From an uncultured bacterium (GTDB lineage: Bacteria > Bacillota > Clostridia > Lachnospirales > Lachnospiraceae): a stretch of DNA of 64,000 nucleotides. The notes under the pieces were generated by a model. The model was given only the letters and a program-made list of their open reading frames with translations. It made no database searches and was not told the DNA's origin. Below are positions 1-64,000 of the stretch, piece by piece; within the stretch, counting starts at the first letter, position 1; each line of letters starts with the position of its first letter. The position numbers were made by a program, and so were the translations under genes. The stretch spans positions 1 through 64,000 of the forward strand of contig CANCXX010000018.1 of the NCBI GenBank assembly GCA_947381965.1, given 5' to 3'.

Positions 1-93
1 AGAATTCATGCGGGTTGTCGGATTTTTTTATTCACTCAAGTGTTGAAAACGGGTTCTAACATAATAAAAAAACTATGGCAATATAAAAATTCA

Positions 94-990
94 TTAATTT
101 GGAAAATTAATATATCCCTGCATCCAAATTGTTCCTTTAAACCTTCTGCCAGCACAGGGGTCTCCATATAAATCTTTTTTATTAATACATAAATCAAATA
201 TCATATCATTACAGTTTATTGTCATTATATACACTTCTTCATTAGTAACTTTATTTTTACATATACTACATTCTTCTATTTCACCCAAAACAGAATAATG
301 ATCACATTCTACACCATATGGCATAAAATACGTATCTACCAGACTAAATACATCCTCCTTCTGTATTTTTTTTGAAATTGCAGTATAAGTGTCCATATCG
401 TCTAATGTCAGGCTTTCAATTGCTTCTTCATCTCCTCTTCTTGCTGCGTCCATAAGCTGGTTTCTGTTCATCGAAACTTTTTTATTCCTTATTAAATCCT
501 TTTCACTTTTATTAATAGGCATCATGATAGTACCTTTTAAAGATAAAGCAGATAAGGTAAGAGTCGTTCCTTTTACAGGCAATACGCCTGAATTTTGGGC
601 CTTTACATAAGGTATCATATTTTGCAGATAAAAAATTAATGATACACCCAGCCTTATATCATCACACACACCGGCATAAGACTCCTGTGCTGCATGTCTT
701 TCTACAGATACATCTTCTTCTGAACTGATATGTGTTCCTCTAAGATAAGGAAAATAATAGTCATAAGTAAACTTATCTTCATTATCAAACTCACCACATA
801 CAGCAATTCCTGCAAGAACTCCTGATTCATTTCCGGCAAAATCCCTGCAAAACTCAGCCAAAAGATTATGTTCTCCAATTGAAGTATAAGCCCTGTCTGT
901 TCCCTCTATTATTACATTGGTAACGAGCTTTTGTAATTCTTTTTTATTTGCTATATTACTAAAACCTATAGCTCTCATATATTTATGCAA
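94..990 (-). CDS. DUF3881 family protein
   Basis: A protein of about 298 residues with no signal peptide or membrane segment. I recognise it by its overall sequence as the uncharacterised DUF3881 family seen in Lachnospiraceae; function is unknown. The C-terminal part has a C-x2-C pair (ECSICKNK), which could bind a metal. The best start is TTG at 990, because AGGAGGTG lies 8 bases upstream and the product then begins MHKYMRAIGF. A GTG at 999 is in frame but overlaps the Shine-Dalgarno sequence. It lies just downstream of serS on the same strand and is probably cotranscribed with it. Confidence 0.75.
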   Translation of the reverse strand: MHKYMRAIGFSNIANKKELQKLVTNVIIEGTDRAYTSIGEHNLLAEFCRDFAGNESGVLAGIAVCGEFDNEDKFTYDYYFPYLRGTHISSEEDVSVERHAAQESYAGVCDDIRLGVSLIFYLQNMIPYVKAQNSGVLPVKGTTLTLSALSLKGTIMMPINKSEKDLIRNKKVSMNRNQLMDAARRGDEEAIESLTLDDMDTYTAISKKIQKEDVFSLVDTYFMPYGVECDHYSVLGEIEECSICKNKVTNEEVYIMTINCNDMIFDLCINKKDLYGDPCAGRRFKGTIWMQGYINFPN

Positions 991-1021
991 GGATTTCACC
1001 TCCTGTCAATTTATAAACTAC

Positions 1022-2299
1022 TTATTTGATTTCCTTTTTTCCACCCATATAAGGCTGCAATACCTCAGGAATTTTAATGGAACCATCTTCCTGAAGATTA
1101 TTCTCCAGAAATGCAATAAGCATTCTTGGAGGAGCAACTACCGTATTGTTTAATGTATGCGCAAAATACTTACCTTTTTCACCATTTACTCTGATTTTTA
1201 ATCTTCTTGCCTGCGCATCTCCTAAATTAGAACAACTTCCTACCTCAAAGTATTTCTTTTGTCTGGGTGACCAAGCCTCCACATCATAGGATTTTACTTT
1301 TAGATCAGCAAGATCTCCGGAACAGCATTCAATTGTCCTTACCGGAATATCCAGTGAACGGAATAGATCCACTGTATTCTGCCATAATTTATCAAACCAC
1401 ATAGGAGAGTCTTCAGGTTTACAAACTACAATCATTTCTTGTTTTTCAAATTGGTGTATTCTATAAACTCCTCTTTCTTCAAGTCCATGAGCCCCTTTTT
1501 CTTTTCTAAAACATGGGGAATAGCTGGTAAGGGTTTTAGGAAGCTCTGTTTCTGGTACTATTGTGTCAATAAATTTTCCAATCATAGAATGTTCAGAAGT
1601 ACCTATTAGGTATAAGTCTTCACCTTCAATTTTGTACATCATCGCATCCATTTCTGCAAAACTCATAACTCCCGTAACTACATTGCTTCTTATCATAAAA
1701 GGAGGAACACAATAAGTAAAGCCTCTGTCTATCATAAAATCCCTTGCATAAGAAATTACTGCTGAATGAAGTCTTGCAATGTCTCCCATTAAATAATAAA
1801 ATCCATTTCCGGCAACTTTTCTTGCACTGTCCAAATCAATTCCCTTTAATTTTTCCATAATTTCACTGTGATATGGAATATCAAATTCTGGAATAACGGG
1901 ATCCCCATACCTTTTTATTTCTACATTTTCACTATCATCTTTTCCAATAGGAACACTGGGATCAATAATATTTGGTATTACCATCATTATTTTTGTAATT
2001 TTTTCATTAAGTTCTTTTTCTTTATCTTCTAATTGAGCAAGACGTTTTGCACCGGCAGCAACTTCTGCTTTTTTGTTTTCGGCCTCTTCCTTTTTTCCAT
2101 GAGCCATCAATGTTCCAATTTCTTTTGAAATCTTATTTCTGTTTGCTCTAAGGTCGTCTGCTTCCTGCTGTGTTTTTCTGCTTTCTGCATCTAGTTCTAT
2201 TACTTCATCGACAAGAGCAATCTTTTCCTCTTGAAATTTTTTTCTTATATTTTCCTTTACCGCATCGGGATTTTCCCTTAAAAATTTAATATCTATCAT
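1022..2299 (-). CDS. serS: Seryl-tRNA synthetase
   Basis: Charges tRNA-Ser with serine in the cytoplasm. At 425 residues it has the usual family length. It shows the N-terminal long coiled-coil arm that grips the tRNA variable arm (about residues 30-100, rich in E/K/A) and a class II catalytic core with the motif 2 segment FRKEKGAHG and the GTSEH stretch. Start ATG is preceded by GGGAGGT at good spacing. The short gap to the upstream HD-GYP gene leaves no room for a T-box leader. Confidence 0.97.
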   Translation of the reverse strand: MIDIKFLRENPDAVKENIRKKFQEEKIALVDEVIELDAESRKTQQEADDLRANRNKISKEIGTLMAHGKKEEAENKKAEVAAGAKRLAQLEDKEKELNEKITKIMMVIPNIIDPSVPIGKDDSENVEIKRYGDPVIPEFDIPYHSEIMEKLKGIDLDSARKVAGNGFYYLMGDIARLHSAVISYARDFMIDRGFTYCVPPFMIRSNVVTGVMSFAEMDAMMYKIEGEDLYLIGTSEHSMIGKFIDTIVPETELPKTLTSYSPCFRKEKGAHGLEERGVYRIHQFEKQEMIVVCKPEDSPMWFDKLWQNTVDLFRSLDIPVRTIECCSGDLADLKVKSYDVEAWSPRQKKYFEVGSCSNLGDAQARRLKIRVNGEKGKYFAHTLNNTVVAPPRMLIAFLENNLQEDGSIKIPEVLQPYMGGKKEIK

Positions 2300-2350
2300 T
2301 ATATAGACCTCCCTTTTATTAACATAATAATGTTATTATGTATTATTTCT

Positions 2351-3406
2351 TTATGCAAGTACTTTTTCTATAAAAACATTATTTATCTTTATTAAATCCA
2401 TAATAATTTCTTCTTCAACATTTTTTCCATTTATATCTTCCAGAATGTGAACCACCGGCCTGTCTGGAAATTCTCTGTTTTGTCGAACTACTTTTCCTAT
2501 AGTATGATCACTTAAAAGCACACGGCTTCCTACGGGATATACTGCTGTGAATTCAAGCAACGTATTAACTATTTCCCCATTAAACTTTTTTCCTCTATAG
2601 GATTTTAAGTATTCAACAGCTTCATATACTTTTATTCTCTTACATCCAATCCCGCATATTTTTTCATCAAATGTATCACAAATATTAACTATTTGTGTTT
2701 CAAAAGGTATTTCCCTTGCTCTCAATGGATATCCGCTGCCATCTAAATTTTCATGGTGATAAAGAATAATATTTTTACTGATATCTGAAATCCATTTTTC
2801 ATCTTTTAAAACAGTATATCCATAAACAGGATGTTTCAAATATTCTGTTAACTCCATTTTTGATAAAGTCAAAATATCCTGATTTTCATAATTTATTGTA
2901 AGATATCTAAGTCCTAAATCATGTAAAAGACATCCCACTCCTATTCCATGGACTTGTTCTTTTGATAATTTCAATTTTAAAGCCGTTAAAATTGCAAGAG
3001 AACAAGTATTAATAGAATGTTCATATATATCAGAATTTCTTTCCCTGATATCATAAATTTTTTCTACAACTTCATCTTCCTCCAATATATTCATAATTAT
3101 ATTTTCAGCTGTATTATTTAACTCCATTAATTCTTCATTACGACTATAAGTATGTTTTTCCAAAATACTTTTAACTTTATCTCTAAAAAAATTTTCAACA
3201 TCCGATTTAAGAAGTACTACTTCCTGCATATGAATTTCTTCATTGTCTTTTATATATACTTCAGTAATACCTAACTCCTCAATTTTTTTAATATACTCAG
3301 GACGCAATATGGTTTCTTCTGCCAACAAAATATGAAATCCAGGAGTCATTATTGTCTTAGCCAAAATTTCTCCACCTATTAAATTACTTACCTTACATAA
3401 TTTCAT
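2351..3406 (-). CDS. HD-GYP domain protein (putative cyclic-di-GMP phosphodiesterase)
   Basis: 351 residues with no membrane segments. The N-terminal third (about 1-120) is a helical region typical of these proteins. An HD domain follows with YEHSINT, CLLHDLG and the HD-GYP hallmark HHENLDGSGYP, then ICDTFDE. HD-GYP proteins hydrolyse cyclic-di-GMP using a metal cluster. The usual HDIGK motif reads HDLGL here, so the conserved lysine is absent and activity should not be assumed. A short conserved C-terminal extension follows. Start ATG lies 5 bases after GAGGTGAC. It sits between DUF4446 and serS in a minus-strand run. Confidence 0.85.
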   Translation of the reverse strand: MKLCKVSNLIGGEILAKTIMTPGFHILLAEETILRPEYIKKIEELGITEVYIKDNEEIHMQEVVLLKSDVENFFRDKVKSILEKHTYSRNEELMELNNTAENIIMNILEEDEVVEKIYDIRERNSDIYEHSINTCSLAILTALKLKLSKEQVHGIGVGCLLHDLGLRYLTINYENQDILTLSKMELTEYLKHPVYGYTVLKDEKWISDISKNIILYHHENLDGSGYPLRAREIPFETQIVNICDTFDEKICGIGCKRIKVYEAVEYLKSYRGKKFNGEIVNTLLEFTAVYPVGSRVLLSDHTIGKVVRQNREFPDRPVVHILEDINGKNVEEEIIMDLIKINNVFIEKVLA

Positions 3407-3421
3407 ACTGTCACCTCAGTT

Positions 3422-3928
3422 TTATCTCATAGCCATGTTAAGTGCATCTTTTTCTTCTTGACCTAAAGAAATTTGACATTCTCCATTCTTTATTTCTTTT
3501 GTATAATTATAACATCCTTCAGAGCTGTGAACTGAATTTATAATAAATCCATTATTATTTTCATCTAATAATGCCAGACAAAAACTTAATTTTCCTCCCA
3601 TTTGATTAAATGCGTCATATTTTATTATACCTATTTTTTGAAAAGCAGATTCAAACTTCTGAAAAAGAATATCTATATCTTTTCTGTTTTTTTCTATAGA
3701 AGCTTTTATAAATTTATTATCATCAAAAAGTGCAATTATCTCTGTTTCCAGGCTTTTTGCATTTTCGCCCAACATAAACTTACCATATTTTTTTTTCAGT
3801 TTTGATATGGAAATCATATTAACTATATTAATTACTAATAAAATTAAAATAATAGCCGCCATTACAGATAATGTAATTCCTATATCAATATACTGCAAAC
3901 CAATACTGGTAAAAAAAGAATTATTCAT
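3422..3928 (-). CDS. DUF4446 family membrane-anchored protein
   Basis: About 168 residues. One N-terminal membrane segment (about residues 12-36, ILILLVINIVNM region) is followed by a short helical stretch and a compact soluble domain containing KIGIIKYDAFNQMGGKLSF, which I recognise as typical of DUF4446. The function is unknown. The family commonly sits beside parB in Clostridia, as here. I chose ATG at 3928 because GAGGTGG lies just upstream; an ATG at 3946 would need a start with no ribosome binding site. Confidence 0.8.
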   Translation of the reverse strand: MNNSFFTSIGLQYIDIGITLSVMAAIILILLVINIVNMISISKLKKKYGKFMLGENAKSLETEIIALFDDNKFIKASIEKNRKDIDILFQKFESAFQKIGIIKYDAFNQMGGKLSFCLALLDENNNGFIINSVHSSEGCYNYTKEIKNGECQISLGQEEKDALNMAMR

Positions 3929-3988
3929 TTTATCCACCTCGTACATATAATTTTTATCTTAATTGAATATGTTCTTTCAACTATGATC

Positions 3989-4885
3989 TTACTTTGAAAG
4001 TAAATCCATTAATTTTTCCAAATCATCGTGGTTATAAAACTCTATTTCTATTTTTCCCGCGCCATTTCCTTTAGATGATATGATTACTTTTGTACCTAAT
4101 TTTTGTTTAAGATTTTCTTCTATTTCTTCATATACTGCTTCCAGACTCTTATCAGGCACTATTGTTTTTTTTGTTTTTACAGGTTTATTTAAATTTTTTA
4201 CAAGCTTTTCAACTTCACGTACACTTAATTTTTCATCAAAAATTTGCTGTGCAATAGCATATTGTTGTTCAGGATCTTCTATTGTAATAAGTGCTCTGGC
4301 ATGTCCGGTAGAAATCATCTCATCAATAATCATTTGTTGCACATTATCACACAACTTTAGTAATCTCATAGAATTTGTTACTGCTGTACGGCTCTTTGCT
4401 ACTCTTTCTGCTACTTCATCCTGTTTTAATTTAAATTCAGTCAATAAGCGCTTATATGCTTGTGCTTCTTCAATTGGATTAAGGTTTTCTCTTTGAATGT
4501 TTTCAATTAATGAAATTTCTACTATTTCCTGTTCAGTTAAATTTTTTACTATAACTGGTACTTCTTTTAATCCTGCTTTTTTTGCAGCCCGCCATCTTCT
4601 TTCACCTGCAATTATTTCATAATAAGTTTTTCTATCCTGTACAATAATAGGTTGTAATAATCCGAATTGCTTAATTGAATCTGCCAATTCTTCTAATGAA
4701 TCTTCATCAAAATTCTTTCTTGGCTGTTCCCGATTAGGTTCTATTTTTGTAATGTTAATTAATATTTCACCAGCCTGGTTATCAGTCGTATTTCTTTTTC
4801 CAGTTCCATCAATTTTTAAATTATCACCAATTCCACTTGGAATCAGTGCGTCAAGTCCTTTGCCTAATCCCCTTGCTGCAGCCAT
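3989..4885 (-). CDS. parB: Chromosome partitioning protein ParB (Spo0J)
   Basis: 298 residues, the usual ParB length. The N-terminus carries the GLGKGLDALIP segment that stimulates the ParA ATPase. The CTP-binding/clamp region includes EPNREQPRKNFD and IIAGERRWRAAK, followed by the helix-turn-helix (KQDEVAERVAKSRTAVTN) that reads parS and a C-terminal dimerisation domain. ParB loads at parS, spreads, and works with ParA and SMC to segregate origins. It starts 3 bases after the parA stop, so the two form an operon, and perfect parS sites lie upstream of parA. Confidence 0.97.
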   Translation of the reverse strand: MAAARGLGKGLDALIPSGIGDNLKIDGTGKRNTTDNQAGEILINITKIEPNREQPRKNFDEDSLEELADSIKQFGLLQPIIVQDRKTYYEIIAGERRWRAAKKAGLKEVPVIVKNLTEQEIVEISLIENIQRENLNPIEEAQAYKRLLTEFKLKQDEVAERVAKSRTAVTNSMRLLKLCDNVQQMIIDEMISTGHARALITIEDPEQQYAIAQQIFDEKLSVREVEKLVKNLNKPVKTKKTIVPDKSLEAVYEEIEENLKQKLGTKVIISSKGNGAGKIEIEFYNHDDLEKLMDLLSK

Positions 4886-4888
4886 AAC

Positions 4889-5656
4889 TTAATTTTCCTT
4901 TCTGTCAATTATTTCCTCTGCTAATAATTTATAAGCTTCTGATCCAGCTGATTTTGCATCATACATATTAATTGGTTTTCCATAACTTGGAGCTTCCGCA
5001 AGTCTAATATTTCTGGGAATAACTGTAGTAAAAATTTTCTGGTTTAAGTGACTTTTTACATTTTCTACTACCTGTAAAGATAAATTAGTTCTGGAATCGT
5101 ACATAGTAAATACAACCCCTTCCATATCCAAATCCGGATTTAAACGTTCCTTTACAAGGTTGATTGTATGTATTAACTGACTCAATCCTTCTAATGCGTA
5201 ATACTCACACTGTATAGGAACTAACACAGAGTCAGCGGTCGTCATAGAATTAATAGTTAAGAAATTAAGGGAAGGTGGACAATCTATTATAATATAATCA
5301 TAACTATCCTTTATCCATTCAACTTCTCTTTTCAAAATAAACTCTCTTCTATCTACACCTATTAACTCTATTTCTGTTGCCGCAAGATTTACATTTGAAG
5401 GAATTACGGAAATTCCAGGAAATACATCATTTATTATGCATTCTTTTATTGAGCATTCACTAAGCATCAATTCATATATTGTATTTTCTAATTCATTTTT
5501 TTCTATTCCAAAACCACTGGTTGTATTTCCCTGTGGATCTGTATCTATAACTAAAACTTTTTTTTCTTTTGCTGCAAGTGCAGCAGATAAATTAATTGAA
5601 GTAGTCGTTTTTCCTACTCCTCCTTTTTGGTTAGCGATTGCAATTACTTTTCCCAT
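4889..5656 (-). CDS. parA: Chromosome partitioning ATPase ParA (Soj)
   Basis: 255 residues. It has the deviant Walker A motif KGGVGKTTTSINL near the N-terminus, DTDPQGN (Walker A') and DYIIIDCPPSL (Walker B), all typical of Soj/ParA. It binds DNA as an ATP dimer and is released by ParB; in Bacillus it also acts on DnaA. It is the first gene of the parAB unit, reading away from oriC. The 320 bases upstream hold the parS cluster, so ParB bound there could also autoregulate the operon (inference). Confidence 0.97.
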   Translation of the reverse strand: MGKVIAIANQKGGVGKTTTSINLSAALAAKEKKVLVIDTDPQGNTTSGFGIEKNELENTIYELMLSECSIKECIINDVFPGISVIPSNVNLAATEIELIGVDRREFILKREVEWIKDSYDYIIIDCPPSLNFLTINSMTTADSVLVPIQCEYYALEGLSQLIHTINLVKERLNPDLDMEGVVFTMYDSRTNLSLQVVENVKSHLNQKIFTTVIPRNIRLAEAPSYGKPINMYDAKSAGSEAYKLLAEEIIDRKEN

Positions 5657-5812
5657 TCTATTTATCCTTTCAAATATTTCTTGCGTAAAATTATTTTCAT
5701 ATTATTTTTTATGGTACTAGATGATTATATCACTTCTCATATTTATATTCTATACAAATTTCTTCCAAATTAAAATTTGTATTATAGTAATTATTATTCA
5801 TATTTTATACTA

Positions 5813-5853
5813 TGTTTCACAACTATATATTGGTATATAATGGGATGTTTCAC
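5813..5853 (+). promoter_or_regulatory. Two parS half-sites
   Basis: TGTTTCAC occurs at 5813-5820 and again at 5846-5853, 33 bases apart. Each is the left half of the parS palindrome, but the right half is lost (followed by AACTATAT and AATTCTAT). They sit in the AT-rich stretch between parA and the two intact parS sites. They may be decayed parS copies or half-sites for ParB; this is inference. Confidence 0.5.
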
Positions 5854-5879
5854 AATTCTATACTATATTTAGAGTTTTA

Positions 5880-5895
5880 TGTTTCACGTGAAACA
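5880..5895 (+). promoter_or_regulatory. parS: parS site 1
   Basis: A perfect 16-base palindrome TGTTTCACGTGAAACA, identical to the Bacillus parS consensus. It is the nucleation site for ParB clamp loading and lies about 220 bases upstream of the parA start and 9 kb from dnaA, as expected for an origin-proximal parS. Confidence 0.95.
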
Positions 5896-5926
5896 TTATA
5901 TAGTAATTTATCTTATTATTTAAATA

Positions 5927-5942
5927 TGTTTCACGTGAAACA
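5927..5942 (+). promoter_or_regulatory. parS: parS site 2
   Basis: A second perfect TGTTTCACGTGAAACA, 47 bases from the first and directly next to the terminator of the two-component operon. Two intact sites so close together should load several ParB clamps on the same stretch. Confidence 0.95.
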
Positions 5943-5943
5943 T

Positions 5944-5976
5944 AAAAAAAGGAAAATTATTAATTTTCCTTTTTTG
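5944..5976 (-). terminator. Terminator after the DegU-like gene
   Basis: An A/T-flanked hairpin with arms AAAAAAAGGAAAATTA and TAATTTTCCTTTTTTG. In the minus direction it follows the response-regulator stop at 5980 and ends in a T run. It insulates the parS/parA region from the two-component operon. Confidence 0.8.
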
Positions 5977-5979
5977 ACT

Positions 5980-6624
5980 TCAATATAATTTTACAATATT
6001 ATTTTTTATTGCAAAAACAGCTGCCTGGGTTCTATCTGAAACATCAATTTTTTTAAAAATATTAGACAAATGATTTTTTACTGTTCTTTCACTTATATTT
6101 AAACTCATTGCTATTTCTTTATTAAACATACCGCTTGCCACCTGCGTAAGTATTTCTAACTCACGTTTTGTCAAAGACTTCAATTTTTCTTTTTCATCAT
6201 TTTTATTAATCAATCTTGAATTTAGAGCTGGAAGTAAACTTGGCTGTATATAAGAATCTCCTTCAAAAATAATATTAATAGCCTGTTTTAATTCTACGGA
6301 TCCTGAATCTTTTAGTATATAACCACTGGCTCCTATTTCAATTGCTTTTACCAGATATTCAATTTCATTATGTACAGTTAAGATAAGAGTTTTAATATAT
6401 ACATGCTCCTTTTTTAACCTTTCCAAAACCTCAAGTCCATTTAATTGAGGCATATTTATATCCAACAATAAAACGTCAGGAGTAATTTCCATCAATTTTT
6501 TTATACATTCATATCCATCACTGGCTTCTGCAATCACTTCAATACTATTATCATATTCAAGTAAATGCTTTATTCCTTCTCTTACCAATGCGTGATCATC
6601 TGCAATCATTACTTTTATACTCAT
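5980..6624 (-). CDS. NarL/FixJ-family response regulator (DegU-like)
   Basis: 214 residues. An N-terminal receiver domain carries the acidic pocket (IADD), the phosphoacceptor aspartate in LLLDINMP (about residue 54), a TVHN threonine and the KD lysine (YILKDSG). A LuxR-type helix-turn-helix follows (LTKRELEILTQVASG, about 150-210), ending SERTVKNHLSNIFKKI. It should bind DNA as a dimer when phosphorylated by the adjacent DegS-like kinase. The ATG has AAAGGAGA upstream. Its targets are not evident. It could be any DegU/LiaR-type regulator; DegU-like is the closest resemblance. Confidence 0.9.
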   Translation of the reverse strand: MSIKVMIADDHALVREGIKHLLEYDNSIEVIAEASDGYECIKKLMEITPDVLLLDINMPQLNGLEVLERLKKEHVYIKTLILTVHNEIEYLVKAIEIGASGYILKDSGSVELKQAINIIFEGDSYIQPSLLPALNSRLINKNDEKEKLKSLTKRELEILTQVASGMFNKEIAMSLNISERTVKNHLSNIFKKIDVSDRTQAAVFAIKNNIVKLY

Positions 6625-6639
6625 TCAATTTTTCTCCTT

Positions 6640-7632
6640 TTACTTGAAAGGAATTTCAATTATTACTTCTGTTCCATTTTCATCAGTATTAATTGAAACC
6701 TTACCATTTAACAGGCTAATTCTTTCCTTCATAATTATCAATCCAAAATGATTATTACTTTTTTCATCATCATCAAAATTATATCCTTCTCCATCATCTT
6801 TTATATGAATAACACATTTATTATTCTTTTTTTCTATTATTAATATAATTTTCTTTCCTTTTGAATGCTTAATTGCATTCATTACGGATTCTTGTATAAG
6901 TCTATAGATAGTAACAATAAATAAATTAACACCACTATTATTTTCTATATTAAAATCTTCATTGTCTAAATCACATACATCATATTCAATTTCAAAGTTT
7001 ACATATTGTGTCCTCATATTATAAATAAAATTTTCTATACAATGTTTGAATCCTAAATCGTCAAAACTCATTGGTCTTAAATTAAAAATTATTTGTCTCA
7101 TTTCATCAATAATTGATTTTAAATTTTTAATACAAGTTTCCAACTCCAATTTTGCTCTTATAATATCCTTATCTATATACATAGAACCCAACTCAATAGT
7201 ATGAATTAAATGTGTAAGATTTTGTATTGTTGAATCATGTAAATCATTAGCTATTCTCTGTCTTTCCTTTTCCTGCATATCTAAAATATCATAAATTTTG
7301 CTATTATTTCGTTTTTCATCTATATTATCTATTAGTATATCCAACTGTTGAATATGGTTATTCAATAGATTTATCTTTTTATAATGTTCTTCATTCTTTT
7401 TCTTCAAACTAGCCTTTTCCTGTTCAAACTGAATGATCTTTTCCTTATAAATATCTTCTTCTCTTCTGGGTGAAAAAATTTTAATATCCATCTCATCTTT
7501 TACTGACAGCAAAAAGGCGTCAATTGCATCAATTCTGTCCGAATTATATTTAATTGCTTTACATTCATCCTCTTTGAGCTGTAAAGTATTGTTATATATA
7601 TTTTTTAATATTTCTAACTCATCTATTTCCAT
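6640..7632 (-). CDS. Cytoplasmic sensor histidine kinase (DegS-like)
   Basis: 330 residues and no membrane segments. The N-terminal 130 residues are strongly coiled coil (EQEKASLKKKNEEHYKK region), like the DegS sensor. A HisKA_3 dimerisation domain follows with phosphoacceptor His in ERQRIANDLHDSTIQNL (about residues 125-142), then a HATPase domain with an N box (QESVMNAIKHSKGK) and G box (IKDDGEGYN). It should phosphorylate the neighbouring response regulator; the genes are 15 bases apart. The input signal is intracellular and unknown. ATG follows AGAGAGGG. Confidence 0.9.
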   Translation of the reverse strand: MEIDELEILKNIYNNTLQLKEDECKAIKYNSDRIDAIDAFLLSVKDEMDIKIFSPRREEDIYKEKIIQFEQEKASLKKKNEEHYKKINLLNNHIQQLDILIDNIDEKRNNSKIYDILDMQEKERQRIANDLHDSTIQNLTHLIHTIELGSMYIDKDIIRAKLELETCIKNLKSIIDEMRQIIFNLRPMSFDDLGFKHCIENFIYNMRTQYVNFEIEYDVCDLDNEDFNIENNSGVNLFIVTIYRLIQESVMNAIKHSKGKKIILIIEKKNNKCVIHIKDDGEGYNFDDDEKSNNHFGLIIMKERISLLNGKVSINTDENGTEVIIEIPFK

Positions 7633-7653
7633 ACATATTACCCTCTCTAATAA

Positions 7654-8394
7654 TCAAAAATGTATTGGTTCCCTGGAAGGAACCCCAGCCTTTCTTGGAT
7701 ATTTTACAGGTGTCACTTTTTCTTTTTTTATTATAAACAAATTTCTATAAATATCTGAATTAGGTATTAAAAAATCAACCTGCCTTTCAAATCTTCCTCC
7801 AAGTATTTTTATTGCATTCTTTGCATTTTCATATTCCTCTACTATTTTTTCAGACTTATATGAAATAAAATAGCCATTTATCTTCACAAAAGGTATACAA
7901 TACTCTGATAAAGTTGTTAAATTAGCGACTGCTCTTGATACACATAAATCAAATTTTTCCCTCAATTTATCTGGCCTGGCATAATCCTCAGCCCTTCCGT
8001 GTATTATGGAAACTTTGCTTAATTCTAAAGTATTTACCACTTTGTCTAAAAACTGAACTCTTTTTTTTAAAGAATCGAGTAATGTAACCTGCAATTTTGG
8101 AAAAACAATTTTTAAAGGTATTCCGGGAAAGCCTGCTCCAGTTCCAATATCAATAACAGTTCCATATTGTTCTTCTAAATTAGGAATAGCTTTTACCAGC
8201 GATATACTATCAATAAAATGTTTTTTTATAACTTCCTGAAATTCAGTAATAGCTGTTAAATTCATAAAAGAATTCCATTCTATAAGCAACTCATAATATT
8301 GAATAAATTGTTCAAGCTGTTTATCTGTAAGTTCAATATCAAATTTATTTAAGCTATCCTTAAATAAAATTATATCATACTCTTTCATGTTCAT
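7654..8394 (-). CDS. rsmG: 16S rRNA (guanine-N7) methyltransferase RsmG (GidB)
   Basis: 246 residues. It methylates N7 of G527 (E. coli numbering) in 16S rRNA using S-adenosylmethionine; loss gives low-level streptomycin resistance in other bacteria. The SAM pocket motif [15 protein letters not shown] lies at about residues 65-80. Start ATG at 8394 overlaps the mnmG stop as ATGA, suggesting translational coupling, with AAAGGA upstream. A GTG two codons earlier is possible but less likely. Confidence 0.96.
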
Positions 8395-10322
8395 TGACAC
8401 AATTTTCCTTTATCTTTTTTATATTGTTCTAAATATACAAGAAGCACAGATATATCTGCTGGAGAAACACCAGATATACGTGATGCCTGTCCTACTGAAA
8501 CAGGATGAAAAGACTTAAGTTTTTGTCTTGCTTCTATTCTTAAGCTGGGAACATCATCATAATTTATATTATCCGGTATCTTTCTTTTTTCCATTTTTTT
8601 AAACTGTTCCACTTGATGAAGCTGTCTTTCTATATATCCTTCATATTTTATTTCAATTACAACTTGTTCTATCACATCTTCAGGAAGGGGTTTTCTTTCC
8701 AAATCAATTTCTGCAATAATATTATAATCAAGTTCCGGCCTACACAACAATTCAGCAAGAGTTGTTCCTGTTTTTAATATTGCGCTTCCATGCCTTATTA
8801 AAAAATCCTGATTAACCTTTGAAGCCCCTATTTTTACTTCTTTCAGACGTTCAATTTCTTTCTTGATCATAGATTTTTTACAAATTACTTTTTCATATTG
8901 GTATTTGGATACAAGTCCTACCTGATAACCTTTCTCACATAATCTTAAATCTGCATTATCCTGTCGAAGTAAAAGGCGGTATTCAGCACGGGAGGTCATC
9001 ATACGATAAGGTTCAAAATTATCTTTTGTGACCAGATCATCAATTAAAACTCCAATATATGCCTCTGATCTGTCAATTATAATTTCATCTTTTTCCAAAA
9101 TAAACTGTGCGGCATTAATGCCGGCAATTAATCCCTGAGCAGCAGCTTCCTCATAACCACTGCTTCCATTAAGCTGTCCCGCACTATAAAGTCCTATCAC
9201 ATCCTTAAATCTTAAGGTAGAATAAAGCTGCTTTGGATTTAAACAATCATATTCAATAGCATAAGCATTTCTAACTATTTTACAATTTTCCATTCCAGGA
9301 ACAGTACGGTACATTTTAAGCTGCACATCTTCCGGAAGAGAAGAAGACATACCGCCAACATACATTTCATTTGTATATAACCCTTCTGGTTCTATAAATA
9401 CCTGATGGCGTTCTTTATCCGCAAATTTTACTACTTTATCCTCAATCGACGGACAATACCTTGGCCCGGTTCCTTCAATAACTCCGGCATAAATAGGGGA
9501 TCTGTCCAGATTATCTCTAATAATTTCATGTGTTTTCTCATTTGTATAAGTAAGATAACAGGAAACCTGTTCTATCTGTACATCCTCCGGATTAGTGGAA
9601 AAAGAAAAAGGGACGACTTTTTCATCTCCAAATTGCTCCTCCATTTTTGAAAAATCAAGACTCCTTCTATCCATTCTTGCAGGAGTTCCTGTTTTAAATC
9701 TTCTTATTTCTATTCCCATTGAAATAAGAGAATCTGTTAAATGACCAGCTGCCTGCAATCCATTCGGACCCGTATATGTAATTGCTTCTCCACACAAGCA
9801 TCTGGCATTTAAATAGGTTCCCGTACATAAAACAACAGCTTTACACTCATAAATGGTACCAGTAAAAGTTTGAACTCCATATATTTTTTTTGTTTCTTTT
9901 TGCTTTTCCGCATTAATATTATCAATATTCTTCCATAACAATTTACAAACTTCCGCTTGCTTTATTGTAAGATTTTTCTGGTTTTCCAATACCCTTCTCA
10001 TAGAACGGCTATATTCTGCCTTATCCGCCTGTGCACGAAGGGAATGTACAGCAGGACCTTTAGAAAGGTTAAGCATCTTAGACTGTATAAAAGTCTTATC
10101 TATATTCCTGCCCATTTCTCCTCCAAGAGCATCCAATTCTCTCACCAAATGTCCTTTTGATGATCCGCCAATATTTGGATTACAGGGCATAAGAGCAATA
10201 CTGTCCACACTGACAGTAAATATAATTGTCTCAAGCCCAAGACGGGCACAGGCAAGAGCTGCTTCACACCCGGCATGTCCAGCCCCTACCACACAAACAT
10301 CAACAATCTCTTTATTTTCCAT
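8391..10322 (-). CDS. mnmG: tRNA uridine-5-carboxymethylaminomethyl modification enzyme MnmG (GidA)
   Basis: 643 residues, normal to slightly long for the family. With MnmE it installs the cmnm5 group on wobble U34 of certain tRNAs, using FAD and a methylene-folate. The FAD Rossmann motif [14 protein letters not shown] is at about residues 9-22. [13 protein letters not shown], the conserved FKTGTPAR and the C-terminal [16 protein letters not shown] helical region that contacts MnmE are all present. It lies between mnmE and rsmG in the conserved order, with the 3' end overlapping rsmG by four bases. Confidence 0.97.
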
Positions 10323-10371
10323 TTATCTGCTCTCTCCATCAATTAATTCACATAAAAATTATAAGTGTCCT

Positions 10372-11754
10372 TTATTTACCCATACAAAACTTAGAGAAAA
10401 TCTCATTTACAAGATCTTCCTCTACTTCTTCACCAATAATTTTACCAAGACTACTATACGCATCCATAAGATCAATTGAATAAAAGTCTTCTGGCATACA
10501 GGCCCTTAAACTCTCCTTTACCTGTACCAGACTTTTCCAAGCATCCTGTAATGCTTCCTTATGTCTTAAATTAGTAACCATTATCTCATCATCAAAGGTA
10601 ATTTTTCCATCAAAAAATAATCTTTTTACAGCTCTCTCAAATTCATCTATTCCCCTGTTTTCTTTTGTTGAAGTTTTTATTATAAACGTGTCTTCATCTA
10701 ATTTTTGCCTTAAATCTTCTATAGAAATTTCAGAATACAAATCAGATTTATTATATAATACAATACATCTTCTTTCCTTTACCATTCCTATAATTTCAAG
10801 ATCATTTTCATCCAAAGGCACAGAGGAATCTACCACATATATAATTAAATCAGCTTCCTCTAAATATCTTTTAGCCTTTTCCACACCAATTTTTTCTATG
10901 ATATCCTCAGTAGAACGGATACCAGCTGTATCCACAATATGAAGATTAATTCCACCTATCCTTACATCTTCTTCCAGAATGTCCCTTGTAGTTCCTGCTA
11001 TCTCCGTTACAATTGCTTTCTCCTCTCCTGACAAAAGATTAAGCAAAGAAGACTTTCCTGCATTTGGTTTTCCCACAATAACAGTTTTAATCCCCTCCGA
11101 TATTATCTTACCATTTTGAAATGACAATAATAGCTTTTTCACTTCATTTAACAATTTATTTATTTTTTCATCCAATTTTTCCTGATAACCATCCAAACTT
11201 ATATGTTCAGGATCATCCAAAGCAGACTCTATATATGCAATCTCATGGATAATTTTCTTACGAAGTTCTTTAACCTTATTATAAACAGATCCTCTAAGCT
11301 GTCTGACAGAATTTTTTAATGCTATTTCATTTTTTGAAGATATGATATCCATTACCGCTTCCGCCTCTGACAAATCAATTCTGCCATTTAAAAATGCCCT
11401 CTTCGTAAATTCCCCTGGCTGCGCAATTCTGGCTCCCTTTTCTATTACCAGGGAAAGAATTCGATTCATTACCAATATACCGCCATGACAATTAATTTCA
11501 ACTGTATCTTCCGTAGTAAAACTATTTGGCTTTTTCAAAACAGAAACCATAACTTCATCAACAATCTCTTCTCCATCTAAAATAAAACCATAATGAATTG
11601 TATTACTCTCATACTTTTTTAAAGATGGCTGTCTTTTTTTATTAACATAAACAGAATTAACAATATCTATTGATTTTTCTCCACTGATCCTGATTATTCC
11701 TATACCAGAATTACTCATAGCCGTGGCAATAGCAGCTATAGTATCTGTTTTCAT
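10372..11754 (-). CDS. mnmE: tRNA modification GTPase MnmE (TrmE)
   Basis: 460 residues. The N-terminal folate-binding domain (about 1-118) is followed by a helical domain split by a G domain carrying VGKPNAGKSSLLN (P loop), DTAGIR (G3) and YNKSDL (G4). The protein ends in FCMGK, matching the family C-terminal C-x-G-K signature. It forms the MnmE-MnmG complex for wobble uridine modification. It is separated from jag by a terminator, yet reads in the same direction as mnmG, 49 bases further on. Confidence 0.97.
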   Translation of the reverse strand: MKTDTIAAIATAMSNSGIGIIRISGEKSIDIVNSVYVNKKRQPSLKKYESNTIHYGFILDGEEIVDEVMVSVLKKPNSFTTEDTVEINCHGGILVMNRILSLVIEKGARIAQPGEFTKRAFLNGRIDLSEAEAVMDIISSKNEIALKNSVRQLRGSVYNKVKELRKKIIHEIAYIESALDDPEHISLDGYQEKLDEKINKLLNEVKKLLLSFQNGKIISEGIKTVIVGKPNAGKSSLLNLLSGEEKAIVTEIAGTTRDILEEDVRIGGINLHIVDTAGIRSTEDIIEKIGVEKAKRYLEEADLIIYVVDSSVPLDENDLEIIGMVKERRCIVLYNKSDLYSEISIEDLRQKLDEDTFIIKTSTKENRGIDEFERAVKRLFFDGKITFDDEIMVTNLRHKEALQDAWKSLVQVKESLRACMPEDFYSIDLMDAYSSLGKIIGEEVEEDLVNEIFSKFCMGK

Positions 11755-11798
11755 TTTAAATCCTCCACATTTTTATAACTAATTAACCTACAGGAATA

Positions 11799-11844
11799 AT
11801 TGAAAAAAATGCTGGAGGGATAATCCCCCAACATTTTTTTCAAT
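11799..11844 (-). terminator. Terminator between jag and mnmE
   Basis: A long hairpin with arms ATTGAAAAAAATG and CATTTTTTTCAAT and a GC-rich top (GGAGGG/CCCCC). Its minus-strand T run follows directly. The outer arm overlaps the jag stop codon. It should end part of the transcripts from the rpmH-jag unit before mnmE. Confidence 0.8.
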
Positions 11845-12467
11845 TATCTCTTTAATGTAACAACAACTTTTCTGAATGGTTCATCCCCTTCACTGTGGGT
11901 AGTCACATATTTATCATTTTGTAATGCAGAATGAATAATTCTTCTCTCATAAGGGTTCATAGGCTCTAAAGAAACAGGACGTTTTGTTCTCTTCACCTTA
12001 TATGCAATATTTTTTGCAAGATTTTCAAGGGTCTCTTTTCTTCTCTTCCTATAATCTTCCGTATCTACTTTCACCCTTATGTATTCATCAGCTTCCTTAT
12101 TTACCACCAATGAAACAAGATACTGCAGGGAATCCAGAGTCTGTCCTCTTTTTCCAATAAGGACACCCATTTCATCCCCACTTAATTCAATATTCATACT
12201 TCTTGTTTCTTCATTATACTTAACATCAACCACAACTATCAAATTCATGGCATCAAAGATATCTCTCAAAAAATCCTTTGCCCTGTCTGTAACTGAAGAC
12301 TTTATTCTCGCCTGAATAATCGCAGGCTTTGAGCCAATACCAAGAAATCCCGTTGAACCTTCCTCCACCACAACATAATCCAATTTATCACTGGTAACTA
12401 AAAACTTTTGACAGGCATTCGTTATTGCATCATTCACTGTTTTAGCTGAAAATTCAATGTACTCCAT
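11844..12467 (-). CDS. khpB: RNA-binding protein KhpB (Jag/SpoIIIJ-associated)
   Basis: 207 residues. Three parts are visible: a Jag_N domain (about 1-50), a KH domain with the GxxG loop in GVLIGKRGQTLD (about 100-115), and an R3H domain at the C-terminus (YERRIIHSALQNDK). It binds RNA, usually with KhpA, and is linked to cell elongation and sporulation in other Firmicutes. It directly follows yidC, the conserved neighbour. Confidence 0.95.
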   Translation of the reverse strand: MEYIEFSAKTVNDAITNACQKFLVTSDKLDYVVVEEGSTGFLGIGSKPAIIQARIKSSVTDRAKDFLRDIFDAMNLIVVVDVKYNEETRSMNIELSGDEMGVLIGKRGQTLDSLQYLVSLVVNKEADEYIRVKVDTEDYRKRRKETLENLAKNIAYKVKRTKRPVSLEPMNPYERRIIHSALQNDKYVTTHSEGDEPFRKVVVTLKR

Positions 12468-12479
12468 TTATACTTCCCC

Positions 12480-13799
12480 CTATTTGTTATTTTTTTCATT
12501 ATACTGCTTTACCATATTGGCTTTTGCTGCAAGACTTCCAGGTTTGGCATTCTTATTATAGTATTCAGTAGACTTTCTCATAGCCTCGTCTTTTTCTTCC
12601 TGGGTCATAACCTTCTTTTGTGACTTCGTATTAACCGTACCAACATTTTTTGTACTCAAGGTTGCATTTTTATTTACTGTTTTAGGGTCAATTCCTGCCT
12701 TTTCCAGTTTTTTGATTCTTTTATCTTCATTTTGTTTAATCAATTCATCAATATCAATTTTATCAATATGCTTATTGATAACAACCTGTTGAATACTTCT
12801 TACCACTGAACCGGCAATCCAATAAAGCCCCATACCAGCCGGAAGTGTATAACAAAAGAAAGCTGACATAATAGGCATCGTAGTATTCATAATCTTCATT
12901 GACTGCGCCATGGAACTTTGCTGGTCATTTTGACCATTTGTCTCAGCCTGAGGCATCAGCTTTGTATTAATCCACTGGGTAAGAGCAGACAAAAAAGGAA
13001 TTATAAGCGCTGCAATAACAAGCAGCCACTGTACACCATCAGGTGAATTCCAGGCATTACTTACCATATAAGAAGGAGAATTTCCTATATTTATACCAAG
13101 AAAATTATTATACTCGTTTAAATAAGACAAAGTATTCTCCACATCGCCCGCCAAAGAAGGGAACTTGTCCACGATACTTGTAAACTCAGCAGTAGAAGCT
13201 CTGTTTAAAACATCAATATAAGTGTTCTGGACATATACATTATCGACTACACCTTCCACAAAAGCTTCATTGGTAAACTGTTTGGAATACATAAGGGCAT
13301 TTTTAAAACCCTGTAAAAATTCAGAACTGCCCGGCTGTGAAATTAAATTCGTAACTAAAGGAAAAAAAGCTTCTTTAATTTTACCAACATAAGCCGGCAT
13401 AGCATTAATAACTCTGTAAAGAGCAAGCAAAATCGGCATCTGAATTAACAGCTGGACACAACTGCCGCTGGGTGAAACCCCATATTTTGCATAAACAGCC
13501 TGTGTCTCCGCATTCATGGCCATCATAGAATCATTGTCTTTTTTATTTTTATACTTAGCCTGTATTGCCTGAAGCTCAGGATTCATTTTTGCAGAAAGTT
13601 TTGAAAATTTCTGCTGTTTAATCGTCAAAGGCATCATCAGCAAATATATAACTATAGTAAACAAAATAATAGACAAACCAATATTAGGAATCCCTATAAG
13701 ATTTAAAAAGGAAAATATTCCTTCCATAATATAACCAAGTATTTTGGCAACAGGTCCTAATATAGCACCGTCATACTGAGTCAATATAATTCCTGTCAA
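12480..13799 (-). CDS. yidC: Membrane protein insertase YidC/Oxa1
   Basis: 439 residues. It inserts and folds membrane proteins, alone or with Sec. It has about five membrane segments, the conserved core (IGLSIILFTIVIYLLMMPLT; QLLIQMPILLALYRVI; FFCYTLPAGMGLYWIAGS) and a basic, charged C-terminal tail. The first TTG at 13799, seven bases after AGGAGG (13807-13812), is the likely start and gives MTGIILTQYDG. An upstream in-frame ATG would place the Shine-Dalgarno sequence inside the gene. A large extracellular insertion (residues about 150-230) is typical of Lachnospiraceae homologues. Confidence 0.95.
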   Translation of the reverse strand: MTGIILTQYDGAILGPVAKILGYIMEGIFSFLNLIGIPNIGLSIILFTIVIYLLMMPLTIKQQKFSKLSAKMNPELQAIQAKYKNKKDNDSMMAMNAETQAVYAKYGVSPSGSCVQLLIQMPILLALYRVINAMPAYVGKIKEAFFPLVTNLISQPGSSEFLQGFKNALMYSKQFTNEAFVEGVVDNVYVQNTYIDVLNRASTAEFTSIVDKFPSLAGDVENTLSYLNEYNNFLGINIGNSPSYMVSNAWNSPDGVQWLLVIAALIIPFLSALTQWINTKLMPQAETNGQNDQQSSMAQSMKIMNTTMPIMSAFFCYTLPAGMGLYWIAGSVVRSIQQVVINKHIDKIDIDELIKQNEDKRIKKLEKAGIDPKTVNKNATLSTKNVGTVNTKSQKKVMTQEEKDEAMRKSTEYYNKNAKPGSLAAKANMVKQYNEKNNK

Positions 13800-13832
13800 T
13801 TTATTTCCTCCTGTTTTTGATTCTATCAATTA

Positions 13833-14042
13833 TTATGGTACAGGATCATAGCCCCCTTTTGAAAAGGGGTTACATCTTATAATTCTCCATAAAGCAAGAA
13901 AACCGCCTTTTAATGCACCATATTTTTCAACTGCCTCTAGTCCATATTCTGAGCAGGTTGGAAAATAAGGACATTTTGTATGTTTCATCGGAGAAATATA
14001 TTTTCTATAAAATTTAATTAATAAAATCAATAAATTTTTCAT
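13833..14042 (-). CDS. yidD: Membrane protein insertion efficiency factor YidD
   Basis: 69 residues from ATG at 14042. The family signature is clear: [19 protein letters not shown] (two cysteines) and the C-terminal [14 protein letters not shown]. It is an amphipathic peripheral membrane protein that helps YidC-dependent insertion. The ATG comes one base after the rnpA stop, so translation is probably coupled; no good Shine-Dalgarno sequence is present. An in-frame ATG at 14066 would lengthen it by eight residues not found in relatives. Confidence 0.93.
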
Positions 14043-14043
14043 G

Positions 14044-14436
14044 CTATTTTCTGATTTCTTCATCAATATTATTCTGGTTTATCCCATAAAAATAAATCTT
14101 CAATATCTGATGAAGCTTTGCAAGATGTAATAACGCACTCTCAATCTCCCGGTATGAAACTGAAGAAGCGCTGTTTCTGGCTATGACTACTATATCTAAA
14201 CCACTATTAAATATATTTTCATGCAGTCTGTAACTTTCCCTTATCAATCTTGTAATTTTATGCCTTACAACGCTGTTTCCTACTTTTTTACTCACACTTA
14301 TTCCCAGTCTGTTTTTATCTGTTTTATTTTCCAAAACATACATTACTAAATATTTGTTGGCATAAGATTTGCCACTCCTGTAAACATACTGGAAATCGTA
14401 ATACTTTTTCAATGATTCCGAAAATTTATAAGCCAT
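14044..14436 (-). CDS. rnpA: Ribonuclease P protein component
   Basis: 130 residues. It is the basic protein subunit that helps RNase P RNA bind pre-tRNA and mature its 5' end. Family features are [17 protein letters not shown] at the N-terminus and the conserved basic helix [21 protein letters not shown]. It lies between rpmH and yidD in the universal order, behind a hairpin that may attenuate readthrough from rpmH. Confidence 0.96.
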
Positions 14437-14447
14437 AATAATTATGC

Positions 14448-14486
14448 CAGCATAGTAAAAAAGGCCACAAACTGCGGCCTATGCTG
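14448..14486 (-). terminator. rpmH-rnpA intergenic hairpin (terminator/attenuator)
   Basis: In the minus direction the rpmH stop is followed by a GGCCGCA/TGTGGCC hairpin (14463-14479) and a six-T run. An outer pair, CAGCATAG (14448-14455) with CTATGCTG (14479-14486), can enclose the whole element, and this outer arm includes the rpmH stop codon. It probably sets the ratio of rpmH to rnpA transcripts. Confidence 0.75.
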
Positions 14487-14613
14487 ATAATCTTTTTCTT
14501 CCTTTTGCTCTTCTGGCTGCCAAAACTTTTCTTCCGCCGGGAGTACTCATTCTGGCTCTAAAACCATGAACCTTTTTTCTTTTTCTTTTCTTTGGCTGAT
14601 AAGTCATTTTCAT
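14479..14613 (-). CDS. rpmH: 50S ribosomal protein L34
   Basis: 44 residues, [18 protein letters not shown] onward, very rich in Lys and Arg, with the conserved [23 protein letters not shown] strong AGGAGGTG lies 9 bases before the ATG. It is the first gene of the minus-strand run leaving oriC and shares its upstream region with dnaA. Confidence 0.97.
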
Positions 14614-15101
14614 ATAGATGCACCTCCTTTTCTGAACCTTAATCTATGATAAGGTAAACAAATATTTAGATTCACACATTTATTTGGAAAATATCATTAC
14701 GATTATATAAGATTAATGTCGTCACGTCAAGTAAAAAACAACAAATTTATAATTAAAAAATTATGCAAAATAAAATGAAAAAATCGTGATTTTTCACACA
14801 TCAACATCTAGTTATTCCTAATATTATCACACCACAAAATCTAGTTATTTTAATTTACATAAGTATATCCACAAATTGTGGATAACCTGTGGATAACTTT
14901 TTCATTTTCTATTTTCAGGACAAGCAATATGAATATATATGCCTGTTTCATAGGTGTGTAAATTGTGAATTATTTTTTTAAGTTATTCACAATCATTATA
15001 AATGAACTGAAAATTTATGTAAACTAAAAATGATTTGAAATTTTACACCTTTTATATTAAGATAGAGTAGAGGAATTTTGATTGGGGGATTGAGACATAT
15101 C
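14614..15101. promoter_or_regulatory. oriC: oriC, part 1 (rpmH-dnaA intergenic region)
   Basis: About 490 bases, AT-rich, with no gene. Two perfect DnaA boxes TGTGGATAA lie at 14877-14885 and 14888-14896, spaced 11 bases. A one-mismatch box ATATCCACA is at 14865-14873 and another, TTATTCACA, at 14983-14991, giving a cluster of four within about 130 bases. Divergent promoters for rpmH and dnaA must also lie here. In Bacillus the matching region upstream of dnaA forms half of a bipartite origin and autoregulates dnaA. Confidence 0.88.
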
Positions 15102-16439
15102 ATGGATTTTATCAAAGAAAACTGGGAATTAATAAAAGATACTATTAGAGAAGAATATGAATTATCGGATATTTCCTATAAAACCTGGATAAAACCCTTA
15201 GATTTTTACAGCGTAAAAAACGACATCGTAACAATTATAATTCCTTCAGACCAGGCGCATGCTTTAAAATACATTACCAATAAATATAAAAGCTTTTTCC
15301 AGGTTACCATATCTGAAATGATGGACCATACTTATGAAATTTCTTTTATTTTGGAAAAAGATACGGAAAATGAAAACAATGCTGTTTATAATATAAATTA
15401 TGAACATGCAAATTTAAACTATAAATACAGATTTGATACCTTTGTAGTAGGCGGAAATAATAAATTTGCCCATTCTGCATCTTTAGCTGTGGCAGAATCC
15501 CCTGGAGAAGCCTATAATCCCCTTTATTTATATGGAGGAGCAGGACTCGGAAAAACTCATTTGATGCACTCTATTGGACATTTTATTTTAAACCAGAACC
15601 CAGACACCAAAGTCTTATATGTTACCTCTGAACAATTTACTAATGAAGTCATTGAATCTATCCGCAGTGGTAACGCCGCCAAAATGAATAAACTACGTGA
15701 AAAATACAGAACCGTGGATGTGCTCTTAATTGATGACGTCCAATTTATAATAGGAAAAGAAAGTACACAGGAAGAATTTTTCCACACATTTAATGTGCTT
15801 CACTCTGCAGGAAAACAAATTATCCTTTCCTCAGACAAGCCTCCTAAAGAAATGGAAACTTTGGAAGAAAGATTCCGTTCCCGTTTTGAATGGGGATTAA
15901 TCGCCGATATACAGCCGCCAGATTACGAAACCAGATATGCAATATTAAAGAAAAATGCGGAAAACTGCAGTAAAGAGATTAAAGAAGATGTTTTCGAGTA
16001 TATTGCAACAAATATAAAGTCAAATATAAGAGAACTGGAAGGCGCTTATAACAAAGTAATTGCTTTTGCCAAATTAAATAAACTGGAAATTACTCTTGAA
16101 AATGTAGAGGAAGCCTTAAAAGACATTATTTCTCCTAACGCCACAAGACAAATTACCCCCCAGCTTATCATTGATGTGGTGGCGGAACAATTTGGTATTT
16201 TTCCCGAAGATATTGTTTCCAAAAAAAGAAATTCAGAATTTGTACAGCCAAGACAGATATGTATGTATCTGTGCAGACATCTTACTGAAGAATCACTTCA
16301 AAATATTGGAAAAGCCTTAGGAAAAAAAGATCATACCACAGTTATCCACGGTATCGACAAAATAACCGCTGATATTGAAACAAATCCGGAAGTTAAAAAC
16401 CGGGTGGAGATTATCCGTAAAAAAATTAACCCCTCCTGA
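15102..16439 (+). CDS. dnaA: Chromosomal replication initiator DnaA
   Basis: 445 residues from ATG at 15102. Domain I (WELIKDTIREEYELSDISYKTWIKPL) binds helicase-loading partners. Domain III has Walker A GGAGLGKTHLMH, Walker B VLLIDDVQFI and sensor motifs. Domain IV holds the DnaA-box reader (RQICMYLCRHLTEESLQNIG and GKKDHTTVIHG). It melts oriC in its ATP form. A TTG at 15078 in frame would add eight residues absent from relatives. DnaA boxes flank the gene on both sides. Confidence 0.98.
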   Translation: MDFIKENWELIKDTIREEYELSDISYKTWIKPLDFYSVKNDIVTIIIPSDQAHALKYITNKYKSFFQVTISEMMDHTYEISFILEKDTENENNAVYNINYEHANLNYKYRFDTFVVGGNNKFAHSASLAVAESPGEAYNPLYLYGGAGLGKTHLMHSIGHFILNQNPDTKVLYVTSEQFTNEVIESIRSGNAAKMNKLREKYRTVDVLLIDDVQFIIGKESTQEEFFHTFNVLHSAGKQIILSSDKPPKEMETLEERFRSRFEWGLIADIQPPDYETRYAILKKNAENCSKEIKEDVFEYIATNIKSNIRELEGAYNKVIAFAKLNKLEITLENVEEALKDIISPNATRQITPQLIIDVVAEQFGIFPEDIVSKKRNSEFVQPRQICMYLCRHLTEESLQNIGKALGKKDHTTVIHGIDKITADIETNPEVKNRVEIIRKKINPS

Positions 16440-16665
16440 AAATTTGTCAATTGTGAATAAGTTAAAAGTTATTCAGAAATTAAATTAACTTATCCACAGG
16501 TTTTACATTCCTTTTTAGCCTGAAAAATAGTATAATAAAAGAGTTATACACAAATACACACCCTTTATTATCTATATTACTGTATTTATTATTTATATAT
16601 AGCACCACACACAGCAAACTATACGGACTCATCACCCATTATCTAAGAAAGGAAGTTATACGCAA
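16440..16665. promoter_or_regulatory. oriC: oriC, part 2 (dnaA-dnaN intergenic region, probable unwinding side)
   Basis: A perfect DnaA box TTATCCACA at 16490-16498 and a one-mismatch box TGTGAATAA at 16452-16460 are followed by a very AT-rich stretch (about 16525-16610) suited to duplex unwinding. The AATAGTATAATAAAAG sequence after the boxes resembles a run of DnaA-trio triplets, but this is inference. The dnaN promoter must also lie here. The arrangement matches the Bacillus bipartite origin, where unwinding occurs between dnaA and dnaN. Confidence 0.8.
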
Positions 16666-17775
16666 ATGAAATTAATATGCAGTAAAGCAAACTTGTTAAA
16701 TGGCGTACAAATTGTATCAAAAGCAGTTCCCAATAAAACTACTATGTCTATTTTGGAATGTATTTTGATTGATGTCACAGAAAATGAGATTAAACTGATT
16801 GCAAATGATATGGAATTGGGTATTGAAACAATTATAGAAGGAAATATTATTGAAAAAGGACAAATAGCCCTTGACGCCAAGATACTTCTTGATATTGTAA
16901 GAAAGCTTCCTGATAATCAGGTAACAATTGAAACCGATAAATCCTATAAAACAAATATTACTTGTGAAAAAGCAAAGTTTAATATTATTGGAAAATCAGG
17001 AGAAGATTTTTCCTATCTCCCTTCCATTGAAAGGTTGGATTCCATTGTTCTTTCACAGTTTACACTAAAAGAAGTAGTAAGACAAACCATTTTTTCCATA
17101 TCAGATAATGATAATAATAAGTTAATGACAGGTGAATTGTTTGATATTAATGGCGATACGCTGAAAGTGGTTTCTCTGGACGGACACAGAATATCCATTC
17201 GGAATATTAACTTAAGGGGAAATTATTCTTCAAGGAAAGTGGTAGTTCCAGGAAAGACATTAAATGAAATCAGTAAAATTTTATCTGGTGATACAGACAA
17301 AAGCGTACATATTTTCTTTACTGGTAAACATATTTTATTTGAATTTGATAAAACAGTTGTTGTTTCAAGGCTGATTGAAGGGGAGTATTTTAGAATCGAC
17401 CAGATGCTTTCCAGCGACTATGAGACAAAGGTAACAATCAATAAAAAAGAACTTTTGGAATGTATAGACAGAGCAACCCTTTTGGTTAAGGAAGGCGATA
17501 AAAAGCCAATTATTATCAATATTACAGACGAAATAATGGAATTAAAAATAAATTCCACAGTGGGAAGCATGAATGAAGAAATAGATATTGTAAAACAGGG
17601 AAAAGACTTAATGATTGGATTTAATCCCAAATTTATGATTGACGCCCTTCGTGTTATTGATGATGAACAGATTGATATTTATCTTGTAAACCCGAAAGCT
17701 CCCTGTTTTATAAGGGACCCTGCCGGAAAATACATTTATCTTGTACTGCCCGTTAATTTTACTACGGTCAATTAA
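16666..17775 (+). CDS. dnaN: DNA polymerase III beta subunit (sliding clamp)
   Basis: 369 residues, the standard length for the three-domain ring-forming clamp. The N-terminus MKLICSKANLLNGVQIVSKAV and the C-terminal PCFIRDPAGKYIYLVLPV are conserved clamp segments. It tethers the replicative polymerase and recruits repair enzymes. AAAGGAAG precedes the ATG. It is the first gene after oriC part 2. Confidence 0.97.
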   Translation: MKLICSKANLLNGVQIVSKAVPNKTTMSILECILIDVTENEIKLIANDMELGIETIIEGNIIEKGQIALDAKILLDIVRKLPDNQVTIETDKSYKTNITCEKAKFNIIGKSGEDFSYLPSIERLDSIVLSQFTLKEVVRQTIFSISDNDNNKLMTGELFDINGDTLKVVSLDGHRISIRNINLRGNYSSRKVVVPGKTLNEISKILSGDTDKSVHIFFTGKHILFEFDKTVVVSRLIEGEYFRIDQMLSSDYETKVTINKKELLECIDRATLLVKEGDKKPIIINITDEIMELKINSTVGSMNEEIDIVKQGKDLMIGFNPKFMIDALRVIDDEQIDIYLVNPKAPCFIRDPAGKYIYLVLPVNFTTVN

Positions 17776-17827
17776 GATATTTTTAGTATTGCATAATTCA
17801 TATGTTTATGGTTTAAAGAGGAAAAAG

Positions 17828-18037
17828 ATGGAAATAATAAAATTGAGAGATGATTATATTAAATTGGGACAGGCGCTTAAAGCAGCTGGTTTTGTTGAGT
17901 CAGGAGTAGAGGCAAAGTTTGCTATTTTAGACGGATTGGTGAAAGTAAATGGCAAGGTGGAAACACAGCGGGGAAAAAAGCTGCGTGACGGTGACATTGC
18001 GGAATTTAAAGGCAAACAGATAAAAATTACAGGTTAA
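17828..18037 (+). CDS. yaaA: S4-domain RNA-binding protein YaaA/RlbA
   Basis: 69 residues, MEIIKLRDDYIKLGQALKAA onward, made of a single S4 RNA-binding fold (VESGVEAKFAILDGLVKVNGKVETQRGKKLRDGD). This small protein is found between dnaN and recF in most Firmicutes and is thought to bind rRNA. Start ATG at 17828 follows AGAGGAAA; a longer in-frame reading from 17741 overlaps the dnaN end and is not credible. Confidence 0.93.
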   Translation: MEIIKLRDDYIKLGQALKAAGFVESGVEAKFAILDGLVKVNGKVETQRGKKLRDGDIAEFKGKQIKITG

Positions 18038-18074
18038 AGCCAAAATAGAAAGGCTGTCGGGTTGAAAATTTAAG

Positions 18075-19190
18075 ATGATCATAAAATCTCTTGAACTGGC
18101 TGATTACAGAAATTATGAGACACTGAATATTTGCTTTGACAAAGGAACCAATATTTTGTATGGCAATAATGCACAAGGTAAAACCAATATACTGGAAGCC
18201 ATTTATGTATCGGCCACTACAAAATCCCATAAAGGAAGCAAGGACAGGGAAATTGTAAATTTTAACAGGGAAGAGGCCCATATAAGGACTTATCTTGAAA
18301 AAGAGGAGGCAGAGTATAGGGTAGATATGCACCTTCGAAAAAGTAAGTCGAAAGGTATTGCAATAGATGGGCAGAAAATAAAAAAAGCGGCAGAGCTGCT
18401 TGGGCTTTTAAATGTGGTATTTTTTTCTCCGGAGGATCTTTCAATTATTAAAAACGGGCCTGCAGAAAGAAGAAGGTTTGCAGATATGGAGCTTTGCCAG
18501 TTGGACAGCTTTTATCTTTATAACCTGAATCATTATAATAAAATTATTAATCAGAGAAATAAGCTGCTTAAAGATATTTCTTTTAACCCGGAACTGAAGG
18601 AAACGTTAAATATCTGGGATTTGCAATTAATATCTTTTGGTAGCAAAGTTATTGAAAGAAGGGAACTTTTTGCAGGACAGTTATGTGAGATTATCGAAGG
18701 AATACATAAAAAGCTTTCAGGAGGAAAAGAAGAATTAGTTGTCAAATATGAACCTGATGTGACTATTGATAATTTTGAAGAAAAGATGAAAGAAAATCAG
18801 GAAAAGGATATACGTTCAAAAATGACATCTTCTGGTCCACACAGAGATGATTTTATGTTTATTGTAAATGGAATTGATATCCGGAAGTTTGGTTCCCAGG
18901 GACAGCAGAGAACAGCGGCTCTTTCACTTAAATTATCAGAAATTGAACTGGTAAAAAAAATAACAAAAGATACGCCGGTTCTTTTGTTGGATGATGTGCT
19001 TTCAGAACTGGACAGTAACAGGCAGAATTACCTGCTTAACAGTATTGGAGATATACAGACCATTATAACCTGTACAGGTTTGGATGAATTTGTCAACAAC
19101 CGGTTTGAAATAAACAGAATTTTTAAGGTTACTGATGGTGTTGTGGATATGTTATCGGAGAATGTGAATACAAATATTGGCATAGGATAG
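18075..19190 (+). CDS. recF: DNA replication and repair protein RecF
   Basis: 371 residues of the SMC-like ABC ATPase family. Walker A is GNNAQGKTNILEA (about residues 30-42), the signature FGSQGQQRTAALSLK, and Walker B PVLLLDDVLSELD. RecF with RecO and RecR loads RecA at gapped DNA. It lies in the conserved order before gyrB; 37 bases separate it from the S4 gene. Confidence 0.97.
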   Translation: MIIKSLELADYRNYETLNICFDKGTNILYGNNAQGKTNILEAIYVSATTKSHKGSKDREIVNFNREEAHIRTYLEKEEAEYRVDMHLRKSKSKGIAIDGQKIKKAAELLGLLNVVFFSPEDLSIIKNGPAERRRFADMELCQLDSFYLYNLNHYNKIINQRNKLLKDISFNPELKETLNIWDLQLISFGSKVIERRELFAGQLCEIIEGIHKKLSGGKEELVVKYEPDVTIDNFEEKMKENQEKDIRSKMTSSGPHRDDFMFIVNGIDIRKFGSQGQQRTAALSLKLSEIELVKKITKDTPVLLLDDVLSELDSNRQNYLLNSIGDIQTIITCTGLDEFVNNRFEINRIFKVTDGVVDMLSENVNTNIGIG

Positions 19191-19218
19191 GTTTTATTTT
19201 TGGAAAGGGTATGGTTAA

Positions 19219-21153
<1,935 letters not shown>

Positions 21154-21168
21154 AAGTTAGGAGTATGA

Positions 21169-23742
21169 ATGGAAGATAATATTTTTGATAAAATCCATGA
21201 TGTAGACTTAAAAAAGACCATGGAAGAATCTTATATTGACTATGCTATGAGCGTTATTGCTTCCAGAGCGCTTCCTGATGTAAGGGATGGATTAAAGCCT
21301 GTACAGAGAAGAGTTCTTTATTCCATGATAGAATTAAATAACGGGCCTGACAAGCCTCACAGAAAAAGCGCGCGTATTGTGGGTGATACCATGGGTAAAT
21401 ATCATCCGCATGGTGACAGCTCAATTTATGGTGCACTGGTAAATATGGCACAGCCCTGGTCTTCCCGTTATCCTTTAGTTGATGGTCACGGAAACTTTGG
21501 TTCTGTCGATGGTGACGGCGCCGCTGCAATGCGTTACACAGAAGCAAGACTTAGCAAAATTTCTATGGAGCTTCTTGCTGACATTAATAAAGACACAGTA
21601 GATTTTGATCCTAACTTTGATGAAACAGAAAAAGAGCCTTCTGTTCTTCCAAGCCGCTATCCAAATCTTCTGGTAAATGGAACGACTGGAATTGCAGTTG
21701 GAATGGCAACAAATATCCCTCCTCATAATTTAAGGGAAGTAATAAGTGCAATAATTAAAATTATTGATAACAGGATTATAGATGATAAGGAGACAGAGAT
21801 AGAAGAAATTCTTTCTATCATTAAGGCGCCTGATTTTCCTACAGGAGGTATAATATTAGGAACCAGAGGCAGTGAGGAAGCCTATAGAACCGGACGTGGA
21901 AAGGTACGGGTGAGGGCTGTAACAGATATTGAAACCATGGCGAACGGGAAAACAAGGATTATAGTAACAGAGCTTCCCTACATGGTTAATAAGGCAAATC
22001 TGATCCTGAAAATAGCTGAATTGGTAAAGTTAAAAAAAATAGACGGCATTACGGATCTTAGGGATGAATCTGACAGGGAAGGAATGCGGATTGTCATTGA
22101 ACTTCGCCGTGATGTAAACGCCAATATTATTTTAAACCATTTGTTTAAGCACACACAAATGCAGGATACCTTTGGCATTATTATGCTGGCGCTGGTGAAC
22201 AAGGAGCCCAAGGTCTTAAATATTCTTGATATGCTCAGGGCCTACATAGCGCACCAGGAAGAAGTGGTAACAAGAAGAACAAGATATGACTTAAATAAAG
22301 CAGAAGAGAGAGATCATATTTTACAGGGATTACTAATTGCCCTTGATAATATTGATGAAGTTATCAGGATTATCAGGGGAAGCCGTAACACCCAGCTTGC
22401 AAAGGAAAGTTTGATGGAACGGTTTGGTCTGACAGATCCTCAGGCACAGGCTATTGTGGATATGAGGCTTCGTACGCTGACAGGTTTGGAAAGGGAGAAG
22501 CTTGAAAATGAACATCTGGAGCTTCTTGCAAAAATTGCACAGCTAAAGGAAATCCTTGCAGATGAAAAAAAACTTCTTGGTGTTATAAGAACAGAAATTA
22601 AAATAATCTCTGATAAATACGGGGATGATAGAAAAAGTAAAATCGGATATGATACTTTTGATATTTCAATGGAAGATATGATTCCAAATGAAAATACGAT
22701 TATTGCAATGTCAAATCTGGGATACATTAAGAGAATGACAATTGATAATTTTAAATCCCAGCACCGGGGCGGAAAGGGAATCAAAGGAATGCAGACTATA
22801 GAGGATGATTTTATAGCAGACCTTTTGATGACAACCACGCATCATTATATTATGATGTTTACGAATTTTGGACGTGTTTACAGGCTTAAGGCTTATGAAA
22901 TACCAGAAGGGAGTCGCACTTCAAGAGGCGTTGCTATTGTAAATATCCTTCAGCTTAATCCTGGTGAAAAAATTAATGCAATTATCCCTATTAAAGATTA
23001 TGAAGAAAACAAAAATCTTTTTATGGTTACAAGAAAGGGGATTGTAAAGAAAACCAGCATAACCGAGTATAGTAATGTACGCAAAAACGGACTTGCTGCA
23101 ATTAATTTAAAGGATGATGACGAACTAATAGAAGTAAAAGTAACTGATAAAGATACAGAGATTTTCCTTGTGACAAAAGACGGCATGTGTATTAGGTTTA
23201 AGGAGACAGATGTACGTGCAACAGGAAGAGCGTCTATGGGTGTAATTGGAATGAGCCTTGGAGATGGCGATGATATTGTGGGAATGCAGCTTGACCATCA
23301 GGGAGACTCTCTTTTGATAGTATCTGAAAATGGTATGGGAAAACGCACTTATTTGGAAGAGTTTACAGTGCAAAAGCGCGGCGGAAAAGGTGTAAAGTGT
23401 TATAAAATAACTGAAAAAACCGGATACGTTGTGGGTGTAAAAGCAGTCAACAGTGAACATGAAATTATGATGATTACTACAGGCGGCGTTATTATCCAGA
23501 TACCAATGGAAGACGTTTCGGCTCTTGGACGTATTACTTCGGGAGTGAAGCTAATCAACCTGGATGAAGGAGTAAAGGTAGCACAAATTGCAAAGGTAAG
23601 GGAAAAAGTATCTGATGGCGATCATGAATTTGAAAATATTGATGATGCCATGGAAGACATTCCGGACCAGGATAGGGTTTCTTCTGACTTTGATGAAGAT
23701 GAGGAAGTTACATTACCTAAGGAAGAAGAGGATGAAGAATAA
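21169..23742 (+). CDS. gyrA: DNA gyrase subunit A
   Basis: 857 residues. The breakage-reunion domain holds the active-site tyrosine in [12 protein letters not shown]. The C-terminal domain is a beta-pinwheel with six blades and carries the gyrase box ([11 protein letters not shown]), followed by a very acidic tail. In the quinolone region ([10 protein letters not shown]), Ser84 is the sensitive form, while Gly88 sits where E. coli has Asp87. It ends the gyrBA unit before a strong terminator. Confidence 0.98.
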
Positions 23743-23762
23743 TGGTTTTTAAATAAAAAGAG

Positions 23763-23792
23763 AACCCCACCAGTTTAACTGGTGGGGTTTTC
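23763..23792 (+). terminator. Terminator after gyrA
   Basis: A 12-bp perfect stem, AACCCCACCAGT (23763-23774) with ACTGGTGGGGTT (23778-23789), three-base loop, followed by T residues. It closes the dnaN-gyrA block. Confidence 0.92.
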
Positions 23793-23896
23793 CGGCAAAA
23801 TAATTTAAGGAAAAATATATATGTCAATTTTAAAATGAAGCTTTTTATGGTAAGATAAAATATAAGTTTTTGAGGATATACGAGGAGAAAAGAAAA

Positions 23897-25090
23897 ATGG
23901 AAAATTATTTGGTACTTAAGGATCTTGCAATTATTATAATTGCAGCAAAACTGTTTGGAATTGTAGCCAGAAAGCTAAAAGCGCCACAGGTGGTGGGAGA
24001 AATCATTGCAGGTCTGCTTATAGGCCCTGGAATACTGGGGTGGGTTAATCAGTCAGATTTTCTTCTGCAGATGGCTGAAATTGGTGTTATTTTACTTATG
24101 TTTTCAGCAGGTCTGGAAACAGATATCAAAGAGCTGTTAAAGACAGGTCCAATTGCTGCCTTAATTGCCTGCGCAGGTGTATTTATTCCTCTTATTTTAG
24201 GTGCATTATATTATATGCTTTATTATGGCATGTCTCCCTGGGGTTCTGAGGAATTTTATAAAGCAGTATTTGTAGGTACAATACTTACAGCCACCTCTGT
24301 AAGTATTACGGTGGAGTCGCTAAAGGAAATGGGAAAACTGAAAGGAAAAGTTGGAACAACTATTTTAAGCGCTGCAATTATTGATGATGTAATAGGCATT
24401 GTTGTTCTTACCTTTGTAATAGGATTTAAAAATCCTGATTCCAATCCTTCAACTGTAATGATTAATACGGTATTGTTTTTTGCAGCAGCACTGATAGTAG
24501 GTTTTATTTCCTACAAGCTGTTTAAATATGTGGATAAAAGATATCCTCATACAAGAAGAATACCAATTGCAGGACTGGCATATTGCTTCTTATTATCTTA
24601 TGTAGCAGAAAGGTATTTTGGAATTGCCGATATCACAGGTGCATATGTGGCAGGAATTATTCTTTGTTCTATTAAAGATTCAAGTTACATAGAAAGAAAA
24701 GTGGATGTAAATTCTTATATGCTGTTTGGACCTGTCTTTTTTGCAAGTATAGGACTTAAAACAAATGTGGAAAGTGTAACAGGAAGCATTTTGTTGTTTT
24801 CACTTGGATTTGTGCTGGTAGGACTAATAAGTAAAATTATAGGATGCGGCCTTATGGCAAAGATATGTAGATTTAAATTAAATGATTCCCTTAAAATAGG
24901 GATTGGTATGATGACAAGAGGAGAAGTGGCATTAATTGTTGCACAGAAGGGGCTTTCTGCAGGATTATTAGAGCCTGTATATTTTACTTCTGTTATTTTG
25001 TTAATTATTGTTTCTTCCATATCAACGCCTATTTTGCTTAAAATACTATATTCCAGGGATGGAGATACACAAAAGATTCAGGCAGCGTAA
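23897..25090 (+). CDS. Cation:proton antiporter, CPA2 family
   Basis: 397 residues with about 12 membrane segments. This is a sodium/hydrogen exchanger domain with conserved QVVGEIIAGLLIGPG at the N-terminus, LTATSVSITVESLKEMGKL and the ion-binding region SAAIIDDVIGIV. It lacks the cytoplasmic TrkA-N domain of KefB/KefC, so it is the short form. It should exchange Na+ or K+ for protons at the cell membrane; the ion cannot be told from sequence. Start ATG at 23897 has GAGGAG nine bases upstream. The flotillin gene follows after 79 bases. Confidence 0.9.
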   Translation: MENYLVLKDLAIIIIAAKLFGIVARKLKAPQVVGEIIAGLLIGPGILGWVNQSDFLLQMAEIGVILLMFSAGLETDIKELLKTGPIAALIACAGVFIPLILGALYYMLYYGMSPWGSEEFYKAVFVGTILTATSVSITVESLKEMGKLKGKVGTTILSAAIIDDVIGIVVLTFVIGFKNPDSNPSTVMINTVLFFAAALIVGFISYKLFKYVDKRYPHTRRIPIAGLAYCFLLSYVAERYFGIADITGAYVAGIILCSIKDSSYIERKVDVNSYMLFGPVFFASIGLKTNVESVTGSILLFSLGFVLVGLISKIIGCGLMAKICRFKLNDSLKIGIGMMTRGEVALIVAQKGLSAGLLEPVYFTSVILLIIVSSISTPILLKILYSRDGDTQKIQAA

Positions 25091-25169
25091 GCTGATTGAA
25101 TAGATGCTATTAACTTATTTTTAACTGGGAGAAGGGGATACCAGTTTATCAGGGACAGGGGGTATTATA

Positions 25170-26690
25170 ATGTTAGGGTTTATTGTTGCAGCAGTTGTTA
25201 TCATTCTTGTAGCTGTTATATTAGTGACAGGATATAAGAAAGCGCCACCGGACACAGCGTTTATTATATCTGGTTTGAGAAAAAAGGTAATTATAGGTAA
25301 GGCAAGCATTAAGATTCCTTTTTTGGAAAGAATGGATAAGCTGAGTTTAAAATTGATTGCTATTGATGTAAAAACGTCCAATGCGGTTCCCACTGCTGAT
25401 TACATCAATATCCAGGTGGATGCTGCAGTTAATATTAAAATAAGCAGTGAGAAAAGCAGACTTGCTCTTGCGGCAGAAAATTTTCTGAACCAGAATACAC
25501 AATACATAGCAGGTATCGCCAGAGAAGTTCTTGAGGGCAATATGAGAGAAATTGTTGGCAGAATGCGTTTGGAAGAGATGGTCAGTGACCGTCAGAAATT
25601 TGCTAATCTGGTGAAAGAAAATGCGGAGCCGGACTTAGCTGCGATGGGACTTGATATTGTAAGCTTTAATGTGCAGAATTTTGCTGATGGAAATGGTGTA
25701 ATTGATGATTTGGGTATTGATAATATTTCCCAGATTAAGAAAAAGGCAGCTATAGCAAAAGCGGAGGCCGAGAAAGAAATTGCAGTTGCCAAAGCGGAAG
25801 CAGATAAACAGGCAAATGACGCCAGGATTAATGCGGAGCGTGAAATTGCAAAGAAAAATAACGAACTTGCTCTGCAGAAGGCGGAACTTCAAAAACTGGA
25901 AGACACCAAGCGGGCAGAAGCAGATGCCGCTTACAGCATTCAGGAACAGGAACAGCGTAAAACCATTGAAATTGCTACACAGGAAGCAAGTATTGCCAAG
26001 CAGGAAAAAGAGGTTGTATTAAAACAAAAAGAAGCGGAAGTTAAAGAAAAAGCTTTGGATGCCGAAATCAAGAAAAAAGCGGAAGCAGATAAATTTGCCC
26101 GTCAGCAGCAGTCAGAGGCATCTTTATACGAAAGAATGAAAAATGCAGAAGCTGATAAATTTGAACGTGAAAAAGAAGCAGAAGCGATGAAGGCAACCGC
26201 TGAAGCACAAAGATTTGCGAAACAGCAGGAAGCAGAAGGCATCAGAATGGTAGGTGAAGCAGAAGCAGAGGCAATTCGTGCAAAAGGTATTGCAGAAGCG
26301 GAAGCAATGGAGAAAAAGGCAATTGCTTACCAGAAATACAATAATGCTGCCATGGCGGAAATGCTGATTCAGGTATTACCAGATATTGCAGGTAAGATTG
26401 CAGAGCCTTTGACTCAAATTGATAAAATTACCATTATCGGCGGAGATAACAGTAATGGTGTAAATACTGTAGCAGACAATGTTCCAGGCGTTATGACAAA
26501 GTTATTTGAAACCATGAAGGAAACAGTTGGAATTGATTTGGCAGATATAATGAAGGCAGGCACATATGATGCCAAAGTAAACAGAAATATTAATTTATCC
26601 GGTTTTTCAGGAGAGGAACAAAAAGATGCAGTAGCTGCTATTTCAGGTGCAATAGCAGGTGAAATGGAAAGAGAGTCAAAAAATATTTAA
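25170..26690 (+). CDS. floT: Flotillin-like SPFH-domain membrane protein
   Basis: 506 residues, close to Bacillus FloT (509). One N-terminal hydrophobic segment (residues 1-20), then the SPFH/Band 7 domain (about 25-200). A long Ala/Glu-rich coiled coil follows (about 205-390, with many EAE/KAEA repeats), typical of flotillins, then a C-terminal oligomerisation tail. It scaffolds ordered membrane domains. No NfeD-type partner is adjacent. GGGGGT precedes the ATG. Confidence 0.93.
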   Translation: MLGFIVAAVVIILVAVILVTGYKKAPPDTAFIISGLRKKVIIGKASIKIPFLERMDKLSLKLIAIDVKTSNAVPTADYINIQVDAAVNIKISSEKSRLALAAENFLNQNTQYIAGIAREVLEGNMREIVGRMRLEEMVSDRQKFANLVKENAEPDLAAMGLDIVSFNVQNFADGNGVIDDLGIDNISQIKKKAAIAKAEAEKEIAVAKAEADKQANDARINAEREIAKKNNELALQKAELQKLEDTKRAEADAAYSIQEQEQRKTIEIATQEASIAKQEKEVVLKQKEAEVKEKALDAEIKKKAEADKFARQQQSEASLYERMKNAEADKFEREKEAEAMKATAEAQRFAKQQEAEGIRMVGEAEAEAIRAKGIAEAEAMEKKAIAYQKYNNAAMAEMLIQVLPDIAGKIAEPLTQIDKITIIGGDNSNGVNTVADNVPGVMTKLFETMKETVGIDLADIMKAGTYDAKVNRNINLSGFSGEEQKDAVAAISGAIAGEMERESKNI

Positions 26691-26702
26691 TTGAAGGCTA
26701 AG

Positions 26703-26733
26703 AATGCCCTGGAACCATTGGTGCCAGGGCATT
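26703..26733 (+). terminator. Terminator after the flotillin gene
   Basis: A 10-bp perfect stem, AATGCCCTGG with CCAGGGCATT, plus further inner pairing, starting 13 bases after the flotillin stop. Confidence 0.85.
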
Positions 26734-26845
26734 TGATAATAGAATATTTTTTTTAGAAAGTATCTAAAGAATTTTATAACCGGATGAATTTTTATAGTGA
26801 AAGGTTTATAATAAAAATATCTTTTATGAGAATGGAGAAGAAGGT

Positions 26846-28435
26846 ATGGAAAAAAGAAATTTAATTGATGAGGGGAAAACATTTCTTGGAATTGAGCTTG
26901 GGTCTACAAGAATCAAAGCAGTGTTAATTGATGAATCCGGGGAACCTCTGGCAGCAGGCAGCTATGAATGGGAAAACCAGTATATAAATGGTATTTGGAC
27001 TTATTCATTAGATGAAGTCTGGAAAGGAATGCAGGGTTGCTATCAGGATTTATTAAATAATGTACGGGAAAAATATAACACAATAATTACTCAAATAGGA
27101 GCTATTGGGTTTTCAGCAATGATGCACGGCTATCTTGCGTTTGACAAAAATGATGAACTTTTAGTGCCCTTTAGAACTTGGAGAAATACCATTACTGAGA
27201 AGGCGTCTTCGGTACTTACAAAGGAATTTAATTATAATATTCCACAGAGATGGAGTATTGCCCACTTATATCAGGCCATATTGAACAAAGAAGAGCATGT
27301 AAAGGACATTGCATTCTTAACTACTTTGGCCGGTTATGTACATTTTAAGCTTACCGGTGAGAAAATTTTGGGTGTGGGAGATGCTTCAGGCATGTTTCCA
27401 ATTGATATTTCCACTAGTGATTATAATAAGAAAATGATCAACAAGTTTGATGAACTTGTAAGTGGGGAAGGATTTTTGTGGAAGTTGCAGGATATTCTTC
27501 CTAAAGTACAGACAGCCGGAGATATGGCAGGAAAACTAACAAAAGAGGGAGCTGCACTGTTAGATATCAGCGGAAATCTTAAAGCAGGAATTCCGGTATG
27601 TCCTCCGGAAGGAGATGCAGGTACAGGAATGGCAGCAACTAACAGTGTGGCAAGGAGGACAGGAAATGTATCTGCCGGAACATCTGTGTTTGCCATGATT
27701 GTACTTGAAAAAGAACTGAAAAAGGTTTATCCTGAAATTGATCTTGTAACCACACCAGATGGCGCCCTTGTTGGAATGGTTCATTGCAATAATTGCACTT
27801 CTGATTTAAATGCCTGGGTAAATTTGTTTGATGAATTTTTAAGAAGCATAAATTACAAAATGAGTAAAGATGAACTTTTTTCTGTACTTTATAACAAAGC
27901 CCTTGAAGGGGAGGCGGATTGCGGAGGATTAATATCCTATAATTATTTTTCGGGGGAACCTGTAACGGGATTTGACGCAGGTGCACCTTTGTTTGTAAGA
28001 AAAGCGGAGAATAACTTTAATCTTCCGAATTTCATGAGGGTGCACTTGTATTCATCCCTCGCTGCTTTAAAAGCAGGATTGGATTTACTGTTTAAAGAAG
28101 AAGATGTGGAAGTAGATGAAATGTTTGGGCATGGCGGTTTATTCAAGACAAAAGGCGTTGGGCAGAGAGTTGCAGCAGCAGCAATGAATACTTCCGTATC
28201 TGTAATGGAAACTGCAGGAGAAGGAGGTGCCTGGGGAATTGCACTTCTTGCTTCATACATGCAGAAAAAGGAAAATGGTGAAAGTTTACAGAGTTATTTG
28301 AATCATAAAATATTTGCAGGACAGAGCATAAGCCGGATGGAACCTGTAAGGGAAGACGTGGAAGGATTTGAAAAATTTATGGAACGCTATATAAAAGGGC
28401 TTACCATTGAACATGCAGCAGTAGATTCCCTATAA
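26846..28435 (+). CDS. FGGY-family sugar kinase, probable L-ribulokinase type
   Basis: 529 residues. The N-terminal FGGY fold begins [17 protein letters not shown] (phosphate-1 motif), with [13 protein letters not shown], and the C-terminal half has [14 protein letters not shown] and [16 protein letters not shown]. It phosphorylates a pentulose with ATP. The immediate partner, L-ribulose-5-phosphate 4-epimerase (33 bases downstream), makes L-ribulokinase the best guess. Xylulokinase is the alternative, as the length is between the two families. No isomerase or transporter gene is beside it. Confidence 0.8.
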
Positions 28436-28468
28436 AATGCAAGAGATGAACTGAAATGGAGATTAATT

Positions 28469-29164
28469 ATGTTAGAAGAATTAAAAAGACAGGTTTATGA
28501 AGCAAATTTGAAGCTTCCATATTATGGACTGGTAACTTTTACATGGGGAAATGTAAGTGGTATAGATAAGGAAAAAGGTTTATTTGTTATAAAACCAAGT
28601 GGTGTTGATTATGAAAAACTGACACCGGAGGATATGGTGGTTATGGATTTGGAGGGAAACAGAATTGAAGGTAAATACAATCCCTCTTCCGATACCCCTA
28701 CTCATTTGGAATTATATAAAGCTTTTCCTGAAATAGGAGGAATTGTACATACCCATTCTTCTTATGCTACAAGCTGGGCACAGGCGGGAAGGAGCATTCC
28801 ATGTTATGGGACAACACATGCAGATTATATCTATGGGGAAGTTCCCTGTTTAAGATGTCTTACAAAAGAAGAAATTGAAAAGGCTTACGAAGAAAATACG
28901 GGACATCTTATTGTAAATGAATTTGCACGCCTTAATAAAGATCCTATGGCAGTACCAGCAGTTTTATGTAAGAATCATGGTCCCTTTGCCTGGGGAAAGA
29001 ATGCCATGGACGCGGTACACAATGCAGTGGTACTTGAGGAAGTAGCTAAAATGGCATATCGGACAGAAATCATACAGCCAAAAGTATCCCCGGCGCCTTT
29101 AGAGCTTCAGGAAAAGCATTATTTTAGAAAACATGGGGAAAATGCTTATTATGGTCAAAAATAA
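28469..29164 (+). CDS. araD: L-ribulose-5-phosphate 4-epimerase
   Basis: 231 residues, the same length as E. coli AraD. Class II aldolase family, with zinc ligands in [16 protein letters not shown] and the later [11 protein letters not shown], the phosphate site FTWGNVSG, and [10 protein letters not shown]. It converts L-ribulose 5-phosphate to D-xylulose 5-phosphate, feeding the pentose phosphate pathway. It forms an operon with the upstream kinase. GGAG precedes the ATG. Confidence 0.94.
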
Positions 29165-29225
29165 TGATTGACAAACAGGAAGTTTTTTGATAAGTTAAAA
29201 ACAGTAAATGTAAAGGAGATGTGTG

Positions 29226-29297
29226 GATGTTTATTTTTTCTGCAAAATAACTAATTTCATAAGTTGTGTGTAGAAGATAAACATCTGTTTTTATTTT
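29226..29297 (+). terminator. Terminator-like hairpin after araD
   Basis: GATGTTTAT (29226-29234) pairs with ATAAACATC (29277-29285), extended by a TTTTTCT/AGAAG stem. Inside is a second small stem (AACT..AAGTT). A T-rich tail TGTTTTTATTTT follows. The rest of 29165-29330 shows nothing coding. Confidence 0.55.
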
Positions 29298-29379
29298 AAT
29301 ATAATCTATATATTTGTTCGTAATTTCCATAAGTTAATTCTTAAATGAATTGTATAATTATGGGAATAAAGCAGTAATA

Positions 29380-29472
29380 ATGAAAGGCTGCTTTGTGACA
29401 GGGTATTTTAGGTGCAGAAGTTTTCTTCTGCACCTTTTTGTGTTCAAAATTTTTTTACAGGCAGCGAGTTAA
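29380..29472 (+). CDS. Possible 30-residue leader peptide upstream of ABC-F
   Basis: An ATG at 29380 opens a 30-codon frame ending at TAA 29470-29472. It begins MKGCFVTGYFRCRS and spans the terminator hairpin of the leader. The position fits an attenuation leader peptide, but there is no strong ribosome binding site and the frame may be chance. It would act by ribosome stalling in cis and not as a protein. Confidence 0.3.
   Translation: MKGCFVTGYFRCRSFLLHLFVFKIFLQAAS
29411..29439 (+). terminator. Leader terminator of the ABC-F operon
   Basis: A perfect 10-bp stem, GGTGCAGAAG (29411-29420) with CTTCTGCACC (29425-29434), loop TTTT, then TTTTTG. It lies between the -10 box at 29353 and the ABC-F start at 29518, the position of a regulatory attenuator. 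Confidence 0.8.
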
Positions 29473-29517
29473 GTAAAGTAAAACAGTGTTTTTATATAAA
29501 AGTGGAGGAAAAAAGAT

Positions 29518-31095
29518 ATGTCACAAATCAGCGTAAATAATCTAACTTTTTATTATGAAGGCAGCTATGATAATATTTTTGAAAATGTAACTTTTCAAAT
29601 TGATACGGATTGGAAATTAGGATTTGTAGCCAGAAATGGGAGGGGAAAAACTACTTTTCTTAAGCTATTGACAGGACAGTATGAATATCAGGGAAAAATA
29701 AGCTCTTCTGTTACTTTTGATTATTTTCCTTTTGAAGTTGGAGACAAGAGCAAAAACACCATTGATGTCATTGAAAGAATCTACCCGGATTATGAATTTT
29801 GGAAGATATGCAGGGAGCTTAATCTTTTAAGTATGGATATGGAAATACTTTACAGACCCTTTTCAACGTTAAGCAATGGTGAACAGACCAGAGTAATGCT
29901 GGCATTGCTTTTTTCAAAAGAAAATCATTTTCTTTTGATTGACGAACCTACAAATCACCTGGATATGGAATGCAGAGAAACTTTAAAGGAGTATTTGAAA
30001 AATAAGAAAAGCTTTATTTTAGTATCTCATGACAGAAATTTTCTGGATGGCTGTGTAAATCATATTTTAGTTATTAACAAGACAAATATAGAAGTGCAAC
30101 AGGGAAATTTCAGTTCCTGGTGGGAAAATAAAAAAAGACAGGATGCTTTTGAATTTGCAGAAAACGAAAGACTGAAAAAAGATATTAAGAGACTTACGGA
30201 ATCTGCAAGAAAAACAAAACAATGGGCTGATAATGTAGAGGCAACAAAGATTGGTGCAGGGTCAGAAAAATATGAAAAATGTATTGATAGCAGAGCATAC
30301 ATTGGTGAAAAATCACGCAGAATGCAGATGAGGCGCAAAAATCTGGAAAGAAGACAACAAAGGGAGATAGAAGAAAAATCCGGACTTTTAAAGAACCTGG
30401 AAACAGCAGAAGATTTAAAGATTGTGACTTTAAAGCACTATAAAGAAAAAATAGCAGTGATGGAAAACTGTACAATTGCTTATAAAAATAGCAATTTTGG
30501 ACATGAGAGAACCCTAAATAATCAAAAGGAAATTGTAAATGGATTTAATCTTGAGATAAAACAGGGAGACAGAGTTTTTTTAAATGGGCGTAATGGATGC
30601 GGTAAGTCCAGTATATTAAAATGTATATTAGGAACATTGTTGGAAAAGAAAGAAAACATCAACAATTCCTGTTTATCAGAAGGATCATTTCCGATTTTGC
30701 AAGAAGGAAGAATTGAAATTCCAAATCAGCTTATTATTTCTTATTGCTCTCAGGATACTTCTATGCTTGGAGGGACATTAAGAGAATATGCCGTGAAAAA
30801 TGAAATTGATGAAACTTTGTTTTTGACACTGCTTAGAAAATTGGATTTTTCCAGAATACAATTCGAGAAAAGAATAGAAGATTATAGTGGAGGACAGAAG
30901 AAGAAAGTCCTGCTTGCCGGAAGCTTATGTACAAAGGCTCATTTATATATTTGGGATGAACCGCTTAATTTTATTGATGTGTTTTCAAGGATGCAGATAG
31001 AAGAATTAATATTAAAGTTTAAACCAACTATGCTGCTTGTTGAGCATGATAAGAAATTTATGGAAAATGTTGCCACCCGTATTATAAATATTTAA
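29518..31095 (+). CDS. ABC-F family ATPase, Lsa-like (copy 1)
   Basis: 525 residues with two ATP-binding cassettes and no membrane segments. Cassette 1: GRGKTTF, signature LSNGEQ, LLIDEPTNHLD. Cassette 2: NGCGKSSILK, YSGGQKKK, LYIWDEPLNFID. A charged linker (about residues 205-310) joins them. The N-terminal sequence and the LYIWDEPLN motif are close to Lsa-type ribosome protection proteins, which remove lincosamides, pleuromutilins and streptogramin A from the 50S subunit. Resistance is inference. The attenuator-like leader upstream and a second ABC-F gene downstream support a regulated antibiotic-response role. Confidence 0.85.
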   Translation: MSQISVNNLTFYYEGSYDNIFENVTFQIDTDWKLGFVARNGRGKTTFLKLLTGQYEYQGKISSSVTFDYFPFEVGDKSKNTIDVIERIYPDYEFWKICRELNLLSMDMEILYRPFSTLSNGEQTRVMLALLFSKENHFLLIDEPTNHLDMECRETLKEYLKNKKSFILVSHDRNFLDGCVNHILVINKTNIEVQQGNFSSWWENKKRQDAFEFAENERLKKDIKRLTESARKTKQWADNVEATKIGAGSEKYEKCIDSRAYIGEKSRRMQMRRKNLERRQQREIEEKSGLLKNLETAEDLKIVTLKHYKEKIAVMENCTIAYKNSNFGHERTLNNQKEIVNGFNLEIKQGDRVFLNGRNGCGKSSILKCILGTLLEKKENINNSCLSEGSFPILQEGRIEIPNQLIISYCSQDTSMLGGTLREYAVKNEIDETLFLTLLRKLDFSRIQFEKRIEDYSGGQKKKVLLAGSLCTKAHLYIWDEPLNFIDVFSRMQIEELILKFKPTMLLVEHDKKFMENVATRIINI

Positions 31096-31154
31096 GTCTA
31101 TATTATTCTAAGTGTGTAATAAAAATGTTTTTAAAGGGACAGTAAGGAGGAAGA

Positions 31155-32702
31155 ATGGGCAAGATAATATTTGAAAAGGTTGATTTTTATTATCCGGAAA
31201 TATATTCACCAGTTTTTGAAAAAGTTTCAATTTCTGTTGATACAAAGTGGAGGCTTGGCCTTATTGGACGCAATGGACGTGGAAAGACAACTTTACTTAA
31301 ACTTATCACCGGGGAATTAACTCAGACAAGCGGAAAAATTAAAAGAGATGTTGACGTTGAGTATTTTCCATATCAATACTTTGGAAATGTCAAAATAACT
31401 TTAAATGTTATTAAAGAATGTATTGGTGGATTATATAGTCTGGAGCAACATTTAGATGATTCTTCCGCACTGGAAAAGTATATGGAACTGGATGGATTTA
31501 GTGTTGAAGGAAAAATAAGAAAAGAGGCAGGAAAAATTGGATTAAAGTATAACATACTTGACAGGGAATTTGAAACGCTATCCAGTGGTGAAAGGACGAA
31601 AGCATTAATTATTTCATTGTTTTTAAAGCAAAATACATTTATTTTGCTTGATGAACCTACCAATCATCTGGATGTCCATGGAAAAGAAGAATTAAAAAAT
31701 TACTTAAAAAAAAAGCAGGGATTTATTCTTGTGTCCCATGACAGAGCCTTTCTTGACAGTGTGACGGACCATATACTTTCTATTAATAAAGCAGACATAA
31801 CCATAGAAAAAGGTAATTATACCACTTGGGAAAATAATAAAACAATTGTTGAGGAATATGAGAGGAGGACAAGCGAAAATCTGCAGCATGAGATTGCCAG
31901 AATGGAAAGTAATATTGTACAGAAAAAAAACTGGGCAGATGTTTCAAATAAGCAGAAATATCATTTTGCTTCAAATAGCAGGACTGGCGGAGTTCAGGCA
32001 TACCAGGGACAGGCAAAAAGAAGTGAATTAAAAATAAGAAAAGATATAGAGGAAAAAAAGAAGCTGCTTAGAAACTATGAAGAAAGCAGAAATCTGGAAT
32101 TTGAACAGGAGGAAAAAGAGGGATGGCTGATAAAAGTAGATAATTTAAATTTTTCGTATATAAGAGAAGAAAAGCTGATAAAGAATCTGTCTTTGGAAGT
32201 AAAAGAGCATGATACAGTATTGATACAGGGAAAAAATGGAAGTGGAAAAAGTACGCTTTTAAAATTGATTACCGGTAAAATTGTTCATCCATCTATAAGC
32301 TATAATGGAAATATTATTTTTTCAGTTCTTCCACAGGAAATAGATATGGAAAACTGCCATAATGGAAGAGAATTTTTAAAGTCGAAGTTGGATGATGAAA
32401 AAGAATATATAAGCAGTATGCAGGTATGTGAAATGTTTGATATTACAGAAGAACTGTTAGAGAAGCCATGTGATACCTACAGCAGCGGGGAAAAGAAGAA
32501 AATATATCTTGCAAAGGTTTTAAGCAGGCGGAACCATATAATTGTTTTGGATGAACCGTTAAATTATATGGATAATATGTTCCGTAAACAAATTTTAAGA
32601 GCATTTAAGATGCTCCGGCCAACGGTTTTGCTGATAGAACATGATAGTTTCTTTTTGCAGAATCTGGCTACAGTAATTGTAAATTTGGATGAACAAAAAT
32701 AA
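31155..32702 (+). CDS. ABC-F family ATPase, Lsa-like (copy 2)
   Basis: 515 residues. Cassette 1 has NGRGKTTLL, LSSGERT and ILLDEPTNHLD; cassette 2 has NGSGKSTLL, YSSGEKKK and IVLDEPLNYMD. The linker is Glu/Lys-rich and contains a KKNWADVSNK segment like that of copy 1, so the two are paralogues that have diverged. AAGGAGG lies 8 bases before the ATG. A 59-base gap with no terminator suggests cotranscription. Ribosome protection against a 50S-targeting drug is likely but not shown. Confidence 0.82.
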   Translation: MGKIIFEKVDFYYPEIYSPVFEKVSISVDTKWRLGLIGRNGRGKTTLLKLITGELTQTSGKIKRDVDVEYFPYQYFGNVKITLNVIKECIGGLYSLEQHLDDSSALEKYMELDGFSVEGKIRKEAGKIGLKYNILDREFETLSSGERTKALIISLFLKQNTFILLDEPTNHLDVHGKEELKNYLKKKQGFILVSHDRAFLDSVTDHILSINKADITIEKGNYTTWENNKTIVEEYERRTSENLQHEIARMESNIVQKKNWADVSNKQKYHFASNSRTGGVQAYQGQAKRSELKIRKDIEEKKKLLRNYEESRNLEFEQEEKEGWLIKVDNLNFSYIREEKLIKNLSLEVKEHDTVLIQGKNGSGKSTLLKLITGKIVHPSISYNGNIIFSVLPQEIDMENCHNGREFLKSKLDDEKEYISSMQVCEMFDITEELLEKPCDTYSSGEKKKIYLAKVLSRRNHIIVLDEPLNYMDNMFRKQILRAFKMLRPTVLLIEHDSFFLQNLATVIVNLDEQK

Positions 32703-32714
32703 TTATTACTCATA

Positions 32715-32742
32715 TGGAGAGCCTTGGGCTCTCCATTTTCAT
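32715..32742 (+). terminator. Terminator after ABC-F copy 2
   Basis: TGGAGAGCC (32715-32723) pairs with GGCTCTCCA (32727-32735), loop TTG, followed by TTTTC. It lies between convergent genes and may also stop transcripts from the minus-strand radical SAM gene. Confidence 0.85.
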
Positions 32743-32755
32743 CAGATAGATAAAA

Positions 32756-33589
32756 TCATTTCTTTTTCTTTTTTTCTGCCACAAGCAGATCATGATAAAA
32801 ATAATTTTTATAAGCTATATTTTTTTGCTTACAATAACTGTCTATTTCATCAGACAATTGATGCCAGTATTCAATATTCTTTCTATTATATATTTCTTTG
32901 TATCCATTTAAGTATTTTGGATATTTTTCAGATATGTATGCCAGTATTTTTTGCTTATAATCTCCACGTAAATTTAAGTTTTCAAACCAGTATTCACATA
33001 TAAATTCGGATGTTGCATCTACAATTTTCTTAAAATCTGTTATATATGGAAAAATTGGAGACATAAATAAAACAGTATAAATTCCCTGTTTCCGTAATTC
33101 CTTTAAAGCAGCAATCCGCTGTGTAATACTACTGGCATTATCCATATCATTTTGGAAAGTATTATCCAATGTATTAACAGACATTGCAACTGTTAAGTTT
33201 TTCATTTCTTTCAGAATATCAATATCCCTTAAAATCAAATCTGACTTAGTTGAAAGAGTAATAAAACAATCTGCCTGTTTAAGCTGGTTTAAAATATTTT
33301 TTGTAATCTCATATTTTTCTTCAACAGGATTATAACAATCTGTTACAGAAGACATAAAAACAGATTTATGATATAATTTTTTGGTATTAATAGGTTTATC
33401 ACATCGTTTGATATCAATAAAATTTCCCCATTCTTCCGTATGTCCTGTAAACCGTTTCATAAATCGGGCATAACAATATTTACAGGCATGGGGACAGCCG
33501 ATATATGGATTGATGACATAATCACTGGCAGGCAGATTTGATTTTGTAAGCAAATCTTTGGTTAGAATTTCTTTTTCAATTAAGTTCAA
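32756..33589 (-). CDS. SPL-family (SplB-like) radical SAM protein
   Basis: 277 residues from TTG at 33589. The radical SAM cluster motif is CPHACKYC (C-x3-C-x2-C) near residue 33, within INPYIGC and YARFMKRFTGH. SSVTDCYNPVEEKY follows, typical of the COG1533 family that includes spore photoproduct lyase. It should bind a 4Fe-4S cluster and make 5'-deoxyadenosyl radicals; its substrate is unknown. The TTG has GAGGTG five bases upstream and gives MNLIEKEILTKD. An ATG at 33610 overlapping the previous stop is the alternative. It lies 17 bases after the EndoQ-UvrD gene. Confidence 0.82.
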   Translation of the reverse strand: MNLIEKEILTKDLLTKSNLPASDYVINPYIGCPHACKYCYARFMKRFTGHTEEWGNFIDIKRCDKPINTKKLYHKSVFMSSVTDCYNPVEEKYEITKNILNQLKQADCFITLSTKSDLILRDIDILKEMKNLTVAMSVNTLDNTFQNDMDNASSITQRIAALKELRKQGIYTVLFMSPIFPYITDFKKIVDATSEFICEYWFENLNLRGDYKQKILAYISEKYPKYLNGYKEIYNRKNIEYWHQLSDEIDSYCKQKNIAYKNYFYHDLLVAEKKKKK

Positions 33590-33606
33590 AAAGGCACCTC
33601 TTATAA

Positions 33607-36600
33607 TCATATTTTCATAAAATCGAATAAACTCATCTGAACTGCTTTTTCTGTCTTCCTTTTCTTTGGTTTTTCCAGGTTTTCCATTTTGGCGTTCTTT
33701 GCCGGAATTTCATTTAAAAAGAGGGAAGCTTCTTGTCCACAAACTAAAATCAGTTCTTCTTTTGCACGGGTCATGCCGACATAACACAGGCGTCGTTCTT
33801 CTTCCAGAGAGATTTCTTTATCTGTATTGTTATACTCCAAAGGAAAACGTCCCTTATCCATTCCATAAAGGAAAACCACCGGAAATTCCAGTCCCTTGGA
33901 ACCATGGAGTGTCATAAGGTTTACCGTATCTGTGACAATTTTTCTGCCGCCATTTCGTCTTATATCCCCGTCTTCTCCAAAGGAAAGGGTGTGGAGAAAG
34001 GCTTCCATAGTAGTATAAAGTACCGACATATTGATTAATTTTTTAATTACATCCTGATTGTTTGAAGAAATATCCTCAAACCATTCCTCAAGAAGTTTTA
34101 TAGGACGGTTTTTGTGAACTTTTTTCTGGTATTTACCGGTTAAATATACAAATTGATTTTCCCATTCACTACCCAAAAGGGAAAAAAGTAATTTCTGACA
34201 AAGTTCCTTTGCAGGTTTTTCCTGGGGATACAGTATATGACGAAAAAAATATAATGCGGTCCTTACTTCCCGCTCTGTCAGAAAATTCTCCCGTCCGGCC
34301 ACCTGATAGGGAATGCCTTCCTGTTTCAAGCATTTTTCAAGTATTGCAGCCTGTCTGTGCGTCCGGTAAAGTACGGCAATATCTGAAAATCCCCGGACAG
34401 GGCGTTCCTTGTCCGTTTTATTATCTTCTGTGTCCAGCATATCGATTCCGCCAATCTGCCGGTTAATTTCTTTGGCTACGAAGATTGCCTCATGCCATTC
34501 GTCTTCCAATGGAACAATACGTATGGGAAATCCCTCTTTTTTCAAGGTTTCCATCCTGCGTTCCTCTCCCTTATTATGAGAGATTACGCCAAGGGCGGCT
34601 TGCAGAATATCTGATGTGGAACGGTAATTTTCTTTTAGACGGATGGTAATGGGATTTGGATAATCTTTGGATAACTGGTGGAAGATGTCTGGATTACAGC
34701 CACGAAAACCATAGATGGACTGGTCCGGATCACCAATTACAAAAAGTTCCTTGCCGCCCCGTCTCCATTCCTTCACCAGTTGGTATTGAAGAGGATTAAT
34801 ATCCTGAAATTCATCAATTAAAAGGTAAGAGAAAGGCTTTCTTTCTAAAGCATTTTCCGGGATGTCTTTCAATATATTTATTGTTTCTAAAAGTAAATCG
34901 TCATAATCAAGCGCTCCGGATTTTTGTAATAGGTTTTGATAAAAATCATATAATTGTCTGTCTTTTTCATCAACTACAGATAATCCATTTTTGACTTTTG
35001 ACAAATCCTGCAGAAATCTGTTGGGGGATTCTTTCCTTTTAAATTCCAAAAGAGCTGTCTGCGCCAGTTCCATCTGAAGCCCTGTATCTGCCACCACAAA
35101 AGACAGTCCGGTTTCTTTCAGAAAATGGCTGCAGATGGCATGAAAAGTACCAATCTGGACAAATGATGGCAGAGCCTTGCTGAACATACGACTCTTCATC
35201 TCCTCTGCAGCTTTGCTGGTAAAGGTTACCGCTGTGATTTCTTCCTGAGAAATTTTGCGTACTTCAAGAAGAAACTGTAGTCTGGCTATCAGAGTTTTGG
35301 TTTTCCCTGTGCCTGGTCCGGCAATAACTGCTATTGTAGCTCCAATCTGTTCTGCAGCTTTTTTTTGTTGGTCATTCATATCATAAATAGGTAGAGCACT
35401 TTGTATATTCTTTGTAATTTGTTTGCGGATTTTTGTTTTATTTTCTATAATTTCACTTTGGGAATTTTTGCATTTTTGCTTATGATTCATATTTTGAATC
35501 TCTGATGCTGTAAAAAGAGAAATTTGGCCTTCAAGACTGCTGATATCTTCCGGTGTCAAAAGGCTGATTTTTCCATACTCTCCATCAAAGCCCGGTGTTC
35601 GTTCTACCTGTCCTTTACGGAGTTTATTAATTCCTTCTGCAATAAGAGAGCCTGCATTTCTTCGGATGTCTTCAATGGGTATATTTCTTAGAATAGTAAA
35701 TTCGGGACCCAGAGTTTCTGTCATATGCTCATATTGCTCCATGGCCTTCTTTCCTGTGGGGGAGATTCCTGTAGAAGCTCCGATTACTTCTAAAAGGGGT
35801 ACCAAACTTTCAAAGGGACGGCCTTTAGGCAAAATAAATCCTTCTTTTCGGTCCGCAAGCTGTTCTATACGGTTTAGCACGCCAATGGTAATTTTTTTGC
35901 CGCATACCGGGCAGATATTTCCATATCCGGAGGTTTGGGATGGACTGATACATAATCTGCATTTTCTGTGTCCGTCAAAATGGTATTTTCCTTCCTCCGG
36001 GAAAAATTCAATGGTGCCAGTTAGTCCTTTTCCTTTCTGAATAGCTTCAGACAGTCCTGTATAAGATAACTCTATATCAAATAAGTTGGCTTCTCTTCCA
36101 AGTTTTGCAGGTGAATGGGCATCAGAATTTGAGATTAGAAAAAATTGGTCCAGTGCGCTTACCCGCCAGTTCATGGGGGGATCAGAAGAAAGCCCTGTTT
36201 CCAGTGCATGGATATAGGGTGTCAGATCTTCAAAGCAGTCTTCAATTTTGTCAAAACCGGAAAAAGCGCCGAATAAAGAAAAATGCGGTGTCCAAATATG
36301 GGCAGGAATAAAAATTCCCTCTGGGGATACCTGCAGCATGGTTTCCAGCAAATCACGACAGGAAATTCCCAGAATGGGACGTCCGTCAGAATGGATGTTT
36401 CCAATTAGTTCCAGTTGCCTTGACAGTGTATCTGCCGCTTCCAGCCCTGGAAGGATCAGAAGGCTGTGTACTTTCCGTACCCGTTCTCCTTTTTTATAGA
36501 TAGAGCTGATTTCTCCAGTCACTACAAAACGAGGATGATGACCGGAGGCTCCCGGAAGCCGGTATTCTTTTTTCAACACATATAATCCGTCTTCCGCCGG

Positions 36601-36768
36601 TTCTAACTTTTCTGATAGTTCCGCACGCCATGCAGGATGGGTAAAATCTCCGGTACCTACAATATCAATTCCCTTTTTTCCTGCCCAGAAATCCAGATAT
36701 TCCGGCGTGCAGTCTTTACTGGTTGCACGGGAATATCTGGAATGAATATGCAAATCTCCTATGTACAT
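33607..36768 (-). CDS. Endonuclease Q (PHP) - UvrD-like helicase fusion
   Basis: 1053 residues. Residues about 1-300 are a PHP phosphoesterase with GDLHIHSRYSRATS, GTGDFTHP and SNSDAHSPAKLG, then a zinc finger (CRLC...CPVCGKK, about 297-320), the layout of endonuclease Q, which nicks DNA 5' to uracil, hypoxanthine and abasic sites. The C-terminal half is a superfamily 1A helicase: AGPGTGKT, LLIDEFQDINPLQY, GDPDQSIYGFRG, LKENYRST, LMTLHGSKGLEFPVV and CYVGMTRAKEEL. The start ATG at 36768 follows AAGAGG; a longer reading from 36837 runs into the mobile element and is not credible. The role in repair of deaminated DNA is inferred. Confidence 0.88.
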   Translation of the reverse strand: MYIGDLHIHSRYSRATSKDCTPEYLDFWAGKKGIDIVGTGDFTHPAWRAELSEKLEPAEDGLYVLKKEYRLPGASGHHPRFVVTGEISSIYKKGERVRKVHSLLILPGLEAADTLSRQLELIGNIHSDGRPILGISCRDLLETMLQVSPEGIFIPAHIWTPHFSLFGAFSGFDKIEDCFEDLTPYIHALETGLSSDPPMNWRVSALDQFFLISNSDAHSPAKLGREANLFDIELSYTGLSEAIQKGKGLTGTIEFFPEEGKYHFDGHRKCRLCISPSQTSGYGNICPVCGKKITIGVLNRIEQLADRKEGFILPKGRPFESLVPLLEVIGASTGISPTGKKAMEQYEHMTETLGPEFTILRNIPIEDIRRNAGSLIAEGINKLRKGQVERTPGFDGEYGKISLLTPEDISSLEGQISLFTASEIQNMNHKQKCKNSQSEIIENKTKIRKQITKNIQSALPIYDMNDQQKKAAEQIGATIAVIAGPGTGKTKTLIARLQFLLEVRKISQEEITAVTFTSKAAEEMKSRMFSKALPSFVQIGTFHAICSHFLKETGLSFVVADTGLQMELAQTALLEFKRKESPNRFLQDLSKVKNGLSVVDEKDRQLYDFYQNLLQKSGALDYDDLLLETINILKDIPENALERKPFSYLLIDEFQDINPLQYQLVKEWRRGGKELFVIGDPDQSIYGFRGCNPDIFHQLSKDYPNPITIRLKENYRSTSDILQAALGVISHNKGEERRMETLKKEGFPIRIVPLEDEWHEAIFVAKEINRQIGGIDMLDTEDNKTDKERPVRGFSDIAVLYRTHRQAAILEKCLKQEGIPYQVAGRENFLTEREVRTALYFFRHILYPQEKPAKELCQKLLFSLLGSEWENQFVYLTGKYQKKVHKNRPIKLLEEWFEDISSNNQDVIKKLINMSVLYTTMEAFLHTLSFGEDGDIRRNGGRKIVTDTVNLMTLHGSKGLEFPVVFLYGMDKGRFPLEYNNTDKEISLEEERRLCYVGMTRAKEELILVCGQEASLFLNEIPAKNAKMENLEKPKKRKTEKAVQMSLFDFMKI

Positions 36769-36784
36769 TTTATACCTCTTTATC

Positions 36785-36794
36785 TTCTGTATAT
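36785..36794 (+). repeat. Target-site duplication, left
   Basis: TTCTGTATAT, repeated exactly at 37010-37019, bounding the palindromic element. Confidence 0.75.
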
Positions 36795-37009
36795 TAGGTA
36801 ATTGCGAAACTCGTAAACTTGCTGAATATTCTGACAATATATTCTGCGAAAAGCCTTATGCACCATGGAATCAAGACCATAGAAGGCAGGAGGGACGCTC
36901 CCCGACTGTCTTCTGTCCTGCTGGGCTTGATGGAATGCCCGGTGCAACAGGATTTAAGTGGAATATATTGTCAGAATATTTCCACAACTTCAAGTTTCGC
37001 ATTTACCTA
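36795..37009. mobile_element. 215-bp palindromic MITE-like element
   Basis: A non-coding element with inverted ends: left TAGGTAATTGCGAAACT (36795-36811), right AGTTTCGCATTTACCTA, one mismatch. An inner exact 20-base inverted pair AATATTCTGACAATATATTC lies at 36825-36844 on the left, with its complement at 36961-36980. The whole element folds as one imperfect palindrome with arms of about 105 bases. It is flanked by 10-bp direct repeats TTCTGTATAT. No transposase is encoded. It lies five bases upstream of the Shine-Dalgarno region of the EndoQ-UvrD gene. A transposon-derived MITE moved in trans is the best reading. Confidence 0.78.
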
Positions 37010-37019
37010 TTCTGTATAT
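37010..37019 (+). repeat. Target-site duplication, right
   Basis: TTCTGTATAT, identical to 36785-36794 on the other side of the palindromic element. Confidence 0.75.
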
Positions 37020-37123
37020 ATTAATTTACCTGATTGTTATTTCAAGTATATCTGATTTTAAAGGTTGATACAATGTTTTTACAGGCAATATACAGAAATC
37101 AATTTCCAAAGCATTCAAAACAA

Positions 37124-37148
37124 ATTTTCAAAACTGATTTTTGAAAAT
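37124..37148 (-). terminator. Terminator after the DUF4173 gene
   Basis: ATTTTCAAAA (37124-37133) pairs with TTTTGAAAAT (37139-37148). In the minus direction TTGTTTTG follows. It sits 23 bases after the membrane-protein stop. Confidence 0.65.
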
Positions 37149-37170
37149 ATAAGCTTAACAGGGGAAAAAT

Positions 37171-38841
37171 TTAATTAAAAACTACAGAATAAAAGGTGTT
37201 ATTAATTTTTTCAAAATAGTCAGTATTTGACTTATAATAGGTAATATATTGACTATATGCTTTCCATTTTGATAAATTCCATTTTCGGATTGATAATTTT
37301 TTGGGAATAAATTTATATTCTGTTTCTTTTATTAATGAGATTTCTGATAATTTGTAGTTATAACTTTTCCTTACAATTCCTGTACCGTATCTGATAAACC
37401 ACCATTCAAGGTTATATCCAAATTCATCCGCTTTCTGGAAAATAGCCGGAGCAGCATCTAAGGACAGGTGTTGGATCAAATAATCAAAATCGCTAAATGC
37501 TTCCGAGTTGGAAATTATTTTATTGTCTTCTTTATGAATTTCAGCATAAATACTGTGATTTAAATTATATTTGGCAATCCAGTAATCAGGATGGGAAAAG
37601 GAAAACAATAAATAAAAGATGGTTACAGTCATCAGGCAGTATTTTGTAAATGGAAAGCTATTTTTGCATATGAAAACAAGTGCGTCTGTCATTAACAAAA
37701 AAATAACAAAAAGGGACCATAACACAAATACACGTAAAAAAGTCAGATAATAAACTTCAATGTAAAGCAGCATCCGGTAAAAACTTGATGCAATCATTAT
37801 GAAAGTACAGAATGATATAAATACAAGAATACCCTTTAAAATTTTATTTTCTTTAAATCTTTTCAGGCATACCAGTACCAGTCCAAGATTAATAAGACAC
37901 ACAAATACCAGTTGGAAAAATCCTTCCCGTGCATAAGAAGAATAAGTATAGTTCTCCGGTAAAGTTCCCATCCCTCCAAATAGATATACAATCTGGATAT
38001 AGCAGAATATCAGATAAACAAAGGAAATTATTCCTGTAAAAGTAATGCCCATAACAGGTTCGCCTGTTCGCTTGTCCGGTATATCTTCTTTTAGATTGTG
38101 TAAAGAAATCCTGCTTAAAATACAATAGGATGCAAAATACGCAAACAGAAACAAAAATATAATTTTACATAAGTTATAACAAAAATCATAATCCATATAA
38201 AAAGAAAACATGGATTGAAAAGTATTTGAAAAAACTGCATCTGCCTTTACAAGCAGGGGAAGTATAAAGCATAAAAGAAAAAGAGCAATTAATACACCAA
38301 AAAATATATATTTATATTTTCCATTCTCTTTTTGTCCTGTCTGTTTTTTTATTTTTATATAATTATAAGAATCTGTAAATGGATAAAAAACAAATGATAT
38401 ACTAGTAAAAACAATACAAATAATTGATTTTATAAATTTAGGAATGTCCCATTTTTTGTCTTCATATAAATTATGAAGTACAAGGTAAAAAAACAGAAAA
38501 AATATTCCTGTTTTATTAAGTAGTATCAGAATCCAGGAATCTGTCATACATGTGCTTATACCAAGAAGAAGAAGGCTAACAACGGGAAAAAGGGATGTTT
38601 TTTTGGCGGTAATCCCGGACTTTTTCAAATATAAGAAGAAAAAGAAGCAGGTTCCGCCTACGAAAAAAGGGTAGGTAATACCTGAACCATTTTTATAAAG
38701 AAGAAATGTGTAAAGCAAAGCATAAATGAAACATCCAATTCCCATAAATGGGAACAGGGGATTCGGTGTTGGTTTTGTTTTAAATGAATCTTCAGTTGTG
38801 GGAGATTCTACAGCTGTGTTATTACAATTTATAGGTTCCAT
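37171..38841 (-). CDS. DUF4173/DUF4153 family polytopic membrane protein
   Basis: 556 residues. A polar N-terminus of about 25 residues precedes roughly 12 membrane segments (about 28-420). A soluble C-terminal domain of about 130 residues follows, facing one side of the membrane. The segment YSSYAREGFFQLVFVCLINL and the later YRMLLYIEVYYLTFLRVFVL resemble DUF4173/DUF4153 proteins. The function is unknown. It is the third gene of an operon with an XRE regulator and a DUF2975 protein. Confidence 0.72.
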   Translation of the reverse strand: MEPINCNNTAVESPTTEDSFKTKPTPNPLFPFMGIGCFIYALLYTFLLYKNGSGITYPFFVGGTCFFFFLYLKKSGITAKKTSLFPVVSLLLLGISTCMTDSWILILLNKTGIFFLFFYLVLHNLYEDKKWDIPKFIKSIICIVFTSISFVFYPFTDSYNYIKIKKQTGQKENGKYKYIFFGVLIALFLLCFILPLLVKADAVFSNTFQSMFSFYMDYDFCYNLCKIIFLFLFAYFASYCILSRISLHNLKEDIPDKRTGEPVMGITFTGIISFVYLIFCYIQIVYLFGGMGTLPENYTYSSYAREGFFQLVFVCLINLGLVLVCLKRFKENKILKGILVFISFCTFIMIASSFYRMLLYIEVYYLTFLRVFVLWSLFVIFLLMTDALVFICKNSFPFTKYCLMTVTIFYLLFSFSHPDYWIAKYNLNHSIYAEIHKEDNKIISNSEAFSDFDYLIQHLSLDAAPAIFQKADEFGYNLEWWFIRYGTGIVRKSYNYKLSEISLIKETEYKFIPKKLSIRKWNLSKWKAYSQYITYYKSNTDYFEKINNTFYSVVFN

Positions 38842-38872
38842 AATAATCCTCCTAACTTAATAAATGTATTGA

Positions 38873-39094
38873 TTAAAATGTTTCGTCTGGATCCTCTACA
38901 TATTCCAGTAAATCTCCAGGCTGGCAGTGTAAAGCCCTGCATATAGCGTTAAGCGTTGACAGCCGGATGGCTTTTGCTTTATTGTTTTTTAATATGGAAA
39001 GATTGGCAAGAGTGATATCAACTTCACCTGCAAGTTCAGTCAGTCCTTTTTTCTGCTTTGCCATTTCTACGTCCAAATTTATGATGATTGCCAT
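38873..39094 (-). CDS. XRE/Cro-type transcriptional regulator (YozG-like)
   Basis: 73 residues, nearly all helix-turn-helix: MAKQKKGLTELAGEVDITLANLSILKNNKAKAIRLSTLNAICRALHCQPGDLLEY. These small Cro/CI-type regulators are commonly paired with DUF2975 membrane proteins, as here (29 bases apart). The tandem dyads at 39682-39720 upstream of the operon are its likely operator, suggesting autoregulation (inference). Confidence 0.88.
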   Translation of the reverse strand: MAIIINLDVEMAKQKKGLTELAGEVDITLANLSILKNNKAKAIRLSTLNAICRALHCQPGDLLEYVEDPDETF

Positions 39095-39123
39095 AATGCC
39101 TCCTTTTATCTTAACTTTTTTGA

Positions 39124-39570
39124 TTATATTGTAAGATCATTTTCCAGTTTGTAAGTTACGGCTTTATCAAATACGTGAGAAAGTACTTTGCTGAACAGTC
39201 CTGCTATTACAAAAACAAGAATGACTATGAGTACTGCAGGCGTAAGATAAAGAAAAAGCCGACAGCAGGTTATAAGTGCAATAAAAAAGCTGTAAGTTCC
39301 CATTTTGTCGAGGCTTTTTACATTGTCATAGGTAAAACAATCATCCATAAGAACAGAATAAATCATTTTCCGTAATTCATGGATTATCAAAACGGCAAGT
39401 ATGCCTGAAAGTACAAAAATAACGCTTAATTGAGGCACATTTTGTGCAAAGTATGTGTTGTACTTTCCATATCCTTTAATAATGAGAGGTACAAAAATAG
39501 TGACAATAATTCCGGTATAGTATAAAAAATCCAGAAGTATTTTTGTAAACAGGGTTAATTTGTCTTTCAT
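39124..39570 (-). CDS. DUF2975 family membrane protein
   Basis: 148 residues with four membrane segments (about 12-30, 45-63, 93-108, 112-132) and YSVLMDDCFTYDNVKSLDKMG between the second and third, typical of DUF2975. Function unknown. It is the first gene of the operon, with GGAGGA seven bases before the ATG. It probably forms a membrane-linked signalling unit with the XRE regulator. Confidence 0.83.
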   Translation of the reverse strand: MKDKLTLFTKILLDFLYYTGIIVTIFVPLIIKGYGKYNTYFAQNVPQLSVIFVLSGILAVLIIHELRKMIYSVLMDDCFTYDNVKSLDKMGTYSFFIALITCCRLFLYLTPAVLIVILVFVIAGLFSKVLSHVFDKAVTYKLENDLTI

Positions 39571-39656
39571 GAATCTCCTCCTTATATCCGTTAATATATA
39601 GCAAAAAAGTAATGTCCGGTACCTGGTATGTTATATACTGGAACTGTTGTAAAAGG

Positions 39657-39720
39657 AATATATCACTTAAAAAGATGAAAGTCAATAAAAATTTATTGAT
39701 ATTCAATAAAAATATATTGA
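39657..39720 (-). promoter_or_regulatory. Promoter and tandem operator of the DUF2975 operon
   Basis: Minus-strand promoter TTGACT (39680-39685), 17-base spacer, TATATT (39657-39662). Overlapping and upstream of the -35 box are two identical dyads, TCAATA-N6-TATTGA, at 39682-39699 and 39703-39720, exactly 21 bases (two helix turns) apart. They look like a pair of operator sites for a small helix-turn-helix dimer, most likely the operon's own regulator. Confidence 0.75.
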
Positions 39721-39722
39721 AA

Positions 39723-39758
39723 ATTAATAAGTAACATCATAAAGATGTTATTATTAAT
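39723..39758. repeat. Inverted repeat in the divergent DUF2975-DUF1538 region
   Basis: ATTAATAAGTAACATC (39723-39738) and GATGTTATTATTAAT (39744-39758) are inverted copies with one base difference and a five-base centre. No T run follows, so this is more likely a protein-binding dyad or structured site than a terminator. Confidence 0.5.
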
Positions 39759-39825
39759 GAATATATTAAGAAAATGTTAAGAAGTATAAAATAGAAAATT
39801 TTTGTTCAAAATTACCAGCTTTTTA

Positions 39826-39834
39826 TGCTATAAT
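39826..39834 (+). promoter_or_regulatory. Extended -10 promoter of the DUF1538-PII operon
   Basis: TGCTATAAT is an ideal extended -10 box (TGnTATAAT), 30 bases before the first start codon. A weak -35 (TTCAAA) lies 18 bases further upstream. Confidence 0.65.
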
Positions 39835-39863
39835 AATAACAATACTATTAAAAAGAAAGGCGT

Positions 39864-41411
39864 TTGATATCCTTGCATTTTAGTCGATCAAAATTAAATG
39901 AAAAATTCTTAGAAACTTTAAAAGCGGTGTTTCCAATTTTGGCTATTGTATTAATACTTTGTTTTACAATTACGCCAATTCCTCCAAGTATTTTAATGAC
40001 ATTTCTAATAGGTGCAGTAATGCTGATTGTAGGAATGCTGCTTTTTAATGTTGGTGTGGAATTGTCCATGACTCCTATGGGAGAACGAGTGGGAACAATT
40101 ATGACCAAGACCAGAAAGCTGCCTGTTATGATTTTGATAGGATTTGTTATGGGATTTATTATTACCATATCAGAGCCGGATCTTCAGGTACTTGCAGGTC
40201 AGATTCCTTCTATTCCTAACCTGGTGATTATTTTATCAGTGGCAGCAGGTGTGGGAGTATTTCTGGTAATTGCCCTGTTGCGTATGCTTTTTGGAGTTGC
40301 CCTGTCTCATTTTCTGGTATTTTTTTATGCGCTGGTGTTTATCCTTACCCTTTTTGTTCCAAAGGATTTTCTGGCAATTGCCTTTGATTCCGGCGGTGTA
40401 ACTACAGGACCTATGACAGTACCTTTTATTATGGCGTTTGGTATTGGTATTGCGGCAATCAGAAGTGATAAACATGCTGCGGATGACAGTTTTGGTCTTG
40501 TATCTTTATGTTCCGTAGGTCCAATCCTTGCAGTTTTGATATTAGGGATGATTTTTAATCCGGGACAAGGGGAAAGTGTTTCGGAAACCATACCAATTGT
40601 TGATAATACAGTGGACTTGTGGAGATTGTTTACAAAGGGTTTACCCACCTACATAAAAGAAATGGCCGTTTCTCTTCTTCCAATTGTACTTTGCTTTGGA
40701 TTATTTCAGATGGTATCAAGAGATATTAATAAGACAATGTTAATTAAAATTGGGATTGGACTTGTTTATACATATGTTGGCCTTGTGCTTTTTCTTACAG
40801 GTGTGAATGTTGGATTTATGCCGGCAGGCAATTATCTGGGACAGACCATTGCAAAGCTTTCTTATGCGTGGATTATTGTTCCTATTGGAATGATTATCGG
40901 TTATTTTATTGTACTTGCAGAGCCAGCGGTATTTGTGCTTACAAAGCAGGTAGAAGAAATCACTTCCGGAGCGATTTCTGCAAAAGCAATGGGTACCAGC
41001 TTATCCATAGGTGTATCTGTATCTGTGGGTCTTGCCATGATAAGGGTGCTTACAGGTATTTCCATTATGTGGTTTCTGGTTCCAGGCTATGGGATTGCTA
41101 TTCTGCTTACATTTTTTGTTCCGAAAATATTTACAGCAATTGCATTTGACTCTGGTGGCGTGGCTTCCGGTCCTATGACAGCTACCTTCCTGCTTCCTTT
41201 TTCAATGGGAGCCTGCGGAGCGCTTGGAGGCAATATTATTACAGATGCTTTTGGAATTATTGCGATGGTGGCAATGACACCTCTTATTACAATTCAGGTA
41301 ATGGGCATGGCTTTAAAGGTAAAAGAGATCCTGCTGCGCAGAAAAGTATTCGACAAAAAAACAGCTATACCTTTGGAAGCTTTTGGGGATATGGAAATTA
41401 TTGAACTGTAG
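39864..41411 (+). CDS. DUF1538 family membrane protein (internally duplicated)
   Basis: 515 residues in two homologous halves of about 240 residues. Each half has six or so membrane segments and ends with FVPK-x-F-x-AIAFDSGGV, then GPMT (about residues 168-190 and 418-440). This is the usual DUF1538 architecture; it looks like a duplicated transporter, substrate unknown. The start is TTG, either 39864 or 39873; AGAAAGG lies close upstream. A PII-like gene follows 14 bases later, so its product probably regulates this carrier (inference). Confidence 0.82.
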   Translation: MISLHFSRSKLNEKFLETLKAVFPILAIVLILCFTITPIPPSILMTFLIGAVMLIVGMLLFNVGVELSMTPMGERVGTIMTKTRKLPVMILIGFVMGFIITISEPDLQVLAGQIPSIPNLVIILSVAAGVGVFLVIALLRMLFGVALSHFLVFFYALVFILTLFVPKDFLAIAFDSGGVTTGPMTVPFIMAFGIGIAAIRSDKHAADDSFGLVSLCSVGPILAVLILGMIFNPGQGESVSETIPIVDNTVDLWRLFTKGLPTYIKEMAVSLLPIVLCFGLFQMVSRDINKTMLIKIGIGLVYTYVGLVLFLTGVNVGFMPAGNYLGQTIAKLSYAWIIVPIGMIIGYFIVLAEPAVFVLTKQVEEITSGAISAKAMGTSLSIGVSVSVGLAMIRVLTGISIMWFLVPGYGIAILLTFFVPKIFTAIAFDSGGVASGPMTATFLLPFSMGACGALGGNIITDAFGIIAMVAMTPLITIQVMGMALKVKEILLRRKVFDKKTAIPLEAFGDMEIIEL

Positions 41412-41425
41412 AAATGGGATGACGT

Positions 41426-42103
41426 ATGGGTAAATTATATTTGATGACAACAATTGTTGACAGAAAAGCCGGAAAAAAATATATGGAGTTATATAAAAAA
41501 GATGAACATAATGTAATGTTTTCAAGCCTGGGTTCCGGTACAGCTGCAAGCGAAATGCTGAATTATTTAGGTTTGGAGGCTACGGAAAAGCTTGTGGTCT
41601 TTTCTGTCAGGGAAGAGGAAGAATGGCGGCGAATCAAAAAGCAGCTTCAGCATAAACTGCATATTGACGCTCCCGGAGGGGGAATTGCTTTTATAACTCC
41701 TCTTAGCAGTATAGGAGGCAAAAAAGCGCTTCAGTTTTTGTTGGAAAGTCAGGATTATCAAAAGGAGGAAGAATCAACCTTGAAGGATACGACACATGAG
41801 CTTGTTATAGTAATTGCCAATCAGGGAAATATTGAACTGGTTATGGACGCTGCAAGGGAAGCAGGTGCATATGGAGGCACAGTAATACACGCAAGGGGAA
41901 CCGGTATGGAAAAGGCTGAAAAATTTATGGGGGTTTCCATTGCGGCAGAAAAGGAAATGATTTTTATTGTTGCCAAAAAGGATCAGAAGAATGATATCAT
42001 GAAAGCGATTATGGAGAAGGCAGGATTGGACAGCCGGGCCAAATCTATTGTATTTTCCCTCCCTGTTACAGATACGGCGGGTTTGAGATTAATAGAGGAT
42101 TAA
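41426..42103 (+). CDS. Tandem PII-like (GlnB-family) signalling protein
   Basis: 225 residues, made of two PII-like folds in one chain (about 1-110 and 120-225). The second carries HELVIVIANQGNIELVMDAA, AYGGTVIHARGT and KEMIFIVAKKDQKNDIMKAI, close to the P-II family beta-alpha-beta pattern. The uridylylated tyrosine loop of classical GlnB is not evident. PII proteins bind ATP/ADP and small effectors and gate membrane transporters. The DUF1538 gene upstream is the natural partner. Its stop lies in a shared palindrome with exoA. Confidence 0.78.
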   Translation: MGKLYLMTTIVDRKAGKKYMELYKKDEHNVMFSSLGSGTAASEMLNYLGLEATEKLVVFSVREEEEWRRIKKQLQHKLHIDAPGGGIAFITPLSSIGGKKALQFLLESQDYQKEEESTLKDTTHELVIVIANQGNIELVMDAAREAGAYGGTVIHARGTGMEKAEKFMGVSIAAEKEMIFIVAKKDQKNDIMKAIMEKAGLDSRAKSIVFSLPVTDTAGLRLIED

Positions 42104-42124
42104 CCTTATGGTTAATCCTCTATT
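42091..42124. terminator. Bidirectional terminator shared by the PII and exoA genes
   Basis: A perfect 15-bp stem, AATAGAGGATTAACC (42091-42105) and GGTTAATCCTCTATT (42110-42124), with loop TTAT. The stop codons of both convergent genes lie inside it. Confidence 0.85.
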
Positions 42125-42870
42125 GTGATTCCTACCGGGCAATGGTCAGAACCTAAAATATCTTTGTAGATGACAGCATCTTTTAAAGCGTTGTCTAAAG
42201 AGTTGGATACCAGAAAATAATCAATCCGCCATCCTGCATTTTTCTCTCTGGCCTTAAATCTGTAAGACCACCAGGAATAAGCGCCTTCTAAATCAGGATA
42301 AAAACGCCGGAAGGTATCGGTAAAACCGGCTTTAAGAAGTGTGGTGAATTTTTCTCTTTCTTCATCTGTAAAACCTGCGTTTCTACGGTTTGTTTTTGGA
42401 TTTTTCAAGTCAATCTCCTTATGGGCTACATTCATATCTCCACATACAATAACAGGTTTATTTTTTTCCAGATTTTTAAGATATTGCAGAAAATCGTCTT
42501 CCCATTCCATTCGGTAATCAAGGCGTTTTAATTCATCCTGTGAATTTGGTGTGTATACTGTAACAACATAAAAGTTTTTAAATTCAAGGGTTATGATTCT
42601 TCCTTCATGGTCATGCTGGCTGATGCCCATACCACAGGATACAGACACAGGCTCTTCTTTTGAAAATATGGCAGTACCAGAGTATCCTTTCTTTTCTGCA
42701 TAATTCCAGTATTGATGATATCCAGGTAAATCCAGAGTAATCTGGCCCTCCTGGAGTTTGGTTTCCTGTAAGCAGAAGATGTCAGCATCCGCTTCTTTGA
42801 AAAAGGACAAAAATCCCTTATCTACACAGGCACGAAGGCCGTTAACATTCCAGGAAATTAATTTTTTCAT
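42112..42870 (-). CDS. exoA: Exodeoxyribonuclease III
   Basis: 252 residues of the EEP nuclease superfamily, a type II AP endonuclease/3'-5' exonuclease in base excision repair. Motifs: [23 protein letters not shown] (metal Glu), [16 protein letters not shown] and the catalytic GSDHCPV. Start ATG at 42870 has AGGAG at 42876-42880; an in-frame ATG at 42924 lacks this. It converges on the PII gene. Confidence 0.95.
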
Positions 42871-42951
42871 AGGGTCTCCTTTCAAAACAAAAGTTTCCAA
42901 TATATTATACAGGAAATTCCGCAAGAAAAACAGACAGAAAACAGGAAAAGA

Positions 42952-43572
42952 TTACTGGCCGTCCAAAATCCTTTTTTCAATGATATCCAGAGCTTTTTCA
43001 TTTGCGTCCTGACAGTATGCAACCATTTCATCACTGCCTTTTTCTTCAAGAGAAGAAATGTTAGCGCCAAGCTGGACATAACATACATAATTGTCAATGG
43101 TTTCTATTCTGGAAGCAAATACTTTTGCCTCATTCTGTGGCTGTTGTTCGTAAATTTTAAGAAGAATTTCCCTATATTCATTTAAATACTGCTCAATGGC
43201 TTCCTGATTGCCTTCTTTTGCTTTGACTAAAATCATCATATCGATTCCAGCTTCTGTATGTTGATATTCCGCAAGAAAATCATCATACATATTTTCAGAG
43301 ATGCCTGTCCGTTCTGCAAGTTCTTCTGAGCTTAAAAGTGTATCGGGCCAGTAATTTTTGCCTAATATTTCTACTACAGCATTCTTTAATTCATCCATCG
43401 GGCCGGTAATTCTGTACTGACTTCCTATCTGGATTGTGTTAACTGCATCTTCTTCATCGCTATCACTGGTATATACACGACTGTCATTTTGGTTTTCTTT
43501 ATTATTTTTTGCACATCCGGTAAATACTATAAATATACATGCCATTATACAAAATAAAATACGGTTTTTCAT
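42952..43572 (-). CDS. DUF4358-type lipoprotein
   Basis: 206 residues with a lipoprotein signal peptide (IACIFIVFTGCAKN, lipobox cysteine at about residue 20). The mature part is acidic, with TGISENMYDDFLAEYQHTEAGIDMMILVKAK resembling the DUF4358 family. Function unknown. It is divergent from the MBOAT gene; DUF4358 proteins often lie near MBOAT/SGNH surface-acylation genes in this family of bacteria. Confidence 0.75.
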   Translation of the reverse strand: MKNRILFCIMACIFIVFTGCAKNNKENQNDSRVYTSDSDEEDAVNTIQIGSQYRITGPMDELKNAVVEILGKNYWPDTLLSSEELAERTGISENMYDDFLAEYQHTEAGIDMMILVKAKEGNQEAIEQYLNEYREILLKIYEQQPQNEAKVFASRIETIDNYVCYVQLGANISSLEEKGSDEMVAYCQDANEKALDIIEKRILDGQ

Positions 43573-43644
43573 TTTTTAATTTCCTTTCTTTATTTTATAA
43601 TTGAAAAACAGTTACTTAATTTTTTATTAAGTATTTCCATATAT

Positions 43645-43674
43645 TAGACAAATTATGTAAAAATGTGTTAATAT
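43645..43674 (+). promoter_or_regulatory. Promoter of the MBOAT operon
   Basis: TAGACA (43645-43650), 18-base spacer, TAATAT (43669-43674), 41 bases before the start. A moderate match to the sigma-A consensus. Confidence 0.45.
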
Positions 43675-43715
43675 GTCACGATAGAGTACTTTAAACAATA
43701 AAGGATTGAAAAATT

Positions 43716-45242
43716 ATGCTGTTTAATTCTTATATATTTATATTTATATTTTTGCCAGTGACTCTTTTGGGCTGGTATCTTTTAAATCATTTTAAGGCTT
43801 ACGAGCCTGCCAAGTTGTTCCTGGCAGGTATGTCTTTGTGGTTTTATGGGTATTTTAACTGGTATTATCTTGCAATTATCATAGTCAGTGTAATTGGCAA
43901 TTACCTATTGAGTTTTTTGTTAGAGGTTTTTAAACAAAAAGTGTCTAATAAAAACAGTTATGGCAAAAAACTGGTTTTACGTACTGGTCTTTTTGCAGGA
44001 ATTCTTCTTAACTTAGGGCTTTTGTTTTATTTTAAGTATTATGATTTTTTCTTTGAAAATATAAATATTGTGTTTCATACAGATTTTAATTTAAAACATA
44101 TACTTCTTCCCCTTGGCATCAGTTTTTTTACATTTCAACAGCTTTCCTTTATTATAGACAGATGTACAGGAAGGGCAGAGCATTATTCTTTTGTTAACTA
44201 CCTGACCTTTGTTACTTTTTTTCCACAATTGATTGCCGGTCCAATTGTGTTATATAAAGAAATGATGCCTCAGTTTGAAAATATTTCAAAACGCAAACTA
44301 AATGGGGATAATTTTGCAAAAGGAATCGTTCTTTTTACTTTAGGACTTGGAAAGAAAGTGCTGCTGGCAGATGTTCTGGCAATTCCGGCTAATTATGGAT
44401 TTGAACAGACAGCCTTTTTGGATACACCTGCCACTTTGCTTGTAATACTTGCCTATACTTTTGAAATTTACTTTGATTTTAGTGGATATAGTGATATGGC
44501 CATGGGATTGGGAAAAATGTTTAATATAGAACTTCCTGTTAATTTTAATTCTCCTTACAAGGCATGTTCTGTAAAAGAGCTCTGGCAGAGATGGCATATG
44601 ACACTGTCCCGGTTTTTTATACAGTATGTTTATATTCCTTTGGGTGGCAGCAGAAAAGGTAAAATAAGAACAATATTAAATACTTTTATGGTATTTTTTC
44701 TAAGCGGCCTATGGCATGGGGCAAATTGGACATATGTGGCATGGGGTGTCATGCAGGGACTTTTGGTTATATGGGATAATCTTGGAATTGTAGGTGTGAA
44801 GGGATGTGATGAAAAAACGCCGGCTTTGTTTCATATTCCCAGATGGCTGGGGTGGTTTTTTACATTTTCTTTTTTCAACCTGTCTCTGTTTTTCTTCAGA
44901 AGCGAAAGTATGAAAAATGCTTTTCAAATGTTTAAAAATTTATTTGCCTTTAAGAATACAGGATATATATTCAAAATAGCAAACCGGCTGGATATACCGG
45001 AATTTTATCTGATAAAACAGGTGATTAATCTGACAGCCCCGGATATTCTGACTTATATATATGTTGTAGTTTTTATACTTTTGCTTATTATCAGCGGATT
45101 TATTCTTACACGGAAAAATGCGGTGGAGATTTCTATGGAGCATCCACTAAATAATCGGCTTTGTTTTTTTATTACAATCATTTTTGTATGGTCTGTTATT
45201 TCTTTTTCGCAGGTAAGCACATTTATTTATTTTAATTTTTAG
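43716..45242 (+). CDS. MBOAT-family O-acyltransferase
   Basis: 508 residues with about 11 membrane segments. The core has the AlgI/DltB pattern: IDRCTGRAEHYSFVNYLTFVTFFPQLIAGPIV, YFDFSGYSDMAMGLGKMF, and the catalytic His region SGLWHGANWTYVAWG. These enzymes pass acyl groups across the membrane to surface polysaccharides or teichoic acids. No dltA/C is present, so an acetyltransferase for a glycan is more likely. The next gene, an SGNH-like protein, is a typical partner that completes the transfer outside. Confidence 0.9.
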   Translation: MLFNSYIFIFIFLPVTLLGWYLLNHFKAYEPAKLFLAGMSLWFYGYFNWYYLAIIIVSVIGNYLLSFLLEVFKQKVSNKNSYGKKLVLRTGLFAGILLNLGLLFYFKYYDFFFENINIVFHTDFNLKHILLPLGISFFTFQQLSFIIDRCTGRAEHYSFVNYLTFVTFFPQLIAGPIVLYKEMMPQFENISKRKLNGDNFAKGIVLFTLGLGKKVLLADVLAIPANYGFEQTAFLDTPATLLVILAYTFEIYFDFSGYSDMAMGLGKMFNIELPVNFNSPYKACSVKELWQRWHMTLSRFFIQYVYIPLGGSRKGKIRTILNTFMVFFLSGLWHGANWTYVAWGVMQGLLVIWDNLGIVGVKGCDEKTPALFHIPRWLGWFFTFSFFNLSLFFFRSESMKNAFQMFKNLFAFKNTGYIFKIANRLDIPEFYLIKQVINLTAPDILTYIYVVVFILLLIISGFILTRKNAVEISMEHPLNNRLCFFITIIFVWSVISFSQVSTFIYFNF

Positions 45243-45284
45243 ATGTTGTTTAAAGGCGAAAAAAGTAATATGCGGAGGTAAGGA

Positions 45285-46361
45285 ATGTCAAAAAAATTTT
45301 TAAAGAATTTTTTTATATCAAGTAGTATATTATTATTGGCATGTGTTTTTTTTGTGGTTTTTTTTGACCCGTTTTTCCAGTATCACAAACCATTAAAAGG
45401 ACTTAAGGAAGTGTTAACGGACAAGGAATACCAGTGTGTTGGTTCTCTTAAGACTTTTGACTATGACAGTGTAGTGGCAGGTTCCTCTGTGGCTGAAAAT
45501 TATTATAATGACTGGTTTAATATTGGATTTGACTGTAAAGTTATTAAGGCAATCCGTTCTTATGGCGCTACGGCGGATTTGTGTTTTCTTTTAGATATTG
45601 CCTTTGAACATCAGGATTTAAAATATGTTTTTTACAATCTTGACCCTTCCGCATTGGTTGCAGACCCGGAAACCACTTATGAGCTTACAGGGTGTCCGAT
45701 GTATTTATATGACAATAATTATATAAACGATGTTGAATACTGGCTCAATAAAGGTGTGATTATGGAAAAGATTCCTTACCTGATTGCCAATTCTCTGATA
45801 GGAGATTATGATGAAAATAATTCCTATAATTGGGCACAGTGGAAAGAATTTAACTCTGATATGATTTTAGGGTTATATATCCGTAAGCCTTCTGTGTCTA
45901 TAATGAAACCAGAAGATTATTATGAAGATGTGCTACAGGAAAACTTAAATTTGCTGACCAGCCGGATAAAGTCTCATCCTGATACGGTTTTTTATGTGTT
46001 TGTTCCGCCCTATTCCATGCTCTGGTGGGATAATATCTACAGGGAAGGGGATACGGAAGCATATCTGTATAATATGGAGCAGGCAATGAAAGAACTGCTT
46101 TCTTATGATAATGTAAAGTTTTATTATTTTCAGAATGACAGGGAAGTGATAACAGATTTGGAGAATTATATGGATATTCTCCATTTTTCTCCGGATATCA
46201 ATCATTATATATGCGACAGCATGATTAAAGGAGATCATCAGGTTGATAAAAACAATTATAAGGAGAACATCAGCAAAATGAAATCCCTCTCCTATGAAAT
46301 AGTAGAGGAACTGGTAAAACCTTATGAAGACAGAATAAAAGTAGATATATATGATAATTAA
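45285..46361 (+). CDS. SGNH-like acyltransferase partner protein (AlgJ/AlgX-type)
   Basis: 358 residues. One N-terminal membrane segment (about 7-27) places the rest outside. The extracellular part has SVVAGSSVAENYY (candidate nucleophile Ser) and near the end YMDILHFSPDINHYI (candidate Asp/His), the order of an SGNH hydrolase fold. Paired with MBOAT enzymes, such proteins receive the acyl group and attach it to a polymer. The assignment is by context and motifs; overall similarity to known families is weak. CGGAGGT precedes the ATG. Confidence 0.65.
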   Translation: MSKKFLKNFFISSSILLLACVFFVVFFDPFFQYHKPLKGLKEVLTDKEYQCVGSLKTFDYDSVVAGSSVAENYYNDWFNIGFDCKVIKAIRSYGATADLCFLLDIAFEHQDLKYVFYNLDPSALVADPETTYELTGCPMYLYDNNYINDVEYWLNKGVIMEKIPYLIANSLIGDYDENNSYNWAQWKEFNSDMILGLYIRKPSVSIMKPEDYYEDVLQENLNLLTSRIKSHPDTVFYVFVPPYSMLWWDNIYREGDTEAYLYNMEQAMKELLSYDNVKFYYFQNDREVITDLENYMDILHFSPDINHYICDSMIKGDHQVDKNNYKENISKMKSLSYEIVEELVKPYEDRIKVDIYDN

Positions 46362-46371
46362 TATTTTAAAT

Positions 46372-46635
46372 TCAAACTATATGAAAGGTCTTAAAAATAG
46401 CCCACACATATGGGGCGCCAAATACATTTAAGGACTTAGGGCCTGTTATCTTGTCGGGATTTTCATTTAATTTATTTAACGCCTGTTCAAAGGTAGCTTT
46501 GGTTATAGATTTAGAGCGCCTGTCCACAAAAAGCTCCCCGCCCTTTATGCTGTAGCAAAAGGGCAGTTTTTTCATGGTATAAAAAATTTCATTTTCGTGT
46601 TCTATCAGTAAATTCCATAAAGTGTCAATTGTCAT
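46372..46635 (-). CDS. Uncharacterised 87-residue protein
   Basis: I do not recognise a family. It has no signal or membrane segment and is mixed in charge, with RRSKSITKATFEQALNKL and a C-terminal VFGAPYVWAIFKTF. It follows murG by 13 bases on the same strand, so it is probably cotranscribed. No strong ribosome binding site is visible. The size and clean end next to murG suggest a real gene. Confidence 0.55.
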   Translation of the reverse strand: MTIDTLWNLLIEHENEIFYTMKKLPFCYSIKGGELFVDRRSKSITKATFEQALNKLNENPDKITGPKSLNVFGAPYVWAIFKTFHIV

Positions 46636-46648
46636 TTTTGATTAAGTT

Positions 46649-47746
46649 TTATGCCTGTCTTCCACCGGCTGATTCTGCTTCAATCAGCTTCATAATCGTT
46701 TTGATTGAACCGAGCTGATTGCTTTTTCCCATAGAGTCAATGTAAGTCTGTCTTGTAAAATATAGTTCAATTACCTTTTCCGCCAGTAAATCCGCGGTAA
46801 GATAATCATCGTCAATCACCATGGAAAATCCCTGGGATTCAAAAGATTTTGCGTTTAAAATCTGATCGCCCCGGCTGCTGTTTGCGGATAAGGGGATTAA
46901 CAGGTTTGCTTTTTTAAGAGCTAACAGTTCGCAGATAGAATTGGCTCCTGCACGGGAAATCACTACATCTGCTAAAGCAAATAAGTCCTTTAACTCAGCT
47001 TTCACATACTCAAACTGGATATATCCTTCCATATGGAGAAGCATATTATCAATTTTATCTTTCCCGCATATATGGACTACCTGAAAATCTGTAAGGAGTC
47101 TGGGAAGGGCTTCACGCACCGCTTTGTTGATGGAAGCGGCCCCAAGACTTCCTCCAATTACGAGAATAACTGGTTTATTGGCAGTAAATTTGCAAAAATC
47201 AAGGGCGGCTATTTTATCGCCTTTTGTCAATTCTTCACGGATAGGTGAACCGGTAAGGACTGCTTTGTCCTTTGGGAGCATGGCAAGGGTTTCAGGAAAA
47301 TTACAACATACCTTTTTAGCTGCGGAAATACATAACTTATTGGCAAGCCCCGGCGTCATGTCGGATTCATGGATAATGCAGGGAATGTGCAGTGAAGCCG
47401 CCGCACGTACCACAGGAACACTGACAAATCCTCCTTTTGAAAAGACAATGTCAGGTTTGATTTTCTTTAAATATTTTCTTGCCTCTCCAAATCCTTTTAT
47501 AACTCGGAAAGGGTCTGTAAAGTTTTTAATATCAAGATAACGCCTGAATTTGCCTGTGGAAATTCCATAATAAGGAATGTCAAAGTCTGTAATCAGTTTT
47601 TTTTCAATTCCATCATAGGAACCAAAATAGGAAACCTCATAACCTGCTTCCTTCAAAGAAGGAAGCAGGGCAATATTAGGTGTCACATGTCCGGCCGTTC
47701 CGCCACCGGTAAGGACTATTTTTTTGACCGTATTCAATTCACCCAT
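46649..47746 (-). CDS. murG: UDP-GlcNAc:lipid I N-acetylglucosaminyltransferase MurG
   Basis: 365 residues, standard for the family. It adds GlcNAc to lipid I to give lipid II at the inner face of the membrane. The N-terminal glycine-rich loop LTGGGTAGHVTPN and the later IVIGGSLGAASIN and ISRAGANSICELLAL are hallmarks of the GT-B enzyme. It is isolated from other mur genes here, a common finding in Lachnospiraceae. GGAGGA precedes the ATG. Confidence 0.96.
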   Translation of the reverse strand: MGELNTVKKIVLTGGGTAGHVTPNIALLPSLKEAGYEVSYFGSYDGIEKKLITDFDIPYYGISTGKFRRYLDIKNFTDPFRVIKGFGEARKYLKKIKPDIVFSKGGFVSVPVVRAAASLHIPCIIHESDMTPGLANKLCISAAKKVCCNFPETLAMLPKDKAVLTGSPIREELTKGDKIAALDFCKFTANKPVILVIGGSLGAASINKAVREALPRLLTDFQVVHICGKDKIDNMLLHMEGYIQFEYVKAELKDLFALADVVISRAGANSICELLALKKANLLIPLSANSSRGDQILNAKSFESQGFSMVIDDDYLTADLLAEKVIELYFTRQTYIDSMGKSNQLGSIKTIMKLIEAESAGGRQA

Positions 47747-47820
47747 AAAAATCCTCCATTCTTACTAAACCCGCAAGTTTGTCTGCAAAAAATAAATTTT
47801 ACAGCAGGAGACTGTAATTT

Positions 47821-48069
47821 TTAACAATTTCCATACTTAATCTGTTCAAGGGCCTGGGCTAACTGATCCGGACAGGAGGTAGATTTAAATCCGCAATGAA
47901 TGCCTTTTAATTTTGATATGGCTTCATCCACCGGCATACCAGTTACCAAACTGGCGATTCCTTTCAGATTGCCATTGCATCCTCCAAAGAATTCCACAAA
48001 TTTAATTTTGTCCCCATCCAATTCTATGTCGATGGAAGTGGAACAGGTACCTTTTGTCTGATATTTCAT
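47821..48069 (-). CDS. TSCPD-domain protein, TIGR03905 family
   Basis: 82 residues containing the hallmark STSCPD near the C-terminus (KSTSCPDQLAQAL) and an earlier FFGGCNGNL. This small family shares a domain with the C-terminus of class II ribonucleotide reductases. Function is unknown; conserved cysteines suggest metal or thiol chemistry. Confidence 0.85.
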   Translation of the reverse strand: MKYQTKGTCSTSIDIELDGDKIKFVEFFGGCNGNLKGIASLVTGMPVDEAISKLKGIHCGFKSTSCPDQLAQALEQIKYGNC

Positions 48070-48199
48070 TGTTACTCATCCTTTCTTTAATGGATAAGTA
48101 TAGCAGAAAATAAGCGTTATTTCCAGTATGAAAAGACAATTCCTTCCTTTTTTTAAATAATTTGAAGAAAAATGACGGTGACTTACGGCCCCCTTGTTA

Positions 48200-48228
48200 T
48201 TGAGAGATAAAATATCTTCAATTATAAT
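48200..48228 (+). promoter_or_regulatory. Sigma-A promoter
   Basis: TTGAGA (48200-48205), 17-base spacer, TATAAT (48223-48228), 22 bases before the start codon of the next gene. Confidence 0.8.
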
Positions 48229-48250
48229 AGTAAGAAGGAAAGGAGGAAAT

Positions 48251-48940
48251 ATGTTTACAATATTATTGGATCACAAATTACTTACAGGGCTGATATCATT
48301 TTTTCTGTTATCCAGTATTATATGTCAGATTATATGTGGTGTGATATACCATAATATGATTGCAGAATCGGATAATATGTCTGCAACAGAAAATAAATTT
48401 CTAAAACAATGTAAGCAAAAGTATGCCAATTATTATAAGCTTAATGGCAAAATGGTCAATACGGATGTTTTTGTGGACAGGTTTCTTCAAAAAGTCTGTT
48501 TTGCCAAAATACACCTGACACATCTGATTCATATTTCGGGTCAGCTTATGATGCTTTCCATACTGGTTACGGGAATATCCATCTTTCAGTCATTAGCCAG
48601 GGGATATACTCTATTTCAGATTATACCCTATTATTTAGTCAGTATTCTTGGACTTTATCTGTATTTTTCTATTTCAGGGATTGTAGACGCCCAGGAAAAA
48701 AGAAGAATACTTAAAACAAATCTGACTGATTATCTGGAAAACCATTTTGCACCCAGGCTTGAAACGGAAAGAGAAAATGCCATGGAAGAAGGGATAAAAA
48801 AGAGAGAAAAATATGCAAAGGAATTTCTGGAGGATGAGTTAAAAGAAAAAGAGCAGACAGGAAATCTTGTGCAGGTTCAGCCTGTTATGTATCAGTATCA
48901 GGACGAACTGGAAAATCTTCTGGAAGAGTTTTTTGTATAA
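48251..48940 (+). CDS. Uncharacterised membrane protein
   Basis: 229 residues from ATG at 48251, with AGGAGG ideally spaced. One membrane segment lies at about 7-33 and two at about 96-145. The C-terminal third is soluble and highly charged (LETERENAMEEGIKKREKYAKEFLEDEL), probably coiled coil. I do not recognise a family. The strong promoter and ribosome binding site support a well expressed single gene. Confidence 0.7.
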   Translation: MFTILLDHKLLTGLISFFLLSSIICQIICGVIYHNMIAESDNMSATENKFLKQCKQKYANYYKLNGKMVNTDVFVDRFLQKVCFAKIHLTHLIHISGQLMMLSILVTGISIFQSLARGYTLFQIIPYYLVSILGLYLYFSISGIVDAQEKRRILKTNLTDYLENHFAPRLETERENAMEEGIKKREKYAKEFLEDELKEKEQTGNLVQVQPVMYQYQDELENLLEEFFV

Positions 48941-49044
48941 TCACTATAAAAATGATGGATAGTGTAAGCTGCATATGATAAAATAATAACATTGCTTTTG
49001 CGGACAGAAAACAGGATTTAGGGCGGATAAGGATAAAAATACAT

Positions 49045-49821
49045 ATGAAATTAAATGCTTACAGAGAAAAACAAAACATGCGATATACGTTGCTGGATAT
49101 TATAAGAGGTGTGGTTCTTATCAGCATGATATTATATCATGCCTGCTGGGATTTGGTTTATATTTTCGGTATGGATTTTAGCTGGTATGAAGGGACAGGA
49201 GCTTATATATGGCAGCAGAGTATTTGCTGGACGTTTATTCTTTTATCCGGGTTTTGCTGGTCTTTAGGAAAAAATCCGTTAAAAAGAGGAATTATTATTT
49301 TTAGTGCAGGAGCGATAATTACTTTAATAACTTGTCTTTTTATGCCGGAGAACAGAGTAGTGTTTGGCGTACTTACTTTAATTGGATCCTGCATGATTTT
49401 AATGATACCAGTTCACAAGCTGATAAAAAGACTTACACCGGAGACAGGATTTTTTTTCAGTTTTTTATTGTTTATTTTATTAAGAAATATCAACAGAGGA
49501 TACTTGGGTTTTGAAAAATGGAATCTAATAAAACTGCCAGGGAAATGGTATCGGGGTATGATAGCGGCATACATTGGTTTTCCGCCTATAGATTTTTATT
49601 CCACCGATTACTTTTCATTATTTCCCTGGCTGTTTTTGTTTGTCAGTGGATATTTTTTATATCATTTTTTTCAACATAAAAATATATTTTCAAATAAAAA
49701 GCTTTCCATATGGAAATGTGATTTGGTATTTTTTAGTTTTTTGGGAAGACATTCTCTTTTAATATATATGATACACCAGCCTTTGATTTATTTGATATTA
49801 TGGTGTATATTTTTAAATTAA
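49045..49821 (+). CDS. DUF1624 / heparan-alpha-glucosaminide acetyltransferase-like membrane protein
   Basis: 258 residues with about seven membrane segments. The N-terminus LLDIIRGVVLISMILYHACWDL is the hallmark of the DUF1624/YeiB-like acyltransferase group. The C-terminal GRHSLLIYMIHQPLIYLIL carries the conserved His. It probably moves acyl groups at the membrane; the substrate is unknown. Its last 9 bases overlap the end of the convergent MFS gene. Confidence 0.83.
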   Translation: MKLNAYREKQNMRYTLLDIIRGVVLISMILYHACWDLVYIFGMDFSWYEGTGAYIWQQSICWTFILLSGFCWSLGKNPLKRGIIIFSAGAIITLITCLFMPENRVVFGVLTLIGSCMILMIPVHKLIKRLTPETGFFFSFLLFILLRNINRGYLGFEKWNLIKLPGKWYRGMIAAYIGFPPIDFYSTDYFSLFPWLFLFVSGYFLYHFFQHKNIFSNKKLSIWKCDLVFFSFLGRHSLLIYMIHQPLIYLILWCIFLN

Positions 49822-51051
49822 TGTATCAATTTCCTGGAAAATTTTTTTATTCCATAAAATAATCAGCAATAATATAACAAATACGCCTGTAAAAAGAAAA
49901 GAAATATTGTTCCCGATGCTTTCCAAAAGTACGCCATAGACAGCCTGTCCTATGGGACTTGCGCACATGCAAATACACATGGTACAGGAAGTGACTTTTC
50001 CCAACATATGTTCAGGAGTCAACAGCTGCAGGTAAGAGAGCATCCGGATAGAAAAAAGGGAGGAAGTTACACACATTACAAAGCAGCAGGAAATAATTAT
50101 AGCATAAACCACAGAGCCGGGAAGGGAGAAAAATAATCCTGCGCCCATAGGAACCAGCGCTGCTGCCGCTGTAATTAAAAAAAGATACAGACGGCCAGCA
50201 TTTTGTTTTCCTGAAAAAACTCCTGCCAGCAGCCCTCCGCATAAACTTCCTGCTGCAATGGCCCCCTGAGCGTAACCATATAACTGATTACCTGTTTTTT
50301 CAGAAAATCCAAGCATCTGGGTGATAATCACGGGAATGGCTATCATTATCAGTGAACTTAAAAATAAATTGGCAGAAGCAGTAAGTAAAGCGATTTTCCA
50401 AATGACCGGTCTTTCTTTTTTTATAAAAAGAACGCTATCTTTTAGGTCAGAATATCCTGTCAGAAAAATATGCCCATTATGTACACGTTTTTCAAAAGGA
50501 ATTTTAATAAAAAGTTCCATGATGGCTGAAAGGGCAAAGCAAAGAATGCTTACATATAAAATTGGATACAGTCCCCAAAAACCATATATGGCGCCTCCAA
50601 TTATGGGGCCGATCAGCGAGGATAAAGAAGAAACGAGATTAATAGCGGCATTGCCCTTTACAAGGTCTTCTTTTGAAAGCAGCATAGGAATGCTTGCCTG
50701 TACCGCAGGCTGGTAGGTTCCCTGGATGCCATAAAGAAGAATAAGCATAACAAGAATAAGGGCTGCCAGATCCATTTTTCCAAGAAGTATGGAAAAAAGT
50801 AAAGTGATGGCGGAGGTTAAAAAATCCAGAATTACCATAATATTTCTTTTATTAATACGATCAGCGATAATACCTCCTATGGGAAATAACAAAATCATTG
50901 GTATAAAAGAACAGGCAGAAACAAGTCCAAAAAGCATGGCGGAATTTGTTTTTCCCAAAAGGTGCAGGGGAAGAGCAAACCGTAGAATTGCATTTCCAAA
51001 TAAGGAAATAATCTGTCCTAAAATAATAAGTATAAAATTTTTTTCCAGCAT
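49813..51051 (-). CDS. MFS transporter, macrolide/siderophore-exporter type
   Basis: 412 residues with 12 membrane segments. The MFS loop 2-3 motif appears as GGIIADRINKRNIMVILDF. Similarity is to the MFS_3 group of proton-driven drug and siderophore exporters. The substrate cannot be told. I chose ATG at 51051 (MLEKNFILIIL) because AAAGG lies 11 bases upstream; an ATG four codons earlier is too close to it. Confidence 0.85.
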   Translation of the reverse strand: MLEKNFILIILGQIISLFGNAILRFALPLHLLGKTNSAMLFGLVSACSFIPMILLFPIGGIIADRINKRNIMVILDFLTSAITLLFSILLGKMDLAALILVMLILLYGIQGTYQPAVQASIPMLLSKEDLVKGNAAINLVSSLSSLIGPIIGGAIYGFWGLYPILYVSILCFALSAIMELFIKIPFEKRVHNGHIFLTGYSDLKDSVLFIKKERPVIWKIALLTASANLFLSSLIMIAIPVIITQMLGFSEKTGNQLYGYAQGAIAAGSLCGGLLAGVFSGKQNAGRLYLFLITAAAALVPMGAGLFFSLPGSVVYAIIISCCFVMCVTSSLFSIRMLSYLQLLTPEHMLGKVTSCTMCICMCASPIGQAVYGVLLESIGNNISFLFTGVFVILLLIILWNKKIFQEIDTLI

Positions 51052-51267
51052 AATTACTGTCATCCTTTCTGTTAAAAAATTTGGTGTAAGATAAGCATAT
51101 GAAAATACTTGTTATTATATCTATCATCTTTAATTGGTTGCGGCCACCAATTTTGGTTTTCAGCTTTGTAAAATCTGGTTGCCATGGAAAGAAACCTGCG
51201 GTAGCATTAATGGGAAACCTTTGGTTTGACATCACAAAAGATATAAAAAGAAGGGAATAAATTAAAT

Positions 51268-52470
51268 ATGAAAGAAGCTGTTGTAATTTTAAGAAAAGGA
51301 GAAGGGCGTACCATCAAAGGGGGTGGTATGTGGATATTTGATAATGAGATAGAAAAAATTACAGGTGATTTTTCTAACGGTGATATTGTGGCAATACACG
51401 ATTTTGATGGATATCCATTGGGAAAAGGATTTATAAATTTAAATTCAAAAATAAGAGTAAGGCTGATGACCAGGGATATAAATTGTCAGATTGATAATGA
51501 TTTTTTAAGACAAAGGGTAAAAGAGGCGTGGGAATATCGTAAAAAAGTTGTGGATACGGAAAGCTGCCGGATTATTTTTGGGGAGGCTGATTTCCTTCCA
51601 GGACTTGTGATAGATAAGTTTTCTGATATACTTGTGGTAGAATCCTTGGCTTTGGGGATTGACAGAATGAAGGAAGAGATTCTGTTAATATTAAAGGAGT
51701 TGCTAAAAGAAGATGGAATTTCTATAAAAGGAATTTATGAGCGAAGTGATGCAAAGGTCAGATTAAATGAAGGGATGGAGAGAGTTAAAGGATTTATAGG
51801 AGAAGAATTTGACACCAATGTAATGATTGAAGAAAATGGAATTAAATTTTTGGTGGATGTAAAGGAAGGCCAGAAAACAGGGTTTTTTCTTGACCAGAAA
51901 TATAACCGTCTGGCAGTGCAGAAGCTATGCCGAAATGCCAGAGTGTTGGATTGTTTTACCCATACCGGCTCTTTTGCGTTAAACGCGGCAGCAGCAGGTG
52001 CCAGGGAAGTAATAGGTGTGGATGCTTCCCAGGCAGGGATAAATCAGGCAGAGCGTAATGCCATATTGAACCATATGGAAGATAAGGTATGTTTCTGGTG
52101 CAGGGACGTTTTTGAATTGCTTCCGGAGTTGGAGGAAAAGAAAGAAAAGTTTGATGTGGTGATTTTGGATCCTCCGGCTTTTACCAAGTCCAGAAATTCT
52201 GTTAAAAATGCAGTAAAGGGGTATCGGGAAATTAATCTTCGTGCCATGAAGCTTATAAAAAATGGGGGATTTCTTGCAACATGTTCCTGTTCACATTTTA
52301 TGACCTATGAACTTTTTACCGAAACAATCCATCAGGCAGCAAGAAACGTACACAAACGGCTTAGACAAGTGGAGTTTAGAACCCAGGCACCGGATCATCC
52401 TATTTTGTGGTCGGCAGATGAATCTTATTATTTGAAGTTTTACATTTTTCAGGTAGTGGAAGAAAGATAA
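51268..52470 (+). CDS. Class I SAM-dependent rRNA methyltransferase (RlmI type)
   Basis: 400 residues. An N-terminal PUA domain (about 1-75) is followed by the catalytic Rossmann domain: VLDCFTHTGSFALNAAAAGA binds SAM, VILDPPAFTKS carries the catalytic motif, and CSCSHFM holds the conserved Cys. RlmI-type enzymes make 5-methylcytosine at 23S position 1962. The architecture is full length. It may be cotranscribed with the permease that follows after 30 bases. Confidence 0.9.
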   Translation: MKEAVVILRKGEGRTIKGGGMWIFDNEIEKITGDFSNGDIVAIHDFDGYPLGKGFINLNSKIRVRLMTRDINCQIDNDFLRQRVKEAWEYRKKVVDTESCRIIFGEADFLPGLVIDKFSDILVVESLALGIDRMKEEILLILKELLKEDGISIKGIYERSDAKVRLNEGMERVKGFIGEEFDTNVMIEENGIKFLVDVKEGQKTGFFLDQKYNRLAVQKLCRNARVLDCFTHTGSFALNAAAAGAREVIGVDASQAGINQAERNAILNHMEDKVCFWCRDVFELLPELEEKKEKFDVVILDPPAFTKSRNSVKNAVKGYREINLRAMKLIKNGGFLATCSCSHFMTYELFTETIHQAARNVHKRLRQVEFRTQAPDHPILWSADESYYLKFYIFQVVEER

Positions 52471-52500
52471 GGACATTAATAAGGACAAGGAGTATAGAAT

Positions 52501-53361
52501 ATGGCAACAGATGTGATTGTGGATACTTTATCGGATGGAATAAAGCTGCTTCCCTTTCTTTTTATAACCTATTTGATAATGGAATATATTGAACATAAAG
52601 CAGGCAGTAAAACCCAGAAGATTATGCAAAAAGCAGGCAAGTGGGGTCCGGTGTTTGGAGGTGTTTTTGGAATTGTACCCCAGTGTGGATTCTCAGCGGC
52701 AGCTTCTAATCTCTATGCGGGACGCATTATTACATTGGGAACTTTAATTGCCATATTTTTATCAACTTCTGATGAAATGGTTCCGGTACTTATATCTGAA
52801 CAGGCGCCTTTTCAGACAATTATAAGAATATTAGCCGTTAAAATGATAATTGGCATTTTTTCAGGATTAGCGATTGATATGCTGATTCAAAAGTGGAAGA
52901 AAGGTAAAGGAGAAAAATTACGGATAGAACATATATGTGAACATCACCGTTGCCATTGTTCAGAAGGAAAAATAATTAAATCTGCAATTAGCCATACCAT
53001 ACAGATTTTTTCTTTTATTTTAATAATTACTTTCCTTCTTAATCTGGCAATTGCTTTTGTTGGAGAGGATAATCTTTCAGCATTTATTTCTGGCAGGGCA
53101 ATTTTAGGTCCTATTTTTGCCGGAGCAGTAGGGCTGATACCTAATTGCGCTTCCTCTGTTATTTTAACGCAGCTTTATCTGGAAGGAATTTTAGGGGCTG
53201 GTTCCATGATTGCCGGACTTCTTGCCGGATCCGGGGTTGGACTTTTGGTGCTTTTCAGGGTAAATGATAATGTCAGGGAAAATGTAATGATAATGCTGCT
53301 TCTCTATTTTATAGGCAGTGTATCAGGTATTTTTATGGAATTTATGAATTTGGGATTTTAA
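52501..53361 (+). CDS. Duplicated permease, ArsP_2 / putative metal exporter family
   Basis: 286 residues with about eight to ten membrane segments. Two halves each carry a related motif: GIVPQCGFSAAASNLYAGR (about 58-76) and GLIPNCASSVILTQLYLEG (about 218-236). The central cytoplasmic loop is His/Cys-rich (EHICEHHRCHCSEG), a likely metal site. The family is annotated as arsenic efflux or manganese transport; the actual ion is not known. Confidence 0.8.
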   Translation: MATDVIVDTLSDGIKLLPFLFITYLIMEYIEHKAGSKTQKIMQKAGKWGPVFGGVFGIVPQCGFSAAASNLYAGRIITLGTLIAIFLSTSDEMVPVLISEQAPFQTIIRILAVKMIIGIFSGLAIDMLIQKWKKGKGEKLRIEHICEHHRCHCSEGKIIKSAISHTIQIFSFILIITFLLNLAIAFVGEDNLSAFISGRAILGPIFAGAVGLIPNCASSVILTQLYLEGILGAGSMIAGLLAGSGVGLLVLFRVNDNVRENVMIMLLLYFIGSVSGIFMEFMNLGF

Positions 53362-53368
53362 ATTCTAT

Positions 53369-53396
53369 ATGTTTTTTGCTCAAAAACATAATTTTT
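53369..53396 (+). terminator. Terminator after the metal permease
   Basis: ATGTTTTT (53369-53376) pairs with AAAAACAT (53382-53389), then AATTTTTA. Confidence 0.65.
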
Positions 53397-53397
53397 A

Positions 53398-53447
53398 ACA
53401 AAAAAAAGCACCATCCCCAAGGCTCGTATGTCCTCAAAAATGGTACT
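53398..53447 (-). terminator. Terminator after tRNA-Lys
   Basis: In the minus direction GTACCAT pairs with ATGGTGC around a structured loop, followed by an eight-T run. It begins a few bases after the tRNA 3' end. Confidence 0.7.
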
Positions 53448-53452
53448 TGCAA

Positions 53453-53525
53453 TGCGCCTTCAGGGGCTCGAACCCTGGACACCCTGATTAAGAGTCAGGT
53501 GCTCTACCAACTGAGCTAAAGGCGC
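53453..53525 (-). tRNA. tRNA-Lys (anticodon CUU)
   Basis: 73 bases with a clean cloverleaf: acceptor GCGCCTT/AAGGCGC, D arm GCTC..GAGC, anticodon stem CTGAC-TCTTAAT with anticodon CTT (reads AAG), T arm with GGTTCGAGCC, and discriminator A. The CCA end is not encoded. It is a single tRNA gene with its own promoter and terminator. Confidence 0.97.
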
Positions 53526-53562
53526 TTAATTTATTTAATACACCATTTGCAACGCAAGTGTA

Positions 53563-53591
53563 ATTATAGTATAATGTTTTCTGAATTGCAA
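53563..53591 (-). promoter_or_regulatory. Promoter of tRNA-Lys
   Basis: Minus strand: TTGCAA (53586-53591), 17-base spacer, TATAAT (53563-53568), 38 bases before the tRNA 5' end. Confidence 0.85.
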
Positions 53592-53635
53592 GAGTTTTTT
53601 TAAAAAATTTTAAAGAAAATGTTAGAAAGTATATT

Positions 53636-53665
53636 TTGAACAGTTTATAGGTGTGATTTTATAGT
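53636..53665 (+). promoter_or_regulatory. Promoter of the TatD-rsmA operon
   Basis: TTGAAC (53636-53641), 18-base spacer, TATAGT (53660-53665), 63 bases before the TatD start. Confidence 0.55.
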
Positions 53666-53727
53666 GAAGAAGAAAATAATCTGCCCTTCATTATGACAAA
53701 TAAAATTGATATTTTTGGAGGAATAAA

Positions 53728-54498
53728 ATGATATTTGATACACATGCACACTATGATGATGAAGCATTTGATAAGGACAGAGACTATCTGCTTGTGTCTA
53801 TGGCGGAGCAGGGAGTTGCCTATATTGTAAATATAGGAGCCAGTATGACTTCATCTGAAAAGACCATTGCGCTTACAGAAAAATATCCGTTTATTTATGG
53901 TGCAATCGGTGTCCATCCGTCAGAAACAAAAGAACTGACAAAAGAGGACATGCAATGGTTGAAAATAAAGGCTTCGGAGCCTAAAGTAGTGGCGATTGGT
54001 GAAATAGGGCTTGATTATTACTGGCAGGAGCCGGATAAATCGGTTCAGAAAATGTGGTTTGAAAGACAGCTTCATCTGGCAAGTGAGGTAAATCTGCCTG
54101 TAGTGATTCATTCCCGTGACGCGGCGCAGGATACAATGGAAATATTGAAAAAATGGCAGGTGGAGAAAACGGCGGGGGTCATCCATTGTTTTTCTTATAC
54201 AAAAGAAATGGCAAGAGAGTATCTCAATATGGATTACTATTTTGGAATTGGTGGGGTACTCACATTTAAAAATGCGAAAAAGCTGGCAGAGGCTGTGGAA
54301 TATATTCCAATGAATCGCATTTTGCTGGAGACGGACTGCCCTTATTTAGCGCCTGAACCTTACCGTGGAAAAAGAAATCAGTCTGTCTATATTGATTTTG
54401 TGGCGCAAAGGCTGTCTGAAATCAAGGGAATCAGCAAAGAAGAAGTATTGGAACAGACAATGAAGAATGGGAAAGTTTTTTATAATATTAACGATTAG
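53728..54498 (+). CDS. TatD-family metal-dependent hydrolase
   Basis: 256 residues, TIM-barrel metallohydrolase. Metal ligands: FDTHAHYDDEAF, GEIGLDYYW, PVVIHSRDA, IHCFSYT and LETDCPYLAP. TatD enzymes act as DNases and on D-aminoacyl-tRNA in some species. It precedes rsmA, the conserved neighbour. GGAGGA lies seven bases before the ATG. Confidence 0.95.
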   Translation: MIFDTHAHYDDEAFDKDRDYLLVSMAEQGVAYIVNIGASMTSSEKTIALTEKYPFIYGAIGVHPSETKELTKEDMQWLKIKASEPKVVAIGEIGLDYYWQEPDKSVQKMWFERQLHLASEVNLPVVIHSRDAAQDTMEILKKWQVEKTAGVIHCFSYTKEMAREYLNMDYYFGIGGVLTFKNAKKLAEAVEYIPMNRILLETDCPYLAPEPYRGKRNQSVYIDFVAQRLSEIKGISKEEVLEQTMKNGKVFYNIND

Positions 54499-54520
54499 CG
54501 TGGAACAAAGGAGAGTGCAG

Positions 54521-55405
54521 ATGGCATATCTTGGAACACCGTCAGCAACAGCGGAGATTATTAAAAAGTATAACTTTACTTTTCAAAAAAGATATGGACA
54601 GAATTTTTTGGTAGACACAAATATTCTGGAAAAGATTATCAGGTGTGCAGATATTAAAAAAGACGACTGTGTAATTGAAATTGGTCCCGGCATAGGAACC
54701 ATGACCCAATATCTGGCAGAAAATGCAAGAGAAGTAACAGCTGTGGAAATCGATAAAAATTTAATTCCGATTTTAAAGGAAACTCTTTTAGAATATGACA
54801 ATGTGTCCGTTCTGAATGAGGATATCCTTAAAGTAGATATAGGCAGGATATCAGAAGAAAAAAATGGGGGAAAGCCTGTCAAAATAGTGGCAAATTTGCC
54901 CTATTACATAACAACTCCCATTATTATGGGATTGTTTGAAAGTCATGTGCCTCTTTCAAGCATTACGGTTATGGTTCAAAAAGAGGTTGCGGACAGGATG
55001 CAGACTGGTCCGGGTACCAAAGATTATGGGGCTTTAAGCCTTGCCGTACAATATTATGCCAGACCAGAGATTATTATGAATGTTCCTCCTTCCTGTTTTA
55101 TGCCAAAGCCTGGAGTTGGCAGCAGTGTTATACGTCTTACACTGTTTTCGGAGCCTCCTGTAAAAACTGAAGACGAAATAAAAATGTTTTCTATTATAAA
55201 GGCAGCCTTTAATCAGCGCAGGAAAACTCTTGCCAATTCTCTTGCCAATTCTTCGTTTATACTGGATGGTGAAAGAAAGTCTGTGAAGTTTACAAGGCAG
55301 CAGGTTTGTGAGGCGCTTGGGCAAATGGAACTTAGCCATACAATAAGGGGAGAAGCGCTTACACTTAAGCAGTTTGCGGCGCTTTCTGACCTGCTTTCAA
55401 AATAA
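54521..55405 (+). CDS. rsmA: 16S rRNA (adenine-N6,N6)-dimethyltransferase RsmA (KsgA)
   Basis: 294 residues. It dimethylates A1518 and A1519 near the 3' end of 16S rRNA; loss gives kasugamycin resistance. Motifs: QKRYGQNFL, VIEIGPGIGTMTQYLA, NLPYYITTPIIM. Start ATG at 54521 has AAAGGAG upstream. A longer frame from 54467 overlaps the TatD gene and is not the start. Confidence 0.97.
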   Translation: MAYLGTPSATAEIIKKYNFTFQKRYGQNFLVDTNILEKIIRCADIKKDDCVIEIGPGIGTMTQYLAENAREVTAVEIDKNLIPILKETLLEYDNVSVLNEDILKVDIGRISEEKNGGKPVKIVANLPYYITTPIIMGLFESHVPLSSITVMVQKEVADRMQTGPGTKDYGALSLAVQYYARPEIIMNVPPSCFMPKPGVGSSVIRLTLFSEPPVKTEDEIKMFSIIKAAFNQRRKTLANSLANSSFILDGERKSVKFTRQQVCEALGQMELSHTIRGEALTLKQFAALSDLLSK

Positions 55406-55556
55406 AAAAGAGCTGTATTTCTTTCCAAATCTTCTATCGGATTTTTTTGACATACGAAATGGCATATGGTAAACTTAAACAGTGAAAATAGGGCAGTTAT
55501 ACCCATGTAAATGCTGCCGTTAGAAAATAACAGAAAAAGTGTATGGGGTGAATACC

Positions 55557-58439
55557 TTGGATAAGTATGAATACAAAGTACGTGCTGACGAAATCAAATC
55601 CCTTATTTCAGAAGGGGAATATGCCCAGGCTGCTAAAATAGCGGATTCTATTGACTGGCGAAGAGTAAAAAGCGTTATGATGCTTTGCACAGTCAGCGAT
55701 TTATACAAAATAAACAGACGGTATGAAGACAGCAGGGATATTCTTTTGCTTGCCTATGAGAGGCATACAGGAGGACGTCTGATTGTCTATTCCTTATGTG
55801 AATTATCCATTAAATTGGGAGAATATGTACAGGCGCTTGAGTATTACAAAGAGTTTGTGCAGCTGGCGCCAAAAGACAGCGGAAGATATGTTCTCCAATA
55901 TAAGTTATATGAAGCCCAGGAAGTAAGTCTGGAAGAAAGAATTGAGGTACTGGAAGAATTAAAAAAACGGGATTACCGTGAAAAATGGGCATATGAGCTT
56001 GCTTATTTATATCACAGAGTCGGTCTTACCTCCAAATGTGTGGAAGAATGTGATGAAATGTTTCTTTGGTTTGGAGAGGGAAGACATGTATTAAAGGCGC
56101 TTGAACTTAAGATGCTTCATGAGCCTTTAAGCGCTGAACAGCAGGTAAAATACGAACAAATGAAACAGACAGGCGGATTCATCACACCAGACTATGTGGC
56201 AGATCAGCAGGCGATTCGTGAAAAGGTTGAAACTCAGGCTGAAGAAGAAGAGGAAGAAGATGAAGAGGACGAGTTTAGTCTGGAGGAAAATATTCTCACA
56301 GAAAGTACCCAGGAAATTCCTGTAAAGGAAGAAATGGATATACAGGTAAAGACGGTAGATGTGAGCCAGTATAATACAATCAATCTTCAAAAAGAACTGG
56401 CAGAAAGCATGAAGGAATTTTTGGAGGAAAATAAAACACGTGATTTACCTCCTGTTCCTGCTGCCCCGGTACAGGAAACGCCAAATTTAATGCAAACCCA
56501 GATTTATGAACCTGTAAAGGGGTTGGACAGCCGGACAAATGCAGGAGAAAAGATACAGCCCTGGGACAGGAATATTAATCTGAACAGGGAAACAGGTGAA
56601 ATTCAAATAATTGCAGAAAATGAATTGGAGGAAATTGGAGAAGAAGATTATGCGGAACCGCCTGTTTTAAAGGAAAAAAATGAAACTAATGGTTCTGAAG
56701 AAATATTTTTTGGAAATACAGAGGAAGTCAATATACAGGATGTGGTTTCTGAATTAAACAGAAAAAATGATTTAAAAACACCATTTTCTCCGATAAATGA
56801 GCAGGTCCAAATGCCGGAAGGACCCGTAATTGAAGAAGAGCCCCAAAGGAAGAGCGATCCTTCCTTTGCGGCAGCCAGTCCTAATCCTGCAATTAGTAAT
56901 ACAGGAATAATACGGACATTTCATAAACCTTCCGGGTATGATAATCTGCTTTCACAGGAATATGACGGACAGATATCTTTGGTAATTCCGGAACAGGAAA
57001 AAGTGGAAAAACAAATTACCGGACAGCTTAGTATTGAAGATATTATGGCTGAATGGGAAAAAATGAAACAGGACAGTGAACGTAAACGGATGGATGAAAT
57101 CCGCAAACGTGTTCATCAACAGACAGATACGCTTTTTGCTGATTTTGACGAGGCAACCAAAACTGGTCTTTTGGAAGAACTGGAAAAAGCAATGGTTACC
57201 GCAGCCATAAGAGAAGAGAAACAAAAAGCGGCTAAAGAGCGGCCAAAGGTTGTAAAAATGGCAACCTTACACCAGAAAATGGAGGAAGAGAAGGAAGAAG
57301 AAAAAAAACCTTTGCGGCTTTCCGAGGAAGAATTGCCGGTAACGGATGATAAGGAAGAGGTATTAGAAATTACAGAAATTCCGGAAGTGGAAGAAACAGA
57401 AGAAGAGGCAGAATTTGCAGAGGAACTTCCCAAAAAACAAAAAGTTGAAGAGATACAAGAAAGTGAACCTTCTAAGACAGAGGAATTAAAGGAAGAAATA
57501 AAAAAGACTCCAAAGAAAAAAGTTAAGAAAAAACCGGAGCAAAAATTTCAAAATAAAGAACCGAATATAAAAACCGATTCAGAAATTCAGGAAGAACAGG
57601 CTATAAAGGAAGACAACACTTCTAATGCGCCAGCACCGGCTAAAAAACAGAAAGAGGCGGAGGAAGAAGGAGAAAGCAGGTATTCTTCCAGGGAAATGTC
57701 AAATGGTGAGAGAGAGCAGTTTGCACCATTTATCCACCATAAGCGTACAAGAAAACAAATTGTGGAGGCAATTGATAACATCAGTCTTGCGTCTTATACA
57801 GGAAATGTGATAATCACAGGCGAAGAGGGAACAGGAACGACAGATCTTGCAAAACGTCTGGTAAAAGAAGTACAGCTTTCAGACAGTAACTTTTCCGGAA
57901 AAATGGCGAAGATTTCTGGTGCAACAATGAATAAAAAAGATATAGGCGCAACATTATCAAGACTTTCCGGTGGCGCTCTGATTATTGAGGCAGCCACTTC
58001 CATGAAAAATGCTACGGTAGAACAGTTATTAAAGGAGTTGAATCAGGAGGAAAGAGGCCTGATTATCCTTCTTGAGGATACGAAGCCCAAAATAAATGAT
58101 TTTCTTGCTAAGCACCCGGATTTGGAAAAGACCTTTAATCTGCGGGTGGATGTGGAGGCATTGGATGACCAGACGCTTGTAAAATACGCAAAAAAGTATG
58201 CCCTTGAACAGGAGTATTCCATTGACGAACTTGGAATACTGGCACTACATACAAGAATAGCTGATATGCAGACAAGCGATCATGAAGTCACTCTTGCAGA
58301 GATAGAAGAACTGATAGATGAAGCGATTTACTATGCAGATAAAAAAACGCCGAAACATTTTTTTGATGTTCTGTTAGGAAAAAGATATGACCAGGAGGAT
58401 ATGATAGTCCTTCGGGAAAATGATTTTATGCACTATTAA
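55557..58439 (+). CDS. TPR protein with degenerate AAA-like C-terminal domain
   Basis: 960 residues from TTG at 55557, six bases after GGGGTG. Residues about 1-220 are TPR-like helical repeats (EYAQAAKIADSIDW, RYEDSRDILLLAYERH, EYVQALEYYKEFVQLAP). About 225-715 is acidic then Glu/Lys-rich and disordered. The C-terminal 245 residues follow the fold of CbxX/SpoVK-type AAA ATPases, but the P loop reads GEEGTGTTDLA, lacking the essential Lys, and the Walker B region GGALIIEAA lacks the usual DE pair. It should bind partners without normal ATP hydrolysis. No function is known. Confidence 0.75.
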   Translation: MDKYEYKVRADEIKSLISEGEYAQAAKIADSIDWRRVKSVMMLCTVSDLYKINRRYEDSRDILLLAYERHTGGRLIVYSLCELSIKLGEYVQALEYYKEFVQLAPKDSGRYVLQYKLYEAQEVSLEERIEVLEELKKRDYREKWAYELAYLYHRVGLTSKCVEECDEMFLWFGEGRHVLKALELKMLHEPLSAEQQVKYEQMKQTGGFITPDYVADQQAIREKVETQAEEEEEEDEEDEFSLEENILTESTQEIPVKEEMDIQVKTVDVSQYNTINLQKELAESMKEFLEENKTRDLPPVPAAPVQETPNLMQTQIYEPVKGLDSRTNAGEKIQPWDRNINLNRETGEIQIIAENELEEIGEEDYAEPPVLKEKNETNGSEEIFFGNTEEVNIQDVVSELNRKNDLKTPFSPINEQVQMPEGPVIEEEPQRKSDPSFAAASPNPAISNTGIIRTFHKPSGYDNLLSQEYDGQISLVIPEQEKVEKQITGQLSIEDIMAEWEKMKQDSERKRMDEIRKRVHQQTDTLFADFDEATKTGLLEELEKAMVTAAIREEKQKAAKERPKVVKMATLHQKMEEEKEEEKKPLRLSEEELPVTDDKEEVLEITEIPEVEETEEEAEFAEELPKKQKVEEIQESEPSKTEELKEEIKKTPKKKVKKKPEQKFQNKEPNIKTDSEIQEEQAIKEDNTSNAPAPAKKQKEAEEEGESRYSSREMSNGEREQFAPFIHHKRTRKQIVEAIDNISLASYTGNVIITGEEGTGTTDLAKRLVKEVQLSDSNFSGKMAKISGATMNKKDIGATLSRLSGGALIIEAATSMKNATVEQLLKELNQEERGLIILLEDTKPKINDFLAKHPDLEKTFNLRVDVEALDDQTLVKYAKKYALEQEYSIDELGILALHTRIADMQTSDHEVTLAEIEELIDEAIYYADKKTPKHFFDVLLGKRYDQEDMIVLRENDFMHY

Positions 58440-58457
58440 ATTGGGGGTTTTTAAAGT

Positions 58458-60377
58458 ATGGGAGAAACAAACAAAAAAACAGAAGCAGAGGTTTTTATTT
58501 CAGAGGCAGACCAGTATTTGTTTGCCCAAGGGACACATTATGACATTTATAAGAAGTTAGGGGCTCATCTTACAACACAGGATGGAAAAAAGGGAATGTT
58601 TTTTGGCGTATGGGCGCCAAATGCGGCAAGTGTTCATGTGATAGGCACTTTTAATGGATGGAATGAAATGGCGAATCCAATGGAAAAGCTTGGCCCTGGT
58701 GGAATTTATTCTGCATTTATTGAAGGAGTGGGAATACATGAGTTATATAAGTTTTTAATAACGACTCCCACAGGAGAAAAGCTTTATAAGGCGGATCCGT
58801 TTGCAAACAGCACAGAGCTTCGTCCGGGGACGGCCTCCCGTACCACTGATATTTCAGGGTTTAAATGGACAGATGATGGCTGGATGAAAGAACGATCAGG
58901 AAAGGATTATAATAAAGAACCTCTGGCAATATATGAATGCCATATTGGATCATGGATGTGCCATCCAAGACCGGAGGAACAAAGGTTTTATAATTACCGG
59001 GAATTTGCTGACAGAATTGTGGAATATTTGAAGGAGATGAAATACACTCATATTGAGCTTATGGGTATTGCGGAATATCCTTTTGACGGTTCCTGGGGAT
59101 ATCAGGTGACAGGATATTACGCACCTACTTCCCGTTATGGGGAACCGGAAGATTTTATGTATCTTATCAATAAGCTTCATAAAAATAAAATAGGAGTGAT
59201 ACTTGACTGGGTTCCCGCCCACTTTGCAACAGACGCCCACGGACTTGGACGTTTTGACGGACAATGTATTTTTGAAGATCCTGATCCCAGGAAAGGTGAA
59301 CACCCGGATTGGGGGACTAAGATTTTTAATTATGGAAAGACAGAGGTTAAAAATTTCCTTATAGCAAATGTATTATTTTGGATTAAGGAGTATCATATTG
59401 ATGGAATCCGGGTAGATGCAGTAGCTTCCATGCTGTATTTAGATTATGGAAAACAGGATGGACAGTGGGTTCCCAATAAATATGGCGGAAACAAAAATCT
59501 GGAAGCAATTGAATTTTTTAAGCACCTGAATTCTGTTGTGCTTGGTACTTATCCGGGATTTCTGACAATTGCGGAAGAATCCACGGCATGGCCTCATGTA
59601 ACCGGAAAGGTGGAAGAAGAGGGACTTGGATTTTCTTTTAAGTGGAATATGGGATGGATGCACGATTTTTGCGAGTATATGAAACTGGACCCTTATTTCA
59701 GAAAAGACAATCACTATGCAATGACTTTTGCAATGTCCTATAACGACAGCGAAAATTATATTCTTCCGCTCTCCCATGATGAAGTGGTGCATTTAAAATG
59801 TTCCATGGTAAATAAAATGCCTGGTTATACAGTTGATAAGTATGCAAATTTACGCTGTGGCTATACTTATATGTTTGGACATGCAGGGAAAAAGCTTCTC
59901 TTTATGGGGCAGGATTTTGGTCAGGAAAGAGAATGGAGCGAGGAGAGAGAACTTGACTGGTATTTACTTGGTGAAGATTTAAACAAAGGACTGCACGAAT
60001 ATGTAAAGGAGCTTTTAAAGATTTATAGAAAATATCCTTGTATGTATGAATTTGATAATTGTTGGGATGGGTTTGAGTGGATGAATTGCGATGACAAGGA
60101 CAGAAGCACTTTCAGTTTTGTCAGAAAAGCTTCAAACGGCAAAAACAGTCTTTTGTTTATTATTAATATGACGCCTATTGACTGGGAAGATTATGAACTG
60201 GGTGTTCCGGTGAAGAAAAAATATAAATTGCTGCTAAATAGCGCTGAAGAAAAATTTGGCGGAAGCGGCGCTGTTATTCCCAAGGAGCTGACGGCTGTAA
60301 AGGGTGAATGCGATTATAAAGATTATTACATCAGTTTTCATCTTCCTGCCTATGCTGCGGCGATATTTGTTTTTTAG
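58458..60377 (+). CDS. glgB: 1,4-alpha-glucan branching enzyme
   Basis: 639 residues. It adds alpha-1,6 branches to glycogen. An N-terminal CBM48 domain (FGVWAPNAASVHVIGTFNGW) is followed by the GH13 barrel: DWVPAHFATDAHGL, the nucleophile Asp in DGIRVDAVASMLYLDYG, acid Glu in TIAEESTAWP and LSHDEVVHLK, then a C-terminal beta domain. No other glycogen genes are adjacent. Confidence 0.97.
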   Translation: MGETNKKTEAEVFISEADQYLFAQGTHYDIYKKLGAHLTTQDGKKGMFFGVWAPNAASVHVIGTFNGWNEMANPMEKLGPGGIYSAFIEGVGIHELYKFLITTPTGEKLYKADPFANSTELRPGTASRTTDISGFKWTDDGWMKERSGKDYNKEPLAIYECHIGSWMCHPRPEEQRFYNYREFADRIVEYLKEMKYTHIELMGIAEYPFDGSWGYQVTGYYAPTSRYGEPEDFMYLINKLHKNKIGVILDWVPAHFATDAHGLGRFDGQCIFEDPDPRKGEHPDWGTKIFNYGKTEVKNFLIANVLFWIKEYHIDGIRVDAVASMLYLDYGKQDGQWVPNKYGGNKNLEAIEFFKHLNSVVLGTYPGFLTIAEESTAWPHVTGKVEEEGLGFSFKWNMGWMHDFCEYMKLDPYFRKDNHYAMTFAMSYNDSENYILPLSHDEVVHLKCSMVNKMPGYTVDKYANLRCGYTYMFGHAGKKLLFMGQDFGQEREWSEERELDWYLLGEDLNKGLHEYVKELLKIYRKYPCMYEFDNCWDGFEWMNCDDKDRSTFSFVRKASNGKNSLLFIINMTPIDWEDYELGVPVKKKYKLLLNSAEEKFGGSGAVIPKELTAVKGECDYKDYYISFHLPAYAAAIFVF

Positions 60378-60384
60378 TAAGCAT

Positions 60385-60411
60385 TAAGAAAAAGAAAAGA
60401 TATGCCGAAAT
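60385..60411 (+). promoter_or_regulatory. Candidate sigma-D (FliA-type) flagellar promoter
   Basis: TAAG (60385-60388), 15-base spacer, GCCGAAAT (60404-60411) is close to the sigma-28 consensus TAAA-N15-GCCGATAT. It is in the gap before the flagellar repeat protein and flagellin, a sensible place for it. The rest of 60378-60603 shows one hairpin and no other gene. Confidence 0.5.
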
Positions 60412-60414
60412 AAA

Positions 60415-60450
60415 GGGTGAATGTATCGTAACGTACATTCACTCTTTGTT
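60415..60450 (+). terminator. Hairpin after glgB
   Basis: GTGAATGTA (60417-60425) pairs with TACATTCAC (60434-60442), then TCTTTGTTT. It may end glgB transcripts. If the sigma-D promoter is used, it would form at the very 5' end of that transcript and might stabilise it. Confidence 0.55.
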
Positions 60451-60603
60451 TATGCGCATGGACATCCAAAGAAAATAGAAGATAATAAAAGATAAAGCTG
60501 AGGAATGTGTGATGTAGCCGGGAGAGCATTCTTTCCTGTATGATAGCAAAGAGGTTAAGGTGCCGGGAATGGAAATTAAGAATAAAAATTAGGATGGTTG
60601 TTT

Positions 60604-63600
60604 ATGAATATTTTACTGGATGGTGCACAAGCGGCACAGGCGTATACAGGCGCAGACAGGGAAATAACTTCATGCCGTACTGCCAGAGATGGAGGCGTTG
60701 CGGGAACGGACAGTTTTGTGTTGGATATTGCGGGAACTGTTATGGATAATGGTGCATATGCGCAGCATGGACGGACTGCTGAGGAGGTTATGCAGGAAGC
60801 AGGACAGGAAAATCTTACTGCCCAGCGGAATTATATGGCAGTAATGTCTAATACTATGTCGGACGAAGACTTTGCAAAATTACAGGAAGAGGGTTTTCAT
60901 CCTGGAAGTACGGATATTGAGACGGTAGTAACTATTGTTGATGAGATTAAGGCGGCGCTTGCAAAGGGCGGAACACATGTAGAAGGATACACAGATACCA
61001 TCAGTGATGAAGTTCTTAAAGATATTGTGGGAAGCGAAGCTTTTGCAAATGAGCTGAAAAAACAGTTTTCAGACAAAGATATTCCGCTTACAAAGGAAAA
61101 TATTGCCGCAGTAACAGAAGCATTTCATATATTGACACAGGCGGGTATACCTACCGATGGCAGTGTGAAATATATGGTTGAAAACAATTTAGACCCTACA
61201 CCTGAAAATTTTTATATGGCCAAGTTTTCGGCCCAGGGGGAAGGGGACCGTCAGGGGAAAGGTTATTATGCGGCAGGAGGCATAAATGGATATTATGCGA
61301 AAAAGCCTGAAGAGATCGATTTTAACAAACTTCTTCCTCAGATGGAGAAAGTGATAGAAGAAGCAGGGTATACGGTAGATGATGAAAGCCTTGGCAGGGC
61401 AAAGTGGCTGATAGAGAAGGGAATTCCTTTAACGTCAGACACGTTTTCTCTTTTAAGCGATATCAGGCAGCAGCATTTTCCTGTAACCTATGAAGAATTT
61501 TTGTCGGCGGCGTCCTGTGCAGTTGCCGATGGGGTGAGTCCTGCAAAAGCGGATTTGGGAAGAAATGAAACTTTTGCAGAGCAGGCGGCAGAGCTTGTGG
61601 AAAAAACGGCTGCTATAGAAGACCAGGCGGCGGATATTATTATGGCAAGGGATTTACCCCTTACATTAAAAAATCTGCTGGCGGCCCATGATGAAATATT
61701 ACATGGCTATATAAAGATTGAAGTGGAAGAATCCTGGGAAATTAACATACGGGGACGCAGGATATTAGAGGAAGTCAGGCTTTCCATGACAGTAGAGGCC
61801 AACTTAAAGCTTCTAAGGAGTGGGTTCCAGATAGAAACATCACCTTTGGAAAAACTGGTGGATCGGTTAAAGGAAGCGGAAAACAGCTTTGCAAAGTCTT
61901 TAATGGGTCAGATAGGCAATGAAGAAGCAAAAGGAAAAGTTTCTTTATATCGGGAAACTCTTAAAGTAATACAGGGAATACAGTCATCACCAGCAGCAAT
62001 AGCCGCAAAAATATCAGTTACGGATACTTTAAGGGATGTCTATAATTATGGCGGCAGCCAGAGTCTGGCCTATGAAAAAGCAGGTGAAAGCTATGAGGCA
62101 ATGATGACAGCTCCCCGCAGGGATATGGGTGATTCTATACAGAAGGCTTTTAGAAATGTAGATGATATTCTGCAAGATATGGATTTAGAGCTTTCCGATT
62201 CAAACAGACGCGCTGTAAGGATACTTGGATATAACAGAATAGAAATTACAGAAGAAAATATTCGTCAGGTGAAAGAAAAAGATGAACTGCTGTGCAGTGT
62301 TGTAAATGAGATGAAGCCTGGCAGGGTATTAAATATGATTCGGGAAGGGGTAAATCCTCTTACCATGTTACTGGAGGAATTAAAGGATTATTTAGGCGGA
62401 CAGCAGGACATGGCAGAAGAAATGGAGTCCTACAGCCGGTTTTTGTATAAACTGGAAAAGCAAAAGGGTATTTCGGAAGAGGAAAGAAGCGCTTATATTG
62501 GTATATACAGGCTGGTAAAACAGATAGAAAAAGCGGATGATGCCGCCATAGGCGCTTTATGGCAGACAGGAGCTGAATTTACACTTGGTAATCTTTTAAG
62601 CGCTCTTCGCAGCAGCAGGCGCGGGTCAATGGATTATTCTGTAGATGATAAATTTGGCGGCATTCAGGCTAAAGATACTGGAAAAGAAAGCATCAGCAGT
62701 CAGATTGCAAAGGGATACGAAAATGTAATTTCAGAAAACCAACAGGAATGGAGCCAGCTGCTTGATGAAGCAGGAAGCGAAGAAGCTGGAAAAGAGTTTG
62801 ACCATATGGTTTATGAACAGGTCCGCAGCGCCGTAAAATCGGAAGCGGAAGTGCTGAAACATCTTACGGACTATAATGAACCTGTTACAGCGGATAATCT
62901 TCTTATGGCAGCAAATCTTTTGAAGAATCCAAAGGAAACCTGGCAGAAATTTAAGAAACTTAAAGAACAGGAAAACAAACAGCCGGAAGAAGAAGATGTT
63001 TCTCTTAATGAAGCAGGGGATGCGGTAGTTCAGGCGCTAAACAGCCGGGAAGAGGCTGGAAAAGCATATGGAAATATGCAGGAAACTCTTCATAAAATGC
63101 TTGAAAAAATGGCATTTTCCGGGTCCTATGGAGGGTTGGACGTAAGGGCAATGAGCACCCTGTATAAGCAGATAAGGTTTATGGGGAACATGGCAAGGGA
63201 AGAAAATTACGAAATACCAACAGAGATTGGAGGCAGTCTTACATCTATTAACCTTAAGATTATACATAATGGACAAAAGGAAAGTAAAGTTGCAGTAGCT
63301 TTTGAATTGCAGGCATTCGGTAAAACAGCGGCAGAATTTAAAATGACAAGTAAAGGGCTGACAGGTTTTTGTATCTGCAGTAAAAAGGAAGGGACAAATC
63401 TTCTTAAGGAAAACGACGGACTTTTGAAAGAAAAGTTTGGCAGGGAACAGATACAGACAGCAGAACTTTATTTTATAACTGGTGACAGTCTGGATCTGGC
63501 AGAATTCTCCTTAAAGGAAACAGATAAACGTCAGCCAGGGGACGATTCAGGGCTCCTTTACCGGGCGGCAAAAGCATTTATTGGGTTTGTACAGGAAACA

Positions 63601-63642
63601 GGCATAGAGAAAGGAAATAAAACATATGAAAATCAATTATAA
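60604..63642 (+). CDS. DUF6240-like repeat protein with FliK-like C-terminus
   Basis: 1012 residues from ATG at 60604, six bases after AGGATGG. At least eight copies of a short module with pattern [IL/F]-P-[LV]-T-x-x-N-[IL] are spread through the protein (for example DIPLTKENIAAVTEAF, DLPLTLKNLLAAHDEI, NEPVTADNLLMAANLL), each starting a helical unit. The last 130 residues (EIGGSLTSINLKIIHN, KVAVAFELQAFGKTAAEFKM) follow the pattern of the FliK hook-length C-terminal domain. This suggests a long flagellar ruler or export-switch protein (inference). It overlaps the flagellin start. Confidence 0.68.
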   Translation: MNILLDGAQAAQAYTGADREITSCRTARDGGVAGTDSFVLDIAGTVMDNGAYAQHGRTAEEVMQEAGQENLTAQRNYMAVMSNTMSDEDFAKLQEEGFHPGSTDIETVVTIVDEIKAALAKGGTHVEGYTDTISDEVLKDIVGSEAFANELKKQFSDKDIPLTKENIAAVTEAFHILTQAGIPTDGSVKYMVENNLDPTPENFYMAKFSAQGEGDRQGKGYYAAGGINGYYAKKPEEIDFNKLLPQMEKVIEEAGYTVDDESLGRAKWLIEKGIPLTSDTFSLLSDIRQQHFPVTYEEFLSAASCAVADGVSPAKADLGRNETFAEQAAELVEKTAAIEDQAADIIMARDLPLTLKNLLAAHDEILHGYIKIEVEESWEINIRGRRILEEVRLSMTVEANLKLLRSGFQIETSPLEKLVDRLKEAENSFAKSLMGQIGNEEAKGKVSLYRETLKVIQGIQSSPAAIAAKISVTDTLRDVYNYGGSQSLAYEKAGESYEAMMTAPRRDMGDSIQKAFRNVDDILQDMDLELSDSNRRAVRILGYNRIEITEENIRQVKEKDELLCSVVNEMKPGRVLNMIREGVNPLTMLLEELKDYLGGQQDMAEEMESYSRFLYKLEKQKGISEEERSAYIGIYRLVKQIEKADDAAIGALWQTGAEFTLGNLLSALRSSRRGSMDYSVDDKFGGIQAKDTGKESISSQIAKGYENVISENQQEWSQLLDEAGSEEAGKEFDHMVYEQVRSAVKSEAEVLKHLTDYNEPVTADNLLMAANLLKNPKETWQKFKKLKEQENKQPEEEDVSLNEAGDAVVQALNSREEAGKAYGNMQETLHKMLEKMAFSGSYGGLDVRAMSTLYKQIRFMGNMAREENYEIPTEIGGSLTSINLKIIHNGQKESKVAVAFELQAFGKTAAEFKMTSKGLTGFCICSKKEGTNLLKENDGLLKEKFGREQIQTAELYFITGDSLDLAEFSLKETDKRQPGDDSGLLYRAAKAFIGFVQETGIEKGNKTYENQL

Positions 63643-64000
63643 CATTTCGGCAGCAATTGCCCTCAACTCATTAAACAGAAATGACAACCGTTTACAGAAT
63701 TCCATGACAAGGTTATCCACTGGCTTTAAAATTAATTATTCAAAGGATAATCCTTCCGGTCTTGCCATGGCAAAGAGAATGAATGCTCAGATGGAAGGAA
63801 TCAGTCAGGCAACCATGAATGCAGGAGACGGCGTGTCTATTATTGAGATTGCCGACGGAGCTATGTCAGAAATTCATGATATGCTGCAGAGAATTAACGA
63901 ACTGGCAGTAAAAGCAAGTACAGGTGTTTTAAAGAATGACGACAGGGATATGATTGACAATGAAGTGCAGCAGCTTAAAAAAGAAATAACCCGAATTGCT
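63626..64000 (+). CDS. Flagellin (partial, runs off the window)
   Basis: 125 codons are visible. The N-terminus INYNISAAIALNSLNRNDNR and then MTRLSTGFKINYSKDNPSGLAMAKRM is the conserved D0/D1 region of flagellin, followed by IIEIADGAMSEIHDMLQRINELAVKASTG. It forms the flagellar filament and is exported by the flagellar type III system. ATG at 63626 lies inside the end of the upstream gene, 17 bases before its stop, with AAGGA ten bases upstream, so it is translationally linked to it. Confidence 0.93.
   Translation, partial: MKINYNISAAIALNSLNRNDNRLQNSMTRLSTGFKINYSKDNPSGLAMAKRMNAQMEGISQATMNAGDGVSIIEIADGAMSEIHDMLQRINELAVKASTGVLKNDDRDMIDNEVQQLKKEITRIA

Follow-up and report, generated by a model that had tools for sequence, protein, structure and literature searches.

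An inserted element upstream of a DNA repair gene

The window analysed here is a 64,000-nt stretch of DNA from a 4.3 Mb genome assembled in 92 contigs (contamination given as 7.3%). On its minus strand lies a gene encoding a TIGR00375 (EndoQ-like) domain and a UvrD-type helicase in one protein, and a 215-bp element is positioned 5' of this gene. The features of the region are as follows.

33607-36768, minus strand: host gene, TIGR00375 (EndoQ-like) domain and UvrD helicase; ATG at 36768-36766
36775-36778, minus strand: Shine-Dalgarno core GAGG, the inferred target motif (from the sequence and the target rule of the family)
36779-36784, minus strand: constant 6-nt spacer GATAAA between duplication and core (read from the sequence)
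36785-36794, no strand: target duplication, gene-side copy TTCTGTATAT (exact repeat)
36795-37009, no strand: MITE, 215 bp (from flanking repeats, fold and copies in the same genome)
36795-36811, plus strand: left terminal repeat TAGGTAATTGCGAAACT, the gene-facing end (first 16-19 bp match IS right ends)
36825-36844, plus strand: inner arm of the hairpin, 20 bases, AATATTCTGACAATATATTC, exact reverse complement of 36961-36980
36961-36980, minus strand: inner arm of the hairpin, 20 bases, exact reverse complement of 36825-36844
36993-37009, minus strand: right terminal repeat TAGGTAAATGCGAAACT, which differs from the left repeat at one position
37010-37019, no strand: target duplication, far copy TTCTGTATAT (exact repeat)
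37018-37045, minus strand: possible native promoter TTGAAA-16-TAATAT, weak, not above shuffles (2 found, 2.3 expected)

The target duplication is exact and 10 bp long, with TTCTGTATAT on both sides of the element, whose ends are inverted with one mismatch in 17. The direct repeats, inverted ends and exact 20-base inverted pair that the first-pass annotation had listed for 36785-37019 were all found in the sequence. Folded as a single strand with DNA parameters, the element reaches -54.5 kcal/mol, compared to -21.3 kcal/mol (sd 3.4) for shuffled versions (z -9.8; none of 200 shuffles equally stable), which bears out the long imperfect hairpin described in that annotation. The element lacks a transposase gene: the sole listed ORF crossing it (87 aa, 36761-37024) begins and stops outside. 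A terminator scan of the region returned no terminator-like site, and a promoter scan gave two promoter-like sites, both outside the element, with 2.3 expected from shuffles. The possible native promoter of the host gene is now on the far side of the MITE. The element had been placed 5 bases from the ribosome binding region; the closeness is correct, the distance is not, as 6 nt separate the duplication from the GAGG core (36778-36775).

Given the strong hairpin in the leader, the element might not be mobile but a regulatory structure, in RNA or DNA, that belongs permanently to the repair gene. An Rfam search of 36700-37100 yielded only a chance match (15.1 bits for a gathering score of 48). 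Orthologues of the host gene, searched with its first 223 residues, were identified in 8 of 36 congeners, and the MITE is missing from the fetched locus in all 8; the upstream regions of these genes have diverged and align too poorly for a single target copy to be read. In its own genome, the element occurs in at least 40 full-length copies with 94-100% identity (40 of 92 candidates scored). The terminal 17-mer, with up to two mismatches, has 129 matches versus 1 for the control; matches to the two ends number 67 (left) and 57 (right), and the control patterns gave none. The first-pass annotation, which had advised a search for further copies, had reserved the case of a fixed structure for a sequence that is unique and conserved at this locus: the element has many copies and is absent at the 8 orthologous loci, findings that refute such a structure and leave it a negligible probability. 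Its claim of a mobile MITE with target duplication is confirmed by the many copies with different duplicated targets.

Thirteen contig ends of this genome (G000) fall 50-55 bp inside a MITE end (e.g., L066, L067, L069, L072-L081). The MITE itself therefore fragments the assembly, and the number of elements is approximate. Several of these contig ends can be paired through their target duplication. Another repeat, GAGCGTGTTTGAAAA..., recurs beside MITE copies (flanks of L013, L067, L075, L110 and L113).

A list of 35 proteins encoded behind a MITE was compiled. Of 20 that were scanned, 18 have a Pfam match; Mfd-like, PurB, ProC, TrkA, NeuB and ABC-F proteins are among these 18. These are ordinary housekeeping genes, so such placement is tolerated. 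The DNA repair neighbour singled out initially, whose domains are as described, is thus incidental: copies of the MITE likewise precede genes encoding Mfd-like, PurB, ProC and TrkA proteins, among others.

A related insertion sequence

The search for transposases in the same genome covered one Pfam family, DDE_Tnp_1, and produced six matches. The terminal repeat of the MITE closes one of them, located where contig C52 begins; within the fetched stretches, no other match has this repeat as a terminus of the element it belongs to (L062 shows the repeat through an adjacent MITE). No copy of this transposase seen in the assembly is whole: C52 has a C-terminal part, truncated by the contig end, and the copy in C56 has a stop. 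The MITE shares its first 15 bp with the insertion sequence (IS) end on contig C52, an incomplete copy in the assembly. Both MITE ends begin as the IS right end does, and the similarity between MITE and IS amounts to 16-19 terminal bp. The idea that the MITE interior descends from the IS was rejected, there being no similarity past these terminal bases.

Whole relatives of the IS, approximately 1.75 kb long, are present in congeners. A collection of 84,980 species contains 196 relatives, the best 80 of which were used here. Sampling of the bacterial family gave matches to the group in 43 of 397 genomes (own genome counted), and relatives are also found in 5 viral contigs and in 4 plasmid records; a search of phage records gave no match. 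Left ends are mostly TAGGCGTTTGCGAAACGCC and right ends mostly TAGGTAATTGCGAAAC. An IS with the same terminal repeat and a 10-bp duplication had been suggested as something to look for: relatives exist, with duplications that vary from 9 to 13 bp instead of being fixed at 10. Nor is the 10-bp duplication diagnostic of a transposase family, as had been surmised, because duplication length ranges from 9 to 14 bp for the MITE and from 9 to 13 bp for the related IS.

DUF772 scores over the Pfam cut-off in all three full-length transposases scanned (L086, L186, L201); the DDE_Tnp_1 match is above cut-off in some transposases and below it in others. The closest curated model is NF033551 (IS1182), with E-values from 1e-10 to 5e-23 and scores of 40.5, 68.3, 53.9, 81.6 and 68.1 bits for five proteins (cut-off, 270). 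We take the DUF772 N-terminal domain to be a defining feature of the IS1182 family. The NF033551 scores are far below the cut-off; the transposase is kept out of this family and designated IS1182-like. In an alignment of 24 rows (10 rows of the first list left out), residues D147, D288, Y420, R423, E427 and K434 are invariant in all 24. The D, D, E triad is thus present, with the Y-(2)-R-(3)-E-(6)-K spacing of the YREK motif of DDE transposases of the IS4 superfamily. Searching solved structures with the transposase sequence returned nothing meaningful. A fold search with a model of the protein (pLDDT 72.5) gave the Tn5 transposase as best match, a weak one, and none with E < 0.001.

Insertions lie at a fixed distance from a purine core

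Target sites were compared in two sets. Among IS copies with both ends, 44 of 66 have a recognised duplication (9-13 bp; the other 22 were excluded), as do 37 of 47 MITE copies (9-14 bp; 10 excluded). The duplication is followed, at a distance of exactly 6 nt, by the start of an RAGG core (AAGG or GAGG) in 40 of the 44 IS sites, for 0.44 expected, and in 31 of the 37 MITE sites, for 0.65 expected (P = 2e-75 and 6e-49, respectively, from a binomial that ignores kinship between copies). The exact spacing is missed by 4 IS and 6 MITE sites. As a control, RAGG was found at +6 for 56 of 3612 random positions upstream of 28 genes of the own genome.

The core is generally on one side. In the IS set, 38 sites have it on the left only, one on the right only and one on both sides; the corresponding figures for the MITE are 23, 5 and 3. 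One-sided sites thus have the left end toward the core in 38 of 39 (IS) and 23 of 28 (MITE) cases. The distance from element to core climbs one to one with the length of the duplication (slope 0.99, r 0.98 for the IS; slope 1.12, r 0.95 for the MITE). Hence, variation in duplication length (9-14 bp) shifts only the edge far from the core.

Outside the discovery set, the +6 rule holds in 13 of 15 IS sites, a number that includes L085 and L087, already inspected before the rule, and leaves out eight more end pairs without recognised duplication. Of the two exceptions, one is L213 and the other the second IS of the L217 tandem. In a single-contig genome (G378), all four IS copies conform. Scanning outward from 68 MITE left ends, we found 66 starts of a motif resembling a ribosome binding site at 10-19 nt, where one copy can count repeatedly; the other 10-nt bins up to 420 hold 1-9. 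Outward of 60 right ends there were 14 such starts, versus 0-5 in the other bins. The IS target consensus reads N4-GAAAGGAG, and the target profile contains no palindrome. MITE-like elements of congeners (five end pairs, none with a recognised duplication) enter no count; AAGG begins 15-17 nt beyond the end in the three G016 elements and 11 nt beyond it in L044, and none was seen in L053. Altogether, closeness to a ribosome binding site, which the first-pass annotation had brought up just as something that could alter transcription of the repair gene, is the rule for the whole MITE/IS group and the principal result here.

Core type, kinship and the nature of the signal

The motif at the target is more specific than a ribosome binding site. 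GAAAGGAG is present in 23 of 40 IS targets; among 82 ribosome binding sites of genes nearby, called crudely from the first ATG, 5 have it. The MITE of the own genome has GAGG in 23 of 31 sites. When AAGG and GAGG (each label being the RAGG met first between 14 and 23 nt outward of the left end, whether or not at +6) were mapped on the transposase tree (n = 60), six changes of core type sufficed; all 500 shuffles required more (mean 11.2). Core type tracks the tree; a change of protein thus goes along with a change of target core. Over 325 aa, the own C52 transposase has 95% identity to L186, and it groups with L186 and L188 with support of 100/100. Both relatives use GAGG. The link between C52 and GAGG depends on these two close relatives, and wider clades are mixed.

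These data bear on how the MITE is mobilized. As the assembly has C52 in incomplete form, with a right end that agrees with the MITE over just those first 15 bp, a transposase outside the C52-like IS group might be considered as the mover. We give this a low probability: C52, alone of the six DDE_Tnp_1 matches, carries the terminal repeat at its own end in the fetched stretches, and MITE and IS have the 6-nt rule in common, as the MITE and the nearest IS relatives have the GAGG core. A transposase of the C52 type, encoded in the same genome, likely moves the window MITE, judging from these shared sequences.

Start codons provide a further point of comparison. By a crude test, 25 of 40 IS sites and 25 of 31 MITE sites with a +6 core are followed by a start codon and an ORF, while 15 of 40 and 6 of 31 lack a start codon with a 50-aa ORF. 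The predominance of sites in front of start codons is what one would see if the element were guided by components of translation or transcription (the 30S subunit, an RNA polymerase, an R-loop) instead of a DNA motif. However, several cores lack a following start codon (L186, L188, L173, L176, L190), the choice of bases exceeds the needs of a ribosome binding site, and core type follows transposase kinship, all of which makes a machinery-guided process improbable. Cores without a start codon fit readout of the DNA and weaken the wording "homes to gene starts".

The pattern might also arise from AT-biased insertion only, with selection leaving the survivors between promoter and ribosome binding site. 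The duplications are indeed AT-rich (78% and 81%, versus 61% at the equivalent place before other AAAGGAG motifs). Moreover, sites inside ORFs, spurious ORFs counted, are rarer than for background motifs: 6 of 40 IS sites versus 58 of 90 AAAGGAG occurrences, and 7 of 31 MITE sites versus 757 of 926 RAGG occurrences in the window. Yet selection cannot set a spacing of exactly 6 nt on one side of the duplication and leave the other side variable, cannot favour GAAAGGAG among ribosome binding sites, and cannot make the core type follow the transposase tree. As a sole explanation it is thus very improbable, even though the target pattern probably owes something to selection and to AT preference.

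Other features of the insertion sequences

L217 and L140 each show a head-to-tail pair of IS next to a single target. In the L217 pair, the second IS has a 14-bp duplication without a +6 core. A 2220-bp arrangement in L219 (898-3117, the same place as L139) has an outer and an inner left end. The outer one obeys the rule, with an 11-bp duplication and AAGGAG at +6, and the inner one, which has no duplication, is perhaps a second left end within the element.

A conserved CTCCT(C) is found some 60-75 nt inside IS left ends (e.g., L122, L147, L157, L173), upstream of the transposase gene's extended -10. It can pair with this gene's own Shine-Dalgarno AGGAG, and both are present in 66 of 72 left ends. 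The four bases beside the two motifs covary, with 23 distinct pairs and a mean of 3.43 of 4 paired (2000 shuffles: mean 2.72, maximum 3.13). In IS10 and IS50, the transposase start site is hidden in read-through transcripts; by analogy, the CTCCT(C) pairing may hide the start site here. The ribosome binding site of the transposase gene, AAAGGAG (L122, L186 and others), resembles the IS target motif, so the IS contains a sequence that it might itself target.

Discussion

We consider it highly likely, from the sequence comparisons above, that the window MITE is a non-autonomous element moved by a group of IS1182-like DDE transposases that recognise a Shine-Dalgarno-type motif in DNA. DDE chemistry entails 5'-staggered strand transfer. 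Applied to the present sites, the transfer 6 bp from the core would be made by the IS right end, which would become gene-distal, and the gene-facing left end would attack 9-14 bp further on, with some freedom. The motif would seem to be kept by the transposase at a set position relative to one active site. The core read would be mostly GAAAGGAG in the IS set and mostly GAGG for the MITE of the own genome. IS ends differ from each other and IS orientation is nearly fixed (38/39); the looser orientation of the MITE (23/28) fits the resemblance of both its ends to the IS right end. Insertion just upstream of a ribosome binding site would keep the site and the reading frame whole, and a terminator-less 215-bp MITE would therefore be tolerated before many genes. 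The MITE would become part of the 5' leader of the genes behind it; as it has no terminator-like site, a transcript could run through and carry the hairpin in its leader. A more extended proposal, namely that the protein directly reads Shine-Dalgarno DNA with clade-specific purine cores and that MITE hairpin leaders place dozens of genes under possible co-regulation, is speculative and rather unlikely.

IS231, IS4 and other elements of the IS4 superfamily make variable duplications of about 10-13 bp. The present group is like them in its DDE triad with YREK spacing, and its best, if weak, fold match is the Tn5 transposase. We know of no Shine-Dalgarno targeting in IS231, IS4 or other members of this superfamily, and our search of the open-access literature retrieved no IS described as targeting ribosome binding sites. 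The yeast elements Ty3 and Ty1 have a fixed insertion place just upstream of genes, a safe harbour, which they find by following the Pol III machinery. The IS/MITE group resembles them in function only, with no kinship claimed, and the data here favour a DNA motif.

The likeness to the IS1182 family, which includes IS1272, consists of the closest curated model, NF033551, and DUF772; the difference is in the scores, 40-82 bits for a cut-off of 270. Unusual targets are known in the family: IS1272 is described as replacing an inverted repeat, and a palindromic target is known for some IS1182 members without being general in the family (PMC5678879). In the present group the target is no palindrome; an AT-rich stretch of 9-14 bp beside a purine motif is duplicated. 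BOX, RUP and SPRITE of pneumococcus, CE and Nezha are described as short elements with inverted ends, a hairpin, target duplication and the ends of a resident IS (PMC3049150). The window MITE is like these in size, inverted ends, hairpin, duplication and IS-shared ends. The pneumococcal repeats are described as having a better chance of being tolerated on the downstream side of coding sequences than on the upstream side (PMC3049150). Unlike those repeats, as so described, the window MITE sits at an exact place upstream of a ribosome binding site.

The IS group is not rare (43/397 genomes), yet the curated IS1182 model is below cut-off for all five proteins tried. The geometry of one fixed and one floating edge, together with the core differences between clades, makes target recognition by a DDE transposase directly testable, and a MITE placed before many ordinary genes could probe how far leaders change without harm. 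The Shine-Dalgarno sequence is about the only one that many bacterial genes share at their start. If our reading is true, a transposase homing to it would find landing sites before genes everywhere, as a bacterial counterpart of safe-harbour targeting.
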